This document shows, in pieces, positions 1-64,000 of a DNA stretch of 64,000 nucleotides. Made by a program: the position numbers and the translations under genes. The DNA is taken from the IMG/VR virus record IMGVR_UViG_3300027779_000018, positions 17,952 through 81,951 of that record; one strand, given 5' to 3'. Every line of letters begins with the position of its first letter. The stretch's first letter is position 1. A model generated the notes under the pieces. It saw only the letters and a program-made list of their open reading frames with translations, was not told the origin of the DNA and ran no database searches. The stretch comes from a virus.

Positions 1-1
1 C

Positions 2-526
2 GGTCACTTCATAGCTGTCAACGAAGAAGACGGTAACAGGATGAAGTATCTAGACCCCATGGGAAGAATTTCTTATAATGTAGGATTTGATAACGCTGAT
101 TTTGAGAAGATCATGTCATGGATAGAGGATGTCATACCATGGAATGAAGATTTCCAAAATGTATCATTCATGCAAATAATCCAGTATCCAATGGACTCTG
201 CTATGCCTTTTCACCAAGATCAAGCAGATAGTAATGATACAGGTACTATTATATTCAACTTAAATGACGATTTTAAGGGTGGACGGCACATGGTTGACGG
301 TCACCAACTGATTCCTTTTACAGGAACAATGATAGCATTTAATAACTCCACTGAACGATGGCATGGAGTTGACCCAATTCTCGTAGGGGAACGATGGGTA
401 CTCGCACTATGGTTTGACCGAGGCGATGATAACGATGATAATGAAGTTCTCGGTGCGATGGAAGCCGCTAACGATGAACAGAACGAAGAAATTAAAGTAT
501 TCCCAAAGGCTATACTTAAACAATAA
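2..526 (+). CDS. 2OG-Fe(II) oxygenase, 5' end cut by window
   Basis: Prolyl-4-hydroxylase-fold dioxygenase, using 2-oxoglutarate, O2 and Fe(II) to hydroxylate an unknown substrate. The frame is open from base 2, and the residues before the ATG at 41 look coding, so the true start is probably outside the window. Counting from that ATG, the iron ligands are H58 and D60 (FHQDQ) and H108 (RWHGV), with R118 as the likely 2-oxoglutarate anchor. The stretch GTIIFNLNDDFKGGRHM is the typical core strand. The acidic tail is unremarkable. Such oxygenases are common in marine T4-like phages; the substrate cannot be told from sequence. Confidence 0.85.
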   Translation, partial: GHFIAVNEEDGNRMKYLDPMGRISYNVGFDNADFEKIMSWIEDVIPWNEDFQNVSFMQIIQYPMDSAMPFHQDQADSNDTGTIIFNLNDDFKGGRHMVDGHQLIPFTGTMIAFNNSTERWHGVDPILVGERWVLALWFDRGDDNDDNEVLGAMEAANDEQNEEIKVFPKAILKQ

Positions 527-531
527 ACAAT

Positions 532-744
532 ATGCAACACCAAGCGACCATGAAATGTGCAGTATGTTTAGATGATGTCCGAATAGAAGACATCAAATAT
601 CATACCCCCGATGGGGACAAAATATTTTGTGGGCCAAGTTGCAGCCTTAAATATCACCAAGGAAAGGAAAATGAGAAAACAAATAACAATATTAAAGATT
701 TTAACAACACTAACAGCAATAGCACTGACACTACAAGTGGTTGA
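532..744 (+). CDS. small TRASH/MYM-like zinc-finger protein
   Basis: A 70-residue protein not recognised by name. CAVC near the N-terminus and CGPSC about 20 residues later could bind one zinc; the spacing and the aromatic residue before the second pair resemble TRASH/MYM-type fingers. The rest is a Lys/Asn/Thr-rich tail. It follows the oxygenase by 5 nt and is probably co-transcribed. An ATG at 550, directly before the first Cys pair, is an alternative start; neither has a clear Shine-Dalgarno sequence. Confidence 0.6.
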   Translation: MQHQATMKCAVCLDDVRIEDIKYHTPDGDKIFCGPSCSLKYHQGKENEKTNNNIKDFNNTNSNSTDTTSG

Positions 745-772
745 ACTGTTTATACTATAGGAGAAAGACCCG

Positions 773-1027
773 ATGCCCATCAAATTAAGACAATCACAAA
801 CACAGAGGATTGATAGGCGATCAGAGAAAACAACCACAACACATTACTGGATGAAGGGTCAAACAGTAGATGTGTTAATAGAGGAATTGGTCAAATGTTA
901 TGAAACAGATGACCATGGAAGAGAGGTTACCAAGAAGGGTAAGGGAAAACTGAAAATGAAGATACTAAACGAGTTAGTACGAAGAGAAGTTAAACCTTAC
1001 AAAACACACTTTAAGGTAAGTAAATAA
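773..1027 (+). CDS. hypothetical basic protein
   Basis: An 84-residue, strongly basic protein of unknown function, rich in Arg/Lys/Thr. AGGAGAAAG lies 7-14 nt upstream of the ATG and supports this start. A TATACTATAGG sequence just before it resembles the -10 elements used elsewhere here, but no convincing -35 accompanies it. Possibly a nucleic-acid-binding accessory protein; that is inference from charge only. Confidence 0.6.
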   Translation: MPIKLRQSQTQRIDRRSEKTTTTHYWMKGQTVDVLIEELVKCYETDDHGREVTKKGKGKLKMKILNELVRREVKPYKTHFKVSK

Positions 1028-1052
1028 ACAATATATTATGAAGGAGAACAAC

Positions 1053-1724
1053 GTGAAATATATATTAACTGGCCTATTAGCTTTAGGCCTATCAACACAC
1101 GCACTAACAGATCATCTAAGTTTTGATGAGACTAGTTTTAGTGGTGATATCAACTATGCATCAGATTACATCTTTAGGGGTGTATCTCAAGCAGGTAAAC
1201 CAGTCGTATCAGTAAGTGCAGTCGTATCAGACTTGCCCGCTGGTGCATATGTCGGAGTATGGAGTAGTGATGTAGACTTCTCTAGAGACGGCGACAGTGA
1301 AACCACAAGAGAAGTAGATTTCTTTGGTGGATTCGTAACACAGATAGCAGACAACCTTACGGTTGACTTAGGATACATAAGATATCAGTACGATGGAATC
1401 GTAGACGATATTGAAGAGGTGTATGCAGTAGTCAATTGGGGTAACCTGACACTATCGAACTATACAGATACAAACACCCATGACAACTACGCAGAAGTAG
1501 GATACTCATTCGGGTGGTTATTTGGTGATGCATTTGATGTATCATTTATCTATGGTCTCTATGATGAGGATGACACATTTACTATGTTATCGGCGTCAAA
1601 GAATTTTGGTTCATCTGACCAGTGGACATTTGGGGTATTGATTGGTGAAGATGTGCTTGACGGACAAGCATCTAATTCAATCCATGCAAGTATAAATTAT
1701 AACTTCGGATTTACGAGGGGGTAA
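1053..1724 (+). CDS. TorF-family putative outer-membrane porin
   Basis: A 223-residue beta-barrel-like protein of the TorF/gcw_chp family. After a signal peptide (KYILTGLLALGLSTHA) comes the family's N-terminal signature YASDYIFRGVSQAGKP, then alternating strands with many Tyr/Trp/Phe, and an aromatic C-terminus (NYNFGF). I start it at the GTG at 1053 because AAGGAG lies 6 nt upstream; the in-frame ATG at 1038 has no ribosome-binding site and would place charged residues before the signal peptide. It is expected in the host outer membrane, where it could serve uptake or block superinfection; neither role is shown. The family is mainly proteobacterial, so host origin is likely. Confidence 0.85.
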   Translation: MKYILTGLLALGLSTHALTDHLSFDETSFSGDINYASDYIFRGVSQAGKPVVSVSAVVSDLPAGAYVGVWSSDVDFSRDGDSETTREVDFFGGFVTQIADNLTVDLGYIRYQYDGIVDDIEEVYAVVNWGNLTLSNYTDTNTHDNYAEVGYSFGWLFGDAFDVSFIYGLYDEDDTFTMLSASKNFGSSDQWTFGVLIGEDVLDGQASNSIHASINYNFGFTRG

Positions 1725-1728
1725 CACC

Positions 1729-1941
1729 ATGAGTTGGTGGAATACAGTAACAGACTTCTTTGGGTTTGAATGGGTCAGAGCAAGAGACGAGAAAGGTCGT
1801 TTCGTTGCAGATGATAAATCAACACCTGATGTAGACGAGTCTAAAAAGAAGGTCTACAAGAAGAGAGTACCTAGAACAGGGTATGCAAAACCCAAAAAAG
1901 CATCATCTAAGAAGGAGATGTTGAAGGGTGACTCTAAGTAG
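1729..1941 (+). CDS. hypothetical basic protein
   Basis: A 70-residue protein starting MSWWNTVTDFFGFEWVRARD, then a highly Lys-rich C-terminal half. The aromatic N-terminal helix could be amphipathic and membrane-associated. It starts 4 nt after the porin stop; GAGGGGG ahead of the ATG serves as ribosome-binding site, so it is probably translated together with the porin. No family recognised. Confidence 0.6.
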   Translation: MSWWNTVTDFFGFEWVRARDEKGRFVADDKSTPDVDESKKKVYKKRVPRTGYAKPKKASSKKEMLKGDSK

Positions 1942-1951
1942 AATCTAGAAT

Positions 1952-1971
1952 AGTCGGTTCGGGTTCCGACT
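1952..1971 (+). other. hairpin downstream of porin operon
   Basis: AGTCGG (1952-1957) and CCGACT (1966-1971) form a perfect 6-bp stem with an 8-nt loop. No T-run follows, so it is not a canonical intrinsic terminator. It lies between the porin operon and the tRNA gene and may act in 3'-end processing or partial termination. Confidence 0.35.
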
Positions 1972-2035
1972 GCAGTTGTCAGATGATCGATCATTATCAG
2001 TAATGACTGTAGTACAAAAACCCACCATTTTTTAT

Positions 2036-2111
2036 GGGGCTGTAGCTCAGTTGGGAGAGCGCTTCCCTTGCACGGAAGAGGTCGTAGGTTCGATCCCTAT
2101 CAGCTCCACCA
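2036..2111 (+). tRNA. tRNA-Ala (anticodon TGC), CCA encoded
   Basis: A full cloverleaf is readable: acceptor GGGGCTG/CAGCTCC, D-stem GCTC/GAGC, anticodon stem CTTCC/GGAAG with loop CTTGCAC (anticodon TGC), T-stem GTAGG/CCTAT with TTCGATC loop, discriminator A and encoded CCA. The G3:U70 wobble pair, the main alanine identity element, is present. It is the only tRNA found in this window. Confidence 0.96.
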
Positions 2112-2137
2112 TTATGCTAAACCAAGAGGAAAACATT

Positions 2138-2326
2138 ATGGACGAAATGACATTCGTGGACTACAAGTTCTATCTGAATGGTCAAGGTGACATAGCATTT
2201 GATGAAGGTCTCGATACCCATCAATTGCGTGTAAGACAAGGTGATCTACTCAGAGTGAGTAGAGACGTTGAAGGACGAATATGTCTACAACGGTATGGTC
2301 ATGTCTCACCACACGAAAATGACTAA
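2138..2326 (+). CDS. small hypothetical protein
   Basis: A 62-residue protein starting MDEMTFVDYKFYLNGQGD. The reading frame is open much further upstream, but that part runs through the tRNA gene and cannot be coding. ATG at 2138 is preceded by AAGAGGAAAA and is the likely start; ATG 2114 is only 2 nt after the tRNA. Predicted mostly beta. No family recognised. Confidence 0.55.
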   Translation: MDEMTFVDYKFYLNGQGDIAFDEGLDTHQLRVRQGDLLRVSRDVEGRICLQRYGHVSPHEND

Positions 2327-2408
2327 ATACATTTGAACGAGTAATAACCTGTCGAGACGATCAAAAGTCCAAAGGTTATGAAAGTACATACATAATAAGG
2401 AGATATAA

Positions 2409-2555
2409 ATGCAATATATAGCATCAATGTCTGCCTCGATACATGACAATTACGCCATCTTATCCCGCAGACATCTAAAACCCACATGGAAAAAATTCAA
2501 TAAGTTATTGAAATCTGGCCGGTTCGACAAGGTAGTTAAGACGTTTATCTTATAA
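2409..2555 (+). CDS. tiny basic protein (48 aa)
   Basis: A short frame beginning MQYIASMSASIHDNYAILSR and ending in a basic helix (WKKFNKLLKSGRFDKVVKTF). Its support is the strong AAGGAG 6 nt before the ATG, in a stretch otherwise without a gene. Function unknown. Confidence 0.5.
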   Translation: MQYIASMSASIHDNYAILSRRHLKPTWKKFNKLLKSGRFDKVVKTFIL

Positions 2556-2561
2556 ACCCCC

Positions 2562-2590
2562 TTGTCAAAGATGAGTTGGGGTAGTATAAT
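2562..2590 (+). promoter_or_regulatory. sigma70-type promoter for the 2656 gene
   Basis: TTGTCA (2562-2567), 17-bp spacer, TATAAT (2585-2590). It reads toward the 303-aa gene starting 65 nt downstream and probably drives the 2656-5590 gene block. Confidence 0.7.
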
Positions 2591-2655
2591 AGACTAATGG
2601 TGGAGTACTAAATACCTCTACAAACAACAACTGAATATATTATTAAGGAACAAGA

Positions 2656-3567
2656 ATGGCGACTAACATTATAATGCATCAGAAGTCTAACATGACTGCT
2701 GAAACAATCAACACCTCATTTGTACGACTCAAGAAACTTAGAGTTCAAATGATTCAAGCAGGACACAATGAAGTATCGTTTTTCTGCCTCAAAGATAGAG
2801 CGTGTCAAACTGGTGGACTACTGGATTGGATTACCCCAATTCTTTACGATGCTGACCCTCTCATTACTGATGAGTCCTATTACCAATTAACGGTCTTAGC
2901 CGATCACCCCCAACTTGCAATAGACCATTGTAAGAATATCTTGTGGAACCCTGCATTAATTCCCCTAGACCTATGTCAAACTGCTATCCTCGCCAACCTA
3001 CCATCAAAAGGGGACATCAAGAATATACCCGATAGCGTAGAGTTAGACGCTGCCACCCTAGTCACCATTAAAGAGAATGCACTACCCTTCATAGAGATGC
3101 CGATGAAATGGTGGGACTTTGAAGATGATGATGACATAGACACTGAATTCAAGGGACAATGGTATTTTGCCTTTGTCAGTGAAGAACTCAAGGACATAAA
3201 AACCACCTTCATGGCTGATATCACAAACACTATAGACACCTATAGTGCAATAGGTGGTGTTCAAGGATTTATAGAATCCCAATACAAGGGAGTTGTCCTA
3301 CCCACCAAATGTGGTCAGTTCACCCCTTACTATATCAACAACGAAGAGAAGAATTTAGAACTTAACGAACAATGGGAAACGAAGATCAGACATTATTTCC
3401 CTACTGAGTGGTATCCACCCGATCAGTCAGAAATGGATGCACCCCTGTTTTCCTATGACCACGAATGGAGAGACGTGTCAAAACAAGTACGATTCTTGTT
3501 CATGGATGACAACAACGGTGAACACGATCAGAAATCTGATTTGTATGCACGACTATGGTTCCTATAA
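2656..3567 (+). CDS. hypothetical protein (303 aa)
   Basis: A soluble acidic protein with no family I recognise. It contains a run of Asp residues (FEDDDDID, near residue 155) and Trp/Tyr-rich segments. AAGGAACAAGA precedes the ATG. Its last 13 nt overlap the oxygenase-methyltransferase-fold fusion gene, indicating a shared operon behind the promoter at 2562. Like its three downstream neighbours it is rich in C on the + strand. Confidence 0.7.
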   Translation: MATNIIMHQKSNMTAETINTSFVRLKKLRVQMIQAGHNEVSFFCLKDRACQTGGLLDWITPILYDADPLITDESYYQLTVLADHPQLAIDHCKNILWNPALIPLDLCQTAILANLPSKGDIKNIPDSVELDAATLVTIKENALPFIEMPMKWWDFEDDDDIDTEFKGQWYFAFVSEELKDIKTTFMADITNTIDTYSAIGGVQGFIESQYKGVVLPTKCGQFTPYYINNEEKNLELNEQWETKIRHYFPTEWYPPDQSEMDAPLFSYDHEWRDVSKQVRFLFMDDNNGEHDQKSDLYARLWFL

Positions 3568-4847
3568 CGCCCTTAAAGTTGCGCCTACCCTCGGGCGAAG
3601 CGCTCGTTAACGGCGTTATAGGAAATAAGGAACATCTAATTTTCGATCAATTCCTCACGGACGAGGAATGCAATCACATTGCTACCATACTCAAACGAGA
3701 CGAACATAAGATTTTGCGTATACCGAATCACGAGGATACTGGTTACACAGGAACCACTTCTAAATATTCGGTATACAATCTGTTAAATCATGGTGATATT
3801 CGCCCCCTGAAACTACCCGATAGACTATTCAACTTATCCCTATTTTCACATTGCACTGAACTATGGGTGCAATGTTGGGGTAACGTATTGCATCAAGGAC
3901 AAGAATTGTCCACTCACATGCATAGCTCCGTAGAACAACCATTGAATTTGTGTGCCACGTCCATATACCTAGAAGGCCCCGAACCTTCTTATACACATTG
4001 GGAAGACACTGGCCAGACCCAAAACATTCAGGGACAACTCAACGTGGTCGGACAACACCACGAACACTCAGTCAAACCCAATATACACACACAACCACGG
4101 ATTTCTATGGCATTGGATATTCATTGGGAGTATAGTCCTCTCATGATCGAAAACAACACCAAACGATTCATGCACATTCAGAGAAAGGAGAAGGTACTGT
4201 ACGAATCAGACTATGAGGGTATGCCCATAATCGTTAAAGAAACTAACGACACCACCAAATTATACTTCGGTCACCAGTCGAAAATAGTCCAAACGATAAT
4301 CTCAAAGAAGAATCCTCTCACACTATGGCACACCTATAGTAAGCAGTTATGTGAAGTGACCAAACGAGTGAAAGACCCAAAAAATGCATTGGTACTTGGA
4401 TTGGGGGGTGGAATCATACCCTCATGGTTACTTGCAAACACTAAGTGTAAGGTTGATGCGGTTGAGATCATACCCGAACTCGAACACATAGCACAAAAAT
4501 ACTTCCACATGCCCAAGAGTATCAATGTCATTATAGACGATGCATTTAAATTCGTGCAGGACACTTCAAACACCTATGATATTATCGTTGTCGATCTATG
4601 GGAACCCACAGGGGACTTTATGGAGAAGTTTGATGATGCATTCTATAATGGATTAAAACAGATTCTCAGAAACCCTAACGGCTGTATTGCAATCAACACC
4701 TTATTTCGTATGGATAGGGAACGCCATGACGAGTACCTACTACGACTTAAAAAGGAATTCACATCCGTAACAGAATGCCTCAACCCTTACCCCAAGAGCA
4801 ACAATTGTGTCATCTACTGCAGTAATAACACCATAAATAACACATAA
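3555..4847 (+). CDS. fusion: 2OG-Fe(II) oxygenase + spermidine-synthase-like domain
   Basis: 430 residues with two enzyme parts. Residues ~25-190 resemble phage 2OG-Fe(II) oxygenases of the 2OG-FeII_Oxy_5 kind: H121-M-H123 in LSTHMHSS, H171 in HEHSVKPN and R182 fit the iron and 2-oxoglutarate positions. Residues ~205-420 resemble polyamine aminopropyltransferases: an N-terminal strand domain (VLYES...IIVKET) and a Rossmann core with LGLGGG (281-286), the acidic residue E304 in VDAVEIIPE, IDDAFKFV (D328/D329) and YDIIVVDLW (D347). It could modify a small amine or a bound substrate in two steps; the reaction is unknown. It overlaps the previous gene by 13 nt. Confidence 0.75.
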   Translation: MVPITPLKLRLPSGEALVNGVIGNKEHLIFDQFLTDEECNHIATILKRDEHKILRIPNHEDTGYTGTTSKYSVYNLLNHGDIRPLKLPDRLFNLSLFSHCTELWVQCWGNVLHQGQELSTHMHSSVEQPLNLCATSIYLEGPEPSYTHWEDTGQTQNIQGQLNVVGQHHEHSVKPNIHTQPRISMALDIHWEYSPLMIENNTKRFMHIQRKEKVLYESDYEGMPIIVKETNDTTKLYFGHQSKIVQTIISKKNPLTLWHTYSKQLCEVTKRVKDPKNALVLGLGGGIIPSWLLANTKCKVDAVEIIPELEHIAQKYFHMPKSINVIIDDAFKFVQDTSNTYDIIVVDLWEPTGDFMEKFDDAFYNGLKQILRNPNGCIAINTLFRMDRERHDEYLLRLKKEFTSVTECLNPYPKSNNCVIYCSNNTINNT

Positions 4848-4862
4848 AGGAAACAATTAAAC

Positions 4863-5231
4863 ATGAAATTTGACAGTAACAACCCCAAAGTATTGGTACA
4901 CTACGAAACGAGCAACCCCTTAGCCTCTGAGATGTTCGAATACCTAACCGACAAAGTCCCCTTCATGGATGAGGTAGGAGATTCAAACACTTACGGAAGT
5001 TGGGTACACCACACGGACGAGCATGGACTCTTTGACATCTACTTCCACCTGATAGACAATCCTACCCTCACAGAACCATGGTTAGAATTAGGAGAGGCCA
5101 TCAGCCACAAAACCTATTTCGTAGACACCACAGGAACGCTGGAGAATATACCCACGAATGCGTCCGTCATCGTAGAAACCACACCCGCGGAGCTATGGGA
5201 ACGAGTCAAACGAGAGTATCTTGAACGGTGA
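4863..5231 (+). CDS. hypothetical protein (122 aa)
   Basis: Soluble acidic protein starting MKFDSNNPKVLVHYETSN; mixed alpha/beta, unrecognised. AAAGGAAACAATTAAAC provides a ribosome-binding site. The stop overlaps the GTG start of the next gene (GTGA), so the two are translationally coupled. Confidence 0.65.
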   Translation: MKFDSNNPKVLVHYETSNPLASEMFEYLTDKVPFMDEVGDSNTYGSWVHHTDEHGLFDIYFHLIDNPTLTEPWLELGEAISHKTYFVDTTGTLENIPTNASVIVETTPAELWERVKREYLER

Positions 5232-5590
5232 CCTACAACAATAACTACACCGAACCCAACATAGACAACGGAATAACGGTCAGTAGAAAGAATTCAGAGG
5301 TCATCGGTAATACCTTTACCCCTGATTGGAGTAAAAACACTCACCTTTGCTATGGGGGTGGAGATCACTTCCATGAGGGAACCACAAGAACAAGACGTAG
5401 TACCGTAGAACACTTCAACATCCCCCTAAACTATAAGGAACTCCAACACCTTACCACAGGGGATCATTCCACACTTCACCACCAACTCAAAGAACGTCTA
5501 GGAATAGACCTACACACGGTGTACGATATCGATAGAGTATGGATAGCTCCTCATAACACATGGGAACCAATAGGAAAGGGGTCTTATTAA
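5228..5590 (+). CDS. hypothetical protein (120 aa), GTG start
   Basis: Starts at GTG overlapping the upstream stop. His-rich middle (YGGGDHFHEGTT, HLTTGDHSTLHHQL) suggests possible metal binding, but no family is recognised. It is the last gene of the 2656-5590 block and ends tail-to-tail with the minus-strand DUF7220-like gene, sharing 4 bases with it. Confidence 0.6.
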   Translation: MTYNNNYTEPNIDNGITVSRKNSEVIGNTFTPDWSKNTHLCYGGGDHFHEGTTRTRRSTVEHFNIPLNYKELQHLTTGDHSTLHHQLKERLGIDLHTVYDIDRVWIAPHNTWEPIGKGSY

Positions 5591-5808
5591 CCCAACTGAG
5601 AGAAGTATCGTCTAATCATATAGACCCGACAATAGGCAACCACGGTCATGATTGCCGTCACCGTAGTACCAATGTAAAATGCACTGTCCCATTCGAGGAT
5701 ATTCATGAAGAGAAACAGCAGAGAAAGATTCAGAGGGTAGTTAATTAACAACCCAGTACCTACTGCTGTCATTGTTTCTTTGTGTATTTTACGAGACTTC
5801 TTAGACAT
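5587..5808 (-). CDS. DUF7220-like small membrane protein
   Basis: 73 residues starting MSKKSRK, followed by two hydrophobic helices (LLINYPLNLSLLFLFMNIL and FYIGTTVTAIMTVVAYCRVY) and a basic end (RRYF). This layout matches the DUF7220 family of phage and bacterial inner-membrane proteins of unknown function. I reject the ATG 18 nt upstream because the -10 element overlaps it; from 5808 the ATG lies only 6 nt after TATACT, so the mRNA would be leaderless or nearly so. Confidence 0.7.
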   Translation of the reverse strand: MSKKSRKIHKETMTAVGTGLLINYPLNLSLLFLFMNILEWDSAFYIGTTVTAIMTVVAYCRVYMIRRYFSQLG

Positions 5809-5814
5809 ACCTAT

Positions 5815-5843
5815 AGTATAACACACTGAGAGGCCTATGTATA
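5815..5843 (-). promoter_or_regulatory. promoter of the DUF7220-like gene
   Basis: On the minus strand: TATACA (5843-5838), 17-bp spacer, TATACT (5820-5815), then ATAGGT and the ATG. The -10 and following bases equal those of the promoter at 7144; the -35 is weaker. Confidence 0.55.
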
Positions 5844-6080
5844 GGGGGTTTTAATATAATTCTGAGAGTCTTATGGTGAGAGTGATTAAAAGTGGGGAGA
5901 AGTGTGTCAAAGTGGGGGAATAATAATGGAATGTAAGGGGTGATACTGAGAGTATTACTTTTTGGGTATCGGTGATGTTGTTAAGGGGTACAAACACGAG
6001 ATTTAGTCGGGAGTCAAGTCGGAGCGTTGCCTAAATGGTGCCGCTGAGACCCTTATCCCATAGGTATCTCAGAGCGCCTG

Positions 6081-6260
6081 CTAGAGGACAGTGCATTTGG
6101 TGATGTGAATGCACTTAGTGTCATCTATGTGCAGGGCATTCAGCTCCTCTTGAGAGATAAACGTAGCGTCTTCCGTCCATTCTTTGTCCGTCCAGTTCTC
6201 TAGTGTCTCTCCTAGACGGTGGGTTTGTGCAATCCAGTTGTTATATCCTTCTAGTGACAT
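6081..6260 (-). CDS. tiny hypothetical protein (59 aa)
   Basis: Frame starting MSLEGYNNWIAQTHRLGETL, acidic with Trp residues, ending IHITKCTVL. It is the last of three minus-strand genes whose ends overlap, and its ATG lies within the final codons of the upstream frame, so translation is likely coupled. Function unknown. Confidence 0.6.
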   Translation of the reverse strand: MSLEGYNNWIAQTHRLGETLENWTDKEWTEDATFISQEELNALHIDDTKCIHITKCTVL

Positions 6261-6418
6261 GATACATAGGCCTCGTCTGAACTCATGGGGGATCGATTGA
6301 GTGCAATTTGTATGTTGACCTTCTCTGCGTACTCATGAGCGGCCATCTTTGTCTTGAATATCTTTGCACATAGGGGTCGGTGAGTGTGTAAGCAGCTGAT
6401 TCGGTAGTAGAAAAACAT
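6251..6418 (-). CDS. tiny hypothetical protein (55 aa)
   Basis: Frame starting MFFYYRISCLHTHRPLCAKI; residues 20-45 look like a helix (IFKTKMAAHEYAEKVNIQ). Its ATG overlaps the stop of the preceding minus-strand gene (TAATG), typical of translational coupling. No family recognised. Confidence 0.6.
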   Translation of the reverse strand: MFFYYRISCLHTHRPLCAKIFKTKMAAHEYAEKVNIQIALNRSPMSSDEAYVSCH

Positions 6419-6603
6419 TATACACTCTCCATTTTCAGTTTTGTGATTGCACTTCGTAGTTTTGCTTCCTTACGAGGACTAGCCGGCAGTGATATCCCTC
6501 TATTTTGTCCTATTAGAGGGATGCGATCATCCTCTATAGCCCATATCTCTGAAACCATCTCAGTCCGTTCTTCTTTTGTCATCTCATTCCACTCTTTCAT
6601 CAT
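6418..6603 (-). CDS. small hypothetical protein (61 aa)
   Basis: Starts MMKEWNEMTKEERTEMVSEI, an acidic/basic helical protein with LPASPRKEAKLRSA near the end. GAGAGAAAG lies just before the two ATGs. First gene of a three-gene minus-strand operon driven by the promoter at 6660-6631. Confidence 0.65.
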   Translation of the reverse strand: MMKEWNEMTKEERTEMVSEIWAIEDDRIPLIGQNRGISLPASPRKEAKLRSAITKLKMESV

Positions 6604-6630
6604 CTTTCTCTCATTATTTAATATACAAGT

Positions 6631-6660
6631 ATTATATCAGAAATGTGGGGTCATTGTCAA
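6631..6660 (-). promoter_or_regulatory. sigma70-type promoter, repeated phage consensus
   Basis: Minus strand: TTGACA (6660-6655) followed by ATG, 18-bp spacer, TATAAT (6636-6631). The TTGACAATG start and 18-bp spacing match promoters at 6799, 7144, 12511, 20351 and 20821. Confidence 0.8.
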
Positions 6661-6798
6661 CACTTTTCTGCACCTATATTCGTTTTCTTTGCACACTTAT
6701 CTGCACCACGCAGCGCTTTGAGTTTCCCACGGAGAATGTATGCTTCATTGTCGGGTCTTTGTTCCTGAAACCCTTACCACCACTGGGTTTCAGAGCGG
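6661..6798. other. inter-promoter region with 9-bp hairpin
   Basis: No gene between the divergent promoters. CTGAAACCC (6765-6773) and GGGTTTCAG (6785-6793) form a perfect 9-bp stem with an 11-nt loop ending 6 bp before the -35 at 6799. It could be an operator or cruciform; no T-run follows. Confidence 0.5.
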
Positions 6799-6828
6799 TT
6801 GACAATGGGTCACACTTTATGTTATACT
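6799..6828 (+). promoter_or_regulatory. sigma70-type promoter, repeated phage consensus
   Basis: TTGACA (6799-6804), 18-bp spacer, TATACT (6823-6828), then ATGTATATAATG as at the 20351 promoter. It reads into a region with no gene longer than seven codons, so its product is probably an RNA. Confidence 0.75.
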
Positions 6829-6834
6829 ATGTAT

Positions 6835-6925
6835 ATAATGGAGATTAAGCGAATGATATAGAGTGACGGCGGTGCGAGGCAATGTCGATACCTCACTGTA
6901 TAGACTGCAAGAGTCTGAATTTTTG
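6835..6925 (+). ncRNA. candidate small RNA upstream of DnaA boxes
   Basis: Inferred transcript of about 90 nt from the 6799 promoter. It holds only a seven-codon frame (MEIKRMI). GAGG (6876-6879) can pair with CCTC (6891-6894), and AGACT/AGTCT (6902-6916) with five T residues soon after is a weak terminator. An RNA acting at the adjacent DnaA-box array, for example as primer or regulator, is a hypothesis. Confidence 0.35.
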
Positions 6926-6965
6926 GAAACACTACTAGTGTCTCTGAGATTTCTTTGAGCTAAAG

Positions 6966-7012
6966 TTATCCACAGAGTTATCCACAAAAAGTTATCCACA
7001 GAGTTATCCACA
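6966..7012 (+). promoter_or_regulatory. array of four perfect DnaA boxes (putative origin / DnaA control site)
   Basis: TTATCCACA occurs at 6966-6974, 6978-6986, 6992-7000 and 7004-7012, all in one orientation, with start-to-start distances of 12, 14 and 12 bp. This is the strongest Escherichia coli DnaA box sequence. The array lies in a gene-free region with promoters on both sides and near a GC-skew flip. It may load host DnaA for phage replication, titrate DnaA, or regulate transcription. Confidence 0.8.
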
Positions 7013-7143
7013 GGCGCCCCTCGGTTGGCGTATCACCTGTGGCCACAGCTTAAACTGAGTCGGCCTGGTATGAAAATCGAATGAGCGCTCCCTTGATACA
7101 CCTAGTGTACAGGGTACGTCAAACGGTGTCGCAGAAATAACAC
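7013..7143. other. gene-free region with 12-bp palindrome
   Basis: Between the DnaA boxes and the next promoter I see no gene. CTGTGGCCACAG (7037-7048) is a perfect 12-bp palindrome, a plausible dimer-binding operator; its CCACA/TGTGG halves echo the DnaA box core. Confidence 0.45.
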
Positions 7144-7173
7144 TTGACAATGCCTCCGATAAACTGTTATACT
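7144..7173 (+). promoter_or_regulatory. sigma70-type promoter, repeated phage consensus
   Basis: TTGACA (7144-7149), 18-bp spacer, TATACT (7168-7173). The first ATG of the downstream gene begins 6 nt later. Confidence 0.8.
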
Positions 7174-7179
7174 ATAGGT

Positions 7180-7413
7180 ATGATAAAGAATCAAGAAAAT
7201 AAATTGATCGCGACCCACCTTGCCACAGGTCAGTCTGTAGAGATAGACCTCACTGACAAAGAGATGGTGTATGCAACCTGTAAGGACGTGTGCATCAACG
7301 AGTGCTGGGACTTCTTAGACAGCCTAGTGGACAACAGGACAGGGATTAAGATCATCGATGAATTGCAGATAGACTTCATCGTGGTTAACGGAATTAAAAA
7401 GGTTTTCCACTAG
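7180..7413 (+). CDS. hypothetical protein (77 aa)
   Basis: Small acidic protein, MIKNQENKLIATHLATGQ at the N-terminus, with C-x3-C-x3-C in the middle (TCKDVCINEC). If ATG 7180 is used the mRNA is almost leaderless; a TTG at codon 9 preceded by AAGAAAA is an alternative. The first bases resemble the leader of the 20414 gene (AATCAAGARGAAA), favouring the view that they once served as a ribosome-binding region. Function unknown. Confidence 0.6.
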   Translation: MIKNQENKLIATHLATGQSVEIDLTDKEMVYATCKDVCINECWDFLDSLVDNRTGIKIIDELQIDFIVVNGIKKVFH

Positions 7414-7439
7414 ACACACAGACCTCACCATGGTATAAT
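7411..7439 (+). promoter_or_regulatory. sigma70-type promoter
   Basis: TAGACA (7411-7416, overlapping the stop of the previous gene), 17-bp spacer, TATAAT (7434-7439). The same arrangement, TAGACA over a stop codon, occurs at 18361. Confidence 0.6.
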
Positions 7440-7445
7440 AACTGT

Positions 7446-7560
7446 ATGGTTTAAAGAAATGAATCAAAGGCAATACTAGAGTGCCTATGAAAGTCTAGTA
7501 GGGTGACGGCCGAACGTCATTAAGTTCTGATAGAGCAGAGGGGTTATGAGAGTGACCCCC
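7446..7560 (+). ncRNA. structured leader or small RNA with pseudoknot
   Basis: AGGCA (7468-7472) pairs with TGCCT (7482-7486); TACTAG in that loop (7474-7479) pairs with CTAGTA (7495-7500), an H-type pseudoknot. TGACG/CGTCA (7504-7519) and GGGGT/ACCCC (7540-7559) form two further hairpins, the last followed by CCTTT. It is either the 5' leader of the 7591 gene or a separate RNA. Confidence 0.45.
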
Positions 7561-7590
7561 CTTTACTGTTAGATAAGGATATGATATAAT

Positions 7591-7788
7591 ATGAAGACAA
7601 ACGTAATTGGAGCAGAACGGTGGACTACTGTAGATGTATACAGTATACCAAAGGACTCTACGCGTATGGCAGGAGCATCGATGCTAGAGCGTCGCACTAA
7701 GACCCCTGTAAGCCTCTCTGAGGGACTTGCAGTGTGTCAAGAGTACGAGGGTCAGGGTCATGTCGTAGAGCTCCGTAGAGTGACGTAG
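7591..7788 (+). CDS. hypothetical protein (65 aa)
   Basis: Starts MKTNVIGAERWTTVDVYSIP; mixed charge, probably alpha/beta. AAGGA lies about 12 nt before the ATG. Downstream of the pseudoknot leader, which may control it. From 7789 to 7929 I see no gene. Confidence 0.5.
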   Translation: MKTNVIGAERWTTVDVYSIPKDSTRMAGASMLERRTKTPVSLSEGLAVCQEYEGQGHVVELRRVT

Positions 7789-7929
7789 AGAGAGAGCGTC
7801 TTAAAACAGTGCTGTGGGACTCCTAGACTCTTTTAGAAGCGACCTAGACCCCCACCCTAATTGTATTCAAAGATTATTCTAAGTGATATCAAAAAATTTC
7901 TCAGGTAAAAATTATGACTAAAAACAAAA

Positions 7930-8085
7930 ATGAATAATTCAGAGCAATGGAAAAAGAACTCCGATGAATGGGTCAAGACCATGGAAGCATCAAGAATTAA
8001 AAAAGAAGAATACAACAAGTATCGTATCACCACGAAGAACCCATTATCCTACAGAGATTGGTTGGCCATGGGAGAAATATCATGA
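7930..8085 (+). CDS. tiny hypothetical protein (51 aa)
   Basis: Frame starting MNNSEQWKKNSDEWVKTMEA, helical and charged, ending RDWLAMGEIS. Its stop overlaps the ATG of the following membrane-protein gene (ATGA), which supports real coding and coupling. Function unknown. Confidence 0.55.
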   Translation: MNNSEQWKKNSDEWVKTMEASRIKKEEYNKYRITTKNPLSYRDWLAMGEIS

Positions 8086-8357
8086 GTCACAGTGCAATGT
8101 TTAAAGCAATGAATCGAGAGAAGTCTGCATGGATTCTTAAATGGGTCGCAAGTGTATGTCTAGTGATAGGAATGAGTGTTCGTGCAAGTGGTATACCCGA
8201 ACTCGCTATATTTGATTTAACATTTTCCTTCGTGGGTATATGTGGTTGGTTGACGGTGAGTATTATATGGAATGACCGTGCATTGATATTATTAAATGCA
8301 ACTGGGTTTCTGATTTTATTGACTGGTTTAATTAAATACTTTTTCGTGGGAGTCTAA
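8082..8357 (+). CDS. small membrane protein, DUF6552-like
   Basis: 91 residues with three hydrophobic helices (KWVASVCLVIGMSVRAS, FDLTFSFVGICGWLTVSIIW, LILLNATGFLILLTGLIKYF). The layout resembles DUF6552 proteins of marine phages. I start it at 8082 because of the ATGA overlap with the upstream frame, rather than the ATG 24 nt earlier. Inner-membrane location expected; role unknown. Confidence 0.65.
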   Translation: MSHSAMFKAMNREKSAWILKWVASVCLVIGMSVRASGIPELAIFDLTFSFVGICGWLTVSIIWNDRALILLNATGFLILLTGLIKYFFVGV

Positions 8358-8360
8358 ATA
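8353..8360 (+). promoter_or_regulatory. late-type promoter box TCTAAATA
   Basis: TCTAAATA differs from the T4 late box TATAAATA at one position and lies exactly 5 nt before the ATG at 8366, as in six other genes of this window. Confidence 0.45.
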
Positions 8361-8365
8361 ATATC

Positions 8366-8644
8366 ATGATAGATTTTTTATTAAGTATACTGACCTTTCC
8401 TTTTTGGTTAGTGTCTACCTTTTTCATTTACGCTTTTGGAATTGTGTTTTACTATGGCATCTATGTGTTGTGTCGTGTGTACATCTACGAGGCACATTGG
8501 GATACCATTAAAGACAAGGTCTTTACAAGAACAGAAATGAAAACCCATAGGGAGCCCTCTCGTGTCTACACCAAGGCAGAAGATTATAAGACACCAAAGG
8601 ACTACTCACCGAAACACGATGATATAGAGGATTATATAAATTAA
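8366..8644 (+). CDS. membrane protein with acidic/Lys tail (92 aa)
   Basis: One or two N-terminal hydrophobic helices (FLLSILTFPFWLVSTFFIYA, FGIVFYYGIYVLCRVYI), then a charged Tyr/Lys/Asp-rich cytoplasmic tail. No Shine-Dalgarno; a late-type box ends 5 nt before ATG. The stop is followed by the next ATG after one base. Unrecognised. Confidence 0.6.
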   Translation: MIDFLLSILTFPFWLVSTFFIYAFGIVFYYGIYVLCRVYIYEAHWDTIKDKVFTRTEMKTHREPSRVYTKAEDYKTPKDYSPKHDDIEDYIN

Positions 8645-8645
8645 T

Positions 8646-8849
8646 ATGCAAGACGCAAATATTTTAATACACATAGGATACGTTGTCGCACTCGTGTGGT
8701 TTGTATTCCGTAACGGCCGTAAGAGTGGTCGTAAAGAACTTTGTGAGGAATTCATGGAGAAGGGACTCATTACAGAAGCTAAACTCATGAAACACTACCC
8801 ACCACCCCCTGAAATTAAAGACGATTTGAAAAACCCCCCGAAAGAATAG
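8646..8849 (+). CDS. small single-span membrane protein (67 aa)
   Basis: N-terminal transmembrane helix (ILIHIGYVVALVWFVF), then NGRKSGRKELCEEFMEKGLI and a Pro-rich tail. Third of three consecutive membrane-protein genes. Function unknown; a role in lysis or membrane remodelling is only a guess. Confidence 0.6.
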   Translation: MQDANILIHIGYVVALVWFVFRNGRKSGRKELCEEFMEKGLITEAKLMKHYPPPPEIKDDLKNPPKE

Positions 8850-8858
8850 GACAGTATA

Positions 8859-10169
8859 ATGAATGAAACAAAGAAAGACAGTGAGAAAGTCATTTCGGAT
8901 GAGACTCAGCAGAACATAAGAATCCTAGGGATTAATATTTCACATGACGCGTCTATTGCAGTCATCGATAACGGTGTCGTAACCAGTGTCTACGAAGAGG
9001 AACGCTGTCGCAGGACGAAGTACTGGGCTCCCCATGGGGATAAGGAAACACTCTACCAGTGTATCGAGCAGAAGAACCTAGAAGAGATTGATGAGGTGGT
9101 CTTCACTTCATTTGATCGCAGGCAGTTTAATGTTGTGGTCTCACCCACGATCAGTCTCGACAGAATGAAGTCTCGTGAGTTTATTAGAAAATTAGAAACA
9201 CAACAATTGTCTCGAGCTCGGTTAGAAGAGTTGGTAGAAGAATACCCCGATGATTTCTCTATTGAGAAAATCTATGAGAACGATGAAGACCAAAGAATCA
9301 TGGATGACATCGCAACCAATCAGTTAGGATTATCTTCAGAGGAATACCTCTACAATGTAGATCACCATGTCCACCATGCCTATTGTGGATTCGTTCAGTC
9401 AGAGATGGAGAATGCATTGGTCATTGTCATGGACGGTGGTGGCTGTCAGAAATATTACGACACACATCCTGCTTACCAAGAAATTGAATCCATTTATTAT
9501 GCTACCAAAGGTGGGATGGAACCCTGTTGGAGTCGATTGTCGAACAGTCGTTTCATCGGGGACTTCGATGAGTTCTTCCCCAACGAATGTCACGCAGCTG
9601 GTCTCTGTTACTTAGATGAAGAGGAACATAGGGATGGGGTTGATCTTTGTTTTACTTCTCGTCCTAGCGCTGGTATGAACTTCAGTAACATGTCTCTAGC
9701 ACTAGGGACGGATGACCAAGGTCGAGCAGCTGGAAAAGTGATGGGTATGGCATCCTACGGAAAACCTTCTCAGAATATATTCAACAAGTATAATGTCAGT
9801 CAACAATTGGAACTCGATTCCTACGACCATACGGTGGAGATCATCAAACGTGCTATTGACTATGCACCTGATTGTAGGAACATTGTTCTCAGTGGTGGGT
9901 ACTCTTTAAACTGTACCAACAACTACAAGTACTTAGAGGCCTTCCCTGATTATCAAATCTTCGTTGACCCTATTCCCCATGATGGTGGAACGGCAGTCGG
10001 AGCTGCATTGCAGATGTGGGAAAATATTAATAGTAATAATGTTTCTAATAATGTACAAAGTACATTTAATGAAACAAATGAAGAGGATAACGACACTTTA
10101 CCCGACTGGCCAGAGATAAAAGATGATGAACCACAGATCACCCCTTTAGAGTGGAGTGCAGATAAATGA
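8859..10169 (+). CDS. carbamoyltransferase, N-terminal (Kae1-like) subunit
   Basis: 436 residues matching the N-terminal domain of the NodU/CmcH/TobZ O-carbamoyltransferases. GINISHDASIAVID (24-37), the metal/substrate motif DHHVHHA (168-174) and MDGGG (191-195) are clear; VLSGGYSLNCTNN near residue 350 is the usual nucleotide-site loop. The protein ends in an acidic linker of about 50 residues. The C-terminal YrdC-like part is a separate gene whose ATG overlaps this stop by 4 nt. In the family this domain transfers a carbamoyl group to a hydroxyl; target here unknown, possibly DNA or a surface sugar. Confidence 0.88.
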   Translation: MNETKKDSEKVISDETQQNIRILGINISHDASIAVIDNGVVTSVYEEERCRRTKYWAPHGDKETLYQCIEQKNLEEIDEVVFTSFDRRQFNVVVSPTISLDRMKSREFIRKLETQQLSRARLEELVEEYPDDFSIEKIYENDEDQRIMDDIATNQLGLSSEEYLYNVDHHVHHAYCGFVQSEMENALVIVMDGGGCQKYYDTHPAYQEIESIYYATKGGMEPCWSRLSNSRFIGDFDEFFPNECHAAGLCYLDEEEHRDGVDLCFTSRPSAGMNFSNMSLALGTDDQGRAAGKVMGMASYGKPSQNIFNKYNVSQQLELDSYDHTVEIIKRAIDYAPDCRNIVLSGGYSLNCTNNYKYLEAFPDYQIFVDPIPHDGGTAVGAALQMWENINSNNVSNNVQSTFNETNEEDNDTLPDWPEIKDDEPQITPLEWSADK

Positions 10170-10786
10170 TTACAAGAATAGTAAGAGACTTAGATGACAT
10201 CGTTGATTTAATTATTGATGAGAAACAAATCGTTGCGATCTTTCAAGGTGAAGGTGAGTGGGGCCCTAGAGCGCTAGGTAACCGTTCTATTCTATTTGAC
10301 CCTAGACATAAGGAAGCTAAACAAATCGTCAACAGTGTGAAGAAGAGAGAGTCCTACAGACCTTTTGCAGGGAGTGTCATGGCAGAACATGCTCATGAGT
10401 ATTTTCACATGTTGCAATTAAAAGAATCCCCATGGATGTCCTTTGCGATTCAAGCAAAAGATATTGCCTACGAAAAAGTACCGACACTGGTACACGCAGA
10501 TGGGACTTGCAGAATTCAAACGGTCACAAGAGAACAGAATAAAAACTATTACGAATTAATTGAAGCCTTCTATGAGAAGACTGGTGTCCCGATGATTTTT
10601 AATACTTCGTTTAACTTGGGTGGTGAAGCACTGGTTGAAACAATTCAAGATGCTATTGACACTTGCAACCGTTCTGAAATTAATTACCTCTATATTCCTG
10701 AAGACCAAGACTTTGATATCCCCTTTGAACAATTGAAATATAAATCATTGGAAGAGATAAACAAAAATAAAGGGGACATGGAATAG
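10166..10786 (+). CDS. carbamoyltransferase, C-terminal (YrdC-like) subunit
   Basis: 206 residues matching the C-terminal NodU/CmcH domain, which makes carbamoyl-adenylate from carbamoyl phosphate and ATP. The family motifs GEGEWGPRALGNRSI, RESYRPFAGS and FNTSFNLGGE are intact. ATGA overlap with the N-terminal gene implies coupled, near-equal synthesis and a two-subunit enzyme. Both halves are free of internal stops, so this is a clean split at the domain boundary rather than decay. Confidence 0.88.
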   Translation: MITRIVRDLDDIVDLIIDEKQIVAIFQGEGEWGPRALGNRSILFDPRHKEAKQIVNSVKKRESYRPFAGSVMAEHAHEYFHMLQLKESPWMSFAIQAKDIAYEKVPTLVHADGTCRIQTVTREQNKNYYELIEAFYEKTGVPMIFNTSFNLGGEALVETIQDAIDTCNRSEINYLYIPEDQDFDIPFEQLKYKSLEEINKNKGDME

Positions 10787-10813
10787 ATGATTTCAATTCG
10801 TTTGGTTTTAAAT

Positions 10814-10821
10814 ACTAAATA
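10814..10821 (+). promoter_or_regulatory. late-type promoter box ACTAAATA
   Basis: ACTAAATA ends exactly 5 nt before the ATG of the hesB gene at 10827; the same 8-mer and spacing occur at 18102. Confidence 0.45.
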
Positions 10822-10826
10822 GTAAG

Positions 10827-11162
10827 ATGATAGAAGTTACAGACATTGCAATTGCAAAACTCATAGAGAAGAAAGTAGACTCAGTTAGAATGGGTGTTAC
10901 TGGTGGTGGGTGTAGTGGTTACGAATACGTTTTTGTCGAAGACGAATTTAAAGACGGAGACGAAGTAATTGATTACGGTAAGTTTAAATTTCTGATAGAT
11001 AGAATGAGTCAACCCTTTTTAAGAGGGGTGACATTAGATTATATTAAAGAAGGATTGAATGAAACATTTACGTTTCAGAATCCAAATGAAGAAGCCAGTT
11101 GTGGCTGTGGAGTGAGTATTACATTTAATGAAGACATCGTCAGCGAAAGCCAAAGGGCGTAA
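10827..11162 (+). CDS. hesB: A-type Fe-S carrier, HesB/IscA family
   Basis: 111 residues with the three conserved cysteines of A-type iron-sulfur carriers: C29 in GGGCSGYEY and C92/C94 in SCGCG. Length and fold order match IscA/ErpA. In the cell it would pass Fe-S clusters to apo-proteins, perhaps the phage's own radical-SAM enzyme. hesB-like genes are a hallmark of marine T4-like phages. Its end overlaps the next gene by 35 nt. Confidence 0.93.
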   Translation: MIEVTDIAIAKLIEKKVDSVRMGVTGGGCSGYEYVFVEDEFKDGDEVIDYGKFKFLIDRMSQPFLRGVTLDYIKEGLNETFTFQNPNEEASCGCGVSITFNEDIVSESQRA

Positions 11163-11478
11163 ACTACAACAGTGGTTTGCCCAAGTAATGGTTAATACAC
11201 TTAACCTACATGAGGAAGATTTAGAATCTAGACCGATGGGGTCACAGGGTGAGGATATTATTATGGGTCGAGAGTCAAGGGAACAGTTTCCGTACTCAAT
11301 CGAATGTAAAAACCAAGAAGCTGTTAACGTATGGAAAGCTTACGAACAAGCTGAAACAAATTGTAAGGGGTACGAACCCCTAGTAGTGATTAAACGAAAC
11401 CGAAGTAAACCACTAGTGTTAGTGGATGCTGAACACTTCGTTGCACTACACAAAAGAGAAACGAATGAAATCATTTAA
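11128..11478 (+). CDS. small PD-(D/E)XK-type nuclease
   Basis: 116 residues with a nuclease-like core: RPMGSQGEDI followed by SIECKNQE (the ExK pair) and a helix WKAYEQAETN. This arrangement is seen in small phage endonucleases and Holliday-junction-resolvase-like proteins. It overlaps hesB by 35 nt and the RimK-like gene by 14 nt, so it is deep in one operon. A role in DNA repair, recombination or packaging is likely; exact activity open. Confidence 0.65.
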   Translation: MKTSSAKAKGRKLQQWFAQVMVNTLNLHEEDLESRPMGSQGEDIIMGRESREQFPYSIECKNQEAVNVWKAYEQAETNCKGYEPLVVIKRNRSKPLVLVDAEHFVALHKRETNEII

Positions 11479-12508
11479 CGAGTCAAGAATAGTCCAAGAG
11501 GCACCTGAGAAGAACTACAAGTTAGTTCTCATTTCTCATGATGATCCTAATGACACTAATGATACTGGTGTCCTGATTAGAGACACCGCTAAGAAGATGG
11601 GCATTGAAGTACACCTATGTGAATTCATGGGAGCTTACCTTACTAGGAAGGGGAAGAAGACATTCCTCAATTCATTTAAAGTCAACAAGGAAGGTGATAT
11701 AGAAACATTAGGTGGTGATAAAGGTATCACCGATGGTAAAGATCACATGCAAGAACCTATCGAACTGGATGACAACACTCTCATCATGGTCAGAGGTATC
11801 GGAACAAGTGGTATCAGTGGTAACGCATCGTGGAAGAACTTAGCATTTCAACTTGAACAAGAAGGACATTCAGTCGTTAACTCTACCCAGTGTCATTGGT
11901 ATTGTGCAGACAAAGACCTCAATCAATATATGTTTGAGAAAGAACACTTCACCACCCCCATTACTACAAGGATGACTCATTCAGAAGATGGTGTTGAAGC
12001 CATGAAACGAATTGGTGATGAGTTCCCTGTAATATTAAAAACAGGAACAGGAAGTCGTGGTATAGGTGTAGTGTACATTGAGTCTCATAAAACCCTTAGA
12101 GCAATCGCACAATTATTATATCGTGAGTCAGAGTGGACAGATATTCTTTTACAAGAGTTTGTAAAATGTAAATACGATGTTCGTGCAATTGTTTGTTGTG
12201 GTGAAGTGATCGGTGCAATGAAACGTCCAATCGTGGATGGAGATTTCAGAAGTAATGTTTCACAAGGTTCAAAAGCAGAAGCAATGGAGTTGACCGAAAA
12301 AGAAATTGCAGAATGTATCAGAGCTGCAGATTGTGTCGAAGCAAAAATATCAGGAGTGGATTTTATTCCTGCGACAGACAGAGAGAAAGGTGAACCAATA
12401 TTCATTGAAGTAAATTCAACGCCAGGCTTAAAAGGAATTGCAGAAGTCATTCCAAACATAGTGAAGGATGTCCTGAAGTGTTTTTATAATAGAGAGTTTT
12501 GGAAATAG
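11465..12508 (+). CDS. RimK-like ATP-grasp ligase
   Basis: 347-residue ATP-grasp protein resembling RimK, which adds glutamate to proteins or small molecules. Visible motifs: VILKTGTGSRGIGVVYIES (ATP lysine and Gly-rich loop), LLQEFVK (hinge), DVRAIVCCGEVIGAMKR, and the metal-binding EVNSTPGLKGI near the end. I start it at 11465 (GAGAAACG before ATG); the longer frame lacks a ribosome-binding site. RimK-like ligases occur in related marine phages; the acceptor is unknown. Confidence 0.85.
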   Translation: MKSFNESRIVQEAPEKNYKLVLISHDDPNDTNDTGVLIRDTAKKMGIEVHLCEFMGAYLTRKGKKTFLNSFKVNKEGDIETLGGDKGITDGKDHMQEPIELDDNTLIMVRGIGTSGISGNASWKNLAFQLEQEGHSVVNSTQCHWYCADKDLNQYMFEKEHFTTPITTRMTHSEDGVEAMKRIGDEFPVILKTGTGSRGIGVVYIESHKTLRAIAQLLYRESEWTDILLQEFVKCKYDVRAIVCCGEVIGAMKRPIVDGDFRSNVSQGSKAEAMELTEKEIAECIRAADCVEAKISGVDFIPATDREKGEPIFIEVNSTPGLKGIAEVIPNIVKDVLKCFYNREFWK

Positions 12509-12510
12509 AC

Positions 12511-12540
12511 TTGACAATGGGTTGAACATTTTGATATACT
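12511..12540 (+). promoter_or_regulatory. sigma70-type promoter, repeated phage consensus
   Basis: TTGACA (12511-12516), 18-bp spacer, TATACT (12535-12540). It starts immediately after the RimK-like gene and drives 12573 onward. Confidence 0.8.
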
Positions 12541-12572
12541 AGATACAATAAAACTTCAACTAGAAAATATAT

Positions 12573-13274
12573 ATGATGACAAACACAATATCAATACAAG
12601 ACCGATGTGCAAATAAAGCCTTAGATGCTTTCGGTGAAATAGAATACCAAATAGACGAATACCTTGCACGACCCTTTGGAAGTGACTGGGAGTGCATTAG
12701 GTATTTAAATAAACTTGCATATTCCCCCATGGTAATAAAATACATGAGGGGTCAATTATCTGACATGGTCACCGAAGTAAAAAATAAAGAAGGGTGTGAA
12801 CAGTTAGAGGAAGCCTACAGCTTCCTAAACAAATCAGAAAAGAAAAAATTCCTAACATTCCTAGATTCAATCGAAAGTGATATTGCACGATACCTTGTAA
12901 CTAATAAAACAAGACGTAAAGCAAAAATTAAAACCCCTGCACAGATGGTTGCTAAACTCCCTTACCTTAAACAAGACCACGAGCTGGTGTCGATTAATCC
13001 TGAAGAGATTATTCGTGCAAGGATGTTATACACTTATAATATTAAGACAAGGAGACTAGCATCTTACACTGGACATTTATCTGTCAAAGCAACCAGTATT
13101 ATAGGATTTGATAAGAGTGAAGAAAAGACCTTGACAGATCGTAGGCTTCTTGATAGAATGGTACAAGGTGGTAATATAATTGCATCGGGTTTCATGGACG
13201 AATTAAAAACCAAGTCATATGAACCCAGTAAGATAATTACCAAAAATACAATATTATTAAAAGTGATTAAATAA
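12573..13274 (+). CDS. hypothetical protein (233 aa)
   Basis: Helical protein, unrecognised. It starts MMTNTISIQDRCANKALDAF and has a basic centre (VTNKTRRKAKIKTP). Its stop overlaps the ATG of the RNase H gene (TAATG), so it belongs to the replication operon. A DNA-binding or replication accessory role is inferred from position only. Confidence 0.7.
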   Translation: MMTNTISIQDRCANKALDAFGEIEYQIDEYLARPFGSDWECIRYLNKLAYSPMVIKYMRGQLSDMVTEVKNKEGCEQLEEAYSFLNKSEKKKFLTFLDSIESDIARYLVTNKTRRKAKIKTPAQMVAKLPYLKQDHELVSINPEEIIRARMLYTYNIKTRRLASYTGHLSVKATSIIGFDKSEEKTLTDRRLLDRMVQGGNIIASGFMDELKTKSYEPSKIITKNTILLKVIK

Positions 13275-14110
13275 TGATTCTAATAGATTTTACCCAAACC
13301 ATAATAGCAGGTTTGATGGCACAGCTCAAGATGAACAATGGTGAGGTGTCAGAAGATATGTTACGACATATGATATTGAACTCTGTTCGTGTTTATCAGA
13401 AACGATACTCTAATGAATATGGTGAGATCACTTTATGTACGGATGCACCCAATACATGGAGAAAAGAATTCATGCCATTGTATAAAGCAAACCGTAAGAA
13501 GACTAGAGATAAATCAGACCTAGACTGGGGTATGTTATTCGAAACACTTAATAAAGTTAAACAGGAAATCAAAGAGAACTTCCCATACCGATATATGTAT
13601 GTTGAACGTGCAGAGGCAGATGACATCATCGCCATCCTAGTTAAACATGCAAAAGAACCAGTGATGATAGTCAGTGGAGATAAAGACTTCCAACAGTTAC
13701 ACAAGTATGACTATGTGAAACAATGGAGTCCCAACCTAAATAAACTAATAGATTGTCCCAACCCTGAATTGTTTCTTAGGGAACATATTCTAACTGGGGA
13801 CAAATCAGATGGCATTCCAAATATATTATCTAATGATGATTGTTTTGCAGAAGGTATCAGACAGACACCTTTAAGAAAAGGTATAAAAGATAGTTACCTC
13901 AGAATGACCATTGAAAAAGACGATAAATACTATCGGAACTATTTAAGAAACCAAACTCTTATTGACCTAGAGTTCATTCCTCAAGATTTAGAGGATTGTA
14001 TCTTAGACGAGTTTTCAAAGACTGCACCTGTAAGAGGGAAAGTATTTGATTACCTAAGAACACATAGGTTGAATGAGTTATTAAATCATGTAGAGGACTT
14101 TACGTTATGA
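13274..14110 (+). CDS. rnh: T4 RNase H-like 5'-3' flap/exonuclease
   Basis: 278 residues of the FEN/T4 RNase H family, which removes RNA primers and flaps on the lagging strand. The acidic metal sites are readable: D5 in MILIDFTQ, E114/D116/D117 in AEADDII, D136/D138 in SGDKDFQ and D176/D179 in GDKSDGIPN. It is coupled to its neighbours on both sides by 1-4 nt overlaps. Confidence 0.92.
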   Translation: MILIDFTQTIIAGLMAQLKMNNGEVSEDMLRHMILNSVRVYQKRYSNEYGEITLCTDAPNTWRKEFMPLYKANRKKTRDKSDLDWGMLFETLNKVKQEIKENFPYRYMYVERAEADDIIAILVKHAKEPVMIVSGDKDFQQLHKYDYVKQWSPNLNKLIDCPNPELFLREHILTGDKSDGIPNILSNDDCFAEGIRQTPLRKGIKDSYLRMTIEKDDKYYRNYLRNQTLIDLEFIPQDLEDCILDEFSKTAPVRGKVFDYLRTHRLNELLNHVEDFTL

Positions 14111-14619
14111 CAGAAAAGAAAGGAAGAGGGCGTCCCAAGGGAGCTCCAAATAAACCGTTAATGGAAATTGATACAAAAAGAAATACACTTCTAAACAATG
14201 CAGATGTTGTTGAAATTTTGAGTCAAGCAAACCTAGTTGCACCTGAGAACGAAACCCATGCAGTCAATGGACTTATGGTATTCGGTAAAAAGAATGGTGC
14301 AATCAAACCAATCCTACAGTGGGTCTTCTCTTCGAAGATCAACTCAACCTTGCCTGAAGGCAAGACTCCGTACAAAAGTAATGATGCACCAGCAACAGAC
14401 TTAGCTGAAACCAGTCTAAGGTTTGAACACAGGTTATTCAAGTATTTTGTAACAGAGCAGATTCCTATGACAAAGCGTGAAGCTATGTGGATAGGTATGT
14501 TGGAAGGAATACCTACTAGGGAAGCAGAATTGATGGACTTAGTAAAAGACGGTAAGTGGCCGTTTAAAAATATCACTGGTGAGATCGCGAAGAAAGCTTT
14601 CTCTGACATTAACATTTAA
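14107..14619 (+). CDS. DUF6433-like phage protein
   Basis: 170 residues with an AT-hook-like N-terminus (KGRGRPKGAPNKP) and the C-terminal pattern of DUF6433 phage proteins: SSKINSTLPEGKTPYKSND, LFKYFV, KREAMWIGMLEGIP and ITGEIAKKAF. The family is confined to T4-like phages and has no known function; the AT-hook suggests DNA binding. ATGA overlap with rnh. Confidence 0.8.
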   Translation: MTEKKGRGRPKGAPNKPLMEIDTKRNTLLNNADVVEILSQANLVAPENETHAVNGLMVFGKKNGAIKPILQWVFSSKINSTLPEGKTPYKSNDAPATDLAETSLRFEHRLFKYFVTEQIPMTKREAMWIGMLEGIPTREAELMDLVKDGKWPFKNITGEIAKKAFSDINI

Positions 14620-14729
14620 TAAATATAAGAGTAGTTCGAGACTATAGATATAATTAGGACTGGATTGAACGAGTCAATAAAAACTTTTTTAGTCGTATAC
14701 TGCTCCATGGGAATTGAGGAAATTTAATA

Positions 14730-16223
14730 ATGAATGACATGGATAAAAATCAAACAATGTTCGCTCAAGAGCAGGTTGTTTCTGAACCTACAGAAATAGA
14801 AAAAATACAAAACAGAGTAGCTAACTTTGCTGTCAGGGTAAAACCTAATACGGCCGAAGCAATTAGTGCTACTCTACAAATGTGTTTATCTAAAGGTATG
14901 TTTGGAATAGACGATCTAGATGCAGTGGTTACAATTCGTGAAGAGATCACAAAGGGGTTAATTGAGTACCGTAGTACAGTTGAAAATGCACAGAAACAAT
15001 TAGACAGTGCAGTAGAAGAACAACAAAAAGTATTACAGGCAGAAGCAGAAGCTAGAGTTGAAGCAGATAGACAAAGGTTAATTGACGAAAGACTTCTAAG
15101 AAAAAGAACTGAAGATCGTGTAGCACAAATGGAAGCAGCCCTTGCGAAAGCAGGATTGCACATAGACTTAAATGGTGACGGCATTGTTGGATTACAACAA
15201 GGACAACCTGAAGATACTCTAACTGCAAACGAACAATCACAAGTTGCTGAAATGTTAGCACAGTCTAAAGAAGCTGTTCATGCACCAGTTGATTCTTCTC
15301 CATATAAACACACTATGCCTGTACCACCAGTTGCACCAGTAGAACCAACCAAACCTCATCAAACTAGTAATGCATTTAAATTAGCACGGATGTTAAATCC
15401 TGTTAGTGAAGTTCCTGAACCTAGTGAATCAGAGATTATGCAATCGGAGCTAGAACCGATCTACCACCCAACCGAACATGACGAGTCTGATGATCTAGAA
15501 GATGCCAAACAAATTGAAGCAGAACTAGATGCAGTCCTTTCAGGAGAAAGAGTAATATCTGAAGACCCTGAATTTGTGGAACGAATAGAAAAGGCAACCA
15601 AGTCCTTTAAAGATTTTGTTCCCTCTGATGTAGTAGCAGGTGGTGTAGATACTGAATCCTTTATGGAAGAAGTTGCAAGTGTTGATCCTGATGTTGATCC
15701 CGATTCAGACTTCGAAGACTCTGCAGAATTTTATAATGGTGAAGAAGAAACTACCAAGACACCTATTGCAGCTGGAGTCTATGTTGAACATACAGAAACC
15801 CCTGATGAAGAACCTACCTTAGACATTGGGTATTCATCAAGTAACCCAATGGTCACAGCTGGTAATGCACCCAACATAACAGGTGTTGAAATTGGTGAGA
15901 ATGATGTAGTCATTCGATCAGATGCAATTAAAATTATGGATGAAATTCCTACCCCTTCAGTTCAAGAAGAGGATGAGTTTGAAGAAGTTGTAATTCCTAA
16001 TCGTGCAGAACTAAATGCAATGACTAAGAAACAACTTTCCAATTCAGCTGAGAAGTTGAGTTTCACTATAGACAAAAAATTAACTAAAGCGAAAATGGTT
16101 GACTCTTTTGAAGAACAATCCAATGTGTTGATTGAAGAATTAACAGCTGGTGAAGAATTCGTGAGTGCAACTGAGGAAGATGTCGATGGTGATGAGGATA
16201 GGAGAGACGGCGGATACTTTTAA
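14730..16223 (+). CDS. acidic coiled-coil protein (497 aa)
   Basis: Not a family I recognise. Residues ~75-145 form a strong coiled coil (QKQLDSAVEEQQKVLQAEAE and on), followed by an EF-hand-like loop DLNGDGIVG. The middle is acidic and low in complexity. Residues ~420-470 (NRAELNAMTKKQLSNSAEKL) resemble a SAP/HeH-type DNA-binding helix pair. A long 5' region (14620-14729) holds an AATAAATA late-like box and an A/T-rich inverted repeat. Possibly a scaffold or DNA-organising protein; this is inference. Confidence 0.65.
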   Translation: MNDMDKNQTMFAQEQVVSEPTEIEKIQNRVANFAVRVKPNTAEAISATLQMCLSKGMFGIDDLDAVVTIREEITKGLIEYRSTVENAQKQLDSAVEEQQKVLQAEAEARVEADRQRLIDERLLRKRTEDRVAQMEAALAKAGLHIDLNGDGIVGLQQGQPEDTLTANEQSQVAEMLAQSKEAVHAPVDSSPYKHTMPVPPVAPVEPTKPHQTSNAFKLARMLNPVSEVPEPSESEIMQSELEPIYHPTEHDESDDLEDAKQIEAELDAVLSGERVISEDPEFVERIEKATKSFKDFVPSDVVAGGVDTESFMEEVASVDPDVDPDSDFEDSAEFYNGEEETTKTPIAAGVYVEHTETPDEEPTLDIGYSSSNPMVTAGNAPNITGVEIGENDVVIRSDAIKIMDEIPTPSVQEEDEFEEVVIPNRAELNAMTKKQLSNSAEKLSFTIDKKLTKAKMVDSFEEQSNVLIEELTAGEEFVSATEEDVDGDEDRRDGGYF

Positions 16224-16644
16224 TTCTGTTGTTCGTGGTTTACATTTAAATGAAGTAAGTCCTCTCCATGAGGATAAACTTCGTGGTATCGAAGAGGATG
16301 TATTGAGATTCGATTTACCACACGATCATTCTATAAGGTTAGGAACTCTTCACAATGGAGAGTATATATTTGTTGTGCAAGAAGGAAGTCACATTCTTTT
16401 CTCAGCACACCAGTTAAATAAAAACCCCCTTAGATCAGGAGTTCTAAAAACCTTCTTACACAAAGAAAGGGGATTCCCTCGATCTGTAGAATTAGATGTC
16501 AATGAAGACGCACAGTTTGTTTGTATTCCTAAAGACCTAGCAGAAGGATTTGTTGTGGACAATAAAATTAATTATGAACTTATTAAAGAAACACCTGAAG
16601 TGGAACGACACATAAGATGCACAAGGATTACTAGTGTCGAATAA
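16192..16644 (+). CDS. RmlC-like cupin protein, divergent
   Basis: About 150 residues; start uncertain among ATGs 16165, 16180, 16186 and 16192, all inside the previous gene's end. RGLHLNEV near the N-terminus and ELDVNEDAQFVCIPKDLAEGF near the end recall dTDP-sugar 3,5-epimerases (RGLH, then IPxGxAHGF), but the central catalytic region is not conserved and AHGF reads AEGF. It is followed by radical-SAM and SDR genes, all overlapping, which fits a small modification pathway. Confidence 0.5.
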   Translation: MRIGETADTFNSVVRGLHLNEVSPLHEDKLRGIEEDVLRFDLPHDHSIRLGTLHNGEYIFVVQEGSHILFSAHQLNKNPLRSGVLKTFLHKERGFPRSVELDVNEDAQFVCIPKDLAEGFVVDNKINYELIKETPEVERHIRCTRITSVE

Positions 16645-17563
16645 CATCCCAACAACTGCAGTTGACCAACATGACTTTCTTGCTCACAGAAGAGAACAGG
16701 AAAAGAAACATTGGGCGAAAAAAACTGGAGAGTTAAATGAATTGGATTCAATCCTTACTGTTGAAGTTAACACTACTGAGTTGTGCAATCGTACCTGCGT
16801 ATTTTGTCCAAGACACGACCCTAAAGTTTTCCCCAACAGGAATCTTCATCTTACGGTTAAAGGTGCTTGCACCATTGCGACAGAGTTAGGACGAAATAAC
16901 TTTAGTGGTAAAATATCCTTTAGTGGATTCGGAGAGAATTTACTTAACCCAAACTTCCAAACAATCGTGAGAGAGTTCAGAACACATTTACCAAATGCAA
17001 CACTAGAGTGTAACACTAACGGTGACAAACTTACTGTTGAATATGCAAGAGAATTAATTAACAACGGACTAGACTTGTTGTACATTAATCTATACGATGG
17101 GATTGAACAGATGACTCCCTTCGAAGATATGATGAACCTCGCAGGACTCAATGAGACACAATATAAATTTAGAATGCACTGGGGAGACTTTGATACCCAT
17201 GGATTGATTCTAAACAACAGGAGTGGAACGGTTGACTGGGTTGGAATAGAAGAATCTAGTATAACCAGTCTAAAAGGAAAGCCCTGTCACTACCCTTTCT
17301 ACAAAATGTTTGTGGACTGGAATGGAGATGTACTTTTCTGTTCTAACGATTGGGGAAGAGAACATGTTGTGGGTAACTTATTACAATCTACCCTACATGA
17401 AGTGTGGTTCAGTAAACCCATGAACAAGATCAGAAAGAGATTGATGAGGGGAGATAGATCACACTCACCCTGTAACAAGTGTAGTGTAGATGGTTCACTA
17501 TTCGGCAAACAATCTTTTGAGATCGTCAAGGAGTATTATGAAAGTTCTAATAACAGGAAGTAG
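16634..17563 (+). CDS. radical SAM/SPASM enzyme, GTG start
   Basis: 309 residues. C51-x3-C55-x2-C58 in ELCNRTCVFCPR binds the radical-SAM [4Fe-4S] cluster; ISFSGFGENLLNPNF is the usual GGE-region strand. The C-terminal SPASM-like part has CHYPFYKMFVDWNGDVLFC and SPCNKC for an auxiliary cluster. Such enzymes modify peptides or sugars; the substrate is unknown. GTG start overlaps the cupin gene by 11 nt and the SDR gene starts inside its end. The phage's HesB could supply its clusters. Confidence 0.85.
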   Translation: MSNNIPTTAVDQHDFLAHRREQEKKHWAKKTGELNELDSILTVEVNTTELCNRTCVFCPRHDPKVFPNRNLHLTVKGACTIATELGRNNFSGKISFSGFGENLLNPNFQTIVREFRTHLPNATLECNTNGDKLTVEYARELINNGLDLLYINLYDGIEQMTPFEDMMNLAGLNETQYKFRMHWGDFDTHGLILNNRSGTVDWVGIEESSITSLKGKPCHYPFYKMFVDWNGDVLFCSNDWGREHVVGNLLQSTLHEVWFSKPMNKIRKRLMRGDRSHSPCNKCSVDGSLFGKQSFEIVKEYYESSNNRK

Positions 17564-18110
17564 TGGACTAGCAAAAGTTATCGGGGATATGATAGCCGCA
17601 ACTCCCTATGTTGGTTCTATACACATAATCAACCATGCTCGTATCGAAGATTTATTAATGTGGACTCCACCTGAGTGGAACGAGTATGATGCATTTATTA
17701 ATTGTGCTCATTTAGACTTTCAGCAATGCAATCTACTAATGTTGGCCTACGAAGCATACAAAGAAGATGATAGTAAAACAATAATCAACATCTCATCTCG
17801 TGCAAGTCAGCCTAACATATCTAAGGGATACCTCTATGCGGCTCAGAAAGCCGCTCTACTGCATTTAAATAACAACCTAGTGTACAACTCAGACAAGAGA
17901 TGTCGTATCACTACGATGAACCTAGGACTCTTAAATCACACTGACCTTCCTAGTATCTCACACAATGAGGTTGCAAGTTGGATATACAGTCACCTCACTA
18001 CATCTAAACATGTAGACATACCTGAGATCACCCTTCAGAATAGGGCAAACTACATGACCATTCAACGTGATAAAGAAACACTTAGAGAACTAGAGAGATA
18101 TACTAAATAA
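17538..18110 (+). CDS. short-chain dehydrogenase/reductase
   Basis: 190-residue Rossmann protein: MKVLITGSSGLAKVIG (NAD(P)-binding loop), INISSRAS (catalytic Ser) and Y100-x3-K104 in YLYAAQK. AAGGAG 4 nt before ATG fixes the start at 17538 rather than 48 nt upstream. It overlaps the radical-SAM gene by 26 nt. Probably oxidises or epimerises the same substrate class; exact reaction unknown. Confidence 0.82.
   Translation: MKVLITGSSGLAKVIGDMIAATPYVGSIHIINHARIEDLLMWTPPEWNEYDAFINCAHLDFQQCNLLMLAYEAYKEDDSKTIINISSRASQPNISKGYLYAAQKAALLHLNNNLVYNSDKRCRITTMNLGLLNHTDLPSISHNEVASWIYSHLTTSKHVDIPEITLQNRANYMTIQRDKETLRELERYTK
18102..18109 (+). promoter_or_regulatory. late-type promoter box ACTAAATA
   Basis: ACTAAATA ends exactly 5 nt before ATG 18115, inside the end of the SDR gene. 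Confidence 0.45.
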
Positions 18111-18114
18111 TATT

Positions 18115-18363
18115 ATGACTACAGAATATAACGACTTTGGTTTTACCGCTATGGATGCAGATGAACTTGCGTCCATTGATTCTAAGATTATCGAGAAGAC
18201 TACTACTGCAACGGAAGTAATCAACAAACTCGATGATTTCGTAAGACCCCTACTTGAGAATCTTGCAAAGGATTCAGACAAGGACTATATCTATTGGCCC
18301 AATCGAGTAGAGATCATAAACAAGAAATTAAAAGAATTAGACGAAATTCAAAAAACCCTCTAG
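18115..18363 (+). CDS. small acidic helical protein (82 aa)
   Basis: Starts MTTEYNDFGFTAMDADELAS; long amphipathic helices and a conserved-looking IYWPNRVEIINKKLKELDEI end. Similar short proteins are common in marine T4-like phages, function unknown. No Shine-Dalgarno; late-type box 5 nt before ATG. Confidence 0.65.
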   Translation: MTTEYNDFGFTAMDADELASIDSKIIEKTTTATEVINKLDDFVRPLLENLAKDSDKDYIYWPNRVEIINKKLKELDEIQKTL

Positions 18364-18389
18364 ACAGAGAGTTGGGTTTATGTTATACT
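18361..18389 (+). promoter_or_regulatory. sigma70-type promoter
   Basis: TAGACA (18361-18366, over the previous stop codon), 17-bp spacer, TATACT (18384-18389). Drives the 405-aa gene through a long leader. Confidence 0.65.
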
Positions 18390-18394
18390 AAATA

Positions 18395-18528
18395 CATATG
18401 ATGATTAAAGGGGATTAGCTCCTTTAGCTTCAAAGCAGACAAACCTATTTCGAAAGATACCATGGTGAGTCGATACAAAGAACGACTTAATTGTCAATGT
18501 TCCGAGTATTTAAAAAGAGGAAAAACCC
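18395..18528 (+). other. long structured 5' leader
   Basis: About 130 nt between promoter and ATG. AAAGGGG/CTCCTTT around ATTAG forms a 7-bp hairpin near the 5' end; AGTCG/CGACT forms a second stem about 60 nt on. GAGG lies before the ATG. A short frame MMIKGD is present. It could be a regulatory leader; no known riboswitch recognised. Confidence 0.4.
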
Positions 18529-19746
18529 ATGAGAGCAACAATCAACGCTTTTAAAACAGTCGTACCGTTTCAACAACCGACATTCAATAACAACCCACAC
18601 TATCAACTAGACTTAACAATGAGTCTCGCGGAGAGTGGCTATCCAATTTATAAGACCAAAGAGTTCCTTCTTAAGGTACTAGCTGGTGCAATAAAAACAG
18701 GACAAGTTAATAAAGATTATGATATCTTAAGTAAACTTCGTGCAAGAAAGTTTAATTTAATGAAAATGATCTCTGCAGCAGCCGAGAAGGATTTACAAAC
18801 CAAAGGTTATTCTTCAGGTAACCAAGATGTAAAAATATTGCAAGAGGTTCTCGGAGAAGGTGGTACATTTTTATATAGTTCACCATGTCCTATGGTGGTA
18901 ACTAATCCAACATCCTCAAAAGATGTGTTAGCAATTGGTGACAATAGATTTGCAGCCAAAGGAAAACTTGGATGGAAGTATGATATCACTGATGTTATAG
19001 AATTGGATTTAACAAACACAGAAGATTTTGCAATCTATAAGATGATTTCGTCTAACAGTAACAACCATCCACATCAAACTTCAATGAAAACTAAAGAAGT
19101 GACTGCATTGGTCTATGAGATGGTTTGTAGGGATACTCAATTAATTGATATGTTCAATCCAAAGAAAAATACATTTGATAAAAACAAATGTTTTGATTTC
19201 ATTAAATCATACAAAGAACCTATTACCTCAACTTCACTAAAAACAGTTCTAAAAAATGTACAAATAAAATTGAGTGAAGGAAGTCAGATTCGAGGAATGT
19301 TTAAAACCATGACATCTGATGGAGAGACTTTAAAACAAGCAACTGCTCTAGGTACAGACAAGAGAGACGATATCATAACTGTAGAAAAGGGTATGATTGA
19401 TAGGTATCTATATGACAACATCGTTAAATTAGCTGGGACTTTTAATAAACTATATGTCATTATGAAAGTAAACACTTCCGATTTTAGTATATCAGTAGAT
19501 AAGTTAAATCAGAGCAGACGTGATGCCGCACATTCTCTAAAAATAATCTCGTCAGCTGCAAGTGCAATAGCTGGATTTAAAAAAGTGGGAATCAAACAAG
19601 CATACATAGACAATGTAGTAATCTTAGGTTACTGGTCACAACACTCATCAGAGTCAGCAGAACTTCTTCAAAGAGTGGATGTTAATGGTACGATTACAAG
19701 TGTGAGTCTTGATGAAGCATTGAACCTACCATCAATGGTTGTTTAA
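18529..19746 (+). CDS. hypothetical protein (405 aa)
   Basis: Large soluble protein, start MRATINAFKTVVPFQQPTFN, no family recognised. It has its own promoter, a structured leader and a strong terminator, so it is an independent, probably highly expressed unit. Mixed alpha/beta with a long Lys-rich middle. Confidence 0.75.
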   Translation: MRATINAFKTVVPFQQPTFNNNPHYQLDLTMSLAESGYPIYKTKEFLLKVLAGAIKTGQVNKDYDILSKLRARKFNLMKMISAAAEKDLQTKGYSSGNQDVKILQEVLGEGGTFLYSSPCPMVVTNPTSSKDVLAIGDNRFAAKGKLGWKYDITDVIELDLTNTEDFAIYKMISSNSNNHPHQTSMKTKEVTALVYEMVCRDTQLIDMFNPKKNTFDKNKCFDFIKSYKEPITSTSLKTVLKNVQIKLSEGSQIRGMFKTMTSDGETLKQATALGTDKRDDIITVEKGMIDRYLYDNIVKLAGTFNKLYVIMKVNTSDFSISVDKLNQSRRDAAHSLKIISSAASAIAGFKKVGIKQAYIDNVVILGYWSQHSSESAELLQRVDVNGTITSVSLDEALNLPSMVV

Positions 19747-19761
19747 TTCAAAATAAAGTTT

Positions 19762-19792
19762 AAAAAGGGGTTTACAATGACCCCTTTTTTTT
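19762..19792 (+). terminator. intrinsic terminator of the 405-aa gene
   Basis: AAAAGGGGT (19763-19771) pairs with ACCCCTTTT (19780-19788), loop TTACAATG, with eight T residues (19785-19792). The -35 of the next promoter lies inside this hairpin. Confidence 0.85.
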
Positions 19793-19800
19793 CGTATAAT
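19771..19800 (+). promoter_or_regulatory. sigma70-type promoter overlapping terminator
   Basis: TTTACA (19771-19776) followed by ATG as in the phage consensus, 18-bp spacer, TATAAT (19795-19800). It reads toward the 19837 gene. Confidence 0.7.
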
Positions 19801-19836
19801 GGTATCTACTATGAAACAATACAATAAGGAAAAAAT

Positions 19837-20109
19837 ATGAATAAAGCAGGAGAATATTACGCAGAAGACCCAAAGGTCATGCAAGTCGTAAAGTTAGGTC
19901 AGGAACTAATAGCAAAAGCAGAAGATGGAACACTATTCAATGGTAATGACGATGAGTCATATAAACTATGGAATGCAGCCGTCACAGCAGGAAATCGAAT
20001 GACTACATTCGGTATGGTTTGGAGCAACTTCAAATCAATGTCACAGTTAACTAAGATCGAAGCATCAGCAGTGTTACAATATTTAGATATTAAGAGAAAG
20101 GATAAATGA
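19837..20109 (+). CDS. hypothetical protein (90 aa)
   Basis: Starts MNKAGEYYAEDPKVMQVVKL; helical, soluble, unrecognised. ATAAGGAAAAAAT gives a ribosome-binding site. Its stop overlaps the next ATG (ATGA). Confidence 0.65.
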   Translation: MNKAGEYYAEDPKVMQVVKLGQELIAKAEDGTLFNGNDDESYKLWNAAVTAGNRMTTFGMVWSNFKSMSQLTKIEASAVLQYLDIKRKDK

Positions 20110-20279
20110 GGCTGATATTAGAAAACTATGGAGATGCAAGAATATTCTCAGAACGGCCCTATGGTTACAAGCGATATATCGTGGAATACAAGGATGGACG
20201 AACTGTAATGTACAGTAGTCTTTGGTATTCTCTAGAGAAAGTTAAAAAATTTGTGGAGAAAGACTTAAATGGAACCTGA
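20106..20279 (+). CDS. tiny hypothetical protein (57 aa)
   Basis: Frame MRLILENYGDARIFSERPYG..., ending KKFVEKDLNGT; a small beta-beta-alpha protein by appearance. ATGA overlap with the upstream gene supports it. Function unknown. Confidence 0.6.
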   Translation: MRLILENYGDARIFSERPYGYKRYIVEYKDGRTVMYSSLWYSLEKVKKFVEKDLNGT

Positions 20280-20346
20280 AGACCATAGACCACTACTCTT
20301 ATTAGGGTTAGCTTTAGTCATAATTTATGTAGTTATTTACCTCTAA
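20269..20346 (+). CDS. tiny single-span membrane peptide (25 aa)
   Basis: MEPEDHRP followed by a hydrophobic helix (LLLLGLALVIIYVVIYL). The ATG overlaps the preceding gene's last codons. Coding is uncertain given the length, but hydrophobicity and position fit a phage membrane peptide. Confidence 0.4.
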   Translation: MEPEDHRPLLLLGLALVIIYVVIYL

Positions 20347-20350
20347 ACAC

Positions 20351-20380
20351 TTGACAATGCCCTCACTTTTTTGTTATACT
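20351..20380 (+). promoter_or_regulatory. sigma70-type promoter, repeated phage consensus
   Basis: TTGACA (20351-20356), 18-bp spacer, TATACT (20375-20380), then ATGTATATAATG exactly as after the 6799 promoter. Confidence 0.8.
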
Positions 20381-20413
20381 ATGTATATAATGAAAAATCA
20401 AGAGGAAACAAAT

Positions 20414-20818
20414 ATGAAATTATCAGAACTAGTTGAAGAAGTCAACTCAGAACAGAACCTATTAGAAAAAGTCCAACTATTATGTGATGGACTAACAGCA
20501 CAGATACATGCCGCGTATAAACATACTGCGAATAACTACTACGGCTATACAGTCGGTAAAAAATACATCAAGGTCATCTCTTATGGAAATCAGACTTCTG
20601 TTTGGGGTTTTATCAACATCAATGAATTCACTAAAGTCAGGAAAATGGAAAGAGTGAATGGTATTGTCAACAAAGAAATTACTTTCAAAGAAGGTGATGT
20701 GTTAATGTCAGCAGGTTGGAACACTCCAGCACTGAATATGGCAAGAGGAAACCTTTTAACCACCGCAGGATATCCTGTTCATCAAGGTAACCAACACGGC
20801 CCTAGTTACCTAATATAA
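20414..20818 (+). CDS. hypothetical protein (134 aa)
   Basis: Start chosen at 20414 (MKLSELVEEVNSEQN) because AGAGGAAA lies 6-8 nt upstream; ATG 20390 would turn this ribosome-binding site into codons. Ends GNLLTTAGYPVHQGNQHGPS, a Gly/His-rich tail. Predicted alpha then beta; no family recognised. Early-type gene by promoter. Confidence 0.65.
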   Translation: MKLSELVEEVNSEQNLLEKVQLLCDGLTAQIHAAYKHTANNYYGYTVGKKYIKVISYGNQTSVWGFININEFTKVRKMERVNGIVNKEITFKEGDVLMSAGWNTPALNMARGNLLTTAGYPVHQGNQHGPSYLI

Positions 20819-20820
20819 AC

Positions 20821-20850
20821 TTGACAATGGGTGTCACTTTTTGGTATACT
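20821..20850 (+). promoter_or_regulatory. sigma70-type promoter, repeated phage consensus
   Basis: TTGACA (20821-20826), 18-bp spacer, TATACT (20845-20850), directly after the previous stop. Confidence 0.8.
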
Positions 20851-20883
20851 AGTAGAGTAGAGAAATAAAGAGATAAACAAATT

Positions 20884-21111
20884 ATGATAACATTAGAAAG
20901 ACAATCCATGTTAACAGGTAACACCAGTTCAATGGAATTAAACACAACACAGGAGAAGATCGATATCTTCTTTGATGAATCTCAGAGACAAACAAGACCC
21001 TTTATTCAAGACTTGTTCTCAGAGTTGACTCAAGATGAACGAGAGTTTATTCAAACAGGAGCAACTCCGAAAGAGTGGTCAGATTTAGAGCAAACAGTGA
21101 GAGCAATATGA
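20884..21111 (+). CDS. hypothetical protein (75 aa)
   Basis: Starts MITLERQSMLTGNTSSMELN; acidic, helical. First gene behind the 20821 promoter. Its stop overlaps the next ATG (ATGA). Unrecognised. Confidence 0.6.
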   Translation: MITLERQSMLTGNTSSMELNTTQEKIDIFFDESQRQTRPFIQDLFSELTQDEREFIQTGATPKEWSDLEQTVRAI

Positions 21112-21452
21112 ATATAGAAAATGCAAATAAAGAAATAAATAAATTAGAAGACAAGTCTTGGGACTTGGAGTTATTGATATCACAAGTGAACGATAAGACT
21201 AAGGAAATCAAATACAATGATGTTCCTAGTGATATCTATCTTTCGATTATGACTCTCGCAGAAGAGGGTGGTATTGACGAATCAGAACTTGAGTACAAGA
21301 TTGACGAAGTCAGAAAAAAAGTCAATGCACTTGAGTCTGCAATTTACGATTTAGTCGAACCCTTTGACGATAAGAAAAGAGAGATCGATAATGCAAAAGA
21401 TGAAATCGAGTGTGACATCTCAGATTACGAATACGAGAAGAAGCATTGTTAA
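21108..21452 (+). CDS. coiled-coil hypothetical protein (114 aa)
   Basis: Start MNIENANKEINKLEDKSWDL at the ATGA overlap, not the longer in-frame start inside the previous gene. Almost entirely heptad-like helices, rich in Glu/Lys/Asp. Function unknown. Confidence 0.65.
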   Translation: MNIENANKEINKLEDKSWDLELLISQVNDKTKEIKYNDVPSDIYLSIMTLAEEGGIDESELEYKIDEVRKKVNALESAIYDLVEPFDDKKREIDNAKDEIECDISDYEYEKKHC

Positions 21453-21482
21453 ATACAACTGGAATAGTTAGAGGATAGAGTT

Positions 21483-21851
21483 ATGAGTCATATACCAAGT
21501 AGCAAAGTTTTTGTCTTAGGTGGGGTACAGAAAACCTACCACTTCTCAAATGGATACGGTGCAAGTGTAGTGTGTCATAATGGTTCTTATGGGGGCCCTT
21601 ACATTCAGAATTCAGATAAAAACTTATGGGAACTTGCAGTACTAGATGGGGATGATATCACATATCACACACCTATAACACAAGATGTTGTTGGTCACCA
21701 ATCTGAATCTGAAGTTGAAATTTTACTCAAAGAGATATCAGAGTTAACACGAGAAATAGTTGAGAAAGAAGAACAGGAATATCAGTTCGCAGCTCAACAC
21801 GCAGAACAAGATTACATTGATGAATATGGAGAAGACGATGTCAACCGATGA
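21483..21851 (+). CDS. hypothetical protein (122 aa)
   Basis: N-terminal half beta-rich (VFVLGGVQKTYHFSNGYGAS; SYGGPYIQ), C-terminal half an acidic helix (EILLKEISELTREIVEKEEQ). AGAGG precedes the ATG. Overlaps the next gene by 14 nt. Similar beta-plus-helix small proteins occur in related phages; role unknown. Confidence 0.65.
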   Translation: MSHIPSSKVFVLGGVQKTYHFSNGYGASVVCHNGSYGGPYIQNSDKNLWELAVLDGDDITYHTPITQDVVGHQSESEVEILLKEISELTREIVEKEEQEYQFAAQHAEQDYIDEYGEDDVNR

Positions 21852-22029
21852 TAAAAAAGTAGAAGCATTTAAAAAACAGCAGGTTGATGATGCAATTAAC
21901 CGATTGCTTTATGGAACAGCCAATGCACAAGACATGGCACCTGAAGTTTCAGACGTTCCTAATAGTAATTGTCTATGTGGACACTTTAATTGTCCTGATG
22001 AATATGCACATACAACGAGTGGGTATTAA
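21838..22029 (+). CDS. small Cys-containing protein (63 aa)
   Basis: Starts MSTDDKKVEAFKKQQVDDAI; near the end NCLCGHFNCPDE offers C-x-C-x4-C, a possible metal site. The longer in-frame start lies inside the previous gene and is rejected. Unrecognised. Confidence 0.55.
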   Translation: MSTDDKKVEAFKKQQVDDAINRLLYGTANAQDMAPEVSDVPNSNCLCGHFNCPDEYAHTTSGY

Positions 22030-22030
22030 T

Positions 22031-22546
22031 ATGTATTGCTTTAACAACATGCAGAAGTACAAATACCTAAGTCTTTTTATACTGGGTTTTGGTTTTGGAT
22101 TTTTCACAGGGAATGCTCAAGCATCTGATGAAAACGGTGATGCATTTTGTCTTGCACAAAACATCTATTTTGAAAGTGGTAATCAACCTCTTGCAGGGAA
22201 GATCGCAGTTGCACAGGTAGTGCAAAACAGGATGAATGACTTTCAGTTTCCTGATACAATATGTGATGTAGTGTATCAATCCTACACTAGGGTTAACTGG
22301 AAAGGTAACGTAGTTCCACAACGTGGAAGGTGTCAGTTTAGTTGGTATTGTGACGGCAAGTCAGATGAACCAGTTGACTCAGTTACTTGGATTGAATCCA
22401 TGGGAATTGCACGAAGGGTTCTAGCTGGTGAATGGGGTGACATCACAGAAGGTGGCCTTTACTATCACGCAGATTACATCTATCCTTACTGGGCATCCTC
22501 TTTAAATGAAACCGTAATTATTAACAACCACATATTTTACAAATGA
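22031..22546 (+). CDS. SleB-type cell-wall hydrolase (endolysin) with signal peptide
   Basis: 171 residues. A hydrophobic N-terminal signal (YLSLFILGFGFGFFTGNAQA) is followed by the hydrolase_2 core: CLAQNIYFESGNQPLAGKIA with the catalytic Glu in YFES, VAQVVQNR, CQFSWYCDGKSDEP and GGLYYHADYIYPYW. This family cleaves peptidoglycan glycan strands. The signal peptide suggests Sec export, so lysis timing may not need a classical holin. ATG 22049 is an alternative start. Stop overlaps the next ATG. Confidence 0.88.
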   Translation: MYCFNNMQKYKYLSLFILGFGFGFFTGNAQASDENGDAFCLAQNIYFESGNQPLAGKIAVAQVVQNRMNDFQFPDTICDVVYQSYTRVNWKGNVVPQRGRCQFSWYCDGKSDEPVDSVTWIESMGIARRVLAGEWGDITEGGLYYHADYIYPYWASSLNETVIINNHIFYK

Positions 22547-22842
22547 AACAATTAGATTTATTAGACTCACTTAAACCACCAAGGGGTGGCATAGACAAAC
22601 AAGAATTTGCACTGATATTAGATGCCGAAGGTAACTTCAAACAGTATGCACATGGAACCTATGAAGAGATTGAGTATTATTGTGAACAGAATAACTGTTG
22701 GGTAGATAAGTATCTTAATTATGTTGCACCACATGTAGTGAGGCAAGGATTTGATTATATCGGTAGTGGGCCAGGCCATTATGAACTACAAAGAGGATTT
22801 AATTACGATACTTCCGAAAAGGTAGTTGACGATAGCTTCTAA
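22543..22842 (+). CDS. hypothetical protein (99 aa)
   Basis: Starts MKQLDLLDSLKPPRGGIDKQ; soluble, aromatic-rich (YEEIEYYCEQNNCW; GSGPGHYELQRGF). ATGA overlap with the lysin gene, so co-expressed. Unrecognised. Confidence 0.65.
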   Translation: MKQLDLLDSLKPPRGGIDKQEFALILDAEGNFKQYAHGTYEEIEYYCEQNNCWVDKYLNYVAPHVVRQGFDYIGSGPGHYELQRGFNYDTSEKVVDDSF

Positions 22843-22854
22843 GTATGTTATACT
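22826..22854 (+). promoter_or_regulatory. sigma70-type promoter
   Basis: TTGACG (22826-22831), 17-bp spacer, TATACT (22849-22854), at the end of the preceding gene and 24 nt before the next ATG. Confidence 0.6.
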
Positions 22855-22878
22855 TGATGTAACAAAAGGAAACAACCC

Positions 22879-23187
22879 ATGCCAATTTATGAATTTGAGA
22901 ATCTAGAGACTAATGAATGTTTTGAACTTCTCTTATCCTTTTCAGGAAAAGATGAATACCTGAAAGACAACCCCAATATTGCACAACGACATTTTAAAGC
23001 ACCTAATATTGTAGGTGGTCATGGTGATCGTGTAAAGGTAGATGATGGGTTTAAAGCAGTTCTATCAAAAGTTGGTGAAGCATATCCCGGCTCAAATTTA
23101 GATAAACAAGTAAACAAACAAACAGCCAAGTCCATAAAGACACGAGGTATTGTCGAAAAACATATGGACATACAGGGTAAAAAGTAG
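22879..23187 (+). CDS. conserved small phage protein, MPIYEF type
   Basis: 102 residues starting MPIYEFENLETNECFELLLS. The start resembles FmdB-type zinc-ribbon proteins, but the zinc cysteines are missing. Similar proteins are common in T4-like marine phages, function unknown. AAAGGAAACAA precedes the ATG. Confidence 0.65.
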   Translation: MPIYEFENLETNECFELLLSFSGKDEYLKDNPNIAQRHFKAPNIVGGHGDRVKVDDGFKAVLSKVGEAYPGSNLDKQVNKQTAKSIKTRGIVEKHMDIQGKK

Positions 23188-23199
23188 TAAAATATAACT

Positions 23200-23862
23200 A
23201 TGGAAAATTTAATAGCATTAGGTGATTTAGAATCACTACCAATGAATCGAATATCAGAGAACGGTAAGAGATTTTATCTTACACCTGAAGGTCAGAAATA
23301 TCCAAGTGTCACAACTGTCACTGGATTACTTTCAGGAGATCATATCAAGTTGTGGAGAGAACGAGTCGGTGAAGAAGAAGCCAACCGTATCTCAAATGCA
23401 GCTACAAAACGAGGGACAAGAATGCACTCGTTGTTTGAACAGTATCTTCGTGCAGAAGAAGATGTTACATTTGATAACATTATGGAATCATCTATGTTCG
23501 AAGCTGTCCAACCTATGTTGGATGAGATTATTCCAATTGCATTGGAAGCACCATTACACTCTAATTATTTACAGATGGCAGGACAAGTAGATTGTGTTGG
23601 TATCTTTGATAACCAGTTATGTGTAATAGATTTTAAAACCTCATCCAAGTACAAGGAAGAGTACATGGCAGAACCGTGGTTTCATCAGATGACTGCATAT
23701 GCAATTATGGTAGAAGAACTTACAGGTGAAGAGGTAGCAGAAATTATAGCTATCGTTGGAGTCGATGGTGGTGGGTGTCAGGTGTTTACAGCCGACCCAA
23801 GAGAGTATGTGGACAAACTCACTGAGTTGAGAAACAGATATAGAATTTTATATGGAGTATAA
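23200..23862 (+). CDS. PD-(D/E)XK exonuclease, MGME1/RecB-like
   Basis: 220 residues with the RecB-family nuclease pattern: H76 and E80 in TRMHSLFE, D131 in GQVDCVG, D144-F-K146-T in VIDFKTSS, and Q164 in FHQMTAYAI (motif III). It should degrade DNA, in recombination, repair or host DNA breakdown. It sits in the operon leading to gp33-like, gp59 and gp32. Confidence 0.88.
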   Translation: MENLIALGDLESLPMNRISENGKRFYLTPEGQKYPSVTTVTGLLSGDHIKLWRERVGEEEANRISNAATKRGTRMHSLFEQYLRAEEDVTFDNIMESSMFEAVQPMLDEIIPIALEAPLHSNYLQMAGQVDCVGIFDNQLCVIDFKTSSKYKEEYMAEPWFHQMTAYAIMVEELTGEEVAEIIAIVGVDGGGCQVFTADPREYVDKLTELRNRYRILYGV

Positions 23863-23864
23863 AG

Positions 23865-24098
23865 ATGATAAGTAAAAAAGAATTCACAGAGCAGGTCGAA
23901 CAGATTCTTCTCAGATCAAACACAGACGTAATGGACGCAATCATTACAGTGTGTGATAAGAATAATATGGAACCTGAATCTGCAAAGAGATTTATATCAC
24001 AACCCCTGAAGGAGAAACTTGAAGCAGAAGCACAAGGTCTCAATATGGTTAATCGTGGTAAGTCAGGTCGTGGTAGTATAGTTGGTTTTTTCGAATAG
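23865..24098 (+). CDS. gp33: gp33-like late-transcription coactivator
   Basis: 77 residues aligning with the C-terminal two thirds of T4 gp33: FTEQVEQILLRSNTDVMDAI, CDKNNMEPESAKRFIS and LKEKLEAEAQGLNM match in order and spacing, and the hydrophobic C-terminus (VGFFE) fits the sliding-clamp-binding tail. gp33 bridges RNA polymerase and the clamp at TATAAATA promoters, which this window contains. It is shorter than T4 gp33 (112 aa). Confidence 0.82.
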   Translation: MISKKEFTEQVEQILLRSNTDVMDAIITVCDKNNMEPESAKRFISQPLKEKLEAEAQGLNMVNRGKSGRGSIVGFFE

Positions 24099-24107
24099 GA
24101 GTTAATA

Positions 24108-24386
24108 ATGAAAAAAGGTGATATCGTAACAGTGGTTACAATTAGTGGAGAGTACGTTGGAAAACTAGTCTCACTTGAAGACGCAACAGTAGAGTTGAAA
24201 GACCCTAAAATGATTTTATCAAATCCAACTGATGGTAGTATGGGATTTGCAAAAGGACTAGCTGCAACAGGAATGGAAAATCCTACATCAGCAGTATTCC
24301 AACAAGTAGTATTTGTAGTTCCTACAAATGAGAAAGTAGCAGAGGCCCACTTAACTGCAACAAGTGGATTGGTGTTAGCGAAGTAG
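24108..24386 (+). CDS. small beta-barrel (Sm-like?) protein
   Basis: 92 residues: MKKGDIVTVVTISGEYVGKL then short strands (ATVELKDPKMIL) in the order of an Sm/LSm or SH3-like barrel. Frequently found near gp59/gp33 in marine T4-like phages. AGGAG precedes the ATG. RNA binding is possible but not shown. Confidence 0.6.
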   Translation: MKKGDIVTVVTISGEYVGKLVSLEDATVELKDPKMILSNPTDGSMGFAKGLAATGMENPTSAVFQQVVFVVPTNEKVAEAHLTATSGLVLAK

Positions 24387-24980
24387 ATGACGAGTCGTGA
24401 TGGTTACGATGCATACACATTATACCTTGGTATAAAATTGCACTTCCATTCTGAGAGTTACGATTTCGTTAAGTATAACGGAAAGGTTAAATCAGACATC
24501 AACTCATTTTTAAAAAGAAAGGACAAATACCATTTCGGTAAGTTGTTCAAAACTTATAAACAAGACCTACAAGATTTTTATATAGCAAACCTATCCTTTA
24601 AAGATTATTGGGCAGGTGACTTGTTGGATAAAGAATGTGACAAACGGTACAAGGAATGGAAGAACCGTAATCAGAAACTTGGTTACATGTTTGAAACCGA
24701 AGTGTCCGATCTGTTGGGGAAGTTTAAAATTGAGACACAACTTAAGGTTGTCAATGGTCAACATCCTCGTCTACTCAAAGCATACATGAGTAAACAGATA
24801 AGTCTAGAAACTATTTGTATCATGGATGAGATAATAGGTTTCACTAAAGATTGGGACACACTTATATCTGAACAGATAGTGTATCCTGATTTACGAATAA
24901 AGATAAACAAGTACAAGTCATTCCTTACATATGACCAATCCAAATACAAGACTAAACTTATAGAATTATGTACGAAGTAA
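24387..24980 (+). CDS. gp59: gp59 helicase loader
   Basis: 197 residues matching T4 gp59, which loads the gp41 helicase on gp32-coated forks. YTLYLGIKLHFHSESYDFVKYNGKV corresponds to the T4 start region (positions ~10-34), RKDKYHFGKLFKTYK to its Arg/Lys-rich segment, and the C-terminal all-helical half also agrees. The ATG directly follows the previous stop. Confidence 0.88.
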   Translation: MTSRDGYDAYTLYLGIKLHFHSESYDFVKYNGKVKSDINSFLKRKDKYHFGKLFKTYKQDLQDFYIANLSFKDYWAGDLLDKECDKRYKEWKNRNQKLGYMFETEVSDLLGKFKIETQLKVVNGQHPRLLKAYMSKQISLETICIMDEIIGFTKDWDTLISEQIVYPDLRIKINKYKSFLTYDQSKYKTKLIELCTK

Positions 24981-25690
24981 CAATTGTAGGAAACGGCCCA
25001 AGTCGATTGGGTTGTGATCTTAGTAATATAACCCATGAAGTGTGGGGGTGTAATGCAATCTTCCGTGACACTAAAGATTGTGATATAGTGTTTGCAGTTG
25101 ACATGCCAATGCAGAAAGAGATAGTCGAGTCGGGTTACTATAGAGGTAACCTAGTTGCATTCGCAGATATAGAACCATTGGATATTATGATGATGGAGTT
25201 GATGAAGCCCGGCTTTGAATATACACATAGTGTCAATGTTAGTGTCAAAGATGATGATACTCATTTTATTATTCAGGGAAATGCAACCGAAACAGATTTT
25301 TTGGGTCTTGTAAATCCCCATCTCATTGTTACATATAACGATACAATGTTAAGAAATTTATTGACTGGAATGTCTGCATTAGGATTTGCAATGTTACAGG
25401 GATATGAAAGAATCAACCTAATCGGGTTTGATGGTTTGGAACACTTAGGTGAACCAGCAAATATTTATGAAGGTAGTATTAACTATCCGACTAAATACAC
25501 AACAGAGGATTCTGTACTTAGTGTACAGAGGTCTCAGTTCATAGCACTACTAGAATGGTACTATGGAAAAGGTTCAATATACTGGCAAAACCCTCTAGAC
25601 AAAGAGGACGAAATCAAGTATAATGAACTATCTTATTATGAAATAAGTGAAGAATGGATTTTAGGTCAAGGCTTGAAATCTTTAATATGA
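24968..25690 (+). CDS. hypothetical protein, DUF115/Rossmann-like
   Basis: 240 residues beginning MYEVTIVGNGPSRLGCDLSN, with GCNAIFRDT and IVFAVDMPMQ following; later MSALGFAMLQGYERINLIGF. The Gly-rich start and order of strands resemble DUF115-type sugar/nucleotide-binding proteins. It overlaps gp59 by 13 nt and precedes gp32. Actual function unknown. Confidence 0.65.
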   Translation: MYEVTIVGNGPSRLGCDLSNITHEVWGCNAIFRDTKDCDIVFAVDMPMQKEIVESGYYRGNLVAFADIEPLDIMMMELMKPGFEYTHSVNVSVKDDDTHFIIQGNATETDFLGLVNPHLIVTYNDTMLRNLLTGMSALGFAMLQGYERINLIGFDGLEHLGEPANIYEGSINYPTKYTTEDSVLSVQRSQFIALLEWYYGKGSIYWQNPLDKEDEIKYNELSYYEISEEWILGQGLKSLI

Positions 25691-25730
25691 TAAAATTGTT
25701 AATAAAATTGTAATACAATAGGAGAATACA

Positions 25731-26630
25731 ATGTCAAGTAGTTTAGATAAACTAAGAGCAGCAATGGAAACTGCTTCCCCATCTGATGGTGGAAAACAAA
25801 AATCCTTTAATGACGAAAGAGTGTGGAAACCTGAACTGGATAAAACTGGTAATGGATATGCAGTAGTTCGTTTTTTACCAACCCCCGATGGAGAAGAGAT
25901 GCCTTGGGTATCTTATTTCGATCATGGCTTTCAAGGGCCAGGTGGATGGTATATTGAGAAGTCTTTAACGACTCTTAATAAAAAAGACCCTGTAAGTGAA
26001 TATAACACTTCGTTATGGAACACTGGAATTGAAGCAAACAAAGAGATTGCAAGGAAACAAAAACGCAGACTGCATTATGTTTCTAATGTCTATGTTGTTT
26101 CTGATCCTAAGAATCCTGATAACGAAGGTAAAGTGTTCATGTATAGGTTCGGAAAGAAAATCTTCGAACAGTTAAAAGAAGCAATCTCACCAGCATTTGA
26201 AGATGAGAAAGCAATCAATCCTTTTGACTTAAGAGATGAAGGTGCAAACTTCAAAATCAAAATTAGAAAAGTTGATGGTTATTGGAACTACGACAAATCT
26301 GAGTTTGATGCAACAGCACCTTTGTTTGATGATGAGGCAAAACTAAACTCAGTGTTTAGTCAAGTGCATTCATTGTCAGGTGTAATTGCCCCAAGTGAAT
26401 TCAAGTCTTATGAAGAACTCAAAGAGAAGCTTCAACGAGTACTTGGAACTGTTGGGTCAACATCTACTGCTGAATCAGTTGCAGAAGACATGGACGAAGT
26501 TCCGTGGGCTAATGTGAATACTGAGACAGTAGCAGTTGAACCAGTAATTGAAAGTGTATCCCCTTCGGCTGGAACTAGTTCCGATGAAGTAGATGCAATG
26601 GATTACTTTAAGAAGTTAGCTCAAGACTAA
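25731..26630 (+). CDS. gp32: gp32 single-stranded DNA-binding protein, cysteine-free
   Basis: 299 residues clearly homologous to T4 gp32: N-terminal LAST-like region, OB core with WYIEKS, NEGKVFMYRFGKKIF and GANFKIKIRKVDGYWNYDKS, and an acidic tail ending DAMDYFKKLAQD. The T4 zinc ligands are lost: positions of C77, C87 and C90 are S78, D86 and S89, while H65 remains; the whole protein has no Cys. AGGAG precedes the ATG. It coats single-stranded DNA in replication and recombination. Confidence 0.95.
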   Translation: MSSSLDKLRAAMETASPSDGGKQKSFNDERVWKPELDKTGNGYAVVRFLPTPDGEEMPWVSYFDHGFQGPGGWYIEKSLTTLNKKDPVSEYNTSLWNTGIEANKEIARKQKRRLHYVSNVYVVSDPKNPDNEGKVFMYRFGKKIFEQLKEAISPAFEDEKAINPFDLRDEGANFKIKIRKVDGYWNYDKSEFDATAPLFDDEAKLNSVFSQVHSLSGVIAPSEFKSYEELKEKLQRVLGTVGSTSTAESVAEDMDEVPWANVNTETVAVEPVIESVSPSAGTSSDEVDAMDYFKKLAQD

Positions 26631-26658
26631 CTTCGATTGGGGTGCATAGGTTTTAATT

Positions 26659-26826
26659 ATGAATATTTGTGATAAGTCTATGCATTCACTGAGACCGTGG
26701 ATTAAGGGGGTACTCAGTAAGGGTAAGGTTGACAGCATTAAAGCGGGTCAATCGGTGTGGAGCGGGTATGCTGTAAGGCGTGGGGCGACTACACACTTTT
26801 TTAATATAGATAGAATAGGACTTTAA
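26659..26826 (+). CDS. tiny hypothetical protein (55 aa)
   Basis: Frame MNICDKSMHSLRPWIKGVLS ... YAVRRGATTHFFNIDRIGL filling the gap between gp32 and the bS21 gene, ending one base before the latter's ATG. Ribosome-binding site weak. Basic, possibly nucleic-acid-binding; unrecognised. Confidence 0.45.
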   Translation: MNICDKSMHSLRPWIKGVLSKGKVDSIKAGQSVWSGYAVRRGATTHFFNIDRIGL

Positions 26827-27069
26827 ATGCCACAAGTAACACCGAAATACAATCCTAAGACGAGACAGTCAGAATCGTTTGATGGATTATTACGGCGTTT
26901 TAAAAAGGCATGTGACAATGCAGGGATTATTCAAGAAGTCCGTGACAGGGAATATTACGAGAAACCTAATCAGGTTAAACATAAGAAACTTCAGCAACAA
27001 AAGAGACGTAAGAAACTTGAAGCAATTAAGAAATCTAAAGAGAGTGGTCGTTCTCGACATCCTTGGTGA
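26827..27069 (+). CDS. rpsU: phage ribosomal protein bS21
   Basis: 80 residues matching bS21: after a short phage-specific N-terminus, [18 protein letters not shown] and [11 protein letters not shown] are the family signature, followed by a Lys/Arg-rich helix ([20 protein letters not shown]). It would bind the host 30S subunit near the anti-Shine-Dalgarno region and may bias initiation toward phage mRNAs. Phage bS21 genes are known from marine phages including pelagiphages. Confidence 0.92.
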
Positions 27070-27075
27070 TAGATC

Positions 27076-27282
27076 ATGAATCCCATCAATGGCAAGGGGT
27101 CTAAGAGAAGACCCGAATCAGGTAATTCCTACGGTGATAATTGGGAGTTAATCTATGGAAAGACAAATCCAGTTAAAAAGAATATGGATAAATTTCATAA
27201 ACCTTCAACCCATCCTGATAAAACTAAGTATAACCGAAAGGTAACTAAAGCAGATATCCTTAAAGGGCCTGACTTTAGCTAA
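27076..27282 (+). CDS. hypothetical basic protein (68 aa)
   Basis: Starts MNPINGKGSKRRPESGNSYG; Lys/Pro/Asn-rich, likely disordered. Short proteins starting NPINGKGSKRRP occur in related phages, function unknown. It ends 1 nt from the end of the convergent tail gene; no terminator is visible between them. Confidence 0.65.
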   Translation: MNPINGKGSKRRPESGNSYGDNWELIYGKTNPVKKNMDKFHKPSTHPDKTKYNRKVTKADILKGPDFS

Positions 27283-27283
27283 C

Positions 27284-29257
27284 TTAATTTGCGTATTGCA
27301 ATGTATGGTCTTGGTCAGTGGTAACTTGGTGGCCAATAACTGTTTGACCCCCAGTCACAATTGAAGAATTATCAGCAATTGATGAGGTATTAATGTTGTT
27401 CATATTCAATTCTTTTCTTTCTCTTGCATCTTCGGTAGCGTTTGCTAAATCATCTCCACCACTAACAGTTTCTTTCACTGCTTTCCAACCTTTGCTTAAG
27501 TTAGTTTCAACTTCAATGGAATTGTCCATTAGCGCTTGGTCAATAACTGCTTGAGAGTTCTCACCCCCTACAACGGCTTCCCCTAAGTCAGTAGCCATGT
27601 CATCACCTGCTTTACCACCTAGAAGACCACCTACAATTGCACCACCAACTCCACCAAGGAAACCACCTATTGCAGTTCCTATGCCGGGCCCGAAGAAAGA
27701 ACCAATAAATGCACCAGCTTTAGCACCAGCGGCTCCACCTGCGAGGGCCCCTGCGAACGCACCAGTAGCTTTACCAGTTGAACCCACTAAATTAGCTTCA
27801 TGAGCAGTTTCGAGTTTTTCAAATTCATCATCAGACATGTCTCTCATCTCACCATCGGCACCTTTAATTTTGAGTGTTCCTGCTTCTCTTTGTTTCTTAA
27901 GTGCTTCAAACTTAGACATTTGTTCATCTACGTCAACGGCACCTTCTACAACTGCACCGATGATCGGTAACTTTTTAACTATAGCACCTAAACCTTTTTT
28001 AAGACCACTCCACATTCCACCTGATTTAGCAACTTCTTTAACAACATCATCACCGGCTTTTAAACCTTGTCCTTGTCCTTTAAATCGTTTGTCGGGTGTG
28101 CCATCTGCTTTTAATTTGACACCTTTAGGCACTTTGTCCATCTTCGGTTTTGGTGGGAAGAGTTTAGAAAATCTATTTTGTAACCCTTTCCAACCTTTAG
28201 CAACCATGTCAGCGCCTGACTGAATAACTTTACCAGCACCCTCAATAGCCTTCTTTACTGCGGTAGCTGCACCAGTAAATGCGCCTGCCTCAAACGCAGC
28301 CAAAATCAGACCAATTGCGGCCCCAATTGCTATAATGGGTAATAAAATACCAGCAGATATCAAGAGCAATGAAGTAGTGATACCCAACAATAAGAAGCCA
28401 AGTCTTTTCGATATCTTCTCTAGTGTTCCAGTATTATCCTCTTGTTGATCTATGCCATCCTGCTGACCTTCCAATCGTTCCTCATCCATTTCTAAACTTT
28501 TATTCATGAAACCACCCAACTTTTTAATTGGGGTAGCAAGAAAACCAACCACATCCTTAGCTGCTGACCATTGTTTTGTAATTGCATCTAGGGGCGCAGC
28601 GATATCAACGAGACCACCAGTCATGGTTTTTATACCAGCAGTGAATTTATCAAACCCATCACTGTTGTTGGCCTCTTCCATCTGTTTGAGTTTCTCATCG
28701 TTTATTTCTTTGGCAGCTAACTGATATTTTTCTGATTCCTTTTCTTCAATCTCAATTCTTTTATCTACACTAGATAGAATTTGTTCTTCTGTTTTTTTTC
28801 TTTTATCTTGTAACTCTTCAATAGATTTCATCTGATTATTAAGAGCTGCCCCCTGAAGCTTCGCACTCACTTCAATTTTATCAGCAATTTTTTTATCGAG
28901 CTCACCAAGTTTATTAGTCGATTTAAGTGCAGTTTCAAGTCTGTCTGTTCTTTCTTGTTCCAAGGTCTCTCGTATTTTGAGGGAGTCCTTAACAGCTTGA
29001 TTAACTTTTATGAACTCAGAGTCGTTTTTAAATTTCTCTTGAACTTTTAGAGATTTACGAGCAGCTAGTGCAGACGCGAATGTATCAGAAGAGTTGTTAG
29101 CGATGTCAGCTGCAGCTTTAGCCACATCAACATTGATATCTTTTAAGTTATTAATAACACCTTTAAATGCAGAAGGAAGCTTGGCACTAACCTTGGTTAA
29201 TTCCTTAGTGTTCTTTAATATCTCTTTATTTTGATCTGCTACTGAGTCCTTGGCCAT
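27284..29257 (-). CDS. tape-measure / tail-hub candidate (657 aa)
   Basis: Residues ~1-210 are coiled coils; ~285-330 a long hydrophobic segment (LGITTSLLLISAGILLPIIA and on); ~505-565 a Gly/Ala-zipper stretch (GAFAGALAGGAAGAKAGAFI, then GGFLGGVGGAIVGG). Coiled coil plus membrane-active segments is typical of tail tape-measure proteins, and the gene follows the gp26-like chaperone gene as tape measures do elsewhere. T4 gp29 is 590 aa; direct similarity to it is not evident to me. Last gene of the minus-strand tail operon. Confidence 0.6.
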   Translation of the reverse strand: MAKDSVADQNKEILKNTKELTKVSAKLPSAFKGVINNLKDINVDVAKAAADIANNSSDTFASALAARKSLKVQEKFKNDSEFIKVNQAVKDSLKIRETLEQERTDRLETALKSTNKLGELDKKIADKIEVSAKLQGAALNNQMKSIEELQDKRKKTEEQILSSVDKRIEIEEKESEKYQLAAKEINDEKLKQMEEANNSDGFDKFTAGIKTMTGGLVDIAAPLDAITKQWSAAKDVVGFLATPIKKLGGFMNKSLEMDEERLEGQQDGIDQQEDNTGTLEKISKRLGFLLLGITTSLLLISAGILLPIIAIGAAIGLILAAFEAGAFTGAATAVKKAIEGAGKVIQSGADMVAKGWKGLQNRFSKLFPPKPKMDKVPKGVKLKADGTPDKRFKGQGQGLKAGDDVVKEVAKSGGMWSGLKKGLGAIVKKLPIIGAVVEGAVDVDEQMSKFEALKKQREAGTLKIKGADGEMRDMSDDEFEKLETAHEANLVGSTGKATGAFAGALAGGAAGAKAGAFIGSFFGPGIGTAIGGFLGGVGGAIVGGLLGGKAGDDMATDLGEAVVGGENSQAVIDQALMDNSIEVETNLSKGWKAVKETVSGGDDLANATEDARERKELNMNNINTSSIADNSSIVTGGQTVIGHQVTTDQDHTLQYAN

Positions 29258-29269
29258 TTATTTTTCTCT

Positions 29270-29653
29270 TTATTTTCCGAATGCTTTTCCAGCTTCTGAT
29301 ATACCGAATGCACCTAGTGTAACTACAACAAATGATGTGTAGATAGTTTCAGATACTTTCAAGTCCATATCAAATGCTAATGCTGTAACTAAATCTGTTA
29401 TTCCAAACACGACCATCAATGCAAATGAAGTGAATCCTATGATTGCTTTTTCATTAACATCGTTATCATCTAAGAACAACATTCCAAATGTTCTCTTAGG
29501 TGGTTCAAGTTGATTTCGTGCTTTAACAGCATCTTCCTTCATCTCCTTGATTCGATCTTCTTGGTCATCGAGTTTTTCGATAAGTGCCATGTACTTATCT
29601 AAATCTATTTCAACTTCATTGCCACCCGATTTCTTATCGTCATCGTCGCTCAT
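29270..29653 (-). CDS. two-TM membrane protein, holin-like
   Basis: 127 residues: acidic coiled-coil N-terminus (EIDLDKYMALIEKLDDQEDR), then two hydrophobic helices (IIGFTSFALMVVFGITDLVT and IYTSFVVVTLGAFGISEAGK). Topology fits a class II holin, but its position in the tail operon, between the gp26-like gene and the tape-measure candidate, also allows a tail or injection role. AGGAATAAAA precedes the ATG. Confidence 0.6.
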   Translation of the reverse strand: MSDDDDKKSGGNEVEIDLDKYMALIEKLDDQEDRIKEMKEDAVKARNQLEPPKRTFGMLFLDDNDVNEKAIIGFTSFALMVVFGITDLVTALAFDMDLKVSETIYTSFVVVTLGAFGISEAGKAFGK

Positions 29654-29730
29654 TTTTATTCCTCTATATTAAAAATTAAAAAATCACTTCACCGACACAT
29701 AATTAATCTATTACTATCATTTGATCGTAC

Positions 29731-29919
29731 CTACTGGTTACGAGCTTGTGTTTGTCTATCCTTTTCTTCCTCTAGCCAATTCAGCAACAGAGAAATGTAT
29801 ATCTCTCTTTCCCATGGTATCATACTTTCTAGTTCTGTTAAACTGTACTTATGATGTTGCATCAATTGAAAGTTAGTTTTATAATAGTTTACTAAACTTT
29901 CATGAGAAAGAGATATTAA
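29731..29919 (-). CDS. gp26 C-terminal extension in -1 frame (frameshift product)
   Basis: A 62-codon frame after the gp26-like gene with no good start: LISLSHESLVNYYKTNFQLM, then SLTELESMIPWEREIYISLL and NWLEEEKDRQTQARNQ. The helical, Trp-Glu-containing sequence looks coding and resembles the T part of lambda-type G/GT tail chaperones. It is in the -1 frame relative to gp26 and joins it at the T8 run, giving a 296-aa fusion. Internal ATG 20 codons in has no ribosome-binding site. From 29654 to 29730 there is nothing. Confidence 0.6.
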   Translation of the reverse strand, partial: LISLSHESLVNYYKTNFQLMQHHKYSLTELESMIPWEREIYISLLLNWLEEEKDRQTQARNQ

Positions 29920-30620
29920 AAAAAATCTGATAGACCTCTAAGTGTTGAGGTATTTTTAGTACCACAAACATTACAGTCAAATTCCACCACCTCTTCAATG
30001 GTAGGAATTTGTTCGAAGAAGTCATTCAACTTCTCCATCTGATCTATTGTTAAACTCTCAATGAATTCAACAAGTTCTGCATCCTGAATTTCATCAGCTG
30101 TATATACAGTTTCTTCATCATATATACTTTCAATTCCGTATTTTAACAACTCAACAATTCTATCACTTGTCTCTTTCGAGTCAACCATTGCTAATTGTTT
30201 GGTTGATGGATAACGAAGAGTGACACCTAGTGTATCGGATAGTGCAATTGTTGGGTCAACAACTTGGTCAGAGAATTTAACTTTAACTTCTGATAAATCA
30301 ACTTCAACTTCTCCTGAACCTACACATCCTGTTTTATTACAGTACAATGCTACCTTAGTTGTTTCTCCTATCGACTTTGCTCTAATTTGTAAAAACAAAT
30401 ATTCCAAGTCAAAGATAGGTAGTTTATCCGAATCAACCTTTCCATCTGTAACAGCTGTAACTAAACTTTTAACTGCACCAAGAGTTTCCATGTTGTCTTG
30501 ACTTTCTTTTGCAAGTAGCAAGTACTTTTGTTCTTTCACTAGAAAAGGTCGAAACTCAACTTCCCTTCCCCCGCTTAATTGACACTTAAACTTAGGTGCC
30601 TTTTGGATTGGTAATCCCAT
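29916..30620 (-). CDS. gp26: gp26-like baseplate hub / tail-assembly protein
   Basis: 234 residues resembling T4 gp26 (T4_baseplate family). LVKEQKYLLLAKES near the N-terminus and the C-terminal EFDCNVCGTKNTSTLRGLSD with C216/C219 are typical; C94/C99 (YCNKTGC) could complete a zinc site. T4 gp26 acts in hub assembly. Here an 8-T run at the stop suggests frameshifting into a tail extension. Confidence 0.8.
   Translation of the reverse strand: MGLPIQKAPKFKCQLSGGREVEFRPFLVKEQKYLLLAKESQDNMETLGAVKSLVTAVTDGKVDSDKLPIFDLEYLFLQIRAKSIGETTKVALYCNKTGCVGSGEVEVDLSEVKVKFSDQVVDPTIALSDTLGVTLRYPSTKQLAMVDSKETSDRIVELLKYGIESIYDEETVYTADEIQDAELVEFIESLTIDQMEKLNDFFEQIPTIEEVVEFDCNVCGTKNTSTLRGLSDFF
29919..29925 (-). 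promoter_or_regulatory. putative -1 ribosomal frameshift slippery site
   Basis: The gp26 gene ends GAT TTT TTT TAA. The heptamer T TTT TTT lets both tRNA-Phe re-pair one base back, avoiding the stop and continuing in the extension frame. Confidence 0.6.
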
Positions 30621-30639
30621 AATTTACTCCATATTGTAA

Positions 30640-31434
30640 TTAACCACCACCACCGAATAAATTATTAATCTGTGTGGTTCTCGTATCTAGATTTGATAAA
30701 GTCTTGTTAAATTTTCCACCTTTACCAAATCGGTCTAATATTTTTCCACCCTCTAATAGTGAATCTAATATTACTCGTCCTTTATTTAGTGCAGACCGTT
30801 CAGGTGCAGCCACATATTCTGACTCCCAATTCCTAAACGCAATCGTACATGTAAATTTCATTATTTCGTCACTAGTTCCCCGATTCAACTCTTGAGGTTC
30901 AAACTTAATAGGGTATGCTTCATATAGATTAACCTTTAAGGCCTTCTTCCCATCCAGTCTATGTTGAATGATCTCAACTTTGCCAATGTAATCATCGTAC
31001 CATGACATACTTGGATTAAGTACACTACCAGTTTCATCATTTGTAGTACCTATAACATTTCCCTCTACATCTTTTTTCATAGTGGATGGTGCAGAACTGA
31101 ATACTATTTGTTGCCATGCTTCAATGATTAATCTATCTGCAAAGTGTTGGTCACATATAAAGGTAAAATCCATTGAACCACCTGAACCATCTATTGTACC
31201 AGTTGGCATTTGTCTTACTTGACCATACTCAGAAAATGATTTAACTTCAAGTTCTCTGCCTGGCAATTGACATGATTCTAATCTTACACCCATTAATTTT
31301 GATTCGGTCAACACATCATTGGAAAAACTGTTTGGTAGAAAGAAGTTTGCATCGAAACGGTTCGGCCTTGCACCCGAATCAAAATTATATTTTAGTTCGT
31401 CTATACTGGTGCCTTTTCTTGTAAAAATTGACAT
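30640..31434 (-). CDS. gp54: gp54-like baseplate/tail-tube initiator
   Basis: 264 residues with the T4 tube-fold pattern shared by gp19, gp48 and gp54: DANFFLPNSF, SCQLPGRELEVKSFSEYGQV, FTFICDQHFADRLIIEAWQQ, YDDYIGKVEI and NLYEAYPIKFEPQELN. Length is between gp19 (163) and gp54 (320); since gp48 is encoded at 32491, gp54 is the better label. Its ATG overlaps the stop of the upstream gene by 1 nt. Confidence 0.72.
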   Translation of the reverse strand: MSIFTRKGTSIDELKYNFDSGARPNRFDANFFLPNSFSNDVLTESKLMGVRLESCQLPGRELEVKSFSEYGQVRQMPTGTIDGSGGSMDFTFICDQHFADRLIIEAWQQIVFSSAPSTMKKDVEGNVIGTTNDETGSVLNPSMSWYDDYIGKVEIIQHRLDGKKALKVNLYEAYPIKFEPQELNRGTSDEIMKFTCTIAFRNWESEYVAAPERSALNKGRVILDSLLEGGKILDRFGKGGKFNKTLSNLDTRTTQINNLFGGGG

Positions 31435-32000
31435 TAAAATTGTTTCCTAGATTCGGCATACACCGTGTTTGCATTAGTTCCTTTAAAATTTGAGGTTGGT
31501 AACATTGCAGCTACATCCCAATAATCTAAAGATATTTTCATTGGTTTTCTTATGATATGACTGTAGAGATATTTCTTAATACAGGGTTTTGCAAAACTTA
31601 ATCTACTTACCTTCTGTATGTAATGATATTCTGCAAACACACCCTCATCCTTATTCTTTATCTTATATAATTCTTCTAACAACAAAGTTCTATGTCTTGG
31701 AGCAATGTAGTGTAAGTTCAACCCATAGAAACTATCTATAGGACTAATGTCAAATGGAATTACTAGTGGAAATCTATCCCAGTATGGTAATTTCTTTTTT
31801 GTTTTTGCATCATAGAACATCATGTACATGTTACCTTCTATGAGTTGAGAGGTCTTAGTACCCTCTTGATATAGGCTATCCCTTATCATGGGTTTATAGA
31901 TATTTCTAATTTGTGTTCTAAACCATTCTAAAGATTCTTGAGAATGCACCCTGATTTCAGCGGGTTTTAGTTTTGTTAGGTTTTCGAATAAATCTGCCAT
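31434..32000 (-). CDS. phage structural / DNA-end-associated protein (188 aa)
   Basis: Starts MADLFENLTKLKPAEIRVHS; contains MYMMFYDAKTKKKLPYWDRF and FYGLNLHYIAPRHR, a pattern I associate with a conserved T4-like morphogenesis protein next to gp4 in marine phages. I cannot assign a T4 number with confidence (gp2 or a hub component are candidates). No Shine-Dalgarno; a TATAAATA box lies 5 nt upstream. Confidence 0.6.
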   Translation of the reverse strand: MADLFENLTKLKPAEIRVHSQESLEWFRTQIRNIYKPMIRDSLYQEGTKTSQLIEGNMYMMFYDAKTKKKLPYWDRFPLVIPFDISPIDSFYGLNLHYIAPRHRTLLLEELYKIKNKDEGVFAEYHYIQKVSRLSFAKPCIKKYLYSHIIRKPMKISLDYWDVAAMLPTSNFKGTNANTVYAESRKQF

Positions 32001-32005
32001 ACTAC

Positions 32006-32013
32006 TATTTATA
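32006..32013 (-). promoter_or_regulatory. T4-type late promoter TATAAATA
   Basis: Minus-strand TATAAATA (32013-32006), exactly 5 nt (GTAGT) before ATG at 32000. Confidence 0.75.
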
Positions 32014-32014
32014 C

Positions 32015-32446
32015 TCAGGTGAGGTGATCTTCCGTCAATATCCTGAAAACAAATTTACGATTTTTACAATATTCTTCTGCAGCCTTGAACTTTGCTTGGT
32101 TAACAGCATAAGTTGCTACCTCATTTAGGTATCTCTTGGTTTTTCTTTGGGGTGTTTTGGGGGGTTTACATTGTCTTTTAGGTTTTACTTCAATGATTTC
32201 ATGGACTGATTTACCCATAGTGTCTACTTTCTTGATATAGAAGTCAGGAAAGTAACGATGTGTTCGGTTATCTATGGGAGATATGTACGGTATTACGACT
32301 TCTTCACTGTTCCATTCAACAATACTGGGGTTCTTATCACAATATAACATGAATCTTCTCTCCCACAGAGATCGATAGAAGACCTTTGTGGGGTCTCCTT
32401 TGTATTTTTTATAATTCTTTGGTGTAAACCTACCTTTATAAGACAT
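32015..32446 (-). CDS. gp4: gp4 head-completion protein
   Basis: 143 residues matching T4 gp4 (50): RFTPKNYKKYKGDPTKVFYR, SLWERRFMLYCDKN, EWNSEEVVIPYISPIDNRTH and RYFPDFYIK. It has a nuclease-like core (PDFY...EIIEVKPK) and in T4 completes heads before tail joining. First gene of the minus-strand tail operon. Confidence 0.9.
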   Translation of the reverse strand: MSYKGRFTPKNYKKYKGDPTKVFYRSLWERRFMLYCDKNPSIVEWNSEEVVIPYISPIDNRTHRYFPDFYIKKVDTMGKSVHEIIEVKPKRQCKPPKTPQRKTKRYLNEVATYAVNQAKFKAAEEYCKNRKFVFRILTEDHLT

Positions 32447-32451
32447 AAATA
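32444..32451 (+). promoter_or_regulatory. late-type promoter CATAAATA for gp48
   Basis: CATAAATA on the + strand, 39 nt before the gp48 ATG, lying across the first codon of gp4 on the other strand. Confidence 0.5.
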
Positions 32452-32478
32452 ATAAAAACTCTAATAACTTCTTTCAGG

Positions 32479-32486
32479 TATTTATA
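32479..32486 (-). promoter_or_regulatory. T4-type late promoter TATAAATA for gp4
   Basis: Minus-strand TATAAATA (32486-32479), 32 nt before the gp4 ATG and 4 bp from the gp48 ATG. Confidence 0.7.
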
Positions 32487-32490
32487 ATCC

Positions 32491-33606
32491 ATGGGAACAA
32501 TCAGTAAAATTCTAGGTAAGATCAACAAGGCAAAGTCTGCAATCAATTCGTTGAAAGGCATCGGTGCTAAACTTGAAAGTCTCAACTACACAAGTCAAGT
32601 TGACAAACTTGGAGAACAAGCAGAATATGCACAACAGATTCTAAAAGATCGTAGAGCTTCCTTGGCGGCATCCATGGATTCTGCAAACAAAAGAAGGGAC
32701 TTAGCAAAAGCCAGTCCTAAATCAGTGCAAGAAGAGTTGATATATCCAGTTAATGATTTATTACCTAACTATATTGTTTTTACTACTAGACCTAGAAAAA
32801 AAAGAGTTGGTGTAAATAATCTTTTAGCTGACTCATCTACTGAGATTATGTTATATGTTCCCGATGGAATTACCAGTGATTCAACAGTATCATTCCAGTC
32901 ACAGGGTGTTAGTAAAAGGGGCAAAAATATAATGCGTGCCATTGATGGAATGCAGTCAGCCACTACTATAGGACAGAAGTTTGATAAAGGAAAGGATGTT
33001 GTGCTGGGGGTGGTGGAAGATCAGCTGGTTACCATGGGTAATGCCCTAACAGATAATGTGAGTAATATCAGAGCTGGTAGAGCAGTCAACCCTATGAAAG
33101 AACAAATGTTAGATGGAGTCGATTTTAGAAGTTTTGATTTTGATTATGAGTTCTGGCCAAAGAACGAAATGGAAGCAATTATGGTCAATAAAATTATATG
33201 GACATTTAGAACTGCAATGTTACCTGATACTTTTGGTGCTACAACTGATGGTGAGATTGAAAACTACTATAACTACCCTAACATATTTGATGTAGAATTT
33301 GAAGGAGAGTTAGCAGGAAAAATAGATGGGTTCTTACCTATGGTTTGTACTGGATGTTCAGTTGACCATTTTAATGGTAATAAAGTTTCCACATTTGCAA
33401 ATGGTCAACCAGTATCTACATCAATGAAATTAAGTTTCTCAGAAATTAAAGTTCTTTCTCAAGAATCATATCAACAGATTTCTCCATTAGGGAACAAAAA
33501 TATCGGTTCGGACAGAACTAGTCTAATCAACGAAACTCAGACAGAAACGGATATTACAAGGTCGGCCGGTATAAAACCCCCCACGCAAACAGGAACAGGT
33601 GGATAA
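32491..33606 (+). CDS. gp48: gp48 baseplate tail-tube cap
   Basis: 371 residues. The C-terminal half carries the gp48 signature: NPMKEQMLDGVDFRSFDFDY, EFWPKNEMEAIMVNKIIWTF, RTAMLP, and later MVCTGCSVDHFNGN. The N-terminal part is helical. In T4, gp48 and gp54 cap the baseplate and start tube polymerisation. First gene of the plus-strand baseplate run. Confidence 0.85.
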   Translation: MGTISKILGKINKAKSAINSLKGIGAKLESLNYTSQVDKLGEQAEYAQQILKDRRASLAASMDSANKRRDLAKASPKSVQEELIYPVNDLLPNYIVFTTRPRKKRVGVNNLLADSSTEIMLYVPDGITSDSTVSFQSQGVSKRGKNIMRAIDGMQSATTIGQKFDKGKDVVLGVVEDQLVTMGNALTDNVSNIRAGRAVNPMKEQMLDGVDFRSFDFDYEFWPKNEMEAIMVNKIIWTFRTAMLPDTFGATTDGEIENYYNYPNIFDVEFEGELAGKIDGFLPMVCTGCSVDHFNGNKVSTFANGQPVSTSMKLSFSEIKVLSQESYQQISPLGNKNIGSDRTSLINETQTETDITRSAGIKPPTQTGTGG

Positions 33607-33608
33607 CC

Positions 33609-34328
33609 ATGGCAAACGAATTATTTAAAAACTTCCCACAATTACAGTACACTCTTAACACTGGTAAGATTGTTACTATTAAGGATTTCTTCCGTAAAGT
33701 ACAGGTTGAAAAGTCTGCGCAAGATAGTCTAATTGATTATGAAAAATATGAAATATTAGATGGAGAACGACCCGATGTAGTTGCAGCTAAACTTTATGGT
33801 AATGGTGATTTACATTGGACTATTTTTCTAGTCAATGAGTTTACAAACTATTATGATTGGCATATGGATTTTCAAACCTTTCAAACATATATAACTGCAA
33901 AATTTCCTGGCCAAAGTCTAACTGCCTTAAACACCACTGATATAGTTTCGTCCTCAAGTAAGTTTTTAATTGGTGAGGAATGTACATCTAACCTAGGAAA
34001 TACTGGAAGTGTAACACAAGTAGAACCAACATATAGTAGAATCAGTATAGAAGGTGCAGATACCTTTGCAGCTGGAGAGACGGTTACAGGTAGTAGAAGT
34101 GGTAAATCATTTGTAATACAATCTGTTACTGAACATAGAGACTCAGCTCATCATTATAAAGATGCAGACGGTAACCGAAGGAATAACGGTGGTACTGGGT
34201 GGACTGCAGTATCTAACTTCATCGAAGAGTCAGAAGACAATGAAAGGAAAAGGAATATTAAAATTATTAGACCCAATAAAATCAAAACTGTTGTAGCAGA
34301 ATTTGAACGACTGATGGCAAATGAGTAA
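33609..34328 (+). CDS. gp53: gp53 baseplate wedge
   Basis: 239 residues; the N-terminal half is classical gp53: LFKNFPQLQYTLNTGKIVTI, DGERPDVVAAKLYGNGDLHW and a wedge-domain end. In T4 it joins wedges in the baseplate. The middle (residues ~110-165) resembles the sticky repeated beta domain also seen in gp7 of this phage (GEECTSNLGNTGSV; AGETVTGSRSGK). Confidence 0.88.
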   Translation: MANELFKNFPQLQYTLNTGKIVTIKDFFRKVQVEKSAQDSLIDYEKYEILDGERPDVVAAKLYGNGDLHWTIFLVNEFTNYYDWHMDFQTFQTYITAKFPGQSLTALNTTDIVSSSSKFLIGEECTSNLGNTGSVTQVEPTYSRISIEGADTFAAGETVTGSRSGKSFVIQSVTEHRDSAHHYKDADGNRRNNGGTGWTAVSNFIEESEDNERKRNIKIIRPNKIKTVVAEFERLMANE

Positions 34329-35796
34329 TTATAAAGCAGGTGAATTTCAAACTGAAGCAATCCACATAGTCAATCAAGAGGGTGATACCTTAGACATTAG
34401 TGGAAGTGTTGCAAACTTTCGTCTGTATGAAAGTATTCATAAAAAGTTTGTTACAGGAGATGTTTCGATAATTGACGGTTTGAACCTATTAAAGAACTTT
34501 AGGTTTACTGGTCAGGAATTCATCCGTATATCAATTCGTCAAAAAGAAGGTGCTGGAGATGACGGAGCTAATGAGTTTGCTATTAATAAGGACTCCATTA
34601 ATAAGACATTTAGAATCTTCAAGGCTACATCTGTAGAACGAATTAAAGATGCAGTACAAACATACCAACTCAAAATTTGTGATCCTTCCTTGTTTTCTGC
34701 AAGACGAACACGACTTAGTAAAGTCCTCACAGGTTCTTACAGTGATATGTTAGGTGAAGTGATGTTAAATCATTGTCATGTTAAAAAAGAAGAGATTGAT
34801 AATTGGGAAGCTAGTGTTCCACCTAACCAACAGTTTATTGTACCTAACTGGAACATCTCTAAGTTTATTGATTATGTCTGTATGAATGCAAACATCGGGC
34901 CAACAGCATCATACAGGAATGGGATGTTTTTCTACCAAACACTAAATGGTGGATTTAGATTTAGATCAGTTGACACGATGTTTGGGGAAGAGTTCCCAAT
35001 ATCTTTTTCATACTTACCATTGTCATCAGAAAGTACAGAAAATATTCATATCAATGCACCTGGCGGATTAAACTCTCAGATTCAAGGAATTACTCGCCCT
35101 CAAATGTTTGATTCACTTAAGGGAACAATGGGTGGTGCATATGCTTCAAGTGCAAAGGTGTACGATCCAATTAGAAAACTCGAAGAAGATATCAACTACG
35201 ATATGGAAGAAACCTTTGCACGAAGTAAATTGCATGTCTCAGGATATCCTATGACAAGAACAAGTAAGATGTTGCAGAATAACCAAGAAAGAATGTTATC
35301 TACTAACAATATGCAAGATAAAAATGTGAGTCCTACAGTTAATGAAATAGGTGTTGATCTTCCCCCAAACAAATCAAACACAGCTGTAGTTGTTTATGAT
35401 TACACTACTAACCACGATTTTGATGATAGTAAAGACATCTCAACCAATTCACCTTTTAGTGGAACTACCTTTAAGACCAATGGACTTCTAGAGAGACGAG
35501 CATTACTTGAAATATTTCAACAACATAGAATTACAGTAACCATACCATTAAGAACAGATTTATCAGTAGGCACTGTCATAGATTTAAATATACCTGAACC
35601 TGAACTATATGATGACTCTAGTTCCCCGAAGGATAAAATTAATGACCATAGATATCTAATTATTAATTTATGTGTTAATGCAAACCCAATTCAAAGATCG
35701 GGTACTTTAGATTTGGAGTGTGTTAAAGAAAGTTATGCGAAAGATATATCAAAGGCAACTCCACTAGCTGATGCAAGTCGTGGGGAAGAAGTATAA
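34321..35796 (+). CDS. gp27: gp27 baseplate hub
   Basis: 491 residues, longer than T4 gp27 (391). DISGSVANFRLYESIHKKFV, GDVSIIDGLNLLKNFRFTGQ and FIRISI fit the first tube domain; YQLKICDPSLFSARRTRLSK and NISKFIDYVC fit the hub body. It forms the trimeric hub that holds gp5. Overlaps gp53 by 8 nt. Confidence 0.82.
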   Translation: MSNYKAGEFQTEAIHIVNQEGDTLDISGSVANFRLYESIHKKFVTGDVSIIDGLNLLKNFRFTGQEFIRISIRQKEGAGDDGANEFAINKDSINKTFRIFKATSVERIKDAVQTYQLKICDPSLFSARRTRLSKVLTGSYSDMLGEVMLNHCHVKKEEIDNWEASVPPNQQFIVPNWNISKFIDYVCMNANIGPTASYRNGMFFYQTLNGGFRFRSVDTMFGEEFPISFSYLPLSSESTENIHINAPGGLNSQIQGITRPQMFDSLKGTMGGAYASSAKVYDPIRKLEEDINYDMEETFARSKLHVSGYPMTRTSKMLQNNQERMLSTNNMQDKNVSPTVNEIGVDLPPNKSNTAVVVYDYTTNHDFDDSKDISTNSPFSGTTFKTNGLLERRALLEIFQQHRITVTIPLRTDLSVGTVIDLNIPEPELYDDSSSPKDKINDHRYLIINLCVNANPIQRSGTLDLECVKESYAKDISKATPLADASRGEEV

Positions 35797-35797
35797 C

Positions 35798-36859
35798 ATG
35801 AAAACATATTACGGAATAGTTGAAGATAGACAAGACCCACTTAAGATAGGTAGGGTTCGTGTTCGTGTGCATGGTATTCATACTGATAAGAAAGATGAAA
35901 TTGCAACACCCGACCTTCCATGGGCCCAAGTGATTCTTCCTACTACCTCTGCAGGGTTGTCAGGATTTGGAACACAACACGGACTTGTGGAAGGGTCTAC
36001 GGTGTTGTTATTTTTCAGAGATGGTGATCTATGTCAACAACCAGTTATTATGGGTTCAGCTGCAGGAATACCTCAAGCTGGTTATAGGGAGACTGCAACG
36101 GATGAAATGTTGACTCGTCAAGTAGATCGAGGATTTAATGATCCTAGACAACTTACAGTAGCAGATTACAATGACACCCCCGATGGCCCGAACCCCGATC
36201 ATTTTCCACAAAGGGGACATGGTCTAACTTCTTCACTGAAAGAAGCACCTAAAATTTATGAATCTAGAGGTATTAGTTACATAGGGAAGGGGTCTTCAAT
36301 TGAAGAACCTACACTTACCGAAAAACAGTTACCCTACTATCCTCTATACACGGATAAGTCAGATTTATCTGCACTCGCTGATACTACGGATGAAACAGGT
36401 CTTCATGCAGGAAGAGATATACCTAAAGACCTTCTTCCTAGTAAAAAGGAAATAAAATCTCCTGCTAAACCAGTCTACCCATACAACAAAGTTATACAGT
36501 CAGAGTCAGGTCATGTTATAGAGATGGATGATACACTAGGTGCTGAACGACTTGCAATAGAACATAGGTCAGGAACTTTTCAGGAGATTCATCCTGATGG
36601 CTCTATGGTGACTAGAGTTGTAAATGATAACTATACTATTATTTGTAGGAACGAAGAAGTACTCATTGGTGGAAAGGTTAACATTAAAGTTCTAGGTGAT
36701 GCGAAGGTTGAGGTCATCGGTGGACTTGAACTTAAATCTTTTAGTGATGCTAAGATTGATATTGTGGGTAAACTCGACATTGAAGCTGGTGGAAATATAA
36801 CCTTAAAATCTGGCAAAGGTGTAATAGTAAAAGCACCTAAATTTAGACCGAACTCTTAA
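35798..36859 (+). CDS. gp5: gp5 hub/needle protein without lysozyme domain
   Basis: 353 residues starting MKTYYGIVEDRQDPLKIGRV, an OB-fold gp5/VgrG N-terminus (VRVHGIH, LPWAQVILPTTSAG, GSTVLLFFRDGDLCQQPVIM). The C-terminus is a beta-helix needle with short repeats (GGKVNIKVLGDAKVEVIGGL, KIDIVGKLDIEAGGNITLKS). The central lysozyme domain of T4 gp5 is absent. The start at 35798 is preferred over one 27 nt upstream because GGGGAAG precedes it. Confidence 0.87.
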   Translation: MKTYYGIVEDRQDPLKIGRVRVRVHGIHTDKKDEIATPDLPWAQVILPTTSAGLSGFGTQHGLVEGSTVLLFFRDGDLCQQPVIMGSAAGIPQAGYRETATDEMLTRQVDRGFNDPRQLTVADYNDTPDGPNPDHFPQRGHGLTSSLKEAPKIYESRGISYIGKGSSIEEPTLTEKQLPYYPLYTDKSDLSALADTTDETGLHAGRDIPKDLLPSKKEIKSPAKPVYPYNKVIQSESGHVIEMDDTLGAERLAIEHRSGTFQEIHPDGSMVTRVVNDNYTIICRNEEVLIGGKVNIKVLGDAKVEVIGGLELKSFSDAKIDIVGKLDIEAGGNITLKSGKGVIVKAPKFRPNS

Positions 36860-36861
36860 TT

Positions 36862-38763
36862 ATGACTGAGACAAGTGAAGTTAAACCTTTAGAAGAAACC
36901 ATATCAGATTCGTTCCCATGTCCTGAAGGGGACATATTTGACCTACCAACAAAAGAAGAAATTGTAAACGCATTTAATGAAATAGCTGCGTTGCCTGGCA
37001 AGATGGTTGGAAAAGTCCAAGAGATGAAGGCTGAGAAGGAAAAGGAAATTGCAGCTTTATATAAGTCTTTAGAGGATGCAGATACAGAAGAAGCTAGAGC
37101 TGCGATAAACAAACAGATTGCAGAGAAAGAAAATTACATCAAGACTCAAATCGAGGGTGTGATACAGAAAGAGATTGATGACGTTGTAGAAACTGTTGAA
37201 GAATTTGTTGATGTACTAAGTGACATCTTATCCCCATATTGGGATAAAGAAGGTTTAAATCGTGACTGGCAAAAAGAGGCAAGAGATGCCTTTGAACAAT
37301 TACTTCAAGAGTTCCATCTTTATATACCAGTAAAAATTGCTGAATTATTGTCTAAGTTAGTTCCTATTAGTTTTGCAATTAATGTTTTGGGTATTCAGAT
37401 TGATGTGTTAAAACTAGTCAGCAGTCCTTCTTATCAAAAAGAATTGCAAGACCAAATTTCGGGTATCAATTTTGATTTACAAATAGTAGAGAAGTTTAAA
37501 GAACTTCAAAAGATTAATGATAAAATAACAAAACTGGTGGAAGAGTTAGCAGACCCCGACATTAGTATGGAAGACCATATAAAGAAATCGGAAGAATTGT
37601 TTGCACTAGAGGAAGAAAAGAAAACAATTCTTGGGGCGATTGATATAATCTACGATTTAAAAGATGGGTTTATTGATAAGTTTTGGCAACTTGTTCCTGA
37701 AGAGTTTAGACAATTTGATGGTGAATTCGGAGTAGTAGACAACAAAGCAAAAGCAAAGATAATTTGGAAATGGATTAAAAAGGAAATTAAAGAGTGGTTG
37801 CAGAATTGGTATCTTAAAGCAATCCAAAAGTTACTAAGTCTCTTTGAGACGATTTGGAACTTGTTAGGTTTACCCGAATTACCCATCCAAATATTAATAG
37901 ACATTATCAATTTTGATGTAAAGGCATTTATAACAAGTGCAATCAAAGCCATGAAAGATGCATGGAAAAAGTTGAAAGAAAGTTTACAGACAGACCTACA
38001 AAAAATAGAAGGTAAGATTGCAAAGGTTAAAGAACAATTAGCAGACCCCGACATTAGTATGGAAGACCATATAAGATTATCAACAGAGTTAGATACACTA
38101 GAAAAAGAATACAAAAAGAAACAGGAAGAGATACTTTCAGCTAAAGATGCATTTGTAAAACTGATTAAAGATACTATACTAGACCTTCAAATCTTTGGTT
38201 TTAGTATAGGAAAAATTTTAGGTGCTTCAATAAAATCAACTACTGAATCAATTGAAGAAGAAATTTCTGAAATGTTATTCGCACTGGAAGAATTTAAAAT
38301 AAATTTCCATAAGAAGATACTGTTTGAATGGGTAACGCTAGTTAAGAAGTTTTTCTCAGCAATAGGATTGGGTGCAATTTTTGATTTCTTAACGATCACC
38401 TTATGTGACTTCTTAAAATTAATCGGTATGCCCATGGGAATTAATTTACAGTTACCAGCGATAGCAGGTGTTATAAGTGTGGTCACAAAAGAAACTGTTC
38501 ATAAACCTCACCCACAAAAAGACTATGGTAGTGACGATGGAGTTGCATTTACTAAAGTGAAGGTAGAAGATGATATAGATAAAACAGAATTCTCAGTCAC
38601 AACTGGAAGTGGAACAATTCATGCATTTGTTGATGGAGTGGAAGTTGAAGCAGGAAGTGGAATGTCAGTTTCAGGAAACACAGTGACGTTTGATACTGCA
38701 CCATTGACTCAGTTGGAATATGATGCTGGAATTACAAAAGATGTTTCATTAATTAAGATATAG
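36862..38763 (+). CDS. large coiled-coil structural protein (633 aa)
   Basis: Between gp5 and gp25. Mostly long amphipathic helices (KMVGKVQEMKAEKEKEIAAL and similar), with two copies of a segment, LADPDISMEDHI, at residues ~230 and ~394, each opening a similar helix pair. The last ~90 residues are beta-rich (FSVTTGSGTIHAFVDGVEVE). Hydrophobic helices (GLGAIFDFLTITLCDFLKLI) occur near residue 510. An alternative tape-measure or hub-associated protein; not recognised by name. Confidence 0.7.
   Translation: MTETSEVKPLEETISDSFPCPEGDIFDLPTKEEIVNAFNEIAALPGKMVGKVQEMKAEKEKEIAALYKSLEDADTEEARAAINKQIAEKENYIKTQIEGVIQKEIDDVVETVEEFVDVLSDILSPYWDKEGLNRDWQKEARDAFEQLLQEFHLYIPVKIAELLSKLVPISFAINVLGIQIDVLKLVSSPSYQKELQDQISGINFDLQIVEKFKELQKINDKITKLVEELADPDISMEDHIKKSEELFALEEEKKTILGAIDIIYDLKDGFIDKFWQLVPEEFRQFDGEFGVVDNKAKAKIIWKWIKKEIKEWLQNWYLKAIQKLLSLFETIWNLLGLPELPIQILIDIINFDVKAFITSAIKAMKDAWKKLKESLQTDLQKIEGKIAKVKEQLADPDISMEDHIRLSTELDTLEKEYKKKQEEILSAKDAFVKLIKDTILDLQIFGFSIGKILGASIKSTTESIEEEISEMLFALEEFKINFHKKILFEWVTLVKKFFSAIGLGAIFDFLTITLCDFLKLIGMPMGINLQLPAIAGVISVVTKETVHKPHPQKDYGSDDGVAFTKVKVEDDIDKTEFSVTTGSGTIHAFVDGVEVEAGSGMSVSGNTVTFDTAPLTQLEYDAGITKDVSLIKI
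37546..38074 (+). repeat. exact 37-bp direct repeat inside the 633-aa gene
   Basis: Bases 37546-37582 and 38038-38074 are identical (both begin TTAGCAGACCCCGAC) and encode LADPDISMEDHI in the same frame. 492 bp separate the copies, so recombination would remove 164 codons in frame. Confidence 0.92.
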
Positions 38764-38787
38764 AGTTAACTAACCCCTCACTCATGG

Positions 38788-38795
38788 TATAAATA
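38788..38795 (+). promoter_or_regulatory. T4-type late promoter TATAAATA
   Basis: TATAAATA exactly 5 nt (GATAT) before the gp25 ATG at 38801; no Shine-Dalgarno. Confidence 0.75.
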
Positions 38796-38800
38796 GATAT

Positions 38801-39223
38801 ATGGCAATAGATATAACCAACGAAGCAAAAACCGTAGCTACCTCTAAAGGCACATACAGGGATTTAGATTTACTTTTTCGTGCGCACCCTCAGACTGGAG
38901 ATGTAGTGGTACGAACCGATGCCGAGGCAGTTAAGAGATCAGTTAGAAATATCATATTAACCAATCATTATGAACGACCATTTAAGCCAGGCTTTGGTGG
39001 TTCTATCAGAGACCTTCTATTTGAGTTGAATACGAGCAGACAGTTAAAGAAGGTACAGAGAAGACTTAAAGATATGTTGGAAGCATTTGAACCTAGAGTT
39101 AAGGATGTAGTGGTGAGTATCTTAACTCAAGATAGTAATGAAGTTAATTTAAACATACAGTATTCGATTATAAATATAGCACGCAACCAAGCGTTAGACC
39201 TCACAGTAACAAGGGCAAGATAA
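38801..39223 (+). CDS. gp25: gp25 baseplate wedge (lysozyme-like)
   Basis: 140 residues of the GPW/gp25 family: LLFRAHPQTGDVVVRTDAEA, VKRSVRNIILTNHYERPFKP and GFGGSIRDLLFEL are the family blocks. Structural wedge component next to the sheath. Confidence 0.92.
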   Translation: MAIDITNEAKTVATSKGTYRDLDLLFRAHPQTGDVVVRTDAEAVKRSVRNIILTNHYERPFKPGFGGSIRDLLFELNTSRQLKKVQRRLKDMLEAFEPRVKDVVVSILTQDSNEVNLNIQYSIINIARNQALDLTVTRAR

Positions 39224-39224
39224 C

Positions 39225-41096
39225 ATGGCAATTAAAAGTTCACAAATAAACGTAACCGATTTAGATTTTGATGATATAGCAACTAATTTAAAAGGGTTTC
39301 TACAAGGACAAACCCAGTTAAAGGATTACGATTTTGAAGGTTCAACCATGTCAGTATTGGTTGACCTACTTGCATATGCATCACACATTAGTGCAGTCAA
39401 TACTAATATCGCAGGAAGTGAATTGTTCTTGGATTCTGCTCAGATCAGAAAGAATGTAGTTTCTCGTGCAAAGGACTTGGGATTTATCCCTGCGTCTGAA
39501 ACAAGTGCAACTGCAATTGTAGATATAGCCATAAAGAATGTTAGGAATGCAGATGGAACTTACCCGACAGTTAGTGAAATGTCTCTTCTAAGAGGAAGTC
39601 AATTTAGAACAATATATGATGGGAACCAATATTTCTTTGTTGTTCCCAATACAGTAAAACCAATACAAAATGGTGGGACATATAATCTAACAAGTGTTCC
39701 ATTAGTACAAGGAACATATGCTTCGGATACATTTGTTTTTGACAACCAAGTTGGTAATCCAAAATTTGTATTATCCAACGAAAGGGTTGACAGATCAAGA
39801 TTAGAGATAGCCGTAAACTCAGGTGGGGTTTCAACAACTTATACACTATCTACTGATGTGTCAATGATTAAAACCACTTCAAAGGTTTATTACGCACAAG
39901 AGAATGAAGATGGGTTTGTTGAAATTTATTTTGGAGATGGTACACTAGGTGCATCTCTAGTAGATGGTGACATTATCGAAGCCACTTATGTTATTGTAGA
40001 TGATACCCATTGTAATGGAACAAAAACTTTTACACAGATAACAGCTGTTAATGGTTATACAGATTCAACAGTGACTATAAAACAAGCTGCAGAAGGTGGT
40101 ATAGAGAAAGAGTCCATTGAATCAATCAAATTTAAAGCAACAAAGTTCTATACATCTCAGAACAGACTGGTAACACTGAATGACTACAAAGCAAAGGTCA
40201 GTGAGTATTACCCGAATGCAGATGCAGTTGCAGTATGGGGTGGAGAAGATAATGACCCACCACAATACGGAAAAGTGTTTCTTGCAATCAAACCTCTAAA
40301 CTCAGATTATCTTTCAGACACAGAGAAGAAAAACATTACCTCTAAGTTAAAAAGTTTGAACATGTTAACAGTAAGGCCTGAGATAATTGATGCAGAGATA
40401 ATTAAAGTTCTTATATCCTCAACTTTTAAATACAACGAAAGAGGAACAACTTTATCAAAAGGTGAATTAGAATCATTGGTAACAACAACTATCAATAATT
40501 ATGATAACCTTAAGTTAACAAACTTTGATTCAATCTTTAGACACTCAAATTTAGTTAAAGACATTGATGAGGCTCATGGAGCAATCATGAGTAACACTAC
40601 TAACATTAGATTGAAAAAGAGTTTACCTGCGAAGACAGGACAACTCTTAAGTTACACTATACTCTTTGGAAATGGATTATACAATCCTAACTCAGGGTAC
40701 AATGCAACTAGTGGTGGTATAACAACCACAACAGGATTTTATGCACTTGGTGATGCAACCAATATCCATTACTTCGATGACGATGGTAATGGAAATTTGA
40801 GAAGGTATTACCTCTCAGGTGCAACAAGAATATATGTAGATAAGACAGCTGGAACAGTTGATTACACTACAGGAAAAATTTCGATTGAAAGCATCAGTTT
40901 TACTTCAACAGTAAATGCAGATGCAACAATTGACTTCACAATGATACCTCTCAGCAGTGATGTTGTTGCAACGCGAGGAATCTTAGTTGATATCTCGTCT
41001 GCTGATATAAAGGTAGCAGGTGAGATAGACACCATCGCAAGTGGTGAATCGAGTGCTGGTGTAGGGTTTAATTCTACATCGAACTCAACATATTAA
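39225..41096 (+). CDS. gp6: gp6 baseplate wedge
   Basis: 623 residues, close to T4 gp6 (660). The N-terminus DYDFEGSTMSVLVDLLAYAS, SELFLDSAQIRKNVVSRAKD and LGFIPASETSA is the gp6/gpJ signature; DYKAKVSEYYPNADAVAVWG is the conserved middle. It starts 1 nt after the gp25 stop. gp6 dimers form the inner baseplate ring. Confidence 0.92.
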   Translation: MAIKSSQINVTDLDFDDIATNLKGFLQGQTQLKDYDFEGSTMSVLVDLLAYASHISAVNTNIAGSELFLDSAQIRKNVVSRAKDLGFIPASETSATAIVDIAIKNVRNADGTYPTVSEMSLLRGSQFRTIYDGNQYFFVVPNTVKPIQNGGTYNLTSVPLVQGTYASDTFVFDNQVGNPKFVLSNERVDRSRLEIAVNSGGVSTTYTLSTDVSMIKTTSKVYYAQENEDGFVEIYFGDGTLGASLVDGDIIEATYVIVDDTHCNGTKTFTQITAVNGYTDSTVTIKQAAEGGIEKESIESIKFKATKFYTSQNRLVTLNDYKAKVSEYYPNADAVAVWGGEDNDPPQYGKVFLAIKPLNSDYLSDTEKKNITSKLKSLNMLTVRPEIIDAEIIKVLISSTFKYNERGTTLSKGELESLVTTTINNYDNLKLTNFDSIFRHSNLVKDIDEAHGAIMSNTTNIRLKKSLPAKTGQLLSYTILFGNGLYNPNSGYNATSGGITTTTGFYALGDATNIHYFDDDGNGNLRRYYLSGATRIYVDKTAGTVDYTTGKISIESISFTSTVNADATIDFTMIPLSSDVVATRGILVDISSADIKVAGEIDTIASGESSAGVGFNSTSNSTY

Positions 41097-41179
41097 TTAT
41101 GTATAAAGTGGTGTGAGATGGTAGGTTCCATGCTCACAGTAGCATCCCATTAACTTGGTTTTTATAGGAGAAAACAACA

Positions 41180-41668
41180 ATGGCAGATAAAAAAATAAGT
41201 GCATTAACACAGGTTTCTGATTCAGATATCGGTGCTGATGATTTACTACATATCGTAGATAATCCCGGCGGAACGCCCGTCAACAAGAAAATGACTATTG
41301 GTCAAATGTTTGAAAATATCCCTACTCACTTAGCAGTAGATGATATTACAACTTTGACTGCAACTGCATCAAACCTTGCCTCATCATTCGCAACCGCGAT
41401 TAATTTGTCAGGTGCGTCAGGAAACGTAGCATTTACATTAGACAATGGAACAGATACAGGACAATTGAAAGTAATTTATGCTTCTCATGAACCTGCCTCT
41501 TCTTATGTCGCAAATATTACTGTAACCTCTTGGGGTTCGAGCGGAACTGGTACAAACCAAATCGTTCTTTCAACTTTAGGTGAATCAGCAGTATTAATTT
41601 GGAATGGTTCAAACTGGTTTGTAATTGCAGACTCAGGAATCACTTCATCAAGAGCAGCCATTACTTAA
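41180..41668 (+). CDS. phage structural protein (162 aa)
   Basis: Starts MADKKISALTQVSDSDIGAD, then LLHIVDNPGGTPVNKKMT, a segment seen in marine phage tail or fibre proteins; the C-terminal part is a small beta domain. TAGGAG precedes the ATG. The 83-nt gap upstream holds a short hairpin (ATGCT/AGCAT) only. Confidence 0.65.
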   Translation: MADKKISALTQVSDSDIGADDLLHIVDNPGGTPVNKKMTIGQMFENIPTHLAVDDITTLTATASNLASSFATAINLSGASGNVAFTLDNGTDTGQLKVIYASHEPASSYVANITVTSWGSSGTGTNQIVLSTLGESAVLIWNGSNWFVIADSGITSSRAAIT

Positions 41669-41682
41669 TACGAGTATAATCT

Positions 41683-44600
41683 ATGTCACATGAAAAATAT
41701 GTCAAGGAAAGACTCTCACACAGACTTCCCTCTTTACTCCCTGAGTATTTAAGAGAAGAATCTCCTGCGTTTGAGGCCTTTCTAAAAGCATACTTTGAAT
41801 ACCTTGAGGCAGAAGTATTAGTACTTAAATCTCAAAGTGATATAGATGGTTTCTTATCCGAGGACGGTACTGGTAGTCTACTCCTAGAGAAGGCCACCAG
41901 TCACCCCTCACCTGATGAAGATTCATCAAAAATTCGTCAAGAAAGAAATGCACTAAATCCTATTCAGGATGCAGACCCTTTCAAGCTTGGTGAATACATT
42001 GTCGGAAAGACAAGTAAGTCCGTTGCAAAAATCGAGGTAATCAACGGTAATACACTTTACCTCAAATCAATTTCAGGTAATGGTTTTGCATCAAATGAAA
42101 CTGTTACAGGAAGGGTGTCTCAACAAACAGGTATAGTTAGTACATTTAAAGAGAATAACATCCTTGCCAACAATCGACTATTAGATTATTCTGATATCGA
42201 TAACACGACAGAAGACTTCTTAGAGTATTTCCAAAAGGACTTCATGCCATCATTAGATTTGGCATCTCTAAAGAACAAACGATTAACAATCAAAAATATC
42301 AAAGACCTTTATAAAAAGAAAGGTACAGCCGAGTCAATAGAATTCTTAATGAGAATTTTGTATGCTCAAGACGCAACAATAAGATATCCAATCAATGAGA
42401 CAATCCATTTAAGTGAGTCGGGATATACACAGCAAAGAAGACTAAGAGTAACAATGGATTCAGGAATTCCTGAAGCAAACGATAGAATTACTGCATACGA
42501 TGGGACTGCCATTATTGCACAAGCTGTCATTGAGAATGTATGGATTGATGATGCTGATGCTGGACTGTATGCATTTGAAATAATGAACAACCATATAGGA
42601 ACCTTTACTAAGGATCAAGCAGTAACAATTTTAGATCGCGATGGTGTAACGACACTTACTGGAAAAATCAATGGTATTATTTCAGATGTTACAACAGGTT
42701 CATCGACTTACTTCGATCATGAAGATAGTGGTGACATACTTTTAGAATCAGGTCTAGCTGCAGTCTATAGTGGAACTTATGACGGAAGTCAATTAAATAC
42801 AGAAGCTACTCATGGTGGTGGTGCATTACTAGAAACTAAAACATATCCTTTTGGTTCACTGTACACCATGAACGACAAGATAAACATTGTTGGTGGTAAA
42901 TCTGATACAGATACTACAGAATGTCTTGCAGTAATTAATGGATTAATTGAAGGTCAAATTTCAGAAATCTTGATTGAAACCGCAGGTATAAATTATGAAG
43001 CAGGTGACATGGTTGTATTTGAAGGTGGAGAAGGTGGCAATGCAGAAGCAGTCATTGGTTCTACTGGAGATGAGATTCTATTAGAAGGTGGTTCAACATT
43101 TGGACACTACGAGATCACCACAATTACAAACCAAACCCAAATAGGTGGAGCTGGTGTTAAAGATAACAATGGACACTTTATCATCTTCAATGATAATGCA
43201 CTCGATGTATATCTTGATGGTATTCTTAAAACTCCAACCGTAGATTACACTTGGAAAAATGACAGGGTAGTGTTTGGAAGTGCGTGTTCAGCAGGTCAAT
43301 TAGTAGAACTTTATACTGAGTATAACAGAGTTGTATACGAAGATGGAAGTTCCATCGACTATGACGGTTATATGAATGGTGCAACTAGAGTTGCTGATGA
43401 TGGAAGAATCAGAAGTATCCTCATTAAGGACGGTGGAAAATTTAAAGAGATTCCTAAAATATATCCCGGCGGATACATTTATTGTGCAGACCCATCATTG
43501 TTTGAAAAAGGTGAAGTAGTCACAGGAACAACCTCAGAAGCAACTGGAACTATTGTAAGATTAGACAGTGAAAACAAACGACTTCTTATCAAAAGACTCC
43601 CAACAGACACAGGAGTGTTTGCAGTTGCAGAATTAATAACAGGTGGAAGCTCTGAAAATACTGATACTATAGTACAAACAACTGTATCCAGTGGAACAGG
43701 TGCAAAACTTTATTGTTATTCAGATACCATTGGTGGTGTTGGATCAATAAACATTAGAAACCAAGGTAACAAGTTTGATGCTGACGGACTCGTGTCAGGA
43801 ACTTCATACTTCCCTATGTTGATTAAGACACCTAGTGCAAACTTAACAAAAGGTTTAGTTCTTACTGGTACGTTATCGGGAACCACTGCTGAAGTTATCA
43901 CATACAATAGTGATACACACATTCTAACTTACACAACTAATGCTGGTGGCTTCTATGATAACGAGAAAGTTACCTATAACATTTCCGATTCCTTCCAAAC
44001 ACTTAAATCCAATACCTTTGATGGTCGTGGTTTATTTGCAGGGGAAGGTATCATTGAAGAACAGATGGTTGGAGATTATGGAACACTTAATGCAGAGGCA
44101 TCAAGAGTTCAAGACAGTAAATTCTATCAATCACATTCATATGTAGTTAAGGTTGGAGAGTCTATTAATAAGTGGAGAGGTATTGTTAAAGACTTACTTC
44201 ACCCTGCTGGCCATGTATTCTTTGGTGAGGTTGCACTTAAACAATCAATCAACACAGTTGTAAGTGAACAGTTCAGATTTATGCCGACTATCATCATTCA
44301 TGGCGACCCAACACTAGCTGTACCAACACCGTTTTCAAATTCATCTAGAAAGATAATGTTCTATACCCTTTCGGATGAGATGAATGATCCATTCACAGTT
44401 CTAAAAGAAGCAGGACAACCAGCATACAACACAGACCCTACAACTGGTGGTGCTTTATCAGCATTCGCAATGGTAGCGGGAGTACAGACAGGAGAGGGAA
44501 CAGAATTCTACGACTCTATGATGAGAAGTAGACACATGAACGTCCACAGAATTAAGTCTGTTGATGTAGCAAGTGTACAAACAGGTACTTATTCACATGA

Positions 44601-45348
44601 CGGTATTCCAACAGTTCTTTCATTAGACTGGAATGATAACGGATGGTTGAATGGTCGAAGTGAAATGTTATACAGGAAAGCACAAGACGGAAAAATTATA
44701 CAACTGTATAATCCTAACCACGAAAGTCTAATATTAGAGGATGGTGGTTTAATAGAACAAGAATCCGTTCCAAACTATTTAAGGTTTGATGAAAGAATAG
44801 CAGGAGAAGTATACTTTCAGGGAGACTATGGAGAACGTATAGTAACAGAAGATGGTTTAGATTTGATTAACACAGAAGATGCAACGGTACTTAATGAAGT
44901 ACAGCATTTTGTATCAGAAAGATCAATAGAATTAGAGTCTGGCGGAATATATTTTGAGGACGGAGACAGAATAGCAACTGAATCAGGACAAGCATTCATC
45001 CAAGAGGACATGTCCGAAATAGGAATTACTTCGTATGTTCCATTAGGAAGTACTTTAAGGAGTCTAAATACCATTACTGGTCAAAGAATATTTGATATTT
45101 CATATTATCTAAAAGATGAAACAGATAATGATGATATTGCATTAGAAGACGGTATACCTAATGGTGCATCGGGATACAGTAGTGCAGGTAGTTCATTCTT
45201 AATGAGTGAATTATCAAAGGCAGAGGGATTAAGGATTCAAGATTTAACATCGTATTACCCCAACTTCTTTATACCCGAATATGAGAATCAAGAAAGAAAA
45301 CGAACAAATATTACATACAGTGCATACATTAAGTCTGCAACTGCATAA
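41683..45348 (+). CDS. gp7: gp7 baseplate wedge initiator
   Basis: 1221 residues (T4 gp7: 1032). N-terminus SHRLPSLLPEYLREESPAFE, FLKAYFEYLE and KNIKDLYKKKGTAESIEFLM match gp7 of marine T4-likes. The middle has repeated beta modules of the GxxVTGxxSxxTxxV kind (VVTGTTSEATGTIVRL; LVLTGTLSGTTAEVI). It is the central wedge scaffold in T4. Confidence 0.82.
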   Translation: MSHEKYVKERLSHRLPSLLPEYLREESPAFEAFLKAYFEYLEAEVLVLKSQSDIDGFLSEDGTGSLLLEKATSHPSPDEDSSKIRQERNALNPIQDADPFKLGEYIVGKTSKSVAKIEVINGNTLYLKSISGNGFASNETVTGRVSQQTGIVSTFKENNILANNRLLDYSDIDNTTEDFLEYFQKDFMPSLDLASLKNKRLTIKNIKDLYKKKGTAESIEFLMRILYAQDATIRYPINETIHLSESGYTQQRRLRVTMDSGIPEANDRITAYDGTAIIAQAVIENVWIDDADAGLYAFEIMNNHIGTFTKDQAVTILDRDGVTTLTGKINGIISDVTTGSSTYFDHEDSGDILLESGLAAVYSGTYDGSQLNTEATHGGGALLETKTYPFGSLYTMNDKINIVGGKSDTDTTECLAVINGLIEGQISEILIETAGINYEAGDMVVFEGGEGGNAEAVIGSTGDEILLEGGSTFGHYEITTITNQTQIGGAGVKDNNGHFIIFNDNALDVYLDGILKTPTVDYTWKNDRVVFGSACSAGQLVELYTEYNRVVYEDGSSIDYDGYMNGATRVADDGRIRSILIKDGGKFKEIPKIYPGGYIYCADPSLFEKGEVVTGTTSEATGTIVRLDSENKRLLIKRLPTDTGVFAVAELITGGSSENTDTIVQTTVSSGTGAKLYCYSDTIGGVGSINIRNQGNKFDADGLVSGTSYFPMLIKTPSANLTKGLVLTGTLSGTTAEVITYNSDTHILTYTTNAGGFYDNEKVTYNISDSFQTLKSNTFDGRGLFAGEGIIEEQMVGDYGTLNAEASRVQDSKFYQSHSYVVKVGESINKWRGIVKDLLHPAGHVFFGEVALKQSINTVVSEQFRFMPTIIIHGDPTLAVPTPFSNSSRKIMFYTLSDEMNDPFTVLKEAGQPAYNTDPTTGGALSAFAMVAGVQTGEGTEFYDSMMRSRHMNVHRIKSVDVASVQTGTYSHDGIPTVLSLDWNDNGWLNGRSEMLYRKAQDGKIIQLYNPNHESLILEDGGLIEQESVPNYLRFDERIAGEVYFQGDYGERIVTEDGLDLINTEDATVLNEVQHFVSERSIELESGGIYFEDGDRIATESGQAFIQEDMSEIGITSYVPLGSTLRSLNTITGQRIFDISYYLKDETDNDDIALEDGIPNGASGYSSAGSSFLMSELSKAEGLRIQDLTSYYPNFFIPEYENQERKRTNITYSAYIKSATA

Positions 45349-45355
45349 ATAGTAT

Positions 45356-45363
45356 TATAAATA
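45356..45363 (+). promoter_or_regulatory. T4-type late promoter TATAAATA
   Basis: TATAAATA 18 nt before the gp8 ATG, with AGGAG between; a second box CATAAATA lies at 45344-45351 over the gp7 stop. Confidence 0.75.
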
Positions 45364-45381
45364 TCTAGGAGATAGAAACAA

Positions 45382-46848
45382 ATGGCAGCAATAATCACAG
45401 AAAAGTTTAGAGTGCATAACGCTAGACAATTCAAAGAAGACTTTGGAGAAAGTGCTTCTTCAACATACATATTCATAGGTCGATCAAATTCGTGGCCTAT
45501 AGATACATCCCCCCCAACACCAGTAAACGGAACTTCAGAGGAAGTTGATGCGTTTTCTGATATGATTGCACTTAAGAAAGTAGCAACTGCTGATGTGTCT
45601 CATGGATTAACAAGATACGACTGGACTACAGGAGTTACATACGATGAGTACGCACACGATTACTCAGCAAGTAATACTTCTCCTTCAGGTGCAACAAGTT
45701 TGTTTGCATCAAAGTTCTATGTTATGACAGACGAGTATCATGTTTACAAATGTCTCAGAACTGGAAAAGATTCAAATGGTGCTAATGTTGCTTCAACAGT
45801 TAAACCAACAGGAACTTCCGCAACGACATTAGTATCAACCTCAGATACAGGTGCAACTCGTTATGGTTACGTTTGGAAATATATGTATACTGTTACTGCC
45901 TCAGATACTATTAAATTCGTAACTAACGATTTCATCCCAGTTAAAACATTGGGAGCTCAAACAGAAATCAATGGAGACCTAGGTGCTTACGGTTCAGCTG
46001 GAACAGATGACGGTTCATCTCAGTATGATGTCGAAGTAGCAGCAGTAGATGGTGGAGTTCACCATGGAGTAGTTACTGCTGGTGGTTCAGGTTACACCAA
46101 TGGTGATGGTTCATATGAATCAGTTCCTATCGTAGGAGACGGTTCAAATGGAGTATGTACAGTCCATATCGCTGGTGGTGCAGTAACACATATTACTGTA
46201 ACAAATCCCGGCACTGGGTACAAACGAGCTCAAGTTCTTATTGCAACAACCACATCGGGTCTTTCGGGAATCGGTTCAGGAACAGGTGCAGTAGTCAATT
46301 GTATTATTTCACCATCATACGGCCATGGTGCTGATATGGTTTCAGAATTAGGTGGAAACTACATCATCGTTAACTCTAGATTAGAGTTTGCTGAAGGTTC
46401 AGGTGACTTCCCAACTGATAATGACTTCCGTAGAATTGGACTGATCCAAGACCCATTCACAGTTGGCACTACTGCAGTTGCAACAGCAGCTTCAATGGCA
46501 GCTTATAGTCAAATGACCTTATCATCAGTAACAGGAATTGCAGTAGACAGTATTATTGCAAATGCAAGTGCAGATGGTTCAGGTGTAGCAGTATCAAGAG
46601 TTATTTCAATAACAGGAACAGTAGTTTCACATATCCCAATAGCAAATAGTGCTGGTGGTTTTGCTAACTTCGCAGCATCGGCTGCGGTTTATGTTGGTTC
46701 TTCTCAGAAAGCAACAGTGTCATCCGTGAACGGTGCATTCCCTGAAGTACAGAGATACTCAGGTCAGGTAATGTACATTGAGAATCGTGGTGCTGTTACA
46801 AGAGCGGCAGACCAAATCGAAGATATTAAATTAATTATTGAAATGTAA
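45382..46848 (+). CDS. gp8: gp8 baseplate wedge
   Basis: 488 residues (T4 gp8: 334). N-terminus AAIITEKFRVHNARQFKEDF, STYIFIGRSNSWP and the C-terminal part RIGLIQDPF match gp8. The extra length is Gly/Thr-rich beta sequence in the middle. Confidence 0.87.
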   Translation: MAAIITEKFRVHNARQFKEDFGESASSTYIFIGRSNSWPIDTSPPTPVNGTSEEVDAFSDMIALKKVATADVSHGLTRYDWTTGVTYDEYAHDYSASNTSPSGATSLFASKFYVMTDEYHVYKCLRTGKDSNGANVASTVKPTGTSATTLVSTSDTGATRYGYVWKYMYTVTASDTIKFVTNDFIPVKTLGAQTEINGDLGAYGSAGTDDGSSQYDVEVAAVDGGVHHGVVTAGGSGYTNGDGSYESVPIVGDGSNGVCTVHIAGGAVTHITVTNPGTGYKRAQVLIATTTSGLSGIGSGTGAVVNCIISPSYGHGADMVSELGGNYIIVNSRLEFAEGSGDFPTDNDFRRIGLIQDPFTVGTTAVATAASMAAYSQMTLSSVTGIAVDSIIANASADGSGVAVSRVISITGTVVSHIPIANSAGGFANFAASAAVYVGSSQKATVSSVNGAFPEVQRYSGQVMYIENRGAVTRAADQIEDIKLIIEM

Positions 46849-46852
46849 TATC

Positions 46853-46873
46853 GGGAATTCAATTTCCCCTTTT
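46853..46873 (+). terminator. weak terminator after gp8
   Basis: GGGAA (46853-46857) and TTCCC (46864-46868) form a 5-bp stem with loop TTCAAT, followed by C and four T residues. Confidence 0.35.
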
Positions 46874-46902
46874 ACATAAATTAAAAACTAGAGTTAAGGA
46901 AT

Positions 46903-49900
46903 ATGACAGAAAAAACTGATCTAAATGTATCGCCCTATTATGACGATTTTTCGGAAGACAAAAACTTTCAGAAGGTATTGTTTCGTGCAGGACGGGCGTT
47001 GCAGTCTCGTGAATTAACTCAATCACAATCTATTCTACAAAACCAAGTCGAAAGATTTGGTAACCATATCTTCAAAGAAGGTTCTATCGTTGAAGGAGCT
47101 CAGACTGGATTAGATTTAGAACTATACTATGTTAAAGTAAAATCTGCTAACCCTAATGCATCAGGTGATGCAAATGCGGCAGACTACAGAACTGCGTCAG
47201 TTGGAAAATATTATATTGGTAAGAGTACAGGAGTAGTTGGTAAAGTCATATCTACTTCAGCAGAAACAACTGATGACAAACTTACCCTGTTTGTAAAATA
47301 TGCAAGACAGGGAACAGATACAGGTAACTCATTTACCTTCGCTGCAAACGAAGAACTACAACAAGTAACACTTAATGCAGCTGGATCAACAACCATTGTT
47401 TCTTCAGACTTAAATGAATACACAGTTAACACTAAAACTGATGCAGATAACCCTAATGGTCTTGCTTCGATAGCAAACATTTCAAAAGGTATTGTATATG
47501 TTAGAGGTTTCTTTGTTAAAGTTCCTGCTCAAGAACTTATTCTTGAAAAATATTCAGGAGCTCCTTCATACAGAATTGGTCTGACTATCACGGAATCAAT
47601 TGTTAGTTCGACAGGAGACACTTCACTATTAGATAACTCTCAAGGTACTTCAAACGAAAACTCGACTGGAGCAGATCGTTTAAAATTCTCATTAGTATTA
47701 AGTAAGTATGCACTTACTACCACTGATGATACCGACTTTGTTGAGTTAGCAAGAGTTAATAAAGGTCTTACTGAACTTACTATTAACCGTCCAATATACG
47801 GAACTATAGAAAACACAATGGCTCGAAGAACATTCGATGCAAATGGTGACTTCGTATTAAACCAATACACATCTAGTTTAAGAGAACACTTAGACGATAC
47901 AACTAATAGAGGATTCTACACTTCCGCAAATGGTGGTGATGAAGCAAAAGTTGTAATGCAAGTGTCGCCGGGCAAGGCCTATGTTAAAGGGTACGAGATT
48001 AATAAGATTGCAACATCAACAATTGGTCTTAAAAAAGCAAGAACAACTACCTCATTAGATAACGCAAATACACCTATTCGTATAGGAAACAGTATTAGAG
48101 TTAAAAATACACACTCATTACCTGAATTTGGAAACGAAAGTGGTAGTGAGGCAATGGCACCATTTAAAGAGTGTGAATTATGGGATACTGCCATATCAAC
48201 CGCTGGTGTTGTGCCAACTGGGTCAGCAAATCAAATCGGTTTTGCTAGAGTTAGAAATATCGATTTATACAGTGGAACAGATACAAGTAATGTTTACACA
48301 GATATATCCATATGGAATCTATATCTGTTCGACATTAAAATGTTTACCAAAATTACTGGGCCAACCTCGGCAGCTTCTTTTCAAGCAGGAGATAAGGTTG
48401 TAGGTTCTAGTTCAGGTGCAACAGGTATTGTTGCAAATACAGTTGCTTCAGGACAAGCATCTATATTGGTTCACGATGTTGTTGGTACATTTACAGTGGA
48501 CGATGCTCTATCAACAGTAGGTTCAACAGCAGCTGTAATAGTAGATGTCACTGCAGTAAGAACATACAACGCAGATAGATCAAGGTCTATTACACAAACT
48601 CCTTTGGAAAGTGGTAGAGAAATATTTACTGCAGATATCTATGCAGATCAGAACACTACACTAACTGGAACAGTCACAATCGCTGGGACTGCAATGACAG
48701 GTTTTGGAACTAAATTTGTTGCACAACTTACAGTTGGTGATATCATTCTTGATGGTGGTGGTGTAGAGAGGATCGTTCAATCGATTACCGATGGTACAAA
48801 TGCAGTAATCGCTAGTGGAACATCGATGGTAAATGCAAATTGTGTAAGACGAAGAGTGCAATTATACAACCAAGATCAAACAGCTGCAATCGCATCATGG
48901 CCTAGAGACTGGGTTGCAACACACACTGGTGAATCTGTTCAAGTAAGAAGACAAAAAGTTGTTACCGTAGCATCGGAAGCAGTATCATTAGACACTGGTT
49001 CAAATGCAACCTTTGGTGCAATTAATACCGATAACTTCAGTATTGCAGTTGTAGAAAAAGGAAGTGGTGGTGCAGCTAAAGCACAAGGTGATTTACTTAA
49101 CATAGAAGACTATGCCGATTCAAACGATATCACCTCTTCAGGTTCGGGGCAAACGATCGCAATATCAGGATTTCATGCAGATGATAACGGTGCGAGACTA
49201 AAGATTACATATACATTAACTATTACAGACCCAGTTAATAGAGACAAAACATTAAGACAATCTAGAGTATTACAAGTAAGTGGAAACAGAGCAGCTGCTT
49301 CTCCTTATGTTGGGTTCTATGGAACGGCCTTTGGTGATAAAGATATTACACTAGGTGTTGCAGATGTATTCAAAATCCGTGGAGTTTATGAAGGAACTGG
49401 TGGAACTACACCATTACCACCCTCTGCAACATTTACAGTATCAAGTGGAACCTTTCAAAACTACGAGAAAGTTATAGGTCAAACTTCAGGTGCTCATGCA
49501 ATAATCATCTCAACAGGTGGTACAACATACTTCTATTACATCTCAGGAACATTAGTAAATACTGAGAATGTGGTTGGACAGACTTCAACTGCAGTTGCAC
49601 AATTAAGTAATGTATCAGCAGGTAGTTCTAATATTACTTCAAGATACTTCTTTGACAATGGTCAGAGAGATGGTTTCTATGATCTTGCAAAACTTCAATT
49701 AAAAACTGGAGCTCCAGCACCCTCTAATGCAATTGCAGTAGTATTTGATTATTTCACACCATCAGGTGGTGGAGACTTCTTTGATGTAAATTCATATTCA
49801 GGTATCCCTTACAGAGATATACCCACCTATTCCCCAACAAAAGTTGACTTGGGTGGATTAGAACCTGATGGAACATTTGAACTTTCAGATTGTATCGACT

Positions 49901-52900
49901 TTAGATCAGTTGTAGGACAGATTTTAGGAACATCAACATTCGGAACTAATAATTCACAAACTGTTGCTTCACCAATTGATCTGAGTAATAGTACAAGTGG
50001 AGCAGTTTTTGCACCCTTTGGATACACATCAGGTAGAGATTTTAGATCAGTAAGAACTGGTGTATCATCTACAGGTGCTAATCCTATAGACACCCCAGTA
50101 ACAGGTTCAAGTTTTGTGGGTGACATTTCATTCTATGTTGGTCGATACGATAAAATATTCTTACATAAGTCAGGTAACTTCCAAGTATCAGAAGGAACAC
50201 CCGCATTATCACCAACTAAACCAAAAGCAGTTGACGATTCAATAGAGTTGTTTGAAGTTTATATACCACCTTATACGTTAAATCTAAAGAACATTAGAGT
50301 TAGATCACAAGACCATCGTAGATTTACGATGAAAGATATCTCTAGGATTAATAATCGTGTTACTAACCTAGAACGAATTACATCTCTATCTTTATTAGAG
50401 AGAGATACCCAATCAAAACAAATTTTAGACGGAGACGGATTTGATAGATTCAAATCAGGTTTCTTAGTAGATAACTTTAGGGGACACAGAGTTGGAGATG
50501 TAAACCATCCTGATTATGAGTGTGCTATTGATACAAAAGCAGGTGCAATGAGACCACAATCTTATTCACAATTTTGGGACATATCTTTAAACACTGGTAG
50601 TTCTTCTAGTTATAAAAAGACTGGTGATCTACTAACATTACCATACACAACAAAAACCTATGCAGCTGTTGATAAAGCATCTCGTACAATTAATGTAAAC
50701 CCATACAGTGTATTCTCATTCATGGGAACACTTAAGTTAACGCCGGGCTCTGATGTTTGGAAAGACACTTTCCACCTTCCTGATGTTAGAATCAGTAGAG
50801 AAGGAAACTTTGATGCAATTACATCTTCAGTAGCGAACTCATTAGGAACTGTTTGGAACGAATGGCAAACAACATGGGTCGGAGAACCTACAGTTGTATC
50901 CGAAGAGATACAATCAACTTCCAATGGTTCATGGGCAGGTGACCCAGCACAAGGGGGAACATGGATTGCAGGGGAAGAAGTAACTAGAGAGGTTACCGAA
51001 ACCGTTGAAACACAAACAAGAACAGGTGTTACAACAAGTGTCGTAGAAGACTTTGTTGAAACTAGAGCTGATAGAATGGTAAGTGTAACACTTATACCTT
51101 TCATTCGTGCAAAAACAATTGAAGTTGACGGACAGAACTTAAAACCTAATTCAAACCATTATTTCTATTTCGATAATATCGATGTAAACAAATATGTAAG
51201 ACCTTACAGTACAGATTATTCACAAGATAGTGGTACAACAGTTACTTCAGGTCTTAAAACAGATGGCAATGGAAGACTAAGAGGATACTTCGAGTTACCC
51301 AACACATCTACACAAAGATTCCCAACAGGAATGAGAGAGTTAAGAGCAACTTCAAGTTTCTATAATTTACCAAATCCCTCATCGGCCGCTGGTGAAATAT
51401 ATCAAGCACAGGGATTACTACAATCTTCTCAAACTGAAATTACATCTACAAGAAATGGTAGAGTTGTTTATGAAAGTCTTTCGGGTGAGAGACAAATTAC
51501 CTCGACAGGTGAGAGTTGGAACACCGACCCAGTTGACGAGACAGCACCTGAGTGGATTGATCCAATTCCAGTTGACCAAACACCACCAGTAGTTATCACT
51601 GACCCTGCTGATCCAGTAATTCTGACACCACCTGATCCACCAGTGGTGTCTCCAGTGATACCCATACCTGAGCAAGATATGTGGCTCCCTATCCGCTTTG
51701 AGAGAGAAATCAGAGGTTGGAGAGACCCTCTTGCACAATCATTTATGGTTGATTCAGTCGGTGGGATGTTTGCAACATCAGTTGAAGTATACTTTGAAAC
51801 TAAAGATACAAGTATGCCTGTATCTGTAGAAATCAGAACAATGAATAATGGTTATCCTGCGAACATAGTGATGCCATTTTCAGAGGTCACTAAACTTCCT
51901 GCGGATGTCAACATTTCAGCAGATGGTTCAAGTGCTACTGTATTTACATTCGACTCACCAGTCTTTTTAGACCACGAAGTGGAATATTGTTTTGTAGTTT
52001 CTTCAAACTCAAATGAGTACAATGCCTTTATCTCAAGAATGGGAGAGAAAGACCTTGCAACTGGACAAACAATTTCAGAACAACCATATGCTGGTTCATT
52101 GTTTATGTCTCAGAATAACTCTACATGGACTGCAGAACAAACAGATGACTTGAAGTTTGCATTAAAGGTAGCAGAATTTGATACAACTAAGACGGCAACA
52201 CTCAAATTTGATAACGCGGCAATCCCTACACAAGTATTGCAGAGTAATCCAATACAAACATTCAGTGGTGCGAACTATGTGAAAGTTTACAGTTACACTC
52301 ATGGTATGTACCACACTTCAGGTAACACTACTATTGCAAATGTAGTTGGAGATAAAACAGGTGCAGTATTAACTATCGGTGCTATAGGAAGTGTATCGTC
52401 AACACCCTCAAACGGAACTTATACCAATGTAGCTACCACAACTAGTGGAACAGGAACAGGGTGTAAAGTAGATATCGTGGTTGCGGGTGGGACAGTGACA
52501 TCAACCCTTGTTAGTACAGCAGGTACAGGGTACGCTGCGGTCGATTCATTAACAGTTACAAACTTTGATGGTGGAACTGCAGACGGAACAATTGCAATTG
52601 ATACTATTGGTGACACTTTAGGTGGAATACCGATTGGTGCGATTAACGCAAGCTTTGGAGCAATTTCCAATATTGGAATTGACTCTTTCTGCGTCACACC
52701 TGATCTTTCTGCATACGACTTTGTTTCAGGTTATGATGCAGATGACTCTACAGTTGGTGGCGGTCTCCGTACTGAACCACTAAAAGCAAATGGTGTAGTA
52801 CAGGTGGCAGCGTCAGGAGTAACTTGTACAAGGGATTACTACTTTGATACATTACATACACTGATACCTAGTTTAGCACTACAGGGAACTAAGATCGCTG

Positions 52901-53592
52901 CACATGTAAACACAACAGCAATGAATTCACCTGAAGGTATCATAAGTGGAACAGTTTACACTAAGAGAGCAACAAACACCTACATTACCTTAAATGATAA
53001 TGCATGGATGGGTACTCCTTGTATCGTTGCATCACAAGAAAATGAAACCAACGAAATGGCAGGAACTAAATCATTCACTGCAACACTACAACTGCAATCC
53101 AACAACAAACGTATATCACCAGTTATTGATATTGCTACAATTGGTTGTCTTGGTGTTGCAAACAGAATTAATAATATCGATGTTGTTGGGGATGTTCCAA
53201 CTGGTACAACTTATATTCCATCAACAGCTCCCGATGGTGACAGTAATGTGATGACTTACATAACAAGAAAGGTAAATCTAAAAACTCCAGCTGCAGCAAT
53301 TAGAGTAACAGCAGATTTCTTTAGACCACCGACAACTGATCTTAAAGTGTTATACAAGGTTCTAGAAAACGATAATGCAACACCATTTGACGAGCTTCCA
53401 TGGACATACTTTAATACCACAGGAGCTCCTGATACAACAACAGAAGCAGATGCAAGAAATTATAAAGAGTACGAATTCTCTGTTAATGATCTTCCTGAGT
53501 TTAGTGCATTTTCAATCAAAATTGTAGGACAAGGAACAAGTACTTCAATCGTTCCACAAGTATCTGCATTAAGATGTTTAGCACTAGCATAA
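46903..53592 (+). CDS. giant DUF4815-type virion structural protein (2229 aa)
   Basis: The N-terminus (SPYYDDFSEDKNFQKVLFRA, GRALQSRELTQSQSILQNQV) is the DUF4815 signature of marine T4-like phages. Several GxxVxGxxSGAxxxV beta modules follow, a Pro-rich hinge (IDPIPVDQTPPVVITDPADP) lies near residue 1550, and a carbohydrate-like beta domain follows. Position after gp8 and size suggest a peripheral baseplate or short-fibre-holding protein, functionally like gp10. Largest gene in the window. Confidence 0.85.
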   Translation: MTEKTDLNVSPYYDDFSEDKNFQKVLFRAGRALQSRELTQSQSILQNQVERFGNHIFKEGSIVEGAQTGLDLELYYVKVKSANPNASGDANAADYRTASVGKYYIGKSTGVVGKVISTSAETTDDKLTLFVKYARQGTDTGNSFTFAANEELQQVTLNAAGSTTIVSSDLNEYTVNTKTDADNPNGLASIANISKGIVYVRGFFVKVPAQELILEKYSGAPSYRIGLTITESIVSSTGDTSLLDNSQGTSNENSTGADRLKFSLVLSKYALTTTDDTDFVELARVNKGLTELTINRPIYGTIENTMARRTFDANGDFVLNQYTSSLREHLDDTTNRGFYTSANGGDEAKVVMQVSPGKAYVKGYEINKIATSTIGLKKARTTTSLDNANTPIRIGNSIRVKNTHSLPEFGNESGSEAMAPFKECELWDTAISTAGVVPTGSANQIGFARVRNIDLYSGTDTSNVYTDISIWNLYLFDIKMFTKITGPTSAASFQAGDKVVGSSSGATGIVANTVASGQASILVHDVVGTFTVDDALSTVGSTAAVIVDVTAVRTYNADRSRSITQTPLESGREIFTADIYADQNTTLTGTVTIAGTAMTGFGTKFVAQLTVGDIILDGGGVERIVQSITDGTNAVIASGTSMVNANCVRRRVQLYNQDQTAAIASWPRDWVATHTGESVQVRRQKVVTVASEAVSLDTGSNATFGAINTDNFSIAVVEKGSGGAAKAQGDLLNIEDYADSNDITSSGSGQTIAISGFHADDNGARLKITYTLTITDPVNRDKTLRQSRVLQVSGNRAAASPYVGFYGTAFGDKDITLGVADVFKIRGVYEGTGGTTPLPPSATFTVSSGTFQNYEKVIGQTSGAHAIIISTGGTTYFYYISGTLVNTENVVGQTSTAVAQLSNVSAGSSNITSRYFFDNGQRDGFYDLAKLQLKTGAPAPSNAIAVVFDYFTPSGGGDFFDVNSYSGIPYRDIPTYSPTKVDLGGLEPDGTFELSDCIDFRSVVGQILGTSTFGTNNSQTVASPIDLSNSTSGAVFAPFGYTSGRDFRSVRTGVSSTGANPIDTPVTGSSFVGDISFYVGRYDKIFLHKSGNFQVSEGTPALSPTKPKAVDDSIELFEVYIPPYTLNLKNIRVRSQDHRRFTMKDISRINNRVTNLERITSLSLLERDTQSKQILDGDGFDRFKSGFLVDNFRGHRVGDVNHPDYECAIDTKAGAMRPQSYSQFWDISLNTGSSSSYKKTGDLLTLPYTTKTYAAVDKASRTINVNPYSVFSFMGTLKLTPGSDVWKDTFHLPDVRISREGNFDAITSSVANSLGTVWNEWQTTWVGEPTVVSEEIQSTSNGSWAGDPAQGGTWIAGEEVTREVTETVETQTRTGVTTSVVEDFVETRADRMVSVTLIPFIRAKTIEVDGQNLKPNSNHYFYFDNIDVNKYVRPYSTDYSQDSGTTVTSGLKTDGNGRLRGYFELPNTSTQRFPTGMRELRATSSFYNLPNPSSAAGEIYQAQGLLQSSQTEITSTRNGRVVYESLSGERQITSTGESWNTDPVDETAPEWIDPIPVDQTPPVVITDPADPVILTPPDPPVVSPVIPIPEQDMWLPIRFEREIRGWRDPLAQSFMVDSVGGMFATSVEVYFETKDTSMPVSVEIRTMNNGYPANIVMPFSEVTKLPADVNISADGSSATVFTFDSPVFLDHEVEYCFVVSSNSNEYNAFISRMGEKDLATGQTISEQPYAGSLFMSQNNSTWTAEQTDDLKFALKVAEFDTTKTATLKFDNAAIPTQVLQSNPIQTFSGANYVKVYSYTHGMYHTSGNTTIANVVGDKTGAVLTIGAIGSVSSTPSNGTYTNVATTTSGTGTGCKVDIVVAGGTVTSTLVSTAGTGYAAVDSLTVTNFDGGTADGTIAIDTIGDTLGGIPIGAINASFGAISNIGIDSFCVTPDLSAYDFVSGYDADDSTVGGGLRTEPLKANGVVQVAASGVTCTRDYYFDTLHTLIPSLALQGTKIAAHVNTTAMNSPEGIISGTVYTKRATNTYITLNDNAWMGTPCIVASQENETNEMAGTKSFTATLQLQSNNKRISPVIDIATIGCLGVANRINNIDVVGDVPTGTTYIPSTAPDGDSNVMTYITRKVNLKTPAAAIRVTADFFRPPTTDLKVLYKVLENDNATPFDELPWTYFNTTGAPDTTTEADARNYKEYEFSVNDLPEFSAFSIKIVGQGTSTSIVPQVSALRCLALA

Positions 53593-53593
53593 G

Positions 53594-53806
53594 ATGAGTG
53601 ACTATATTAAAGTAGAGGGACACTCCAACCTTTTAAGAGATGGTGGTTCAACAGCAATAGTTAATAATGATGTGGCGGCATATCGTCTACAGAAGAGGCG
53701 AAAGGAAATATTTAAGAACCAAGTTAAAGAGATAAATACATTAAAAGATGACGTAACAGAGATCAAAGCTTTACTTCACACATTAATAGAGAAAATACAT
53801 GGCTAA
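53594..53806 (+). CDS. small coiled-coil protein (70 aa)
   Basis: MSDYIKVEGHSNLLRDGGST, then a helix (YRLQKRRKEIFKNQVKEINT) with heptads (LKDDVTEIKALLHTLIEKIH). Similar small proteins lie next to DUF4815 genes in related phages. Starts 1 nt after the preceding stop and overlaps the next gene by 8 nt. May link fibres to the baseplate. Confidence 0.7.
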   Translation: MSDYIKVEGHSNLLRDGGSTAIVNNDVAAYRLQKRRKEIFKNQVKEINTLKDDVTEIKALLHTLIEKIHG

Positions 53807-56012
53807 GACAGTAGACCAATTCAGCACGATAGAAGACTTCAGATTGAAGCACAACGAGCTCGCAATAGATGTGGGTGACAAGTCGGGCCTTAGAACTACT
53901 AATTCCACAACAGTTGTAGATGCACTTAATAGTTTAGAAGATAAATCATTCTTCTTCCAAGAGTTTATCTATACTGCTTCAGCTGGTCAAACAACATTTA
54001 CTGGTAACGATGAGTTTGCTAATTCTCTATTGATGAGAAAGAACAAGATTCAGGTATACAAAAATGCAGACTTGATACTTGAGGATACGGACTATACTAT
54101 CACAAGTCTTGATTCTAAAGGAAACTATCTTTCCCTAGCATTGACATCAGGTGCGTCTGTAAATGATAAGATTGTCATATACTCTTTCACAGGTTCATAC
54201 TTGGGTGCAGAGGGTGGAGATGCAAGGCCTGGCCAGTTCACAGAAACCGCAGCAGAAACAATTTATAATGTTAACACTAATGGTGTTATTCTAAATGGAG
54301 ATGGTTCTCCGTACCAAACACTTTCGCTTGAAAGTGGATATACTATTCAATTAGCTGGTGCAACATACGGTGAAGAAAACTTAACACTTGCGGCAGGTAA
54401 AACTTTAGCTGCACCTACTATAACAGACAACACACTTTCTGTCAATAGTGGTAACATAACAAGTGGAGTATCGGGTACATTCTCAGGTGCTTTAACTGCA
54501 GGGTCATTTACAGACGGTATAATGACTGCGACAGGTGGTGATATAACTGGTGTTGACGATATTACAGGAACAGCAGACTCTACATTCACTGCATTTAAAT
54601 TTATAGACAAAAGTGGTGCAAACTTAACTGGTGGTGTATTAACCGCAGGTAGTTTAGACATCTCAGGTAATGCAGATGTTGATGGAACGATGGAAGCAGA
54701 TGCGTACACGGTTGACAATATTCCTCTTAATGAGTACATTTCAGATACCGTTGGCGCCATGGTCACTTCTAATAGTGAAGCAGGCATTAGTGTAGATTAC
54801 CAAGATAGTGATAACACACTAGACTTTAATGTTGCTGACCCAACACTTACCTTTACAGGGGATGTTGCTGGTTCAGGACAAATAGTAAATTTAGGTAACG
54901 TATCCATTGGGTTGACAATTCAACCCGACTCTGTTGCACTAGGAACTGATACTACTGGTAACTATGTAGCTACTATTGTTGACGCAGGTAACGATCATAT
55001 TACTGTTGCAAATAGTGGTACAGAAACCGCAGGAATAACCCTAAACATTACTGATGATGCTGTTGATTCAGATCAGATAGCACCTAATGCTGTTGCACTA
55101 GGTACACAAACTACTGGAGCTTATGCGGCAACAGTTGTTGGTACAGCAAACGAAATAACAGTATCGGGAAGTGGTGGAGAAACAGCAGCTATAACGGTAA
55201 GTCTACCCGATGATGTTACTATAGGAAACGATTTAACAGTTACAGGTGACTTGACTGTAAACGGTGATACAACTGCAATTTCGACTACAAATTTAGAAAT
55301 AACCGATAAGTTAATTGTATTAGGGAAAGGTTCTAGTACTTTAGCACAGACTGATTCTGCTGGAATCCAGTTAGGTGAAAATGCGTCTGCACCTACAATT
55401 ACTTGGGATAATGGAAATGTTAGATTATCTATAAACAAAGGACTCTATTCTTCTGTAGGATTTACAGGAAACGTAACAGGTGATGCAACAGGTAACGCAG
55501 GAACAGTCACTAATGGAGTTTATACTACTGGTACTCAAACTATCGGTGGGGCAAAAACATTTAGTTCTTCCATTGTAGGTGCTTTAACAGGCAATGCAGA
55601 CACCGCTACTACCCTAGCAACTGCTATAACTATCGCAGGGAACAGTTTTAATGGTTCAGCAAATATAGCCATCGCTGTAGAAGATTTATCTAATTTTAGT
55701 TCAACAGGTGCTTCTACAGGGCAGGCCCTAGTTTGGGATGGTGGGGCAGGGGAATGGGAACCTACAACACTAGGTTCAACTACCGATTCATATACTGAAG
55801 GAACAAACAATAAATACTTTACAGATGACCGAGTCAATGACATACTTGTTTTACAAGACGGCCTAAAGAAGGTCTATGTTGATAACCCTGATGGGGGTGC
55901 TGATACTCCTATTGATGGACGTGCTACCCTCTCACTAGATTACGAAACTGTAAGTGTTGCTCCGACAGTAGTTGGTTCTACTGCGACTGGACACTTATGG
56001 TTCGTCATATAA
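53799..56012 (+). CDS. tail fibre protein (737 aa)
   Basis: N-terminal attachment-like domain (AKTVDQFSTIEDFRLKHNEL), a beta domain with TASAGQTTFTGNDEFANSLL, then long Gly/Thr/Ser repeats and the fibre domain NDLTVTGDLTVNGDTTAIST followed by NLEITDKLIVLGKGS. The C-terminus (GRATLSLDYETVSVAPT) is short. A trimeric fibre shaft is likely. Confidence 0.75.
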   Translation: MAKTVDQFSTIEDFRLKHNELAIDVGDKSGLRTTNSTTVVDALNSLEDKSFFFQEFIYTASAGQTTFTGNDEFANSLLMRKNKIQVYKNADLILEDTDYTITSLDSKGNYLSLALTSGASVNDKIVIYSFTGSYLGAEGGDARPGQFTETAAETIYNVNTNGVILNGDGSPYQTLSLESGYTIQLAGATYGEENLTLAAGKTLAAPTITDNTLSVNSGNITSGVSGTFSGALTAGSFTDGIMTATGGDITGVDDITGTADSTFTAFKFIDKSGANLTGGVLTAGSLDISGNADVDGTMEADAYTVDNIPLNEYISDTVGAMVTSNSEAGISVDYQDSDNTLDFNVADPTLTFTGDVAGSGQIVNLGNVSIGLTIQPDSVALGTDTTGNYVATIVDAGNDHITVANSGTETAGITLNITDDAVDSDQIAPNAVALGTQTTGAYAATVVGTANEITVSGSGGETAAITVSLPDDVTIGNDLTVTGDLTVNGDTTAISTTNLEITDKLIVLGKGSSTLAQTDSAGIQLGENASAPTITWDNGNVRLSINKGLYSSVGFTGNVTGDATGNAGTVTNGVYTTGTQTIGGAKTFSSSIVGALTGNADTATTLATAITIAGNSFNGSANIAIAVEDLSNFSSTGASTGQALVWDGGAGEWEPTTLGSTTDSYTEGTNNKYFTDDRVNDILVLQDGLKKVYVDNPDGGADTPIDGRATLSLDYETVSVAPTVVGSTATGHLWFVI

Positions 56013-56021
56013 GATTATGAT

Positions 56022-57842
56022 ATGTCAGACGAAATTTTTATAAACACAGGTACTAGTTTTCAACAACAGTATACTGCGAGACAACCAGCGATAGGAACAG
56101 CTCCTACGATAGGAAGTGTTATTGCACAAGCAATTGCAACGACTCAGACTCCGTTCACCTATCAAAGAAGAAGTCCAGCTAATTATAACGCAACTGGTCA
56201 GACTCCGTTCACCTATCAACATAGAACACCGAGTATCTATCAACATCCAACGATTGGTCAACAACCGTTTACCTATGATAATAGACAACCTGCGACATAT
56301 CCTAGGATTGCACGGCAACCCGCTACTTATGCTAGACAAGGAAGACTACCATCTACCTATGATAATAGACAACCTGCGACATATCCTAGGATTGCACAAG
56401 TTACTTATCAGCATCCATTTACTTATCAACATAGAACACCGTCTACATATGCTAGACAAGGTCAAACACCTTATCCTTATATAGCAAGTGGACAACAGCC
56501 GACTGCTAATCAGAATACAGCTTCTGCACAGGCTCCAAGTATTGCGAATGCACAGACAACTTCACAACAACCTTATGCTTATCAGGCAGTAAGTCAGACA
56601 CCTTATATTGCACAAGGAAGAACACCAAGTATCTATAATGCAACTGGACAAGTGGCATATAACTTTCAGCAGCCAGCACAACAACCGTATCCTTATATTG
56701 CTCAAGGAAGACAACCAAGTACCTATCAACATAGGAACCCATTCACATATGCTGTGACACAAGCTCAATCAACTTATTCTTTTCAACAACCTGCGATAGG
56801 TCAACAACCTTATATCTATAGTGATACAATACAAACTTACTTTAGTGGATATTCTTATGAAGAGGATGAAGGTGCATTTGCAATAAATAATAGTGGTCAT
56901 TTCGGTTGTAAATATGTGGGAAATGATATTATACTATATTTCCAAGGTGACGGTAACCAAGAGAACTCAGGAAGTACTGGGACTTATGGAACTGGGACTG
57001 ACACAAGTGTCACTTATTTTAGTAGCTACGCAGAAATAGGAAGAATTAGGGATGCCGCTTCAGGATACACGGTTAGACGAACTACTGCCTATTGGAGTGG
57101 ATTTTCTACATATGACGGTGGGGACGGCTCTACTTCATTTAGTGGCACCATAACAACATCAGCTACATCAGTCACCTCAAGCATGAGAGAGTGTAATTTG
57201 AATAAAGTGTGTATTGGTGCCGGTGAAGGAGAAAGTCGTGCTAGATTTTCATTAATCTTTGAAAAGTCAGGAGATACAACACATACACTGAACTTGGATA
57301 TGTTAATTGATGTTAACTTAACGGAAGAAGAATGTCCAGGCTGTTGTGTCCATGTAAATATGACCGTAGAGACAGCAGATGGAGAAGTTAATGTTAGTAC
57401 ACTATCGGTTGGAGATATGGTTTATGCATATGACTTCTTAGGTGGTGGTAAGATGTTAACTCCAATAGTCCATAAGGTTCTGATCCCAAGAGATTGTGAG
57501 TACCAAGTTAATGACTTGTTACTAACAGAAGATCACCCAATATACTTATCAGACGGAATGCGTAGACATAAAATGGATGGGTCAGCAGGTTTGAGTGGTG
57601 GAAGACGAGCATCGGTTAATCCTGAACTAACAATGGTAAACTATGGACTAGAGGTAGATCAACTTGTAATTGGTGATGTTATGATGAAGGGTGATGGAAC
57701 AACAGAAGAAGTTACTAGTATAACTGCATATGCAGGCACACATGATAACTATGCATTACTAACAAAACAGGGTAACTGGTATGCAAATGGTGTAATGGTA
57801 GATAGTGTTGTTAAAGACTTAAACATTGAGGACATTGCATAA
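56022..57842 (+). CDS. Tyr/Gln/Pro-repeat adhesin with C-terminal Hint domain
   Basis: 606 residues in three parts. Residues ~15-270: tandem short repeats of the type QTPFTYQ / QQPYPYIA / RTPSIYQH. Residues ~275-435: a beta domain (SYEEDEGAFAINNSGHFGCK; YVGNDIILYFQGDG). Residues 441-606: a Hint (hedgehog/intein) module with nucleophile C442, VGDMVYAYD, the block-B TEDHP (502-506) and NWYANGVMV near the end. The intein C-terminal His-Asn is replaced by D594-S595, so protein splicing is not expected, but N-terminal autocleavage at C442 is possible. Confidence 0.8.
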   Translation: MSDEIFINTGTSFQQQYTARQPAIGTAPTIGSVIAQAIATTQTPFTYQRRSPANYNATGQTPFTYQHRTPSIYQHPTIGQQPFTYDNRQPATYPRIARQPATYARQGRLPSTYDNRQPATYPRIAQVTYQHPFTYQHRTPSTYARQGQTPYPYIASGQQPTANQNTASAQAPSIANAQTTSQQPYAYQAVSQTPYIAQGRTPSIYNATGQVAYNFQQPAQQPYPYIAQGRQPSTYQHRNPFTYAVTQAQSTYSFQQPAIGQQPYIYSDTIQTYFSGYSYEEDEGAFAINNSGHFGCKYVGNDIILYFQGDGNQENSGSTGTYGTGTDTSVTYFSSYAEIGRIRDAASGYTVRRTTAYWSGFSTYDGGDGSTSFSGTITTSATSVTSSMRECNLNKVCIGAGEGESRARFSLIFEKSGDTTHTLNLDMLIDVNLTEEECPGCCVHVNMTVETADGEVNVSTLSVGDMVYAYDFLGGGKMLTPIVHKVLIPRDCEYQVNDLLLTEDHPIYLSDGMRRHKMDGSAGLSGGRRASVNPELTMVNYGLEVDQLVIGDVMMKGDGTTEEVTSITAYAGTHDNYALLTKQGNWYANGVMVDSVVKDLNIEDIA

Positions 57843-58156
57843 TGCCTACAGGTCAACAACCATATCCTTATACAATTCCAGCAATAGGTCAAACCCCATA
57901 TGGGTATACTGCTAACGCACAACAACCCATTATTGCAAATGCACAGTCTCCATTTACTTATGCGAGACAAGCTCAAGCTGTGGTGCAAGCGATTGCTGTT
58001 GGCCGAATACCTTATCCATATATAGCCTCTGCACAGTCTCCATTTACCTATTCTAATAGACAGCCAGGCACATATCCTAGGATTGCACAGGTTACTTATC
58101 AGCATCCGAGTACCTATCAACATAGAACACCGAGTATCTATCAACATCCAACGATT
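56211..58156 (+). repeat. exact 45-bp repeat shared by the two repeat-protein genes
   Basis: Bases 56211-56255 and 58112-58156 are identical and in the same codon frame (encoding TYQHRTPSIYQHPTI). The surrounding sequence is also similar. Confidence 0.92.
56270..56397 (+). repeat. exact 44-bp tandem-type repeat in the adhesin gene
   Basis: Bases 56270-56313 and 56354-56397 are identical, 84 bp apart (28 codons), encoding TYDNRQPATYPRIA. A near copy occurs at about 58050-58090 in the next gene. Confidence 0.92.
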
Positions 58157-58741
58157 ACTCAGACACCGTTTACCTATGCTAGACAAGCACAGACTACATA
58201 CCCTTATCAGGCCTCTGCACAGACTCCAAGTATTGCAAATGGACAATCGACTTCACAACAACCTTATGCTTATCAGGCAGCTTCACAGACTCCATATATC
58301 GCGAATGCACAACAACCGTATCCTTATATTGCTAATACACAGTCCCCTTATGCTTATCAAGCAAATTCACAGACTCCATATATTGCGAATGGTCAGACTA
58401 ATATCAATGTACAGAATACTGCAAGTACACAGACTCCAAGTATTGCAAACGGACAACAACCTTATCCGTATATAGCCGGTGGACAACAACCTTATATTGC
58501 AAATGGACAACAACCAACTATCGTCCAACAGCCTTACATAACACAGTATAGTTTTCAACAACCTTATGCTTATCAGGTTACATACACTAATACAAGAACA
58601 ATCGGGCCACTTGCAAAAGTCAAGGGAGTATTTGTAAATAAGGCTGGAAGTGTAGAAAAAGTAGACGAAGTATTTACAAATTCTAGTGGATCATTAGAAA
58701 AAGTTCATCAATCTGTTCCTTCGGCACAGTATCAAACTTAA
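57842..58741 (+). CDS. second Tyr/Gln/Pro-repeat protein (299 aa)
   Basis: Starts MPTGQQPYPYTIPAIGQTPY; ~250 residues of the same repeats as the upstream gene (QSPFTY, QQPYPYIA, SQTPYIANG), then a ~45-residue C-terminal piece (PLAKVKGVFVNKAGSVEKVD, FTNSSGSLEKVHQS), a short paired motif common in marine phage tail proteins. No Hint domain. The ATG overlaps the upstream stop by 1 nt, so both are made together. Probably a surface appendage that binds itself or the host. Confidence 0.72.
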   Translation: MPTGQQPYPYTIPAIGQTPYGYTANAQQPIIANAQSPFTYARQAQAVVQAIAVGRIPYPYIASAQSPFTYSNRQPGTYPRIAQVTYQHPSTYQHRTPSIYQHPTITQTPFTYARQAQTTYPYQASAQTPSIANGQSTSQQPYAYQAASQTPYIANAQQPYPYIANTQSPYAYQANSQTPYIANGQTNINVQNTASTQTPSIANGQQPYPYIAGGQQPYIANGQQPTIVQQPYITQYSFQQPYAYQVTYTNTRTIGPLAKVKGVFVNKAGSVEKVDEVFTNSSGSLEKVHQSVPSAQYQT

Positions 58742-58746
58742 GGTGG

Positions 58747-58754
58747 TATAAATA
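58747..58754 (+). promoter_or_regulatory. T4-type late promoter TATAAATA
   Basis: TATAAATA exactly 5 nt (GTATT) before ATG 58760; same box, spacing and spacer as at 62566. Confidence 0.78.
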
Positions 58755-58759
58755 GTATT

Positions 58760-59092
58760 ATGGCAATCATTGCAAACATATTCATAGATCAAGGTGCGGA
58801 CTTCAGTATTACTGTAGATGTATCTGATGCAGACGGAAATGTATTGAGTCTCACTGGTTATACTGCAGCGGCACAAATAAGAAAAACTTATAGTTCTTCT
58901 AGTATATCTAAGACCTTTTCGAATTCAATTAATGCAGCTGCGGGTCAGGTAACTTTAACTCTAACGGATACACAAACAGCTGCTATTGAAGCAGGACGTT
59001 ATGTATATGACTTAAACGTAACGAGTGGTGGTGGAACAACTACAAGAGTAGTGGAAGGTCAGGTAATTGTAACGCCTGGCGTAACGAGGTAA
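58760..59092 (+). CDS. Ig-like / BppU-like tail protein (110 aa)
   Basis: MAIIANIFIDQGADFSITVD, then GYTAAAQIRKTYSSSSI and LTLTDTQTAAIEAGRYVYDL form a beta-sandwich typical of phage BppU-N or Ig-like baseplate appendages, frequent in marine phages. No Shine-Dalgarno; late promoter 5 nt upstream. Confidence 0.7.
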   Translation: MAIIANIFIDQGADFSITVDVSDADGNVLSLTGYTAAAQIRKTYSSSSISKTFSNSINAAAGQVTLTLTDTQTAAIEAGRYVYDLNVTSGGGTTTRVVEGQVIVTPGVTR

Positions 59093-59098
59093 TTCAAT

Positions 59099-59338
59099 AT
59101 GGCAATTAAAGGAACATTAAGTAGAGTAGCCACAATTGGTGGTAGCATTGTTGGGGCCGGAGCAATTCGTGCGAAACAAGTAGCTATTGGGACAAGTGGT
59201 GACACAAATATTTCAGCAAGATCAATCAATGAACTTGCAGATGTAAACGTGACGGAGAGCGATGACGGTCTTCTTTCATATGATGCAGCGACAGATAAGT
59301 GGGTAACAACTACCACACTTGACGGTGGAACATTCTAG
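59099..59338 (+). CDS. small fibre-associated protein ending DGGTF (79 aa)
   Basis: MAIKGTLSRVATIGGSIVGA, then ISARSINELADVNVTESDDG and an end TTLDGGTF, shared with the 582-aa fibre and nearly with the 63515 gene. Likely a fibre cap or chaperone piece. The 145-nt gap after it has two small stems (GTTGTC/GACAAC; CCAC/GTGG) and ACTAAATA near 59342, but no gene. Confidence 0.62.
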   Translation: MAIKGTLSRVATIGGSIVGAGAIRAKQVAIGTSGDTNISARSINELADVNVTESDDGLLSYDAATDKWVTTTTLDGGTF

Positions 59339-59483
59339 TTTACTAAATAACTATATCAAATCAAGGTTGTCAACCAGTGAGACAACGACCCACATTGTGA
59401 GTGGACAGTATATATTATGCAATCACGGCCTCGACAGTGACAGGTCATAATTAAATAAATCAAATTTTATAGGAAATATAAAA

Positions 59484-61232
59484 ATGGCAACAGTAATTCA
59501 AATCAAAAGAAGTACAGGTTCCAGTGCTCCTTCTACTACTAATCTTAGTGAAGGTGAATTGGCATATGTACAAGATAGATCGAATTCAGGTGCTAGTGCA
59601 AAACTTTACATTGAATCCGTAGATTCAGATAACTCTACACCCCTAATCCATGCGATTGGTGGTAAGTATTATACTGATATCTTAGGTGGTTCAAGTGCAA
59701 CTCCTGCTGACTTATTAGTCGGTAATGGTGCAACTACTGGTGGTAGTGTTAAGTTTATGGAAGATTCAGACAACGGAACTAATTTCGTTGCATTGAAATC
59801 ACCCAATACACTAGGTTCATCTTTAACATTCGAACTCCCCTCAGCTGATGGTTCTGCAAACCAAGTACTTGGTACTAGTGGTGCAGGAGTCTTAAGCTTT
59901 ATATCAACAACATCCACAGTCGCAGGTGCTTCTGACACAACTTATTCAGGCCTTGCAGATGCAGACCTAAGTGTGTATGACACTGCAACTTCTAAGTGGA
60001 TAAACAAAGCAGTATCAGGTGATGTTACTATGTCCGACCTTGGAGTATTTACTCTTGGCGCAGACGTAGCAGACGGAACTAATATTGCAGACGATTCTAT
60101 TAACTCAGAACATTATGTAGATGGTTCGATTGATCTTGCACACATGAGTGCAAATTCAGTTGACTCAGATCAGTATGTTGATGGTTCAATAGACACAGCT
60201 CACTTTGCAGCAGACGCTGTTGATGCAGCTGCCTTAGCATCCAACGCGGTAGTATTTGCTTCCGTAGACGGTGCAGCGGTAGTTAATGCAACTGAAACAG
60301 TTGCAGGCAACTCAACATCTGATGTTACATTCCCAACAACTAAAGCAGTATACGATTATGTTTCTGCAATTGATGTTGATGATGATCTAACAGTAGCAGG
60401 TGACAGTGGATCAGGTACAGTTAACTTTGACGCACAATCACTTACAATTGCTGGTACAGCAAACGAAGTTGATACAGCAATGTCAGGACAAACTCTAACA
60501 GTTGGTCTTCCTTCAAACGTAACAATTGCAAATAACTTGACAGTTTCAGGTAACTTAATATCAGACGATATTACTACAGCTACTTTGACAACTTCAGGTA
60601 ACTTGACAGTTACAGGTGACTTAGCAGTCAACGGAACTACTACTACAGTAAACTCTACTACAGTCTCTATTGCAGACCCAGTTTTTCAAATTGGTTCAGA
60701 TGCTTCAGATGACAACTTAGACCGTGGTATTAAGTTTGAATATAACGATGGAACTGCGAAAGTTGGTTTCTTCGGTATGGACGACTCAAGTGGTAAGTTC
60801 GTAGCTCTTTCTAGTGCAACAGATTCCTCTTCAGTATTCTCAGGTACAGCTATGGCTGCAACCTTTGGTGCAGTAGAAGCTTCAGGTTTAGCACTTTCAG
60901 GTTCAATTACTTCTCTAGACGGTTCAGCTCCAACAGCTGGCCAGTTAATGATTGGTACTGGTTCTGACTTTGCAGCTGGGACAGTAACAGCTGGTGAAGG
61001 TATTGATGTAACTAATGCTTCAGGTAGTATTACTATCGCAGCAGAAGATGCAACAGTGTCTAACAAAGGTATAGCTTCATTTGCAACTGCAATATTCGAT
61101 GTTACATCGGGTGCAGTGTCAATTAAAGACTCAACTGCTACAGTAAAAGGAATAGCTTCATTTGCAGCTGCTAACTTTACAGTAGCATCAGGTGCGGTCT
61201 CATTAACAGCAATAGACGGCGGTACGTTCTAA
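59484..61232 (+). CDS. tail fibre protein (582 aa)
   Basis: N-terminus MATVIQIKRSTGSSAPSTTN with LSEGELAYVQDRSNS is the fibre attachment module also starting the next gene. The middle has repeats (DSINSEHYVDGSIDLAHMSA; NSVDSDQYVDGSIDTAHFAA), then LTVTGDLAVNGTTTTVNSTT and RGIKFEYNDGTAKVGFFGMD, a known marine phage fibre domain. Ends AIDGGTF. Shine-Dalgarno TAGGAAA. Confidence 0.78.
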   Translation: MATVIQIKRSTGSSAPSTTNLSEGELAYVQDRSNSGASAKLYIESVDSDNSTPLIHAIGGKYYTDILGGSSATPADLLVGNGATTGGSVKFMEDSDNGTNFVALKSPNTLGSSLTFELPSADGSANQVLGTSGAGVLSFISTTSTVAGASDTTYSGLADADLSVYDTATSKWINKAVSGDVTMSDLGVFTLGADVADGTNIADDSINSEHYVDGSIDLAHMSANSVDSDQYVDGSIDTAHFAADAVDAAALASNAVVFASVDGAAVVNATETVAGNSTSDVTFPTTKAVYDYVSAIDVDDDLTVAGDSGSGTVNFDAQSLTIAGTANEVDTAMSGQTLTVGLPSNVTIANNLTVSGNLISDDITTATLTTSGNLTVTGDLAVNGTTTTVNSTTVSIADPVFQIGSDASDDNLDRGIKFEYNDGTAKVGFFGMDDSSGKFVALSSATDSSSVFSGTAMAATFGAVEASGLALSGSITSLDGSAPTAGQLMIGTGSDFAAGTVTAGEGIDVTNASGSITIAAEDATVSNKGIASFATAIFDVTSGAVSIKDSTATVKGIASFAAANFTVASGAVSLTAIDGGTF

Positions 61233-61247
61233 TTATAGGGGCATAAC

Positions 61248-62072
61248 ATGGCAACAGTTATTCAATTCAAAAGGTCTAGCACTCAAAATGCAGTGCCACT
61301 CACAGGTGATTTATCACTAGGTGAATTGGCAGTAAATACCTACTCAGGTAGATTTTACACCGAGAAAAATGACGGTTCAGCTGCCATAGTTGAGGTGGGG
61401 TCAAATCCATCTTCACTAACTATCAATGGAGCGGTATCTCTTCCTACAAGTGATGGAACAAATGGACAATTACTTTCTACAAACGGTTCGGGAACAGTTG
61501 GATGGGCAGATGCAGCGTCAAGCTCATTATCAACATTCATCTATACAGTTACGAGTTCAACTCAAACTGTATTCTCAGGATCGGATGACAACAGTGCAAC
61601 TTTAAGTTACACAGTTGGTTTAGAAGGTGTTTATCTAAACGGTGTTAAATTAGTAAGTGGTGACGATTATGTTACTACTTCTTCTACCGTAGTTACATTA
61701 CAGGCGAATGCCGTAGATGGAGATGTCTTACAGGTTGTAGCGCAAACTTCAGTGTCAAACTTAGTGCAAGGTAATTATACTACCTCTGCATTGACAGCGA
61801 CAACTGCAGACCAAGTGTTATCTTCGAATGGAGTCGCAAATAAAGCGATTAAATATGTCGTAATGGCAACCCATTCAAGTGGAACACACGCTGCTGAAGT
61901 ATTATTAATAAATAACGGTACAAATGCGTATTTCGTTCAATATGGTGATGCATTCTCTGCTTCCTCATTATTTACATTCAATTCGGATGTGAACAGTGGG
62001 AACATGAGATTGTTAGTTACCCCTGCGAATACAAATACAACATTTACTACCTTTCAAATTAGATTAACATAG
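61248..62072 (+). CDS. tail fibre / adhesin protein (274 aa)
   Basis: N-terminus MATVIQFKRSSTQNAVPLTG with LSLGELAVNTYSGRFY equals the attachment module of the 582-aa fibre. The middle (FIYTVTSSTQTVFSGSDDNS; GLEGVYLNGVKLVSGDDYVT) is a beta domain also found in the 737-aa fibre. The last ~95 residues (KYVVMATHSSGTHAAEVLLI; MRLLVTPANTNTTF) are shared with the next two fibre genes. Confidence 0.75.
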   Translation: MATVIQFKRSSTQNAVPLTGDLSLGELAVNTYSGRFYTEKNDGSAAIVEVGSNPSSLTINGAVSLPTSDGTNGQLLSTNGSGTVGWADAASSSLSTFIYTVTSSTQTVFSGSDDNSATLSYTVGLEGVYLNGVKLVSGDDYVTTSSTVVTLQANAVDGDVLQVVAQTSVSNLVQGNYTTSALTATTADQVLSSNGVANKAIKYVVMATHSSGTHAAEVLLINNGTNAYFVQYGDAFSASSLFTFNSDVNSGNMRLLVTPANTNTTFTTFQIRLT

Positions 62073-62084
62073 GAGAATTAACAA

Positions 62085-62495
62085 ATGGCTAAGACAAATA
62101 GTTTTAAAATAGCAGAGTTAATTCGTGGAATACAGTTTGATATCGAGAACGATGTCATTACAACTTCCAAACATATTAACTCTAAGAGTAAAAAGGTCGG
62201 AAGGCAGACTAAAACATCCGTGTCACAATTTTCTCTCGATACATTTGCGAAAGCAGATTATCGTGCAGCAAGATACATCATTGCAATGGCAGAGGGGACT
62301 AATTTCCACTCTACAGAAATAATGTTGGTACACGATGGTTCAGTTGTAACTTTAACCGCGTACGGAACATTGAAAGACGGAACACTTGCATCAATAGATG
62401 CAGATATCAGTGGTTCAAATGTTCGTTTATTGGTAACACCTGCGAGTACAGCATCTACTATCATTAAATTTGATAGGACTCTAGTTGAAGCGTAA
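62085..62495 (+). CDS. small fibre / adhesin tip protein (136 aa)
   Basis: Short N-terminal region (AKTNSFKIAELIRGIQFDIE), then almost only the C-terminal beta domain shared with its neighbours: RYIIAMAEGTNFHSTEIMLV and VRLLVTPASTASTIIKFDRT. It may be a stand-alone fibre tip. AGGAG precedes the ATG. Confidence 0.7.
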   Translation: MAKTNSFKIAELIRGIQFDIENDVITTSKHINSKSKKVGRQTKTSVSQFSLDTFAKADYRAARYIIAMAEGTNFHSTEIMLVHDGSVVTLTAYGTLKDGTLASIDADISGSNVRLLVTPASTASTIIKFDRTLVEA

Positions 62496-62518
62496 ATTAT
62501 CAGATATATTATAAATCT

Positions 62519-62547
62519 AAAGGGGACTTTCGAGTCCCCTTTTTTTT
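62519..62547 (+). terminator. strong intrinsic terminator
   Basis: AAAGGGGACT (62519-62528), tetraloop TTCG, AGTCCCCTTT (62533-62542) with eight T residues. Ends the fibre transcript before the 62566 late promoter. Confidence 0.93.
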
Positions 62548-62565
62548 ACATGAGACTCTTTAGGG

Positions 62566-62573
62566 TATAAATA
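62566..62573 (+). promoter_or_regulatory. T4-type late promoter TATAAATA
   Basis: TATAAATA exactly 5 nt (GTATT) before ATG 62579, just after the terminator. Confidence 0.78.
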
Positions 62574-62578
62574 GTATT

Positions 62579-63412
62579 ATGGCAACTCAATCAAAATTCT
62601 ATGCCGATCTAGGCATCAAATCTCTAACTCATACTGAGATTGATGGCAATCTTCAAGTTAGTGGAAACCTAACTGTAACTGGCTCACAAACGATTATTGA
62701 TTCAACAACAAGTTCAGTTGTTGATTCTATGATGGAACTAGCTAGTGGGAACACTTCTGCAGATTTAATTGACATTGGGTTCTATGGAAACTATAATGAT
62801 GGTCTGTCAGGTGAAGGTGACGTATCAGAATACACAGGTTTATTCAGGGACGCAAGTGACTCAACATGGAAGTTATTTGATGGTCTAGAAACAGAACCAA
62901 CTACAACAGTAGATTTATCGGGTGGAAACTATGCACTTGCAGATTTAACGGTTGGTGATCTAACTGCAACTACCTTGACTGCAACCAATGGACTTACAGG
63001 TTCATCTATAACTTACCCAACCAGTGATGGAACAAGTGGACAGTTTATTAAAACGAATGGTAGTGGTGGGTTATCTTTTGATGATGCAGGGGGACTTACA
63101 GAGGGAAATCTAACAACTACTGCAACCACACAAACAACTTTAGACTCATGGTCAACTTCGACATACAGAAGTTCTAAATACCAAATTCAAGCAAGTGATT
63201 CGACTTCGGGTGAATACCACGTTATCGAAATCCAAACAATACATAATGGAACTACAGCGTACCATGTTCAATATGGAGAGATGCACACAGGGTCTTCTCC
63301 ACTTGCAACATTCACTGTAGATATAAATATAGGAACATTAAGGCTCAGGGTTACTCCAGCCTCTACAAATTCTACTGTATTTAAATTTAAAAAGATCGAA
63401 CTCGTAGTTTAG
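62579..63412 (+). CDS. tail fibre / adhesin protein (277 aa)
   Basis: Starts MATQSKFYADLGIKSLTHTE, with NLTVTGSQTIIDSTTSSVVD and a beta shaft; the last ~80 residues (KYQIQASDSTSGEYHVIEIQ; LRLRVTPASTNSTVFKFKKI) repeat the C-terminal domain of the two preceding genes. No Shine-Dalgarno; late promoter 5 nt before the ATG. From 63413 to 63514 no gene; an ACTAAATA lies near 63464. Confidence 0.75.
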   Translation: MATQSKFYADLGIKSLTHTEIDGNLQVSGNLTVTGSQTIIDSTTSSVVDSMMELASGNTSADLIDIGFYGNYNDGLSGEGDVSEYTGLFRDASDSTWKLFDGLETEPTTTVDLSGGNYALADLTVGDLTATTLTATNGLTGSSITYPTSDGTSGQFIKTNGSGGLSFDDAGGLTEGNLTTTATTQTTLDSWSTSTYRSSKYQIQASDSTSGEYHVIEIQTIHNGTTAYHVQYGEMHTGSSPLATFTVDINIGTLRLRVTPASTNSTVFKFKKIELVV

Positions 63413-63514
63413 TCAAAATATTTTCAGATTCTTTATAAGAAGTGGTGTCGGGAACAACTGATATGACTAAATAATTACATAACAAATTAATTACCATTCA
63501 CAGGATATAATCAA

Positions 63515-63748
63515 ATGGCAACTCAAAACAAATTCGTAATCGAATATGGTCTTAAAGTGGGAACTTCAGATGTTATCGATAGTGCAGGAAAGTTGGCGGC
63601 GGCGGCAATCACTAACCTAGACTCCGATGATCTTTCAGAAGGTTCTACTAACCTTTATTATGCTAATTCAAAAGTTGGAACATATCTTGCAGATAGTGGT
63701 CAAGCAAAAACTATAGCTAATGCGGCTATTGATGGGGGCACAATCTAA
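63515..63748 (+). CDS. small fibre-associated protein (77 aa)
   Basis: MATQNKFVIEYGLKVGTSDV, LAAAAITNLDSDDLSEGSTN, YANSKVGTYLADSG, ending AAIDGGTI. The start resembles the 277-aa fibre and the end resembles the DGGTF proteins; it looks like a minimal fibre with both ends and little shaft. Its stop overlaps the next ATG (TAATG). Confidence 0.65.
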   Translation: MATQNKFVIEYGLKVGTSDVIDSAGKLAAAAITNLDSDDLSEGSTNLYYANSKVGTYLADSGQAKTIANAAIDGGTI

Positions 63749-64000
63749 TGGCAGGTGAAAAGAATTTTAATGTAAAGAATGGTTTATCCGTTGGTGGTGT
63801 AGAAGTAGTTGATTCATCTGCTGATCTAGTCGTAGGTGCATTTGGAACAGCTGCAAAAGAAGCAATCGATGATCAAGTTAATACCTTACTAACAGCAGGT
63901 TCAGGTGTATCATTATCTTATGATGACACTGCTGGAACACTTACAATTACAAGAGATGCGGAAACAGGTGACATATCAAGTGTTGTCGCTGGTTCGGGTC
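63748..64000 (+). CDS. tail fibre protein, 3' end cut by window
   Basis: Begins MAGEKNFNVKNGLSVGGVEV, then SSADLVVGAFGTAAKEAIDD and a beta stretch (GSGVSLSYDDTAGTLTITRD), typical of marine T4-like fibres. TAATG overlap with the preceding gene. Only the first 84 codons are visible. Confidence 0.75.
   Translation, partial: MAGEKNFNVKNGLSVGGVEVVDSSADLVVGAFGTAAKEAIDDQVNTLLTAGSGVSLSYDDTAGTLTITRDAETGDISSVVAGSG

Follow-up and report, generated by a model that had tools for sequence, protein, structure and literature searches.

A subset of the late genes of the marine T4-like myophage described here is very probably expressed from T4-type late promoters, served by gp55 and gp33, whose +1 falls on the start codon, an arrangement that would yield leaderless mRNAs. 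The window that we analyzed comprises 64,000 nt of a contig of 81,951 bp, itself a partial genome.

Late promoter boxes in the phage contig

Genes 2, 4, 5, 6, 8, 25, 32, 53 and 59 were identified in the contig, together with the gene for the late coactivator gp33. By gene 6, its nearest cultured relatives are the Melnitz methylophages and the Pelagibacter phages Mosig and HTVC008M, each at less than 41% identity, the closest isolate match being to Melnitz-like methylophages at 40%. A gp55 sigma factor was not found in this partial contig, and gp55 homologues are present in six contigs of the same clade, in HTVC008M and in Mosig; acting with the gp33 coactivator, such a sigma factor would drive the late promoters. 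One gp55 candidate, at 14107-14619, was rejected as a DUF6433 gene. Host prediction through the IscA-like gene yielded matches that were all weak and scattered. This Fe-S gene (10827-11162), with its predicted leaderless late promoter, adjoins a Nol-like carbamoyltransferase that is split over two ORFs (8859-10786).

The first-pass annotation had reported a late promoter box ending exactly 5 nt before the ATG of seven genes, and had judged so constant a distance unlikely to be due to chance. All seven TAAATA-N5-ATG sites are present (ATGs at 8366, 10827, 18115, 32000 on the minus strand, 38801, 58760 and 62579; Table 1), the last four with the perfect octamer TATAAATA, as many as had been claimed, and the first three reading TC- or AC-TAAATA. 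Two further sites, at G000:C1:896 and 3944, lie outside the window and bring the contig total to nine. The sites are of T4 type in that the perfect TATAAATA octamer stands before genes 2 and 25 and the tail-fibre assembly gene.

Table 1. Promoter sites, terminator and selected genes, in window coordinates.
Feature	Position	Strand	Gene or context
Sigma70-type -10, TATACT-N6-ATG	5806-5820	-	DUF7220 gene 5587-5808 (Pfam PF23858)
TTGACA-N18-TATACT-N6-ATG	7144-7182	+	77-aa gene 7180-7413
TCTAAATA-ATATC-ATG	8353-8368	+	92-aa gene 8366-8644; box overlaps stop of upstream ORF
ACTAAATA-GTAAG-ATG	10814-10829	+	IscA/HesB-like Fe-S assembly protein, 10827-11162
ACTAAATA-ATATT-ATG	18102-18117	+	82-aa gene 18115-18363; box overlaps TAA stop of upstream gene
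gp33, T4-type late-transcription coactivator	23865-24098	+	PF16805, E 4.9e-19
Ribosomal protein bS21 homologue, phage-encoded	26827-27069	+	PF01165
TATAAATA-GTAGT-ATG	31998-32013	-	Gene 2, DNA end protector, 31434-32000
TATAAATA-GATAT-ATG	38788-38803	+	Gene 25, baseplate wedge (Pfam GPW_gp25), 38801-39223
Leadered late promoter (contrast): TATAAATA, 18-nt gap with TAGGAG	45356-45384	+	ATG of gene 8, 45382-46848
TATAAATA-GTATT-ATG	58747-58762	+	LtfC-like tail-fibre assembly protein, 58760-59092
Intrinsic terminator, 10-bp stem and T run	62519-62542	+	Just upstream of the 62566 box
TATAAATA (62566-62573)-GTATT-ATG	62566-62581	+	277-aa gene 62579-63412, without family match

Dinucleotide shuffles of the window gave a mean of 1.52 motifs and a maximum of 5 (100 shuffles), compared with the 7 observed, and a second set of 300 shuffles gave a mean of 1.37 per window. 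When the ATG also had to begin an ORF of 60 aa or more, the shuffled mean fell to 0.03 and the maximum to 1 (300 shuffles), again versus 7 observed. Across the contig, ORF-opening ATGs that follow TAAATA at gaps of 0 to 10 nt number 1, 0, 0, 0, 0, 9, 0, 1, 0, 0 and 0. The exact spacing is enriched relative to shuffles, to neighboring gaps and to the reversed pattern, in agreement with the earlier judgement on chance. The genome-wide check of the spacing that the first-pass annotation had proposed, run here, found enrichment in both the contig and independent relatives.

Conservation of the spacing in related phages

Eighty relatives were chosen by their gene 6 protein, with the motif playing no part in the selection; a scan of viral contigs for TATAAATAGTATTATGG, in which the motif itself is the selection criterion, was left out of the evidence. 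In these relatives 84 ATGs follow TATAAATA at a gap of 5, none do so at gaps of 0-4 and a single one at 6-14, while a separate set is found at about 15-40. Because gene 25 dominates this 80-locus sample, we used counts of protein families over whole contigs for the main statistic, families being defined by single linkage of BLASTP hits among mechanically called ORFs, with several of the contigs partial. The gap-5 spike occurs in each of 12 long related contigs of the clade, which together hold 24 families at this gap versus 2.8 expected (Poisson probability about 6e-15), and a group formed by HTVC008M, Mosig and two relatives holds 18 versus 3.2. Over 11 related contigs, the N5 pattern outnumbers the reversed N5 pattern by 80 to 6. 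The spacers at gap 5 comprise 53 distinct sequences overall, indicating that it is the distance that is conserved, and not one copied sequence.

The predicted leaderless families of the two groups include genes 2 and 25 and those for the portal, tail-fibre assembly, an IscA-like protein and peptide deformylase, to which HTVC008M adds gene 4, a putative tape measure gene, csgF and a cyclase gene; most of the remaining gap-5 families are without a named function. In HTVC008M, each of the nine sites located from 5 to 50 kb matches a start annotated by the depositors. The spike is absent from T4, Syn9, S-PM2, P-HM1 and P-SSM4, in which the boxes mostly lie 19-30 nt from the ATG; possible gap-5 cases number one or two each in P-SSM4, P-HM1 and S-PM2, and three in Melnitz. 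Around gene 6 in P-SSM4-like contigs (L431-L510), no TATAAATA was found ahead of ORFs, and gene 25 of these contigs is mostly without a TAAATA box. The gap-5 arrangement is specific to this marine phage group.

Translation signals

None of the seven starts has a Shine-Dalgarno sequence at a working distance, as the first-pass annotation had noted; at sites 8366 and 58760 a G-rich stretch lies upstream of the box and would fall outside the mRNA. Shine-Dalgarno 4-mers precede gap-5 starts at frequencies of 0.21 and 0.11 in the two groups, compared with 0.14 and 0.15 for random ATGs, and 0.55 and 0.93 for TATAAATA genes with leaders in these groups. In the same phages, further late genes retain a leader with a Shine-Dalgarno sequence. 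The start codon at gap 5 is ATG in 110 of 115 cases overall, and in the clade 77 ATG stand against a single TTG. A comparison set at gaps of 15-35, with chance codons included, contains 122 ATG and 61 GTG or TTG. The missing Shine-Dalgarno sequences and the near-exclusive use of ATG are both consistent with leaderless initiation. In leaderless mRNAs, a 5'-terminal AUG is recognized directly, without Shine-Dalgarno pairing, and from this general knowledge we infer that translation of these late mRNAs would start in the same way, in hosts competent to do so. E. coli translates leaderless mRNAs poorly (PMC4633059).

Gene 25 provides a clean natural comparison of a predicted leaderless form, a minimal leader and, in T4, a structured leader, and it bears on the joint evolution of promoters and ribosome signals. 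Its gap is 5 in 79 of the 80 gene-6-chosen relatives and 6 in the other, and the gap-5 relatives keep the TATAAATA box while showing 13 different 5-mer spacers. In HTVC008M-like phages the gap is 5 or 6 (6 in 49 of 76), and those with gap 6 often have C at the +1 predicted from T4. Melnitz-like gene 25 (L351-L430) has the same octamer, then about 5 nt, AGGAG, and an ATG at 16-17 nt, which places the first base of AGGAG near the predicted +1 and would leave a minimal leader. Taken together, the positions of the gap-5 AUG and of the Melnitz-like AGGAG indicate that the first translation signal begins at or beside the predicted +1. T4 gene 25 has structure between the Shine-Dalgarno sequence and the AUG (PMC3014915).

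The phage-encoded bS21 homologue occurs in this contig, six other clade contigs, HTVC008M, Mosig, G011 and Melnitz, and was not found in the complete genomes of T4, Syn9, S-PM2, P-SSM4 and P-HM1, all of which are without the gap-5 spike. The correlation is imperfect, since gap-5 genes are few in Melnitz despite its bS21. According to one proposal, phage bS21 biases ribosomes toward phage mRNAs late in infection (PMC9723584). The window also encodes a RimK-like ATP-grasp ligase (11426-12508; Pfam PF08443, PHROG name S6 glutaminyl transferase), which may be another gene for ribosome modification. It is conceivable, if unlikely, that a leaderless late regulon is paired with phage bS21, and here with the RimK-like ligase, to retune host ribosomes to mRNAs that lack Shine-Dalgarno sequences. 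If this were true, late takeover would act on the promoter as well as on the ribosome.

Predicted transcription start and alternative explanations

The T4 late octamer TATAAATA occupies positions -13 to -6 (PMC1524935, PMC2988020), the published geometry with which the box position given in the first-pass annotation agrees, and +1 would then be the A of the ATG at a gap of 5. The start offset at these sites is a prediction carried over from T4. With this offset, RNA polymerase would begin at the A of the ATG and produce leaderless mRNAs for some virion and other late genes, and the leaderlessness of these late mRNAs is strongly predicted from the sequence, in support of the interpretation given in the first-pass annotation.

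Two kinds of arrangement make a start elsewhere hard to accommodate. The terminator at 62519-62542 should stop read-through from upstream about 24 nt before the 62566 box. Genes 2 and 4 of HTVC008M (W01, 18916-18943) are divergent, with 26 bp between their ATGs and both late boxes inside this interval, which leaves no room for leaders, and G011 similarly has divergent genes with two late boxes in the 26 bp between ATGs (135961-135988).

Several sites lie within operons, and long-leader read-through transcripts, translated by coupling, may therefore also exist. There is a slight chance that the late promoters are real but that protein comes mainly from such transcripts, the spacing being a product of genome compaction only. 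The genomes are indeed compact, at 8366 and 18115 the box shares bases with the preceding stop codon, and several sites lie in same-strand runs; compaction alone, however, would also fill gaps 0-4 and 6-12, both of which are at background while gap 5 spikes, and coupling is impossible for the divergent HTVC008M genes 2 and 4 and is disfavored for the 62579 gene, which comes after a terminator. Even less probable is a transcription start one or more bases away from the A of the ATG, giving a leader of 1-3 nt. The mixture of gaps 5 and 6 in the HTVC008M-like group, with its frequent C at the predicted +1 of gene 25, is what a one-base start shift or a 1-nt leader would produce, but gene 25 in the window's own clade favors gap 5 over any other by 79 to 1, and bacterial RNA polymerase usually starts at A. 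That the ATGs are not true starts, or that the motif is a chance product of AT-rich DNA, is scarcely credible, because although the genome is AT-rich and the seven genes include small ones that belong to no family, the enrichment over shuffled and reversed-pattern controls already contradicts it, annotated starts agree, and the N-termini of gene 25 and the IscA-like gene are conserved.

The first-pass annotation had also drawn a parallel with a sigma70 -10 box placed 6 nt before the DUF7220-like gene. TATACT-N6-ATG is present there, and the N6 spacing is enriched clade-wide; in the window alone, TATAAT-N6-ATG with one mismatch allowed is not enriched (34 versus 35 expected). Nine families of the clade, among them gp55 in G001, have TATAAT 6-7 nt before the ATG together with a good -35 box, versus about one per gap, and this signal needs the good -35 boxes. 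The case that early genes are likewise leaderless through sigma70 boxes is suggestive only, and weaker than that for the late genes. Two other observations concern sigma70 promoters: gp55 of G001 (reverse strand, ATG at 9623) has TATAAT-N6-ATG, so that the late sigma factor itself may have a leaderless early mRNA, and a perfect 12/12 promoter match lies at window 62769-62797, within the 62579 gene.

Relation to known systems

Translation through Shine-Dalgarno sequences is the textbook picture for T4-like phages. If late genes are leaderless in the phages studied here, late protein synthesis would rest on a ribosome-entry route that T4 apparently does not use, and the hosts are predicted to translate leaderless mRNA well. 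Start calling that depends on Shine-Dalgarno sequences will fail in such genomes. It seems that a large group of marine phages, some of whose isolates infect SAR11, has kept the T4 late promoter but shifted many late genes onto leaderless mRNAs; a search of open-access papers turned up no account of such late mRNAs in a T4-like phage.

The T4 late promoters themselves (gp55/gp33/gp45; PMC2988020, PMC1524935) share with these sites the TATAAATA box, the gp33 and gp55 homologues and the service of baseplate and other virion late genes, but in T4 the boxes lie at least 13 nt before the ATG, most often at 28 for TAAATA, a Shine-Dalgarno sequence is usually present, and no TATAAATA-N5-ATG opens an ORF of 50 aa or more. 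The T4-like cyanophages S-PM2 and Syn9 (NATAAATA; PMC2984593) are related phages, most in Kyanoviridae, and use the same box, but have predicted leaders of about 14-25 nt and no gap-5 spike. Melnitz-like methylophages (PMC9004378) have the same box before gene 25, but with a minimal leader that opens with a Shine-Dalgarno sequence. What is seen here is a clade-specific fusion of T4-type late promoters to start codons that is predicted to give leaderless late mRNAs, which resemble those known from mycobacteria and other bacteria (PMC4633059) in a start codon predicted at +1, the absence of a Shine-Dalgarno sequence and the near-exclusive use of ATG, and differ from them in being linked to a phage sigma factor and late virion genes.
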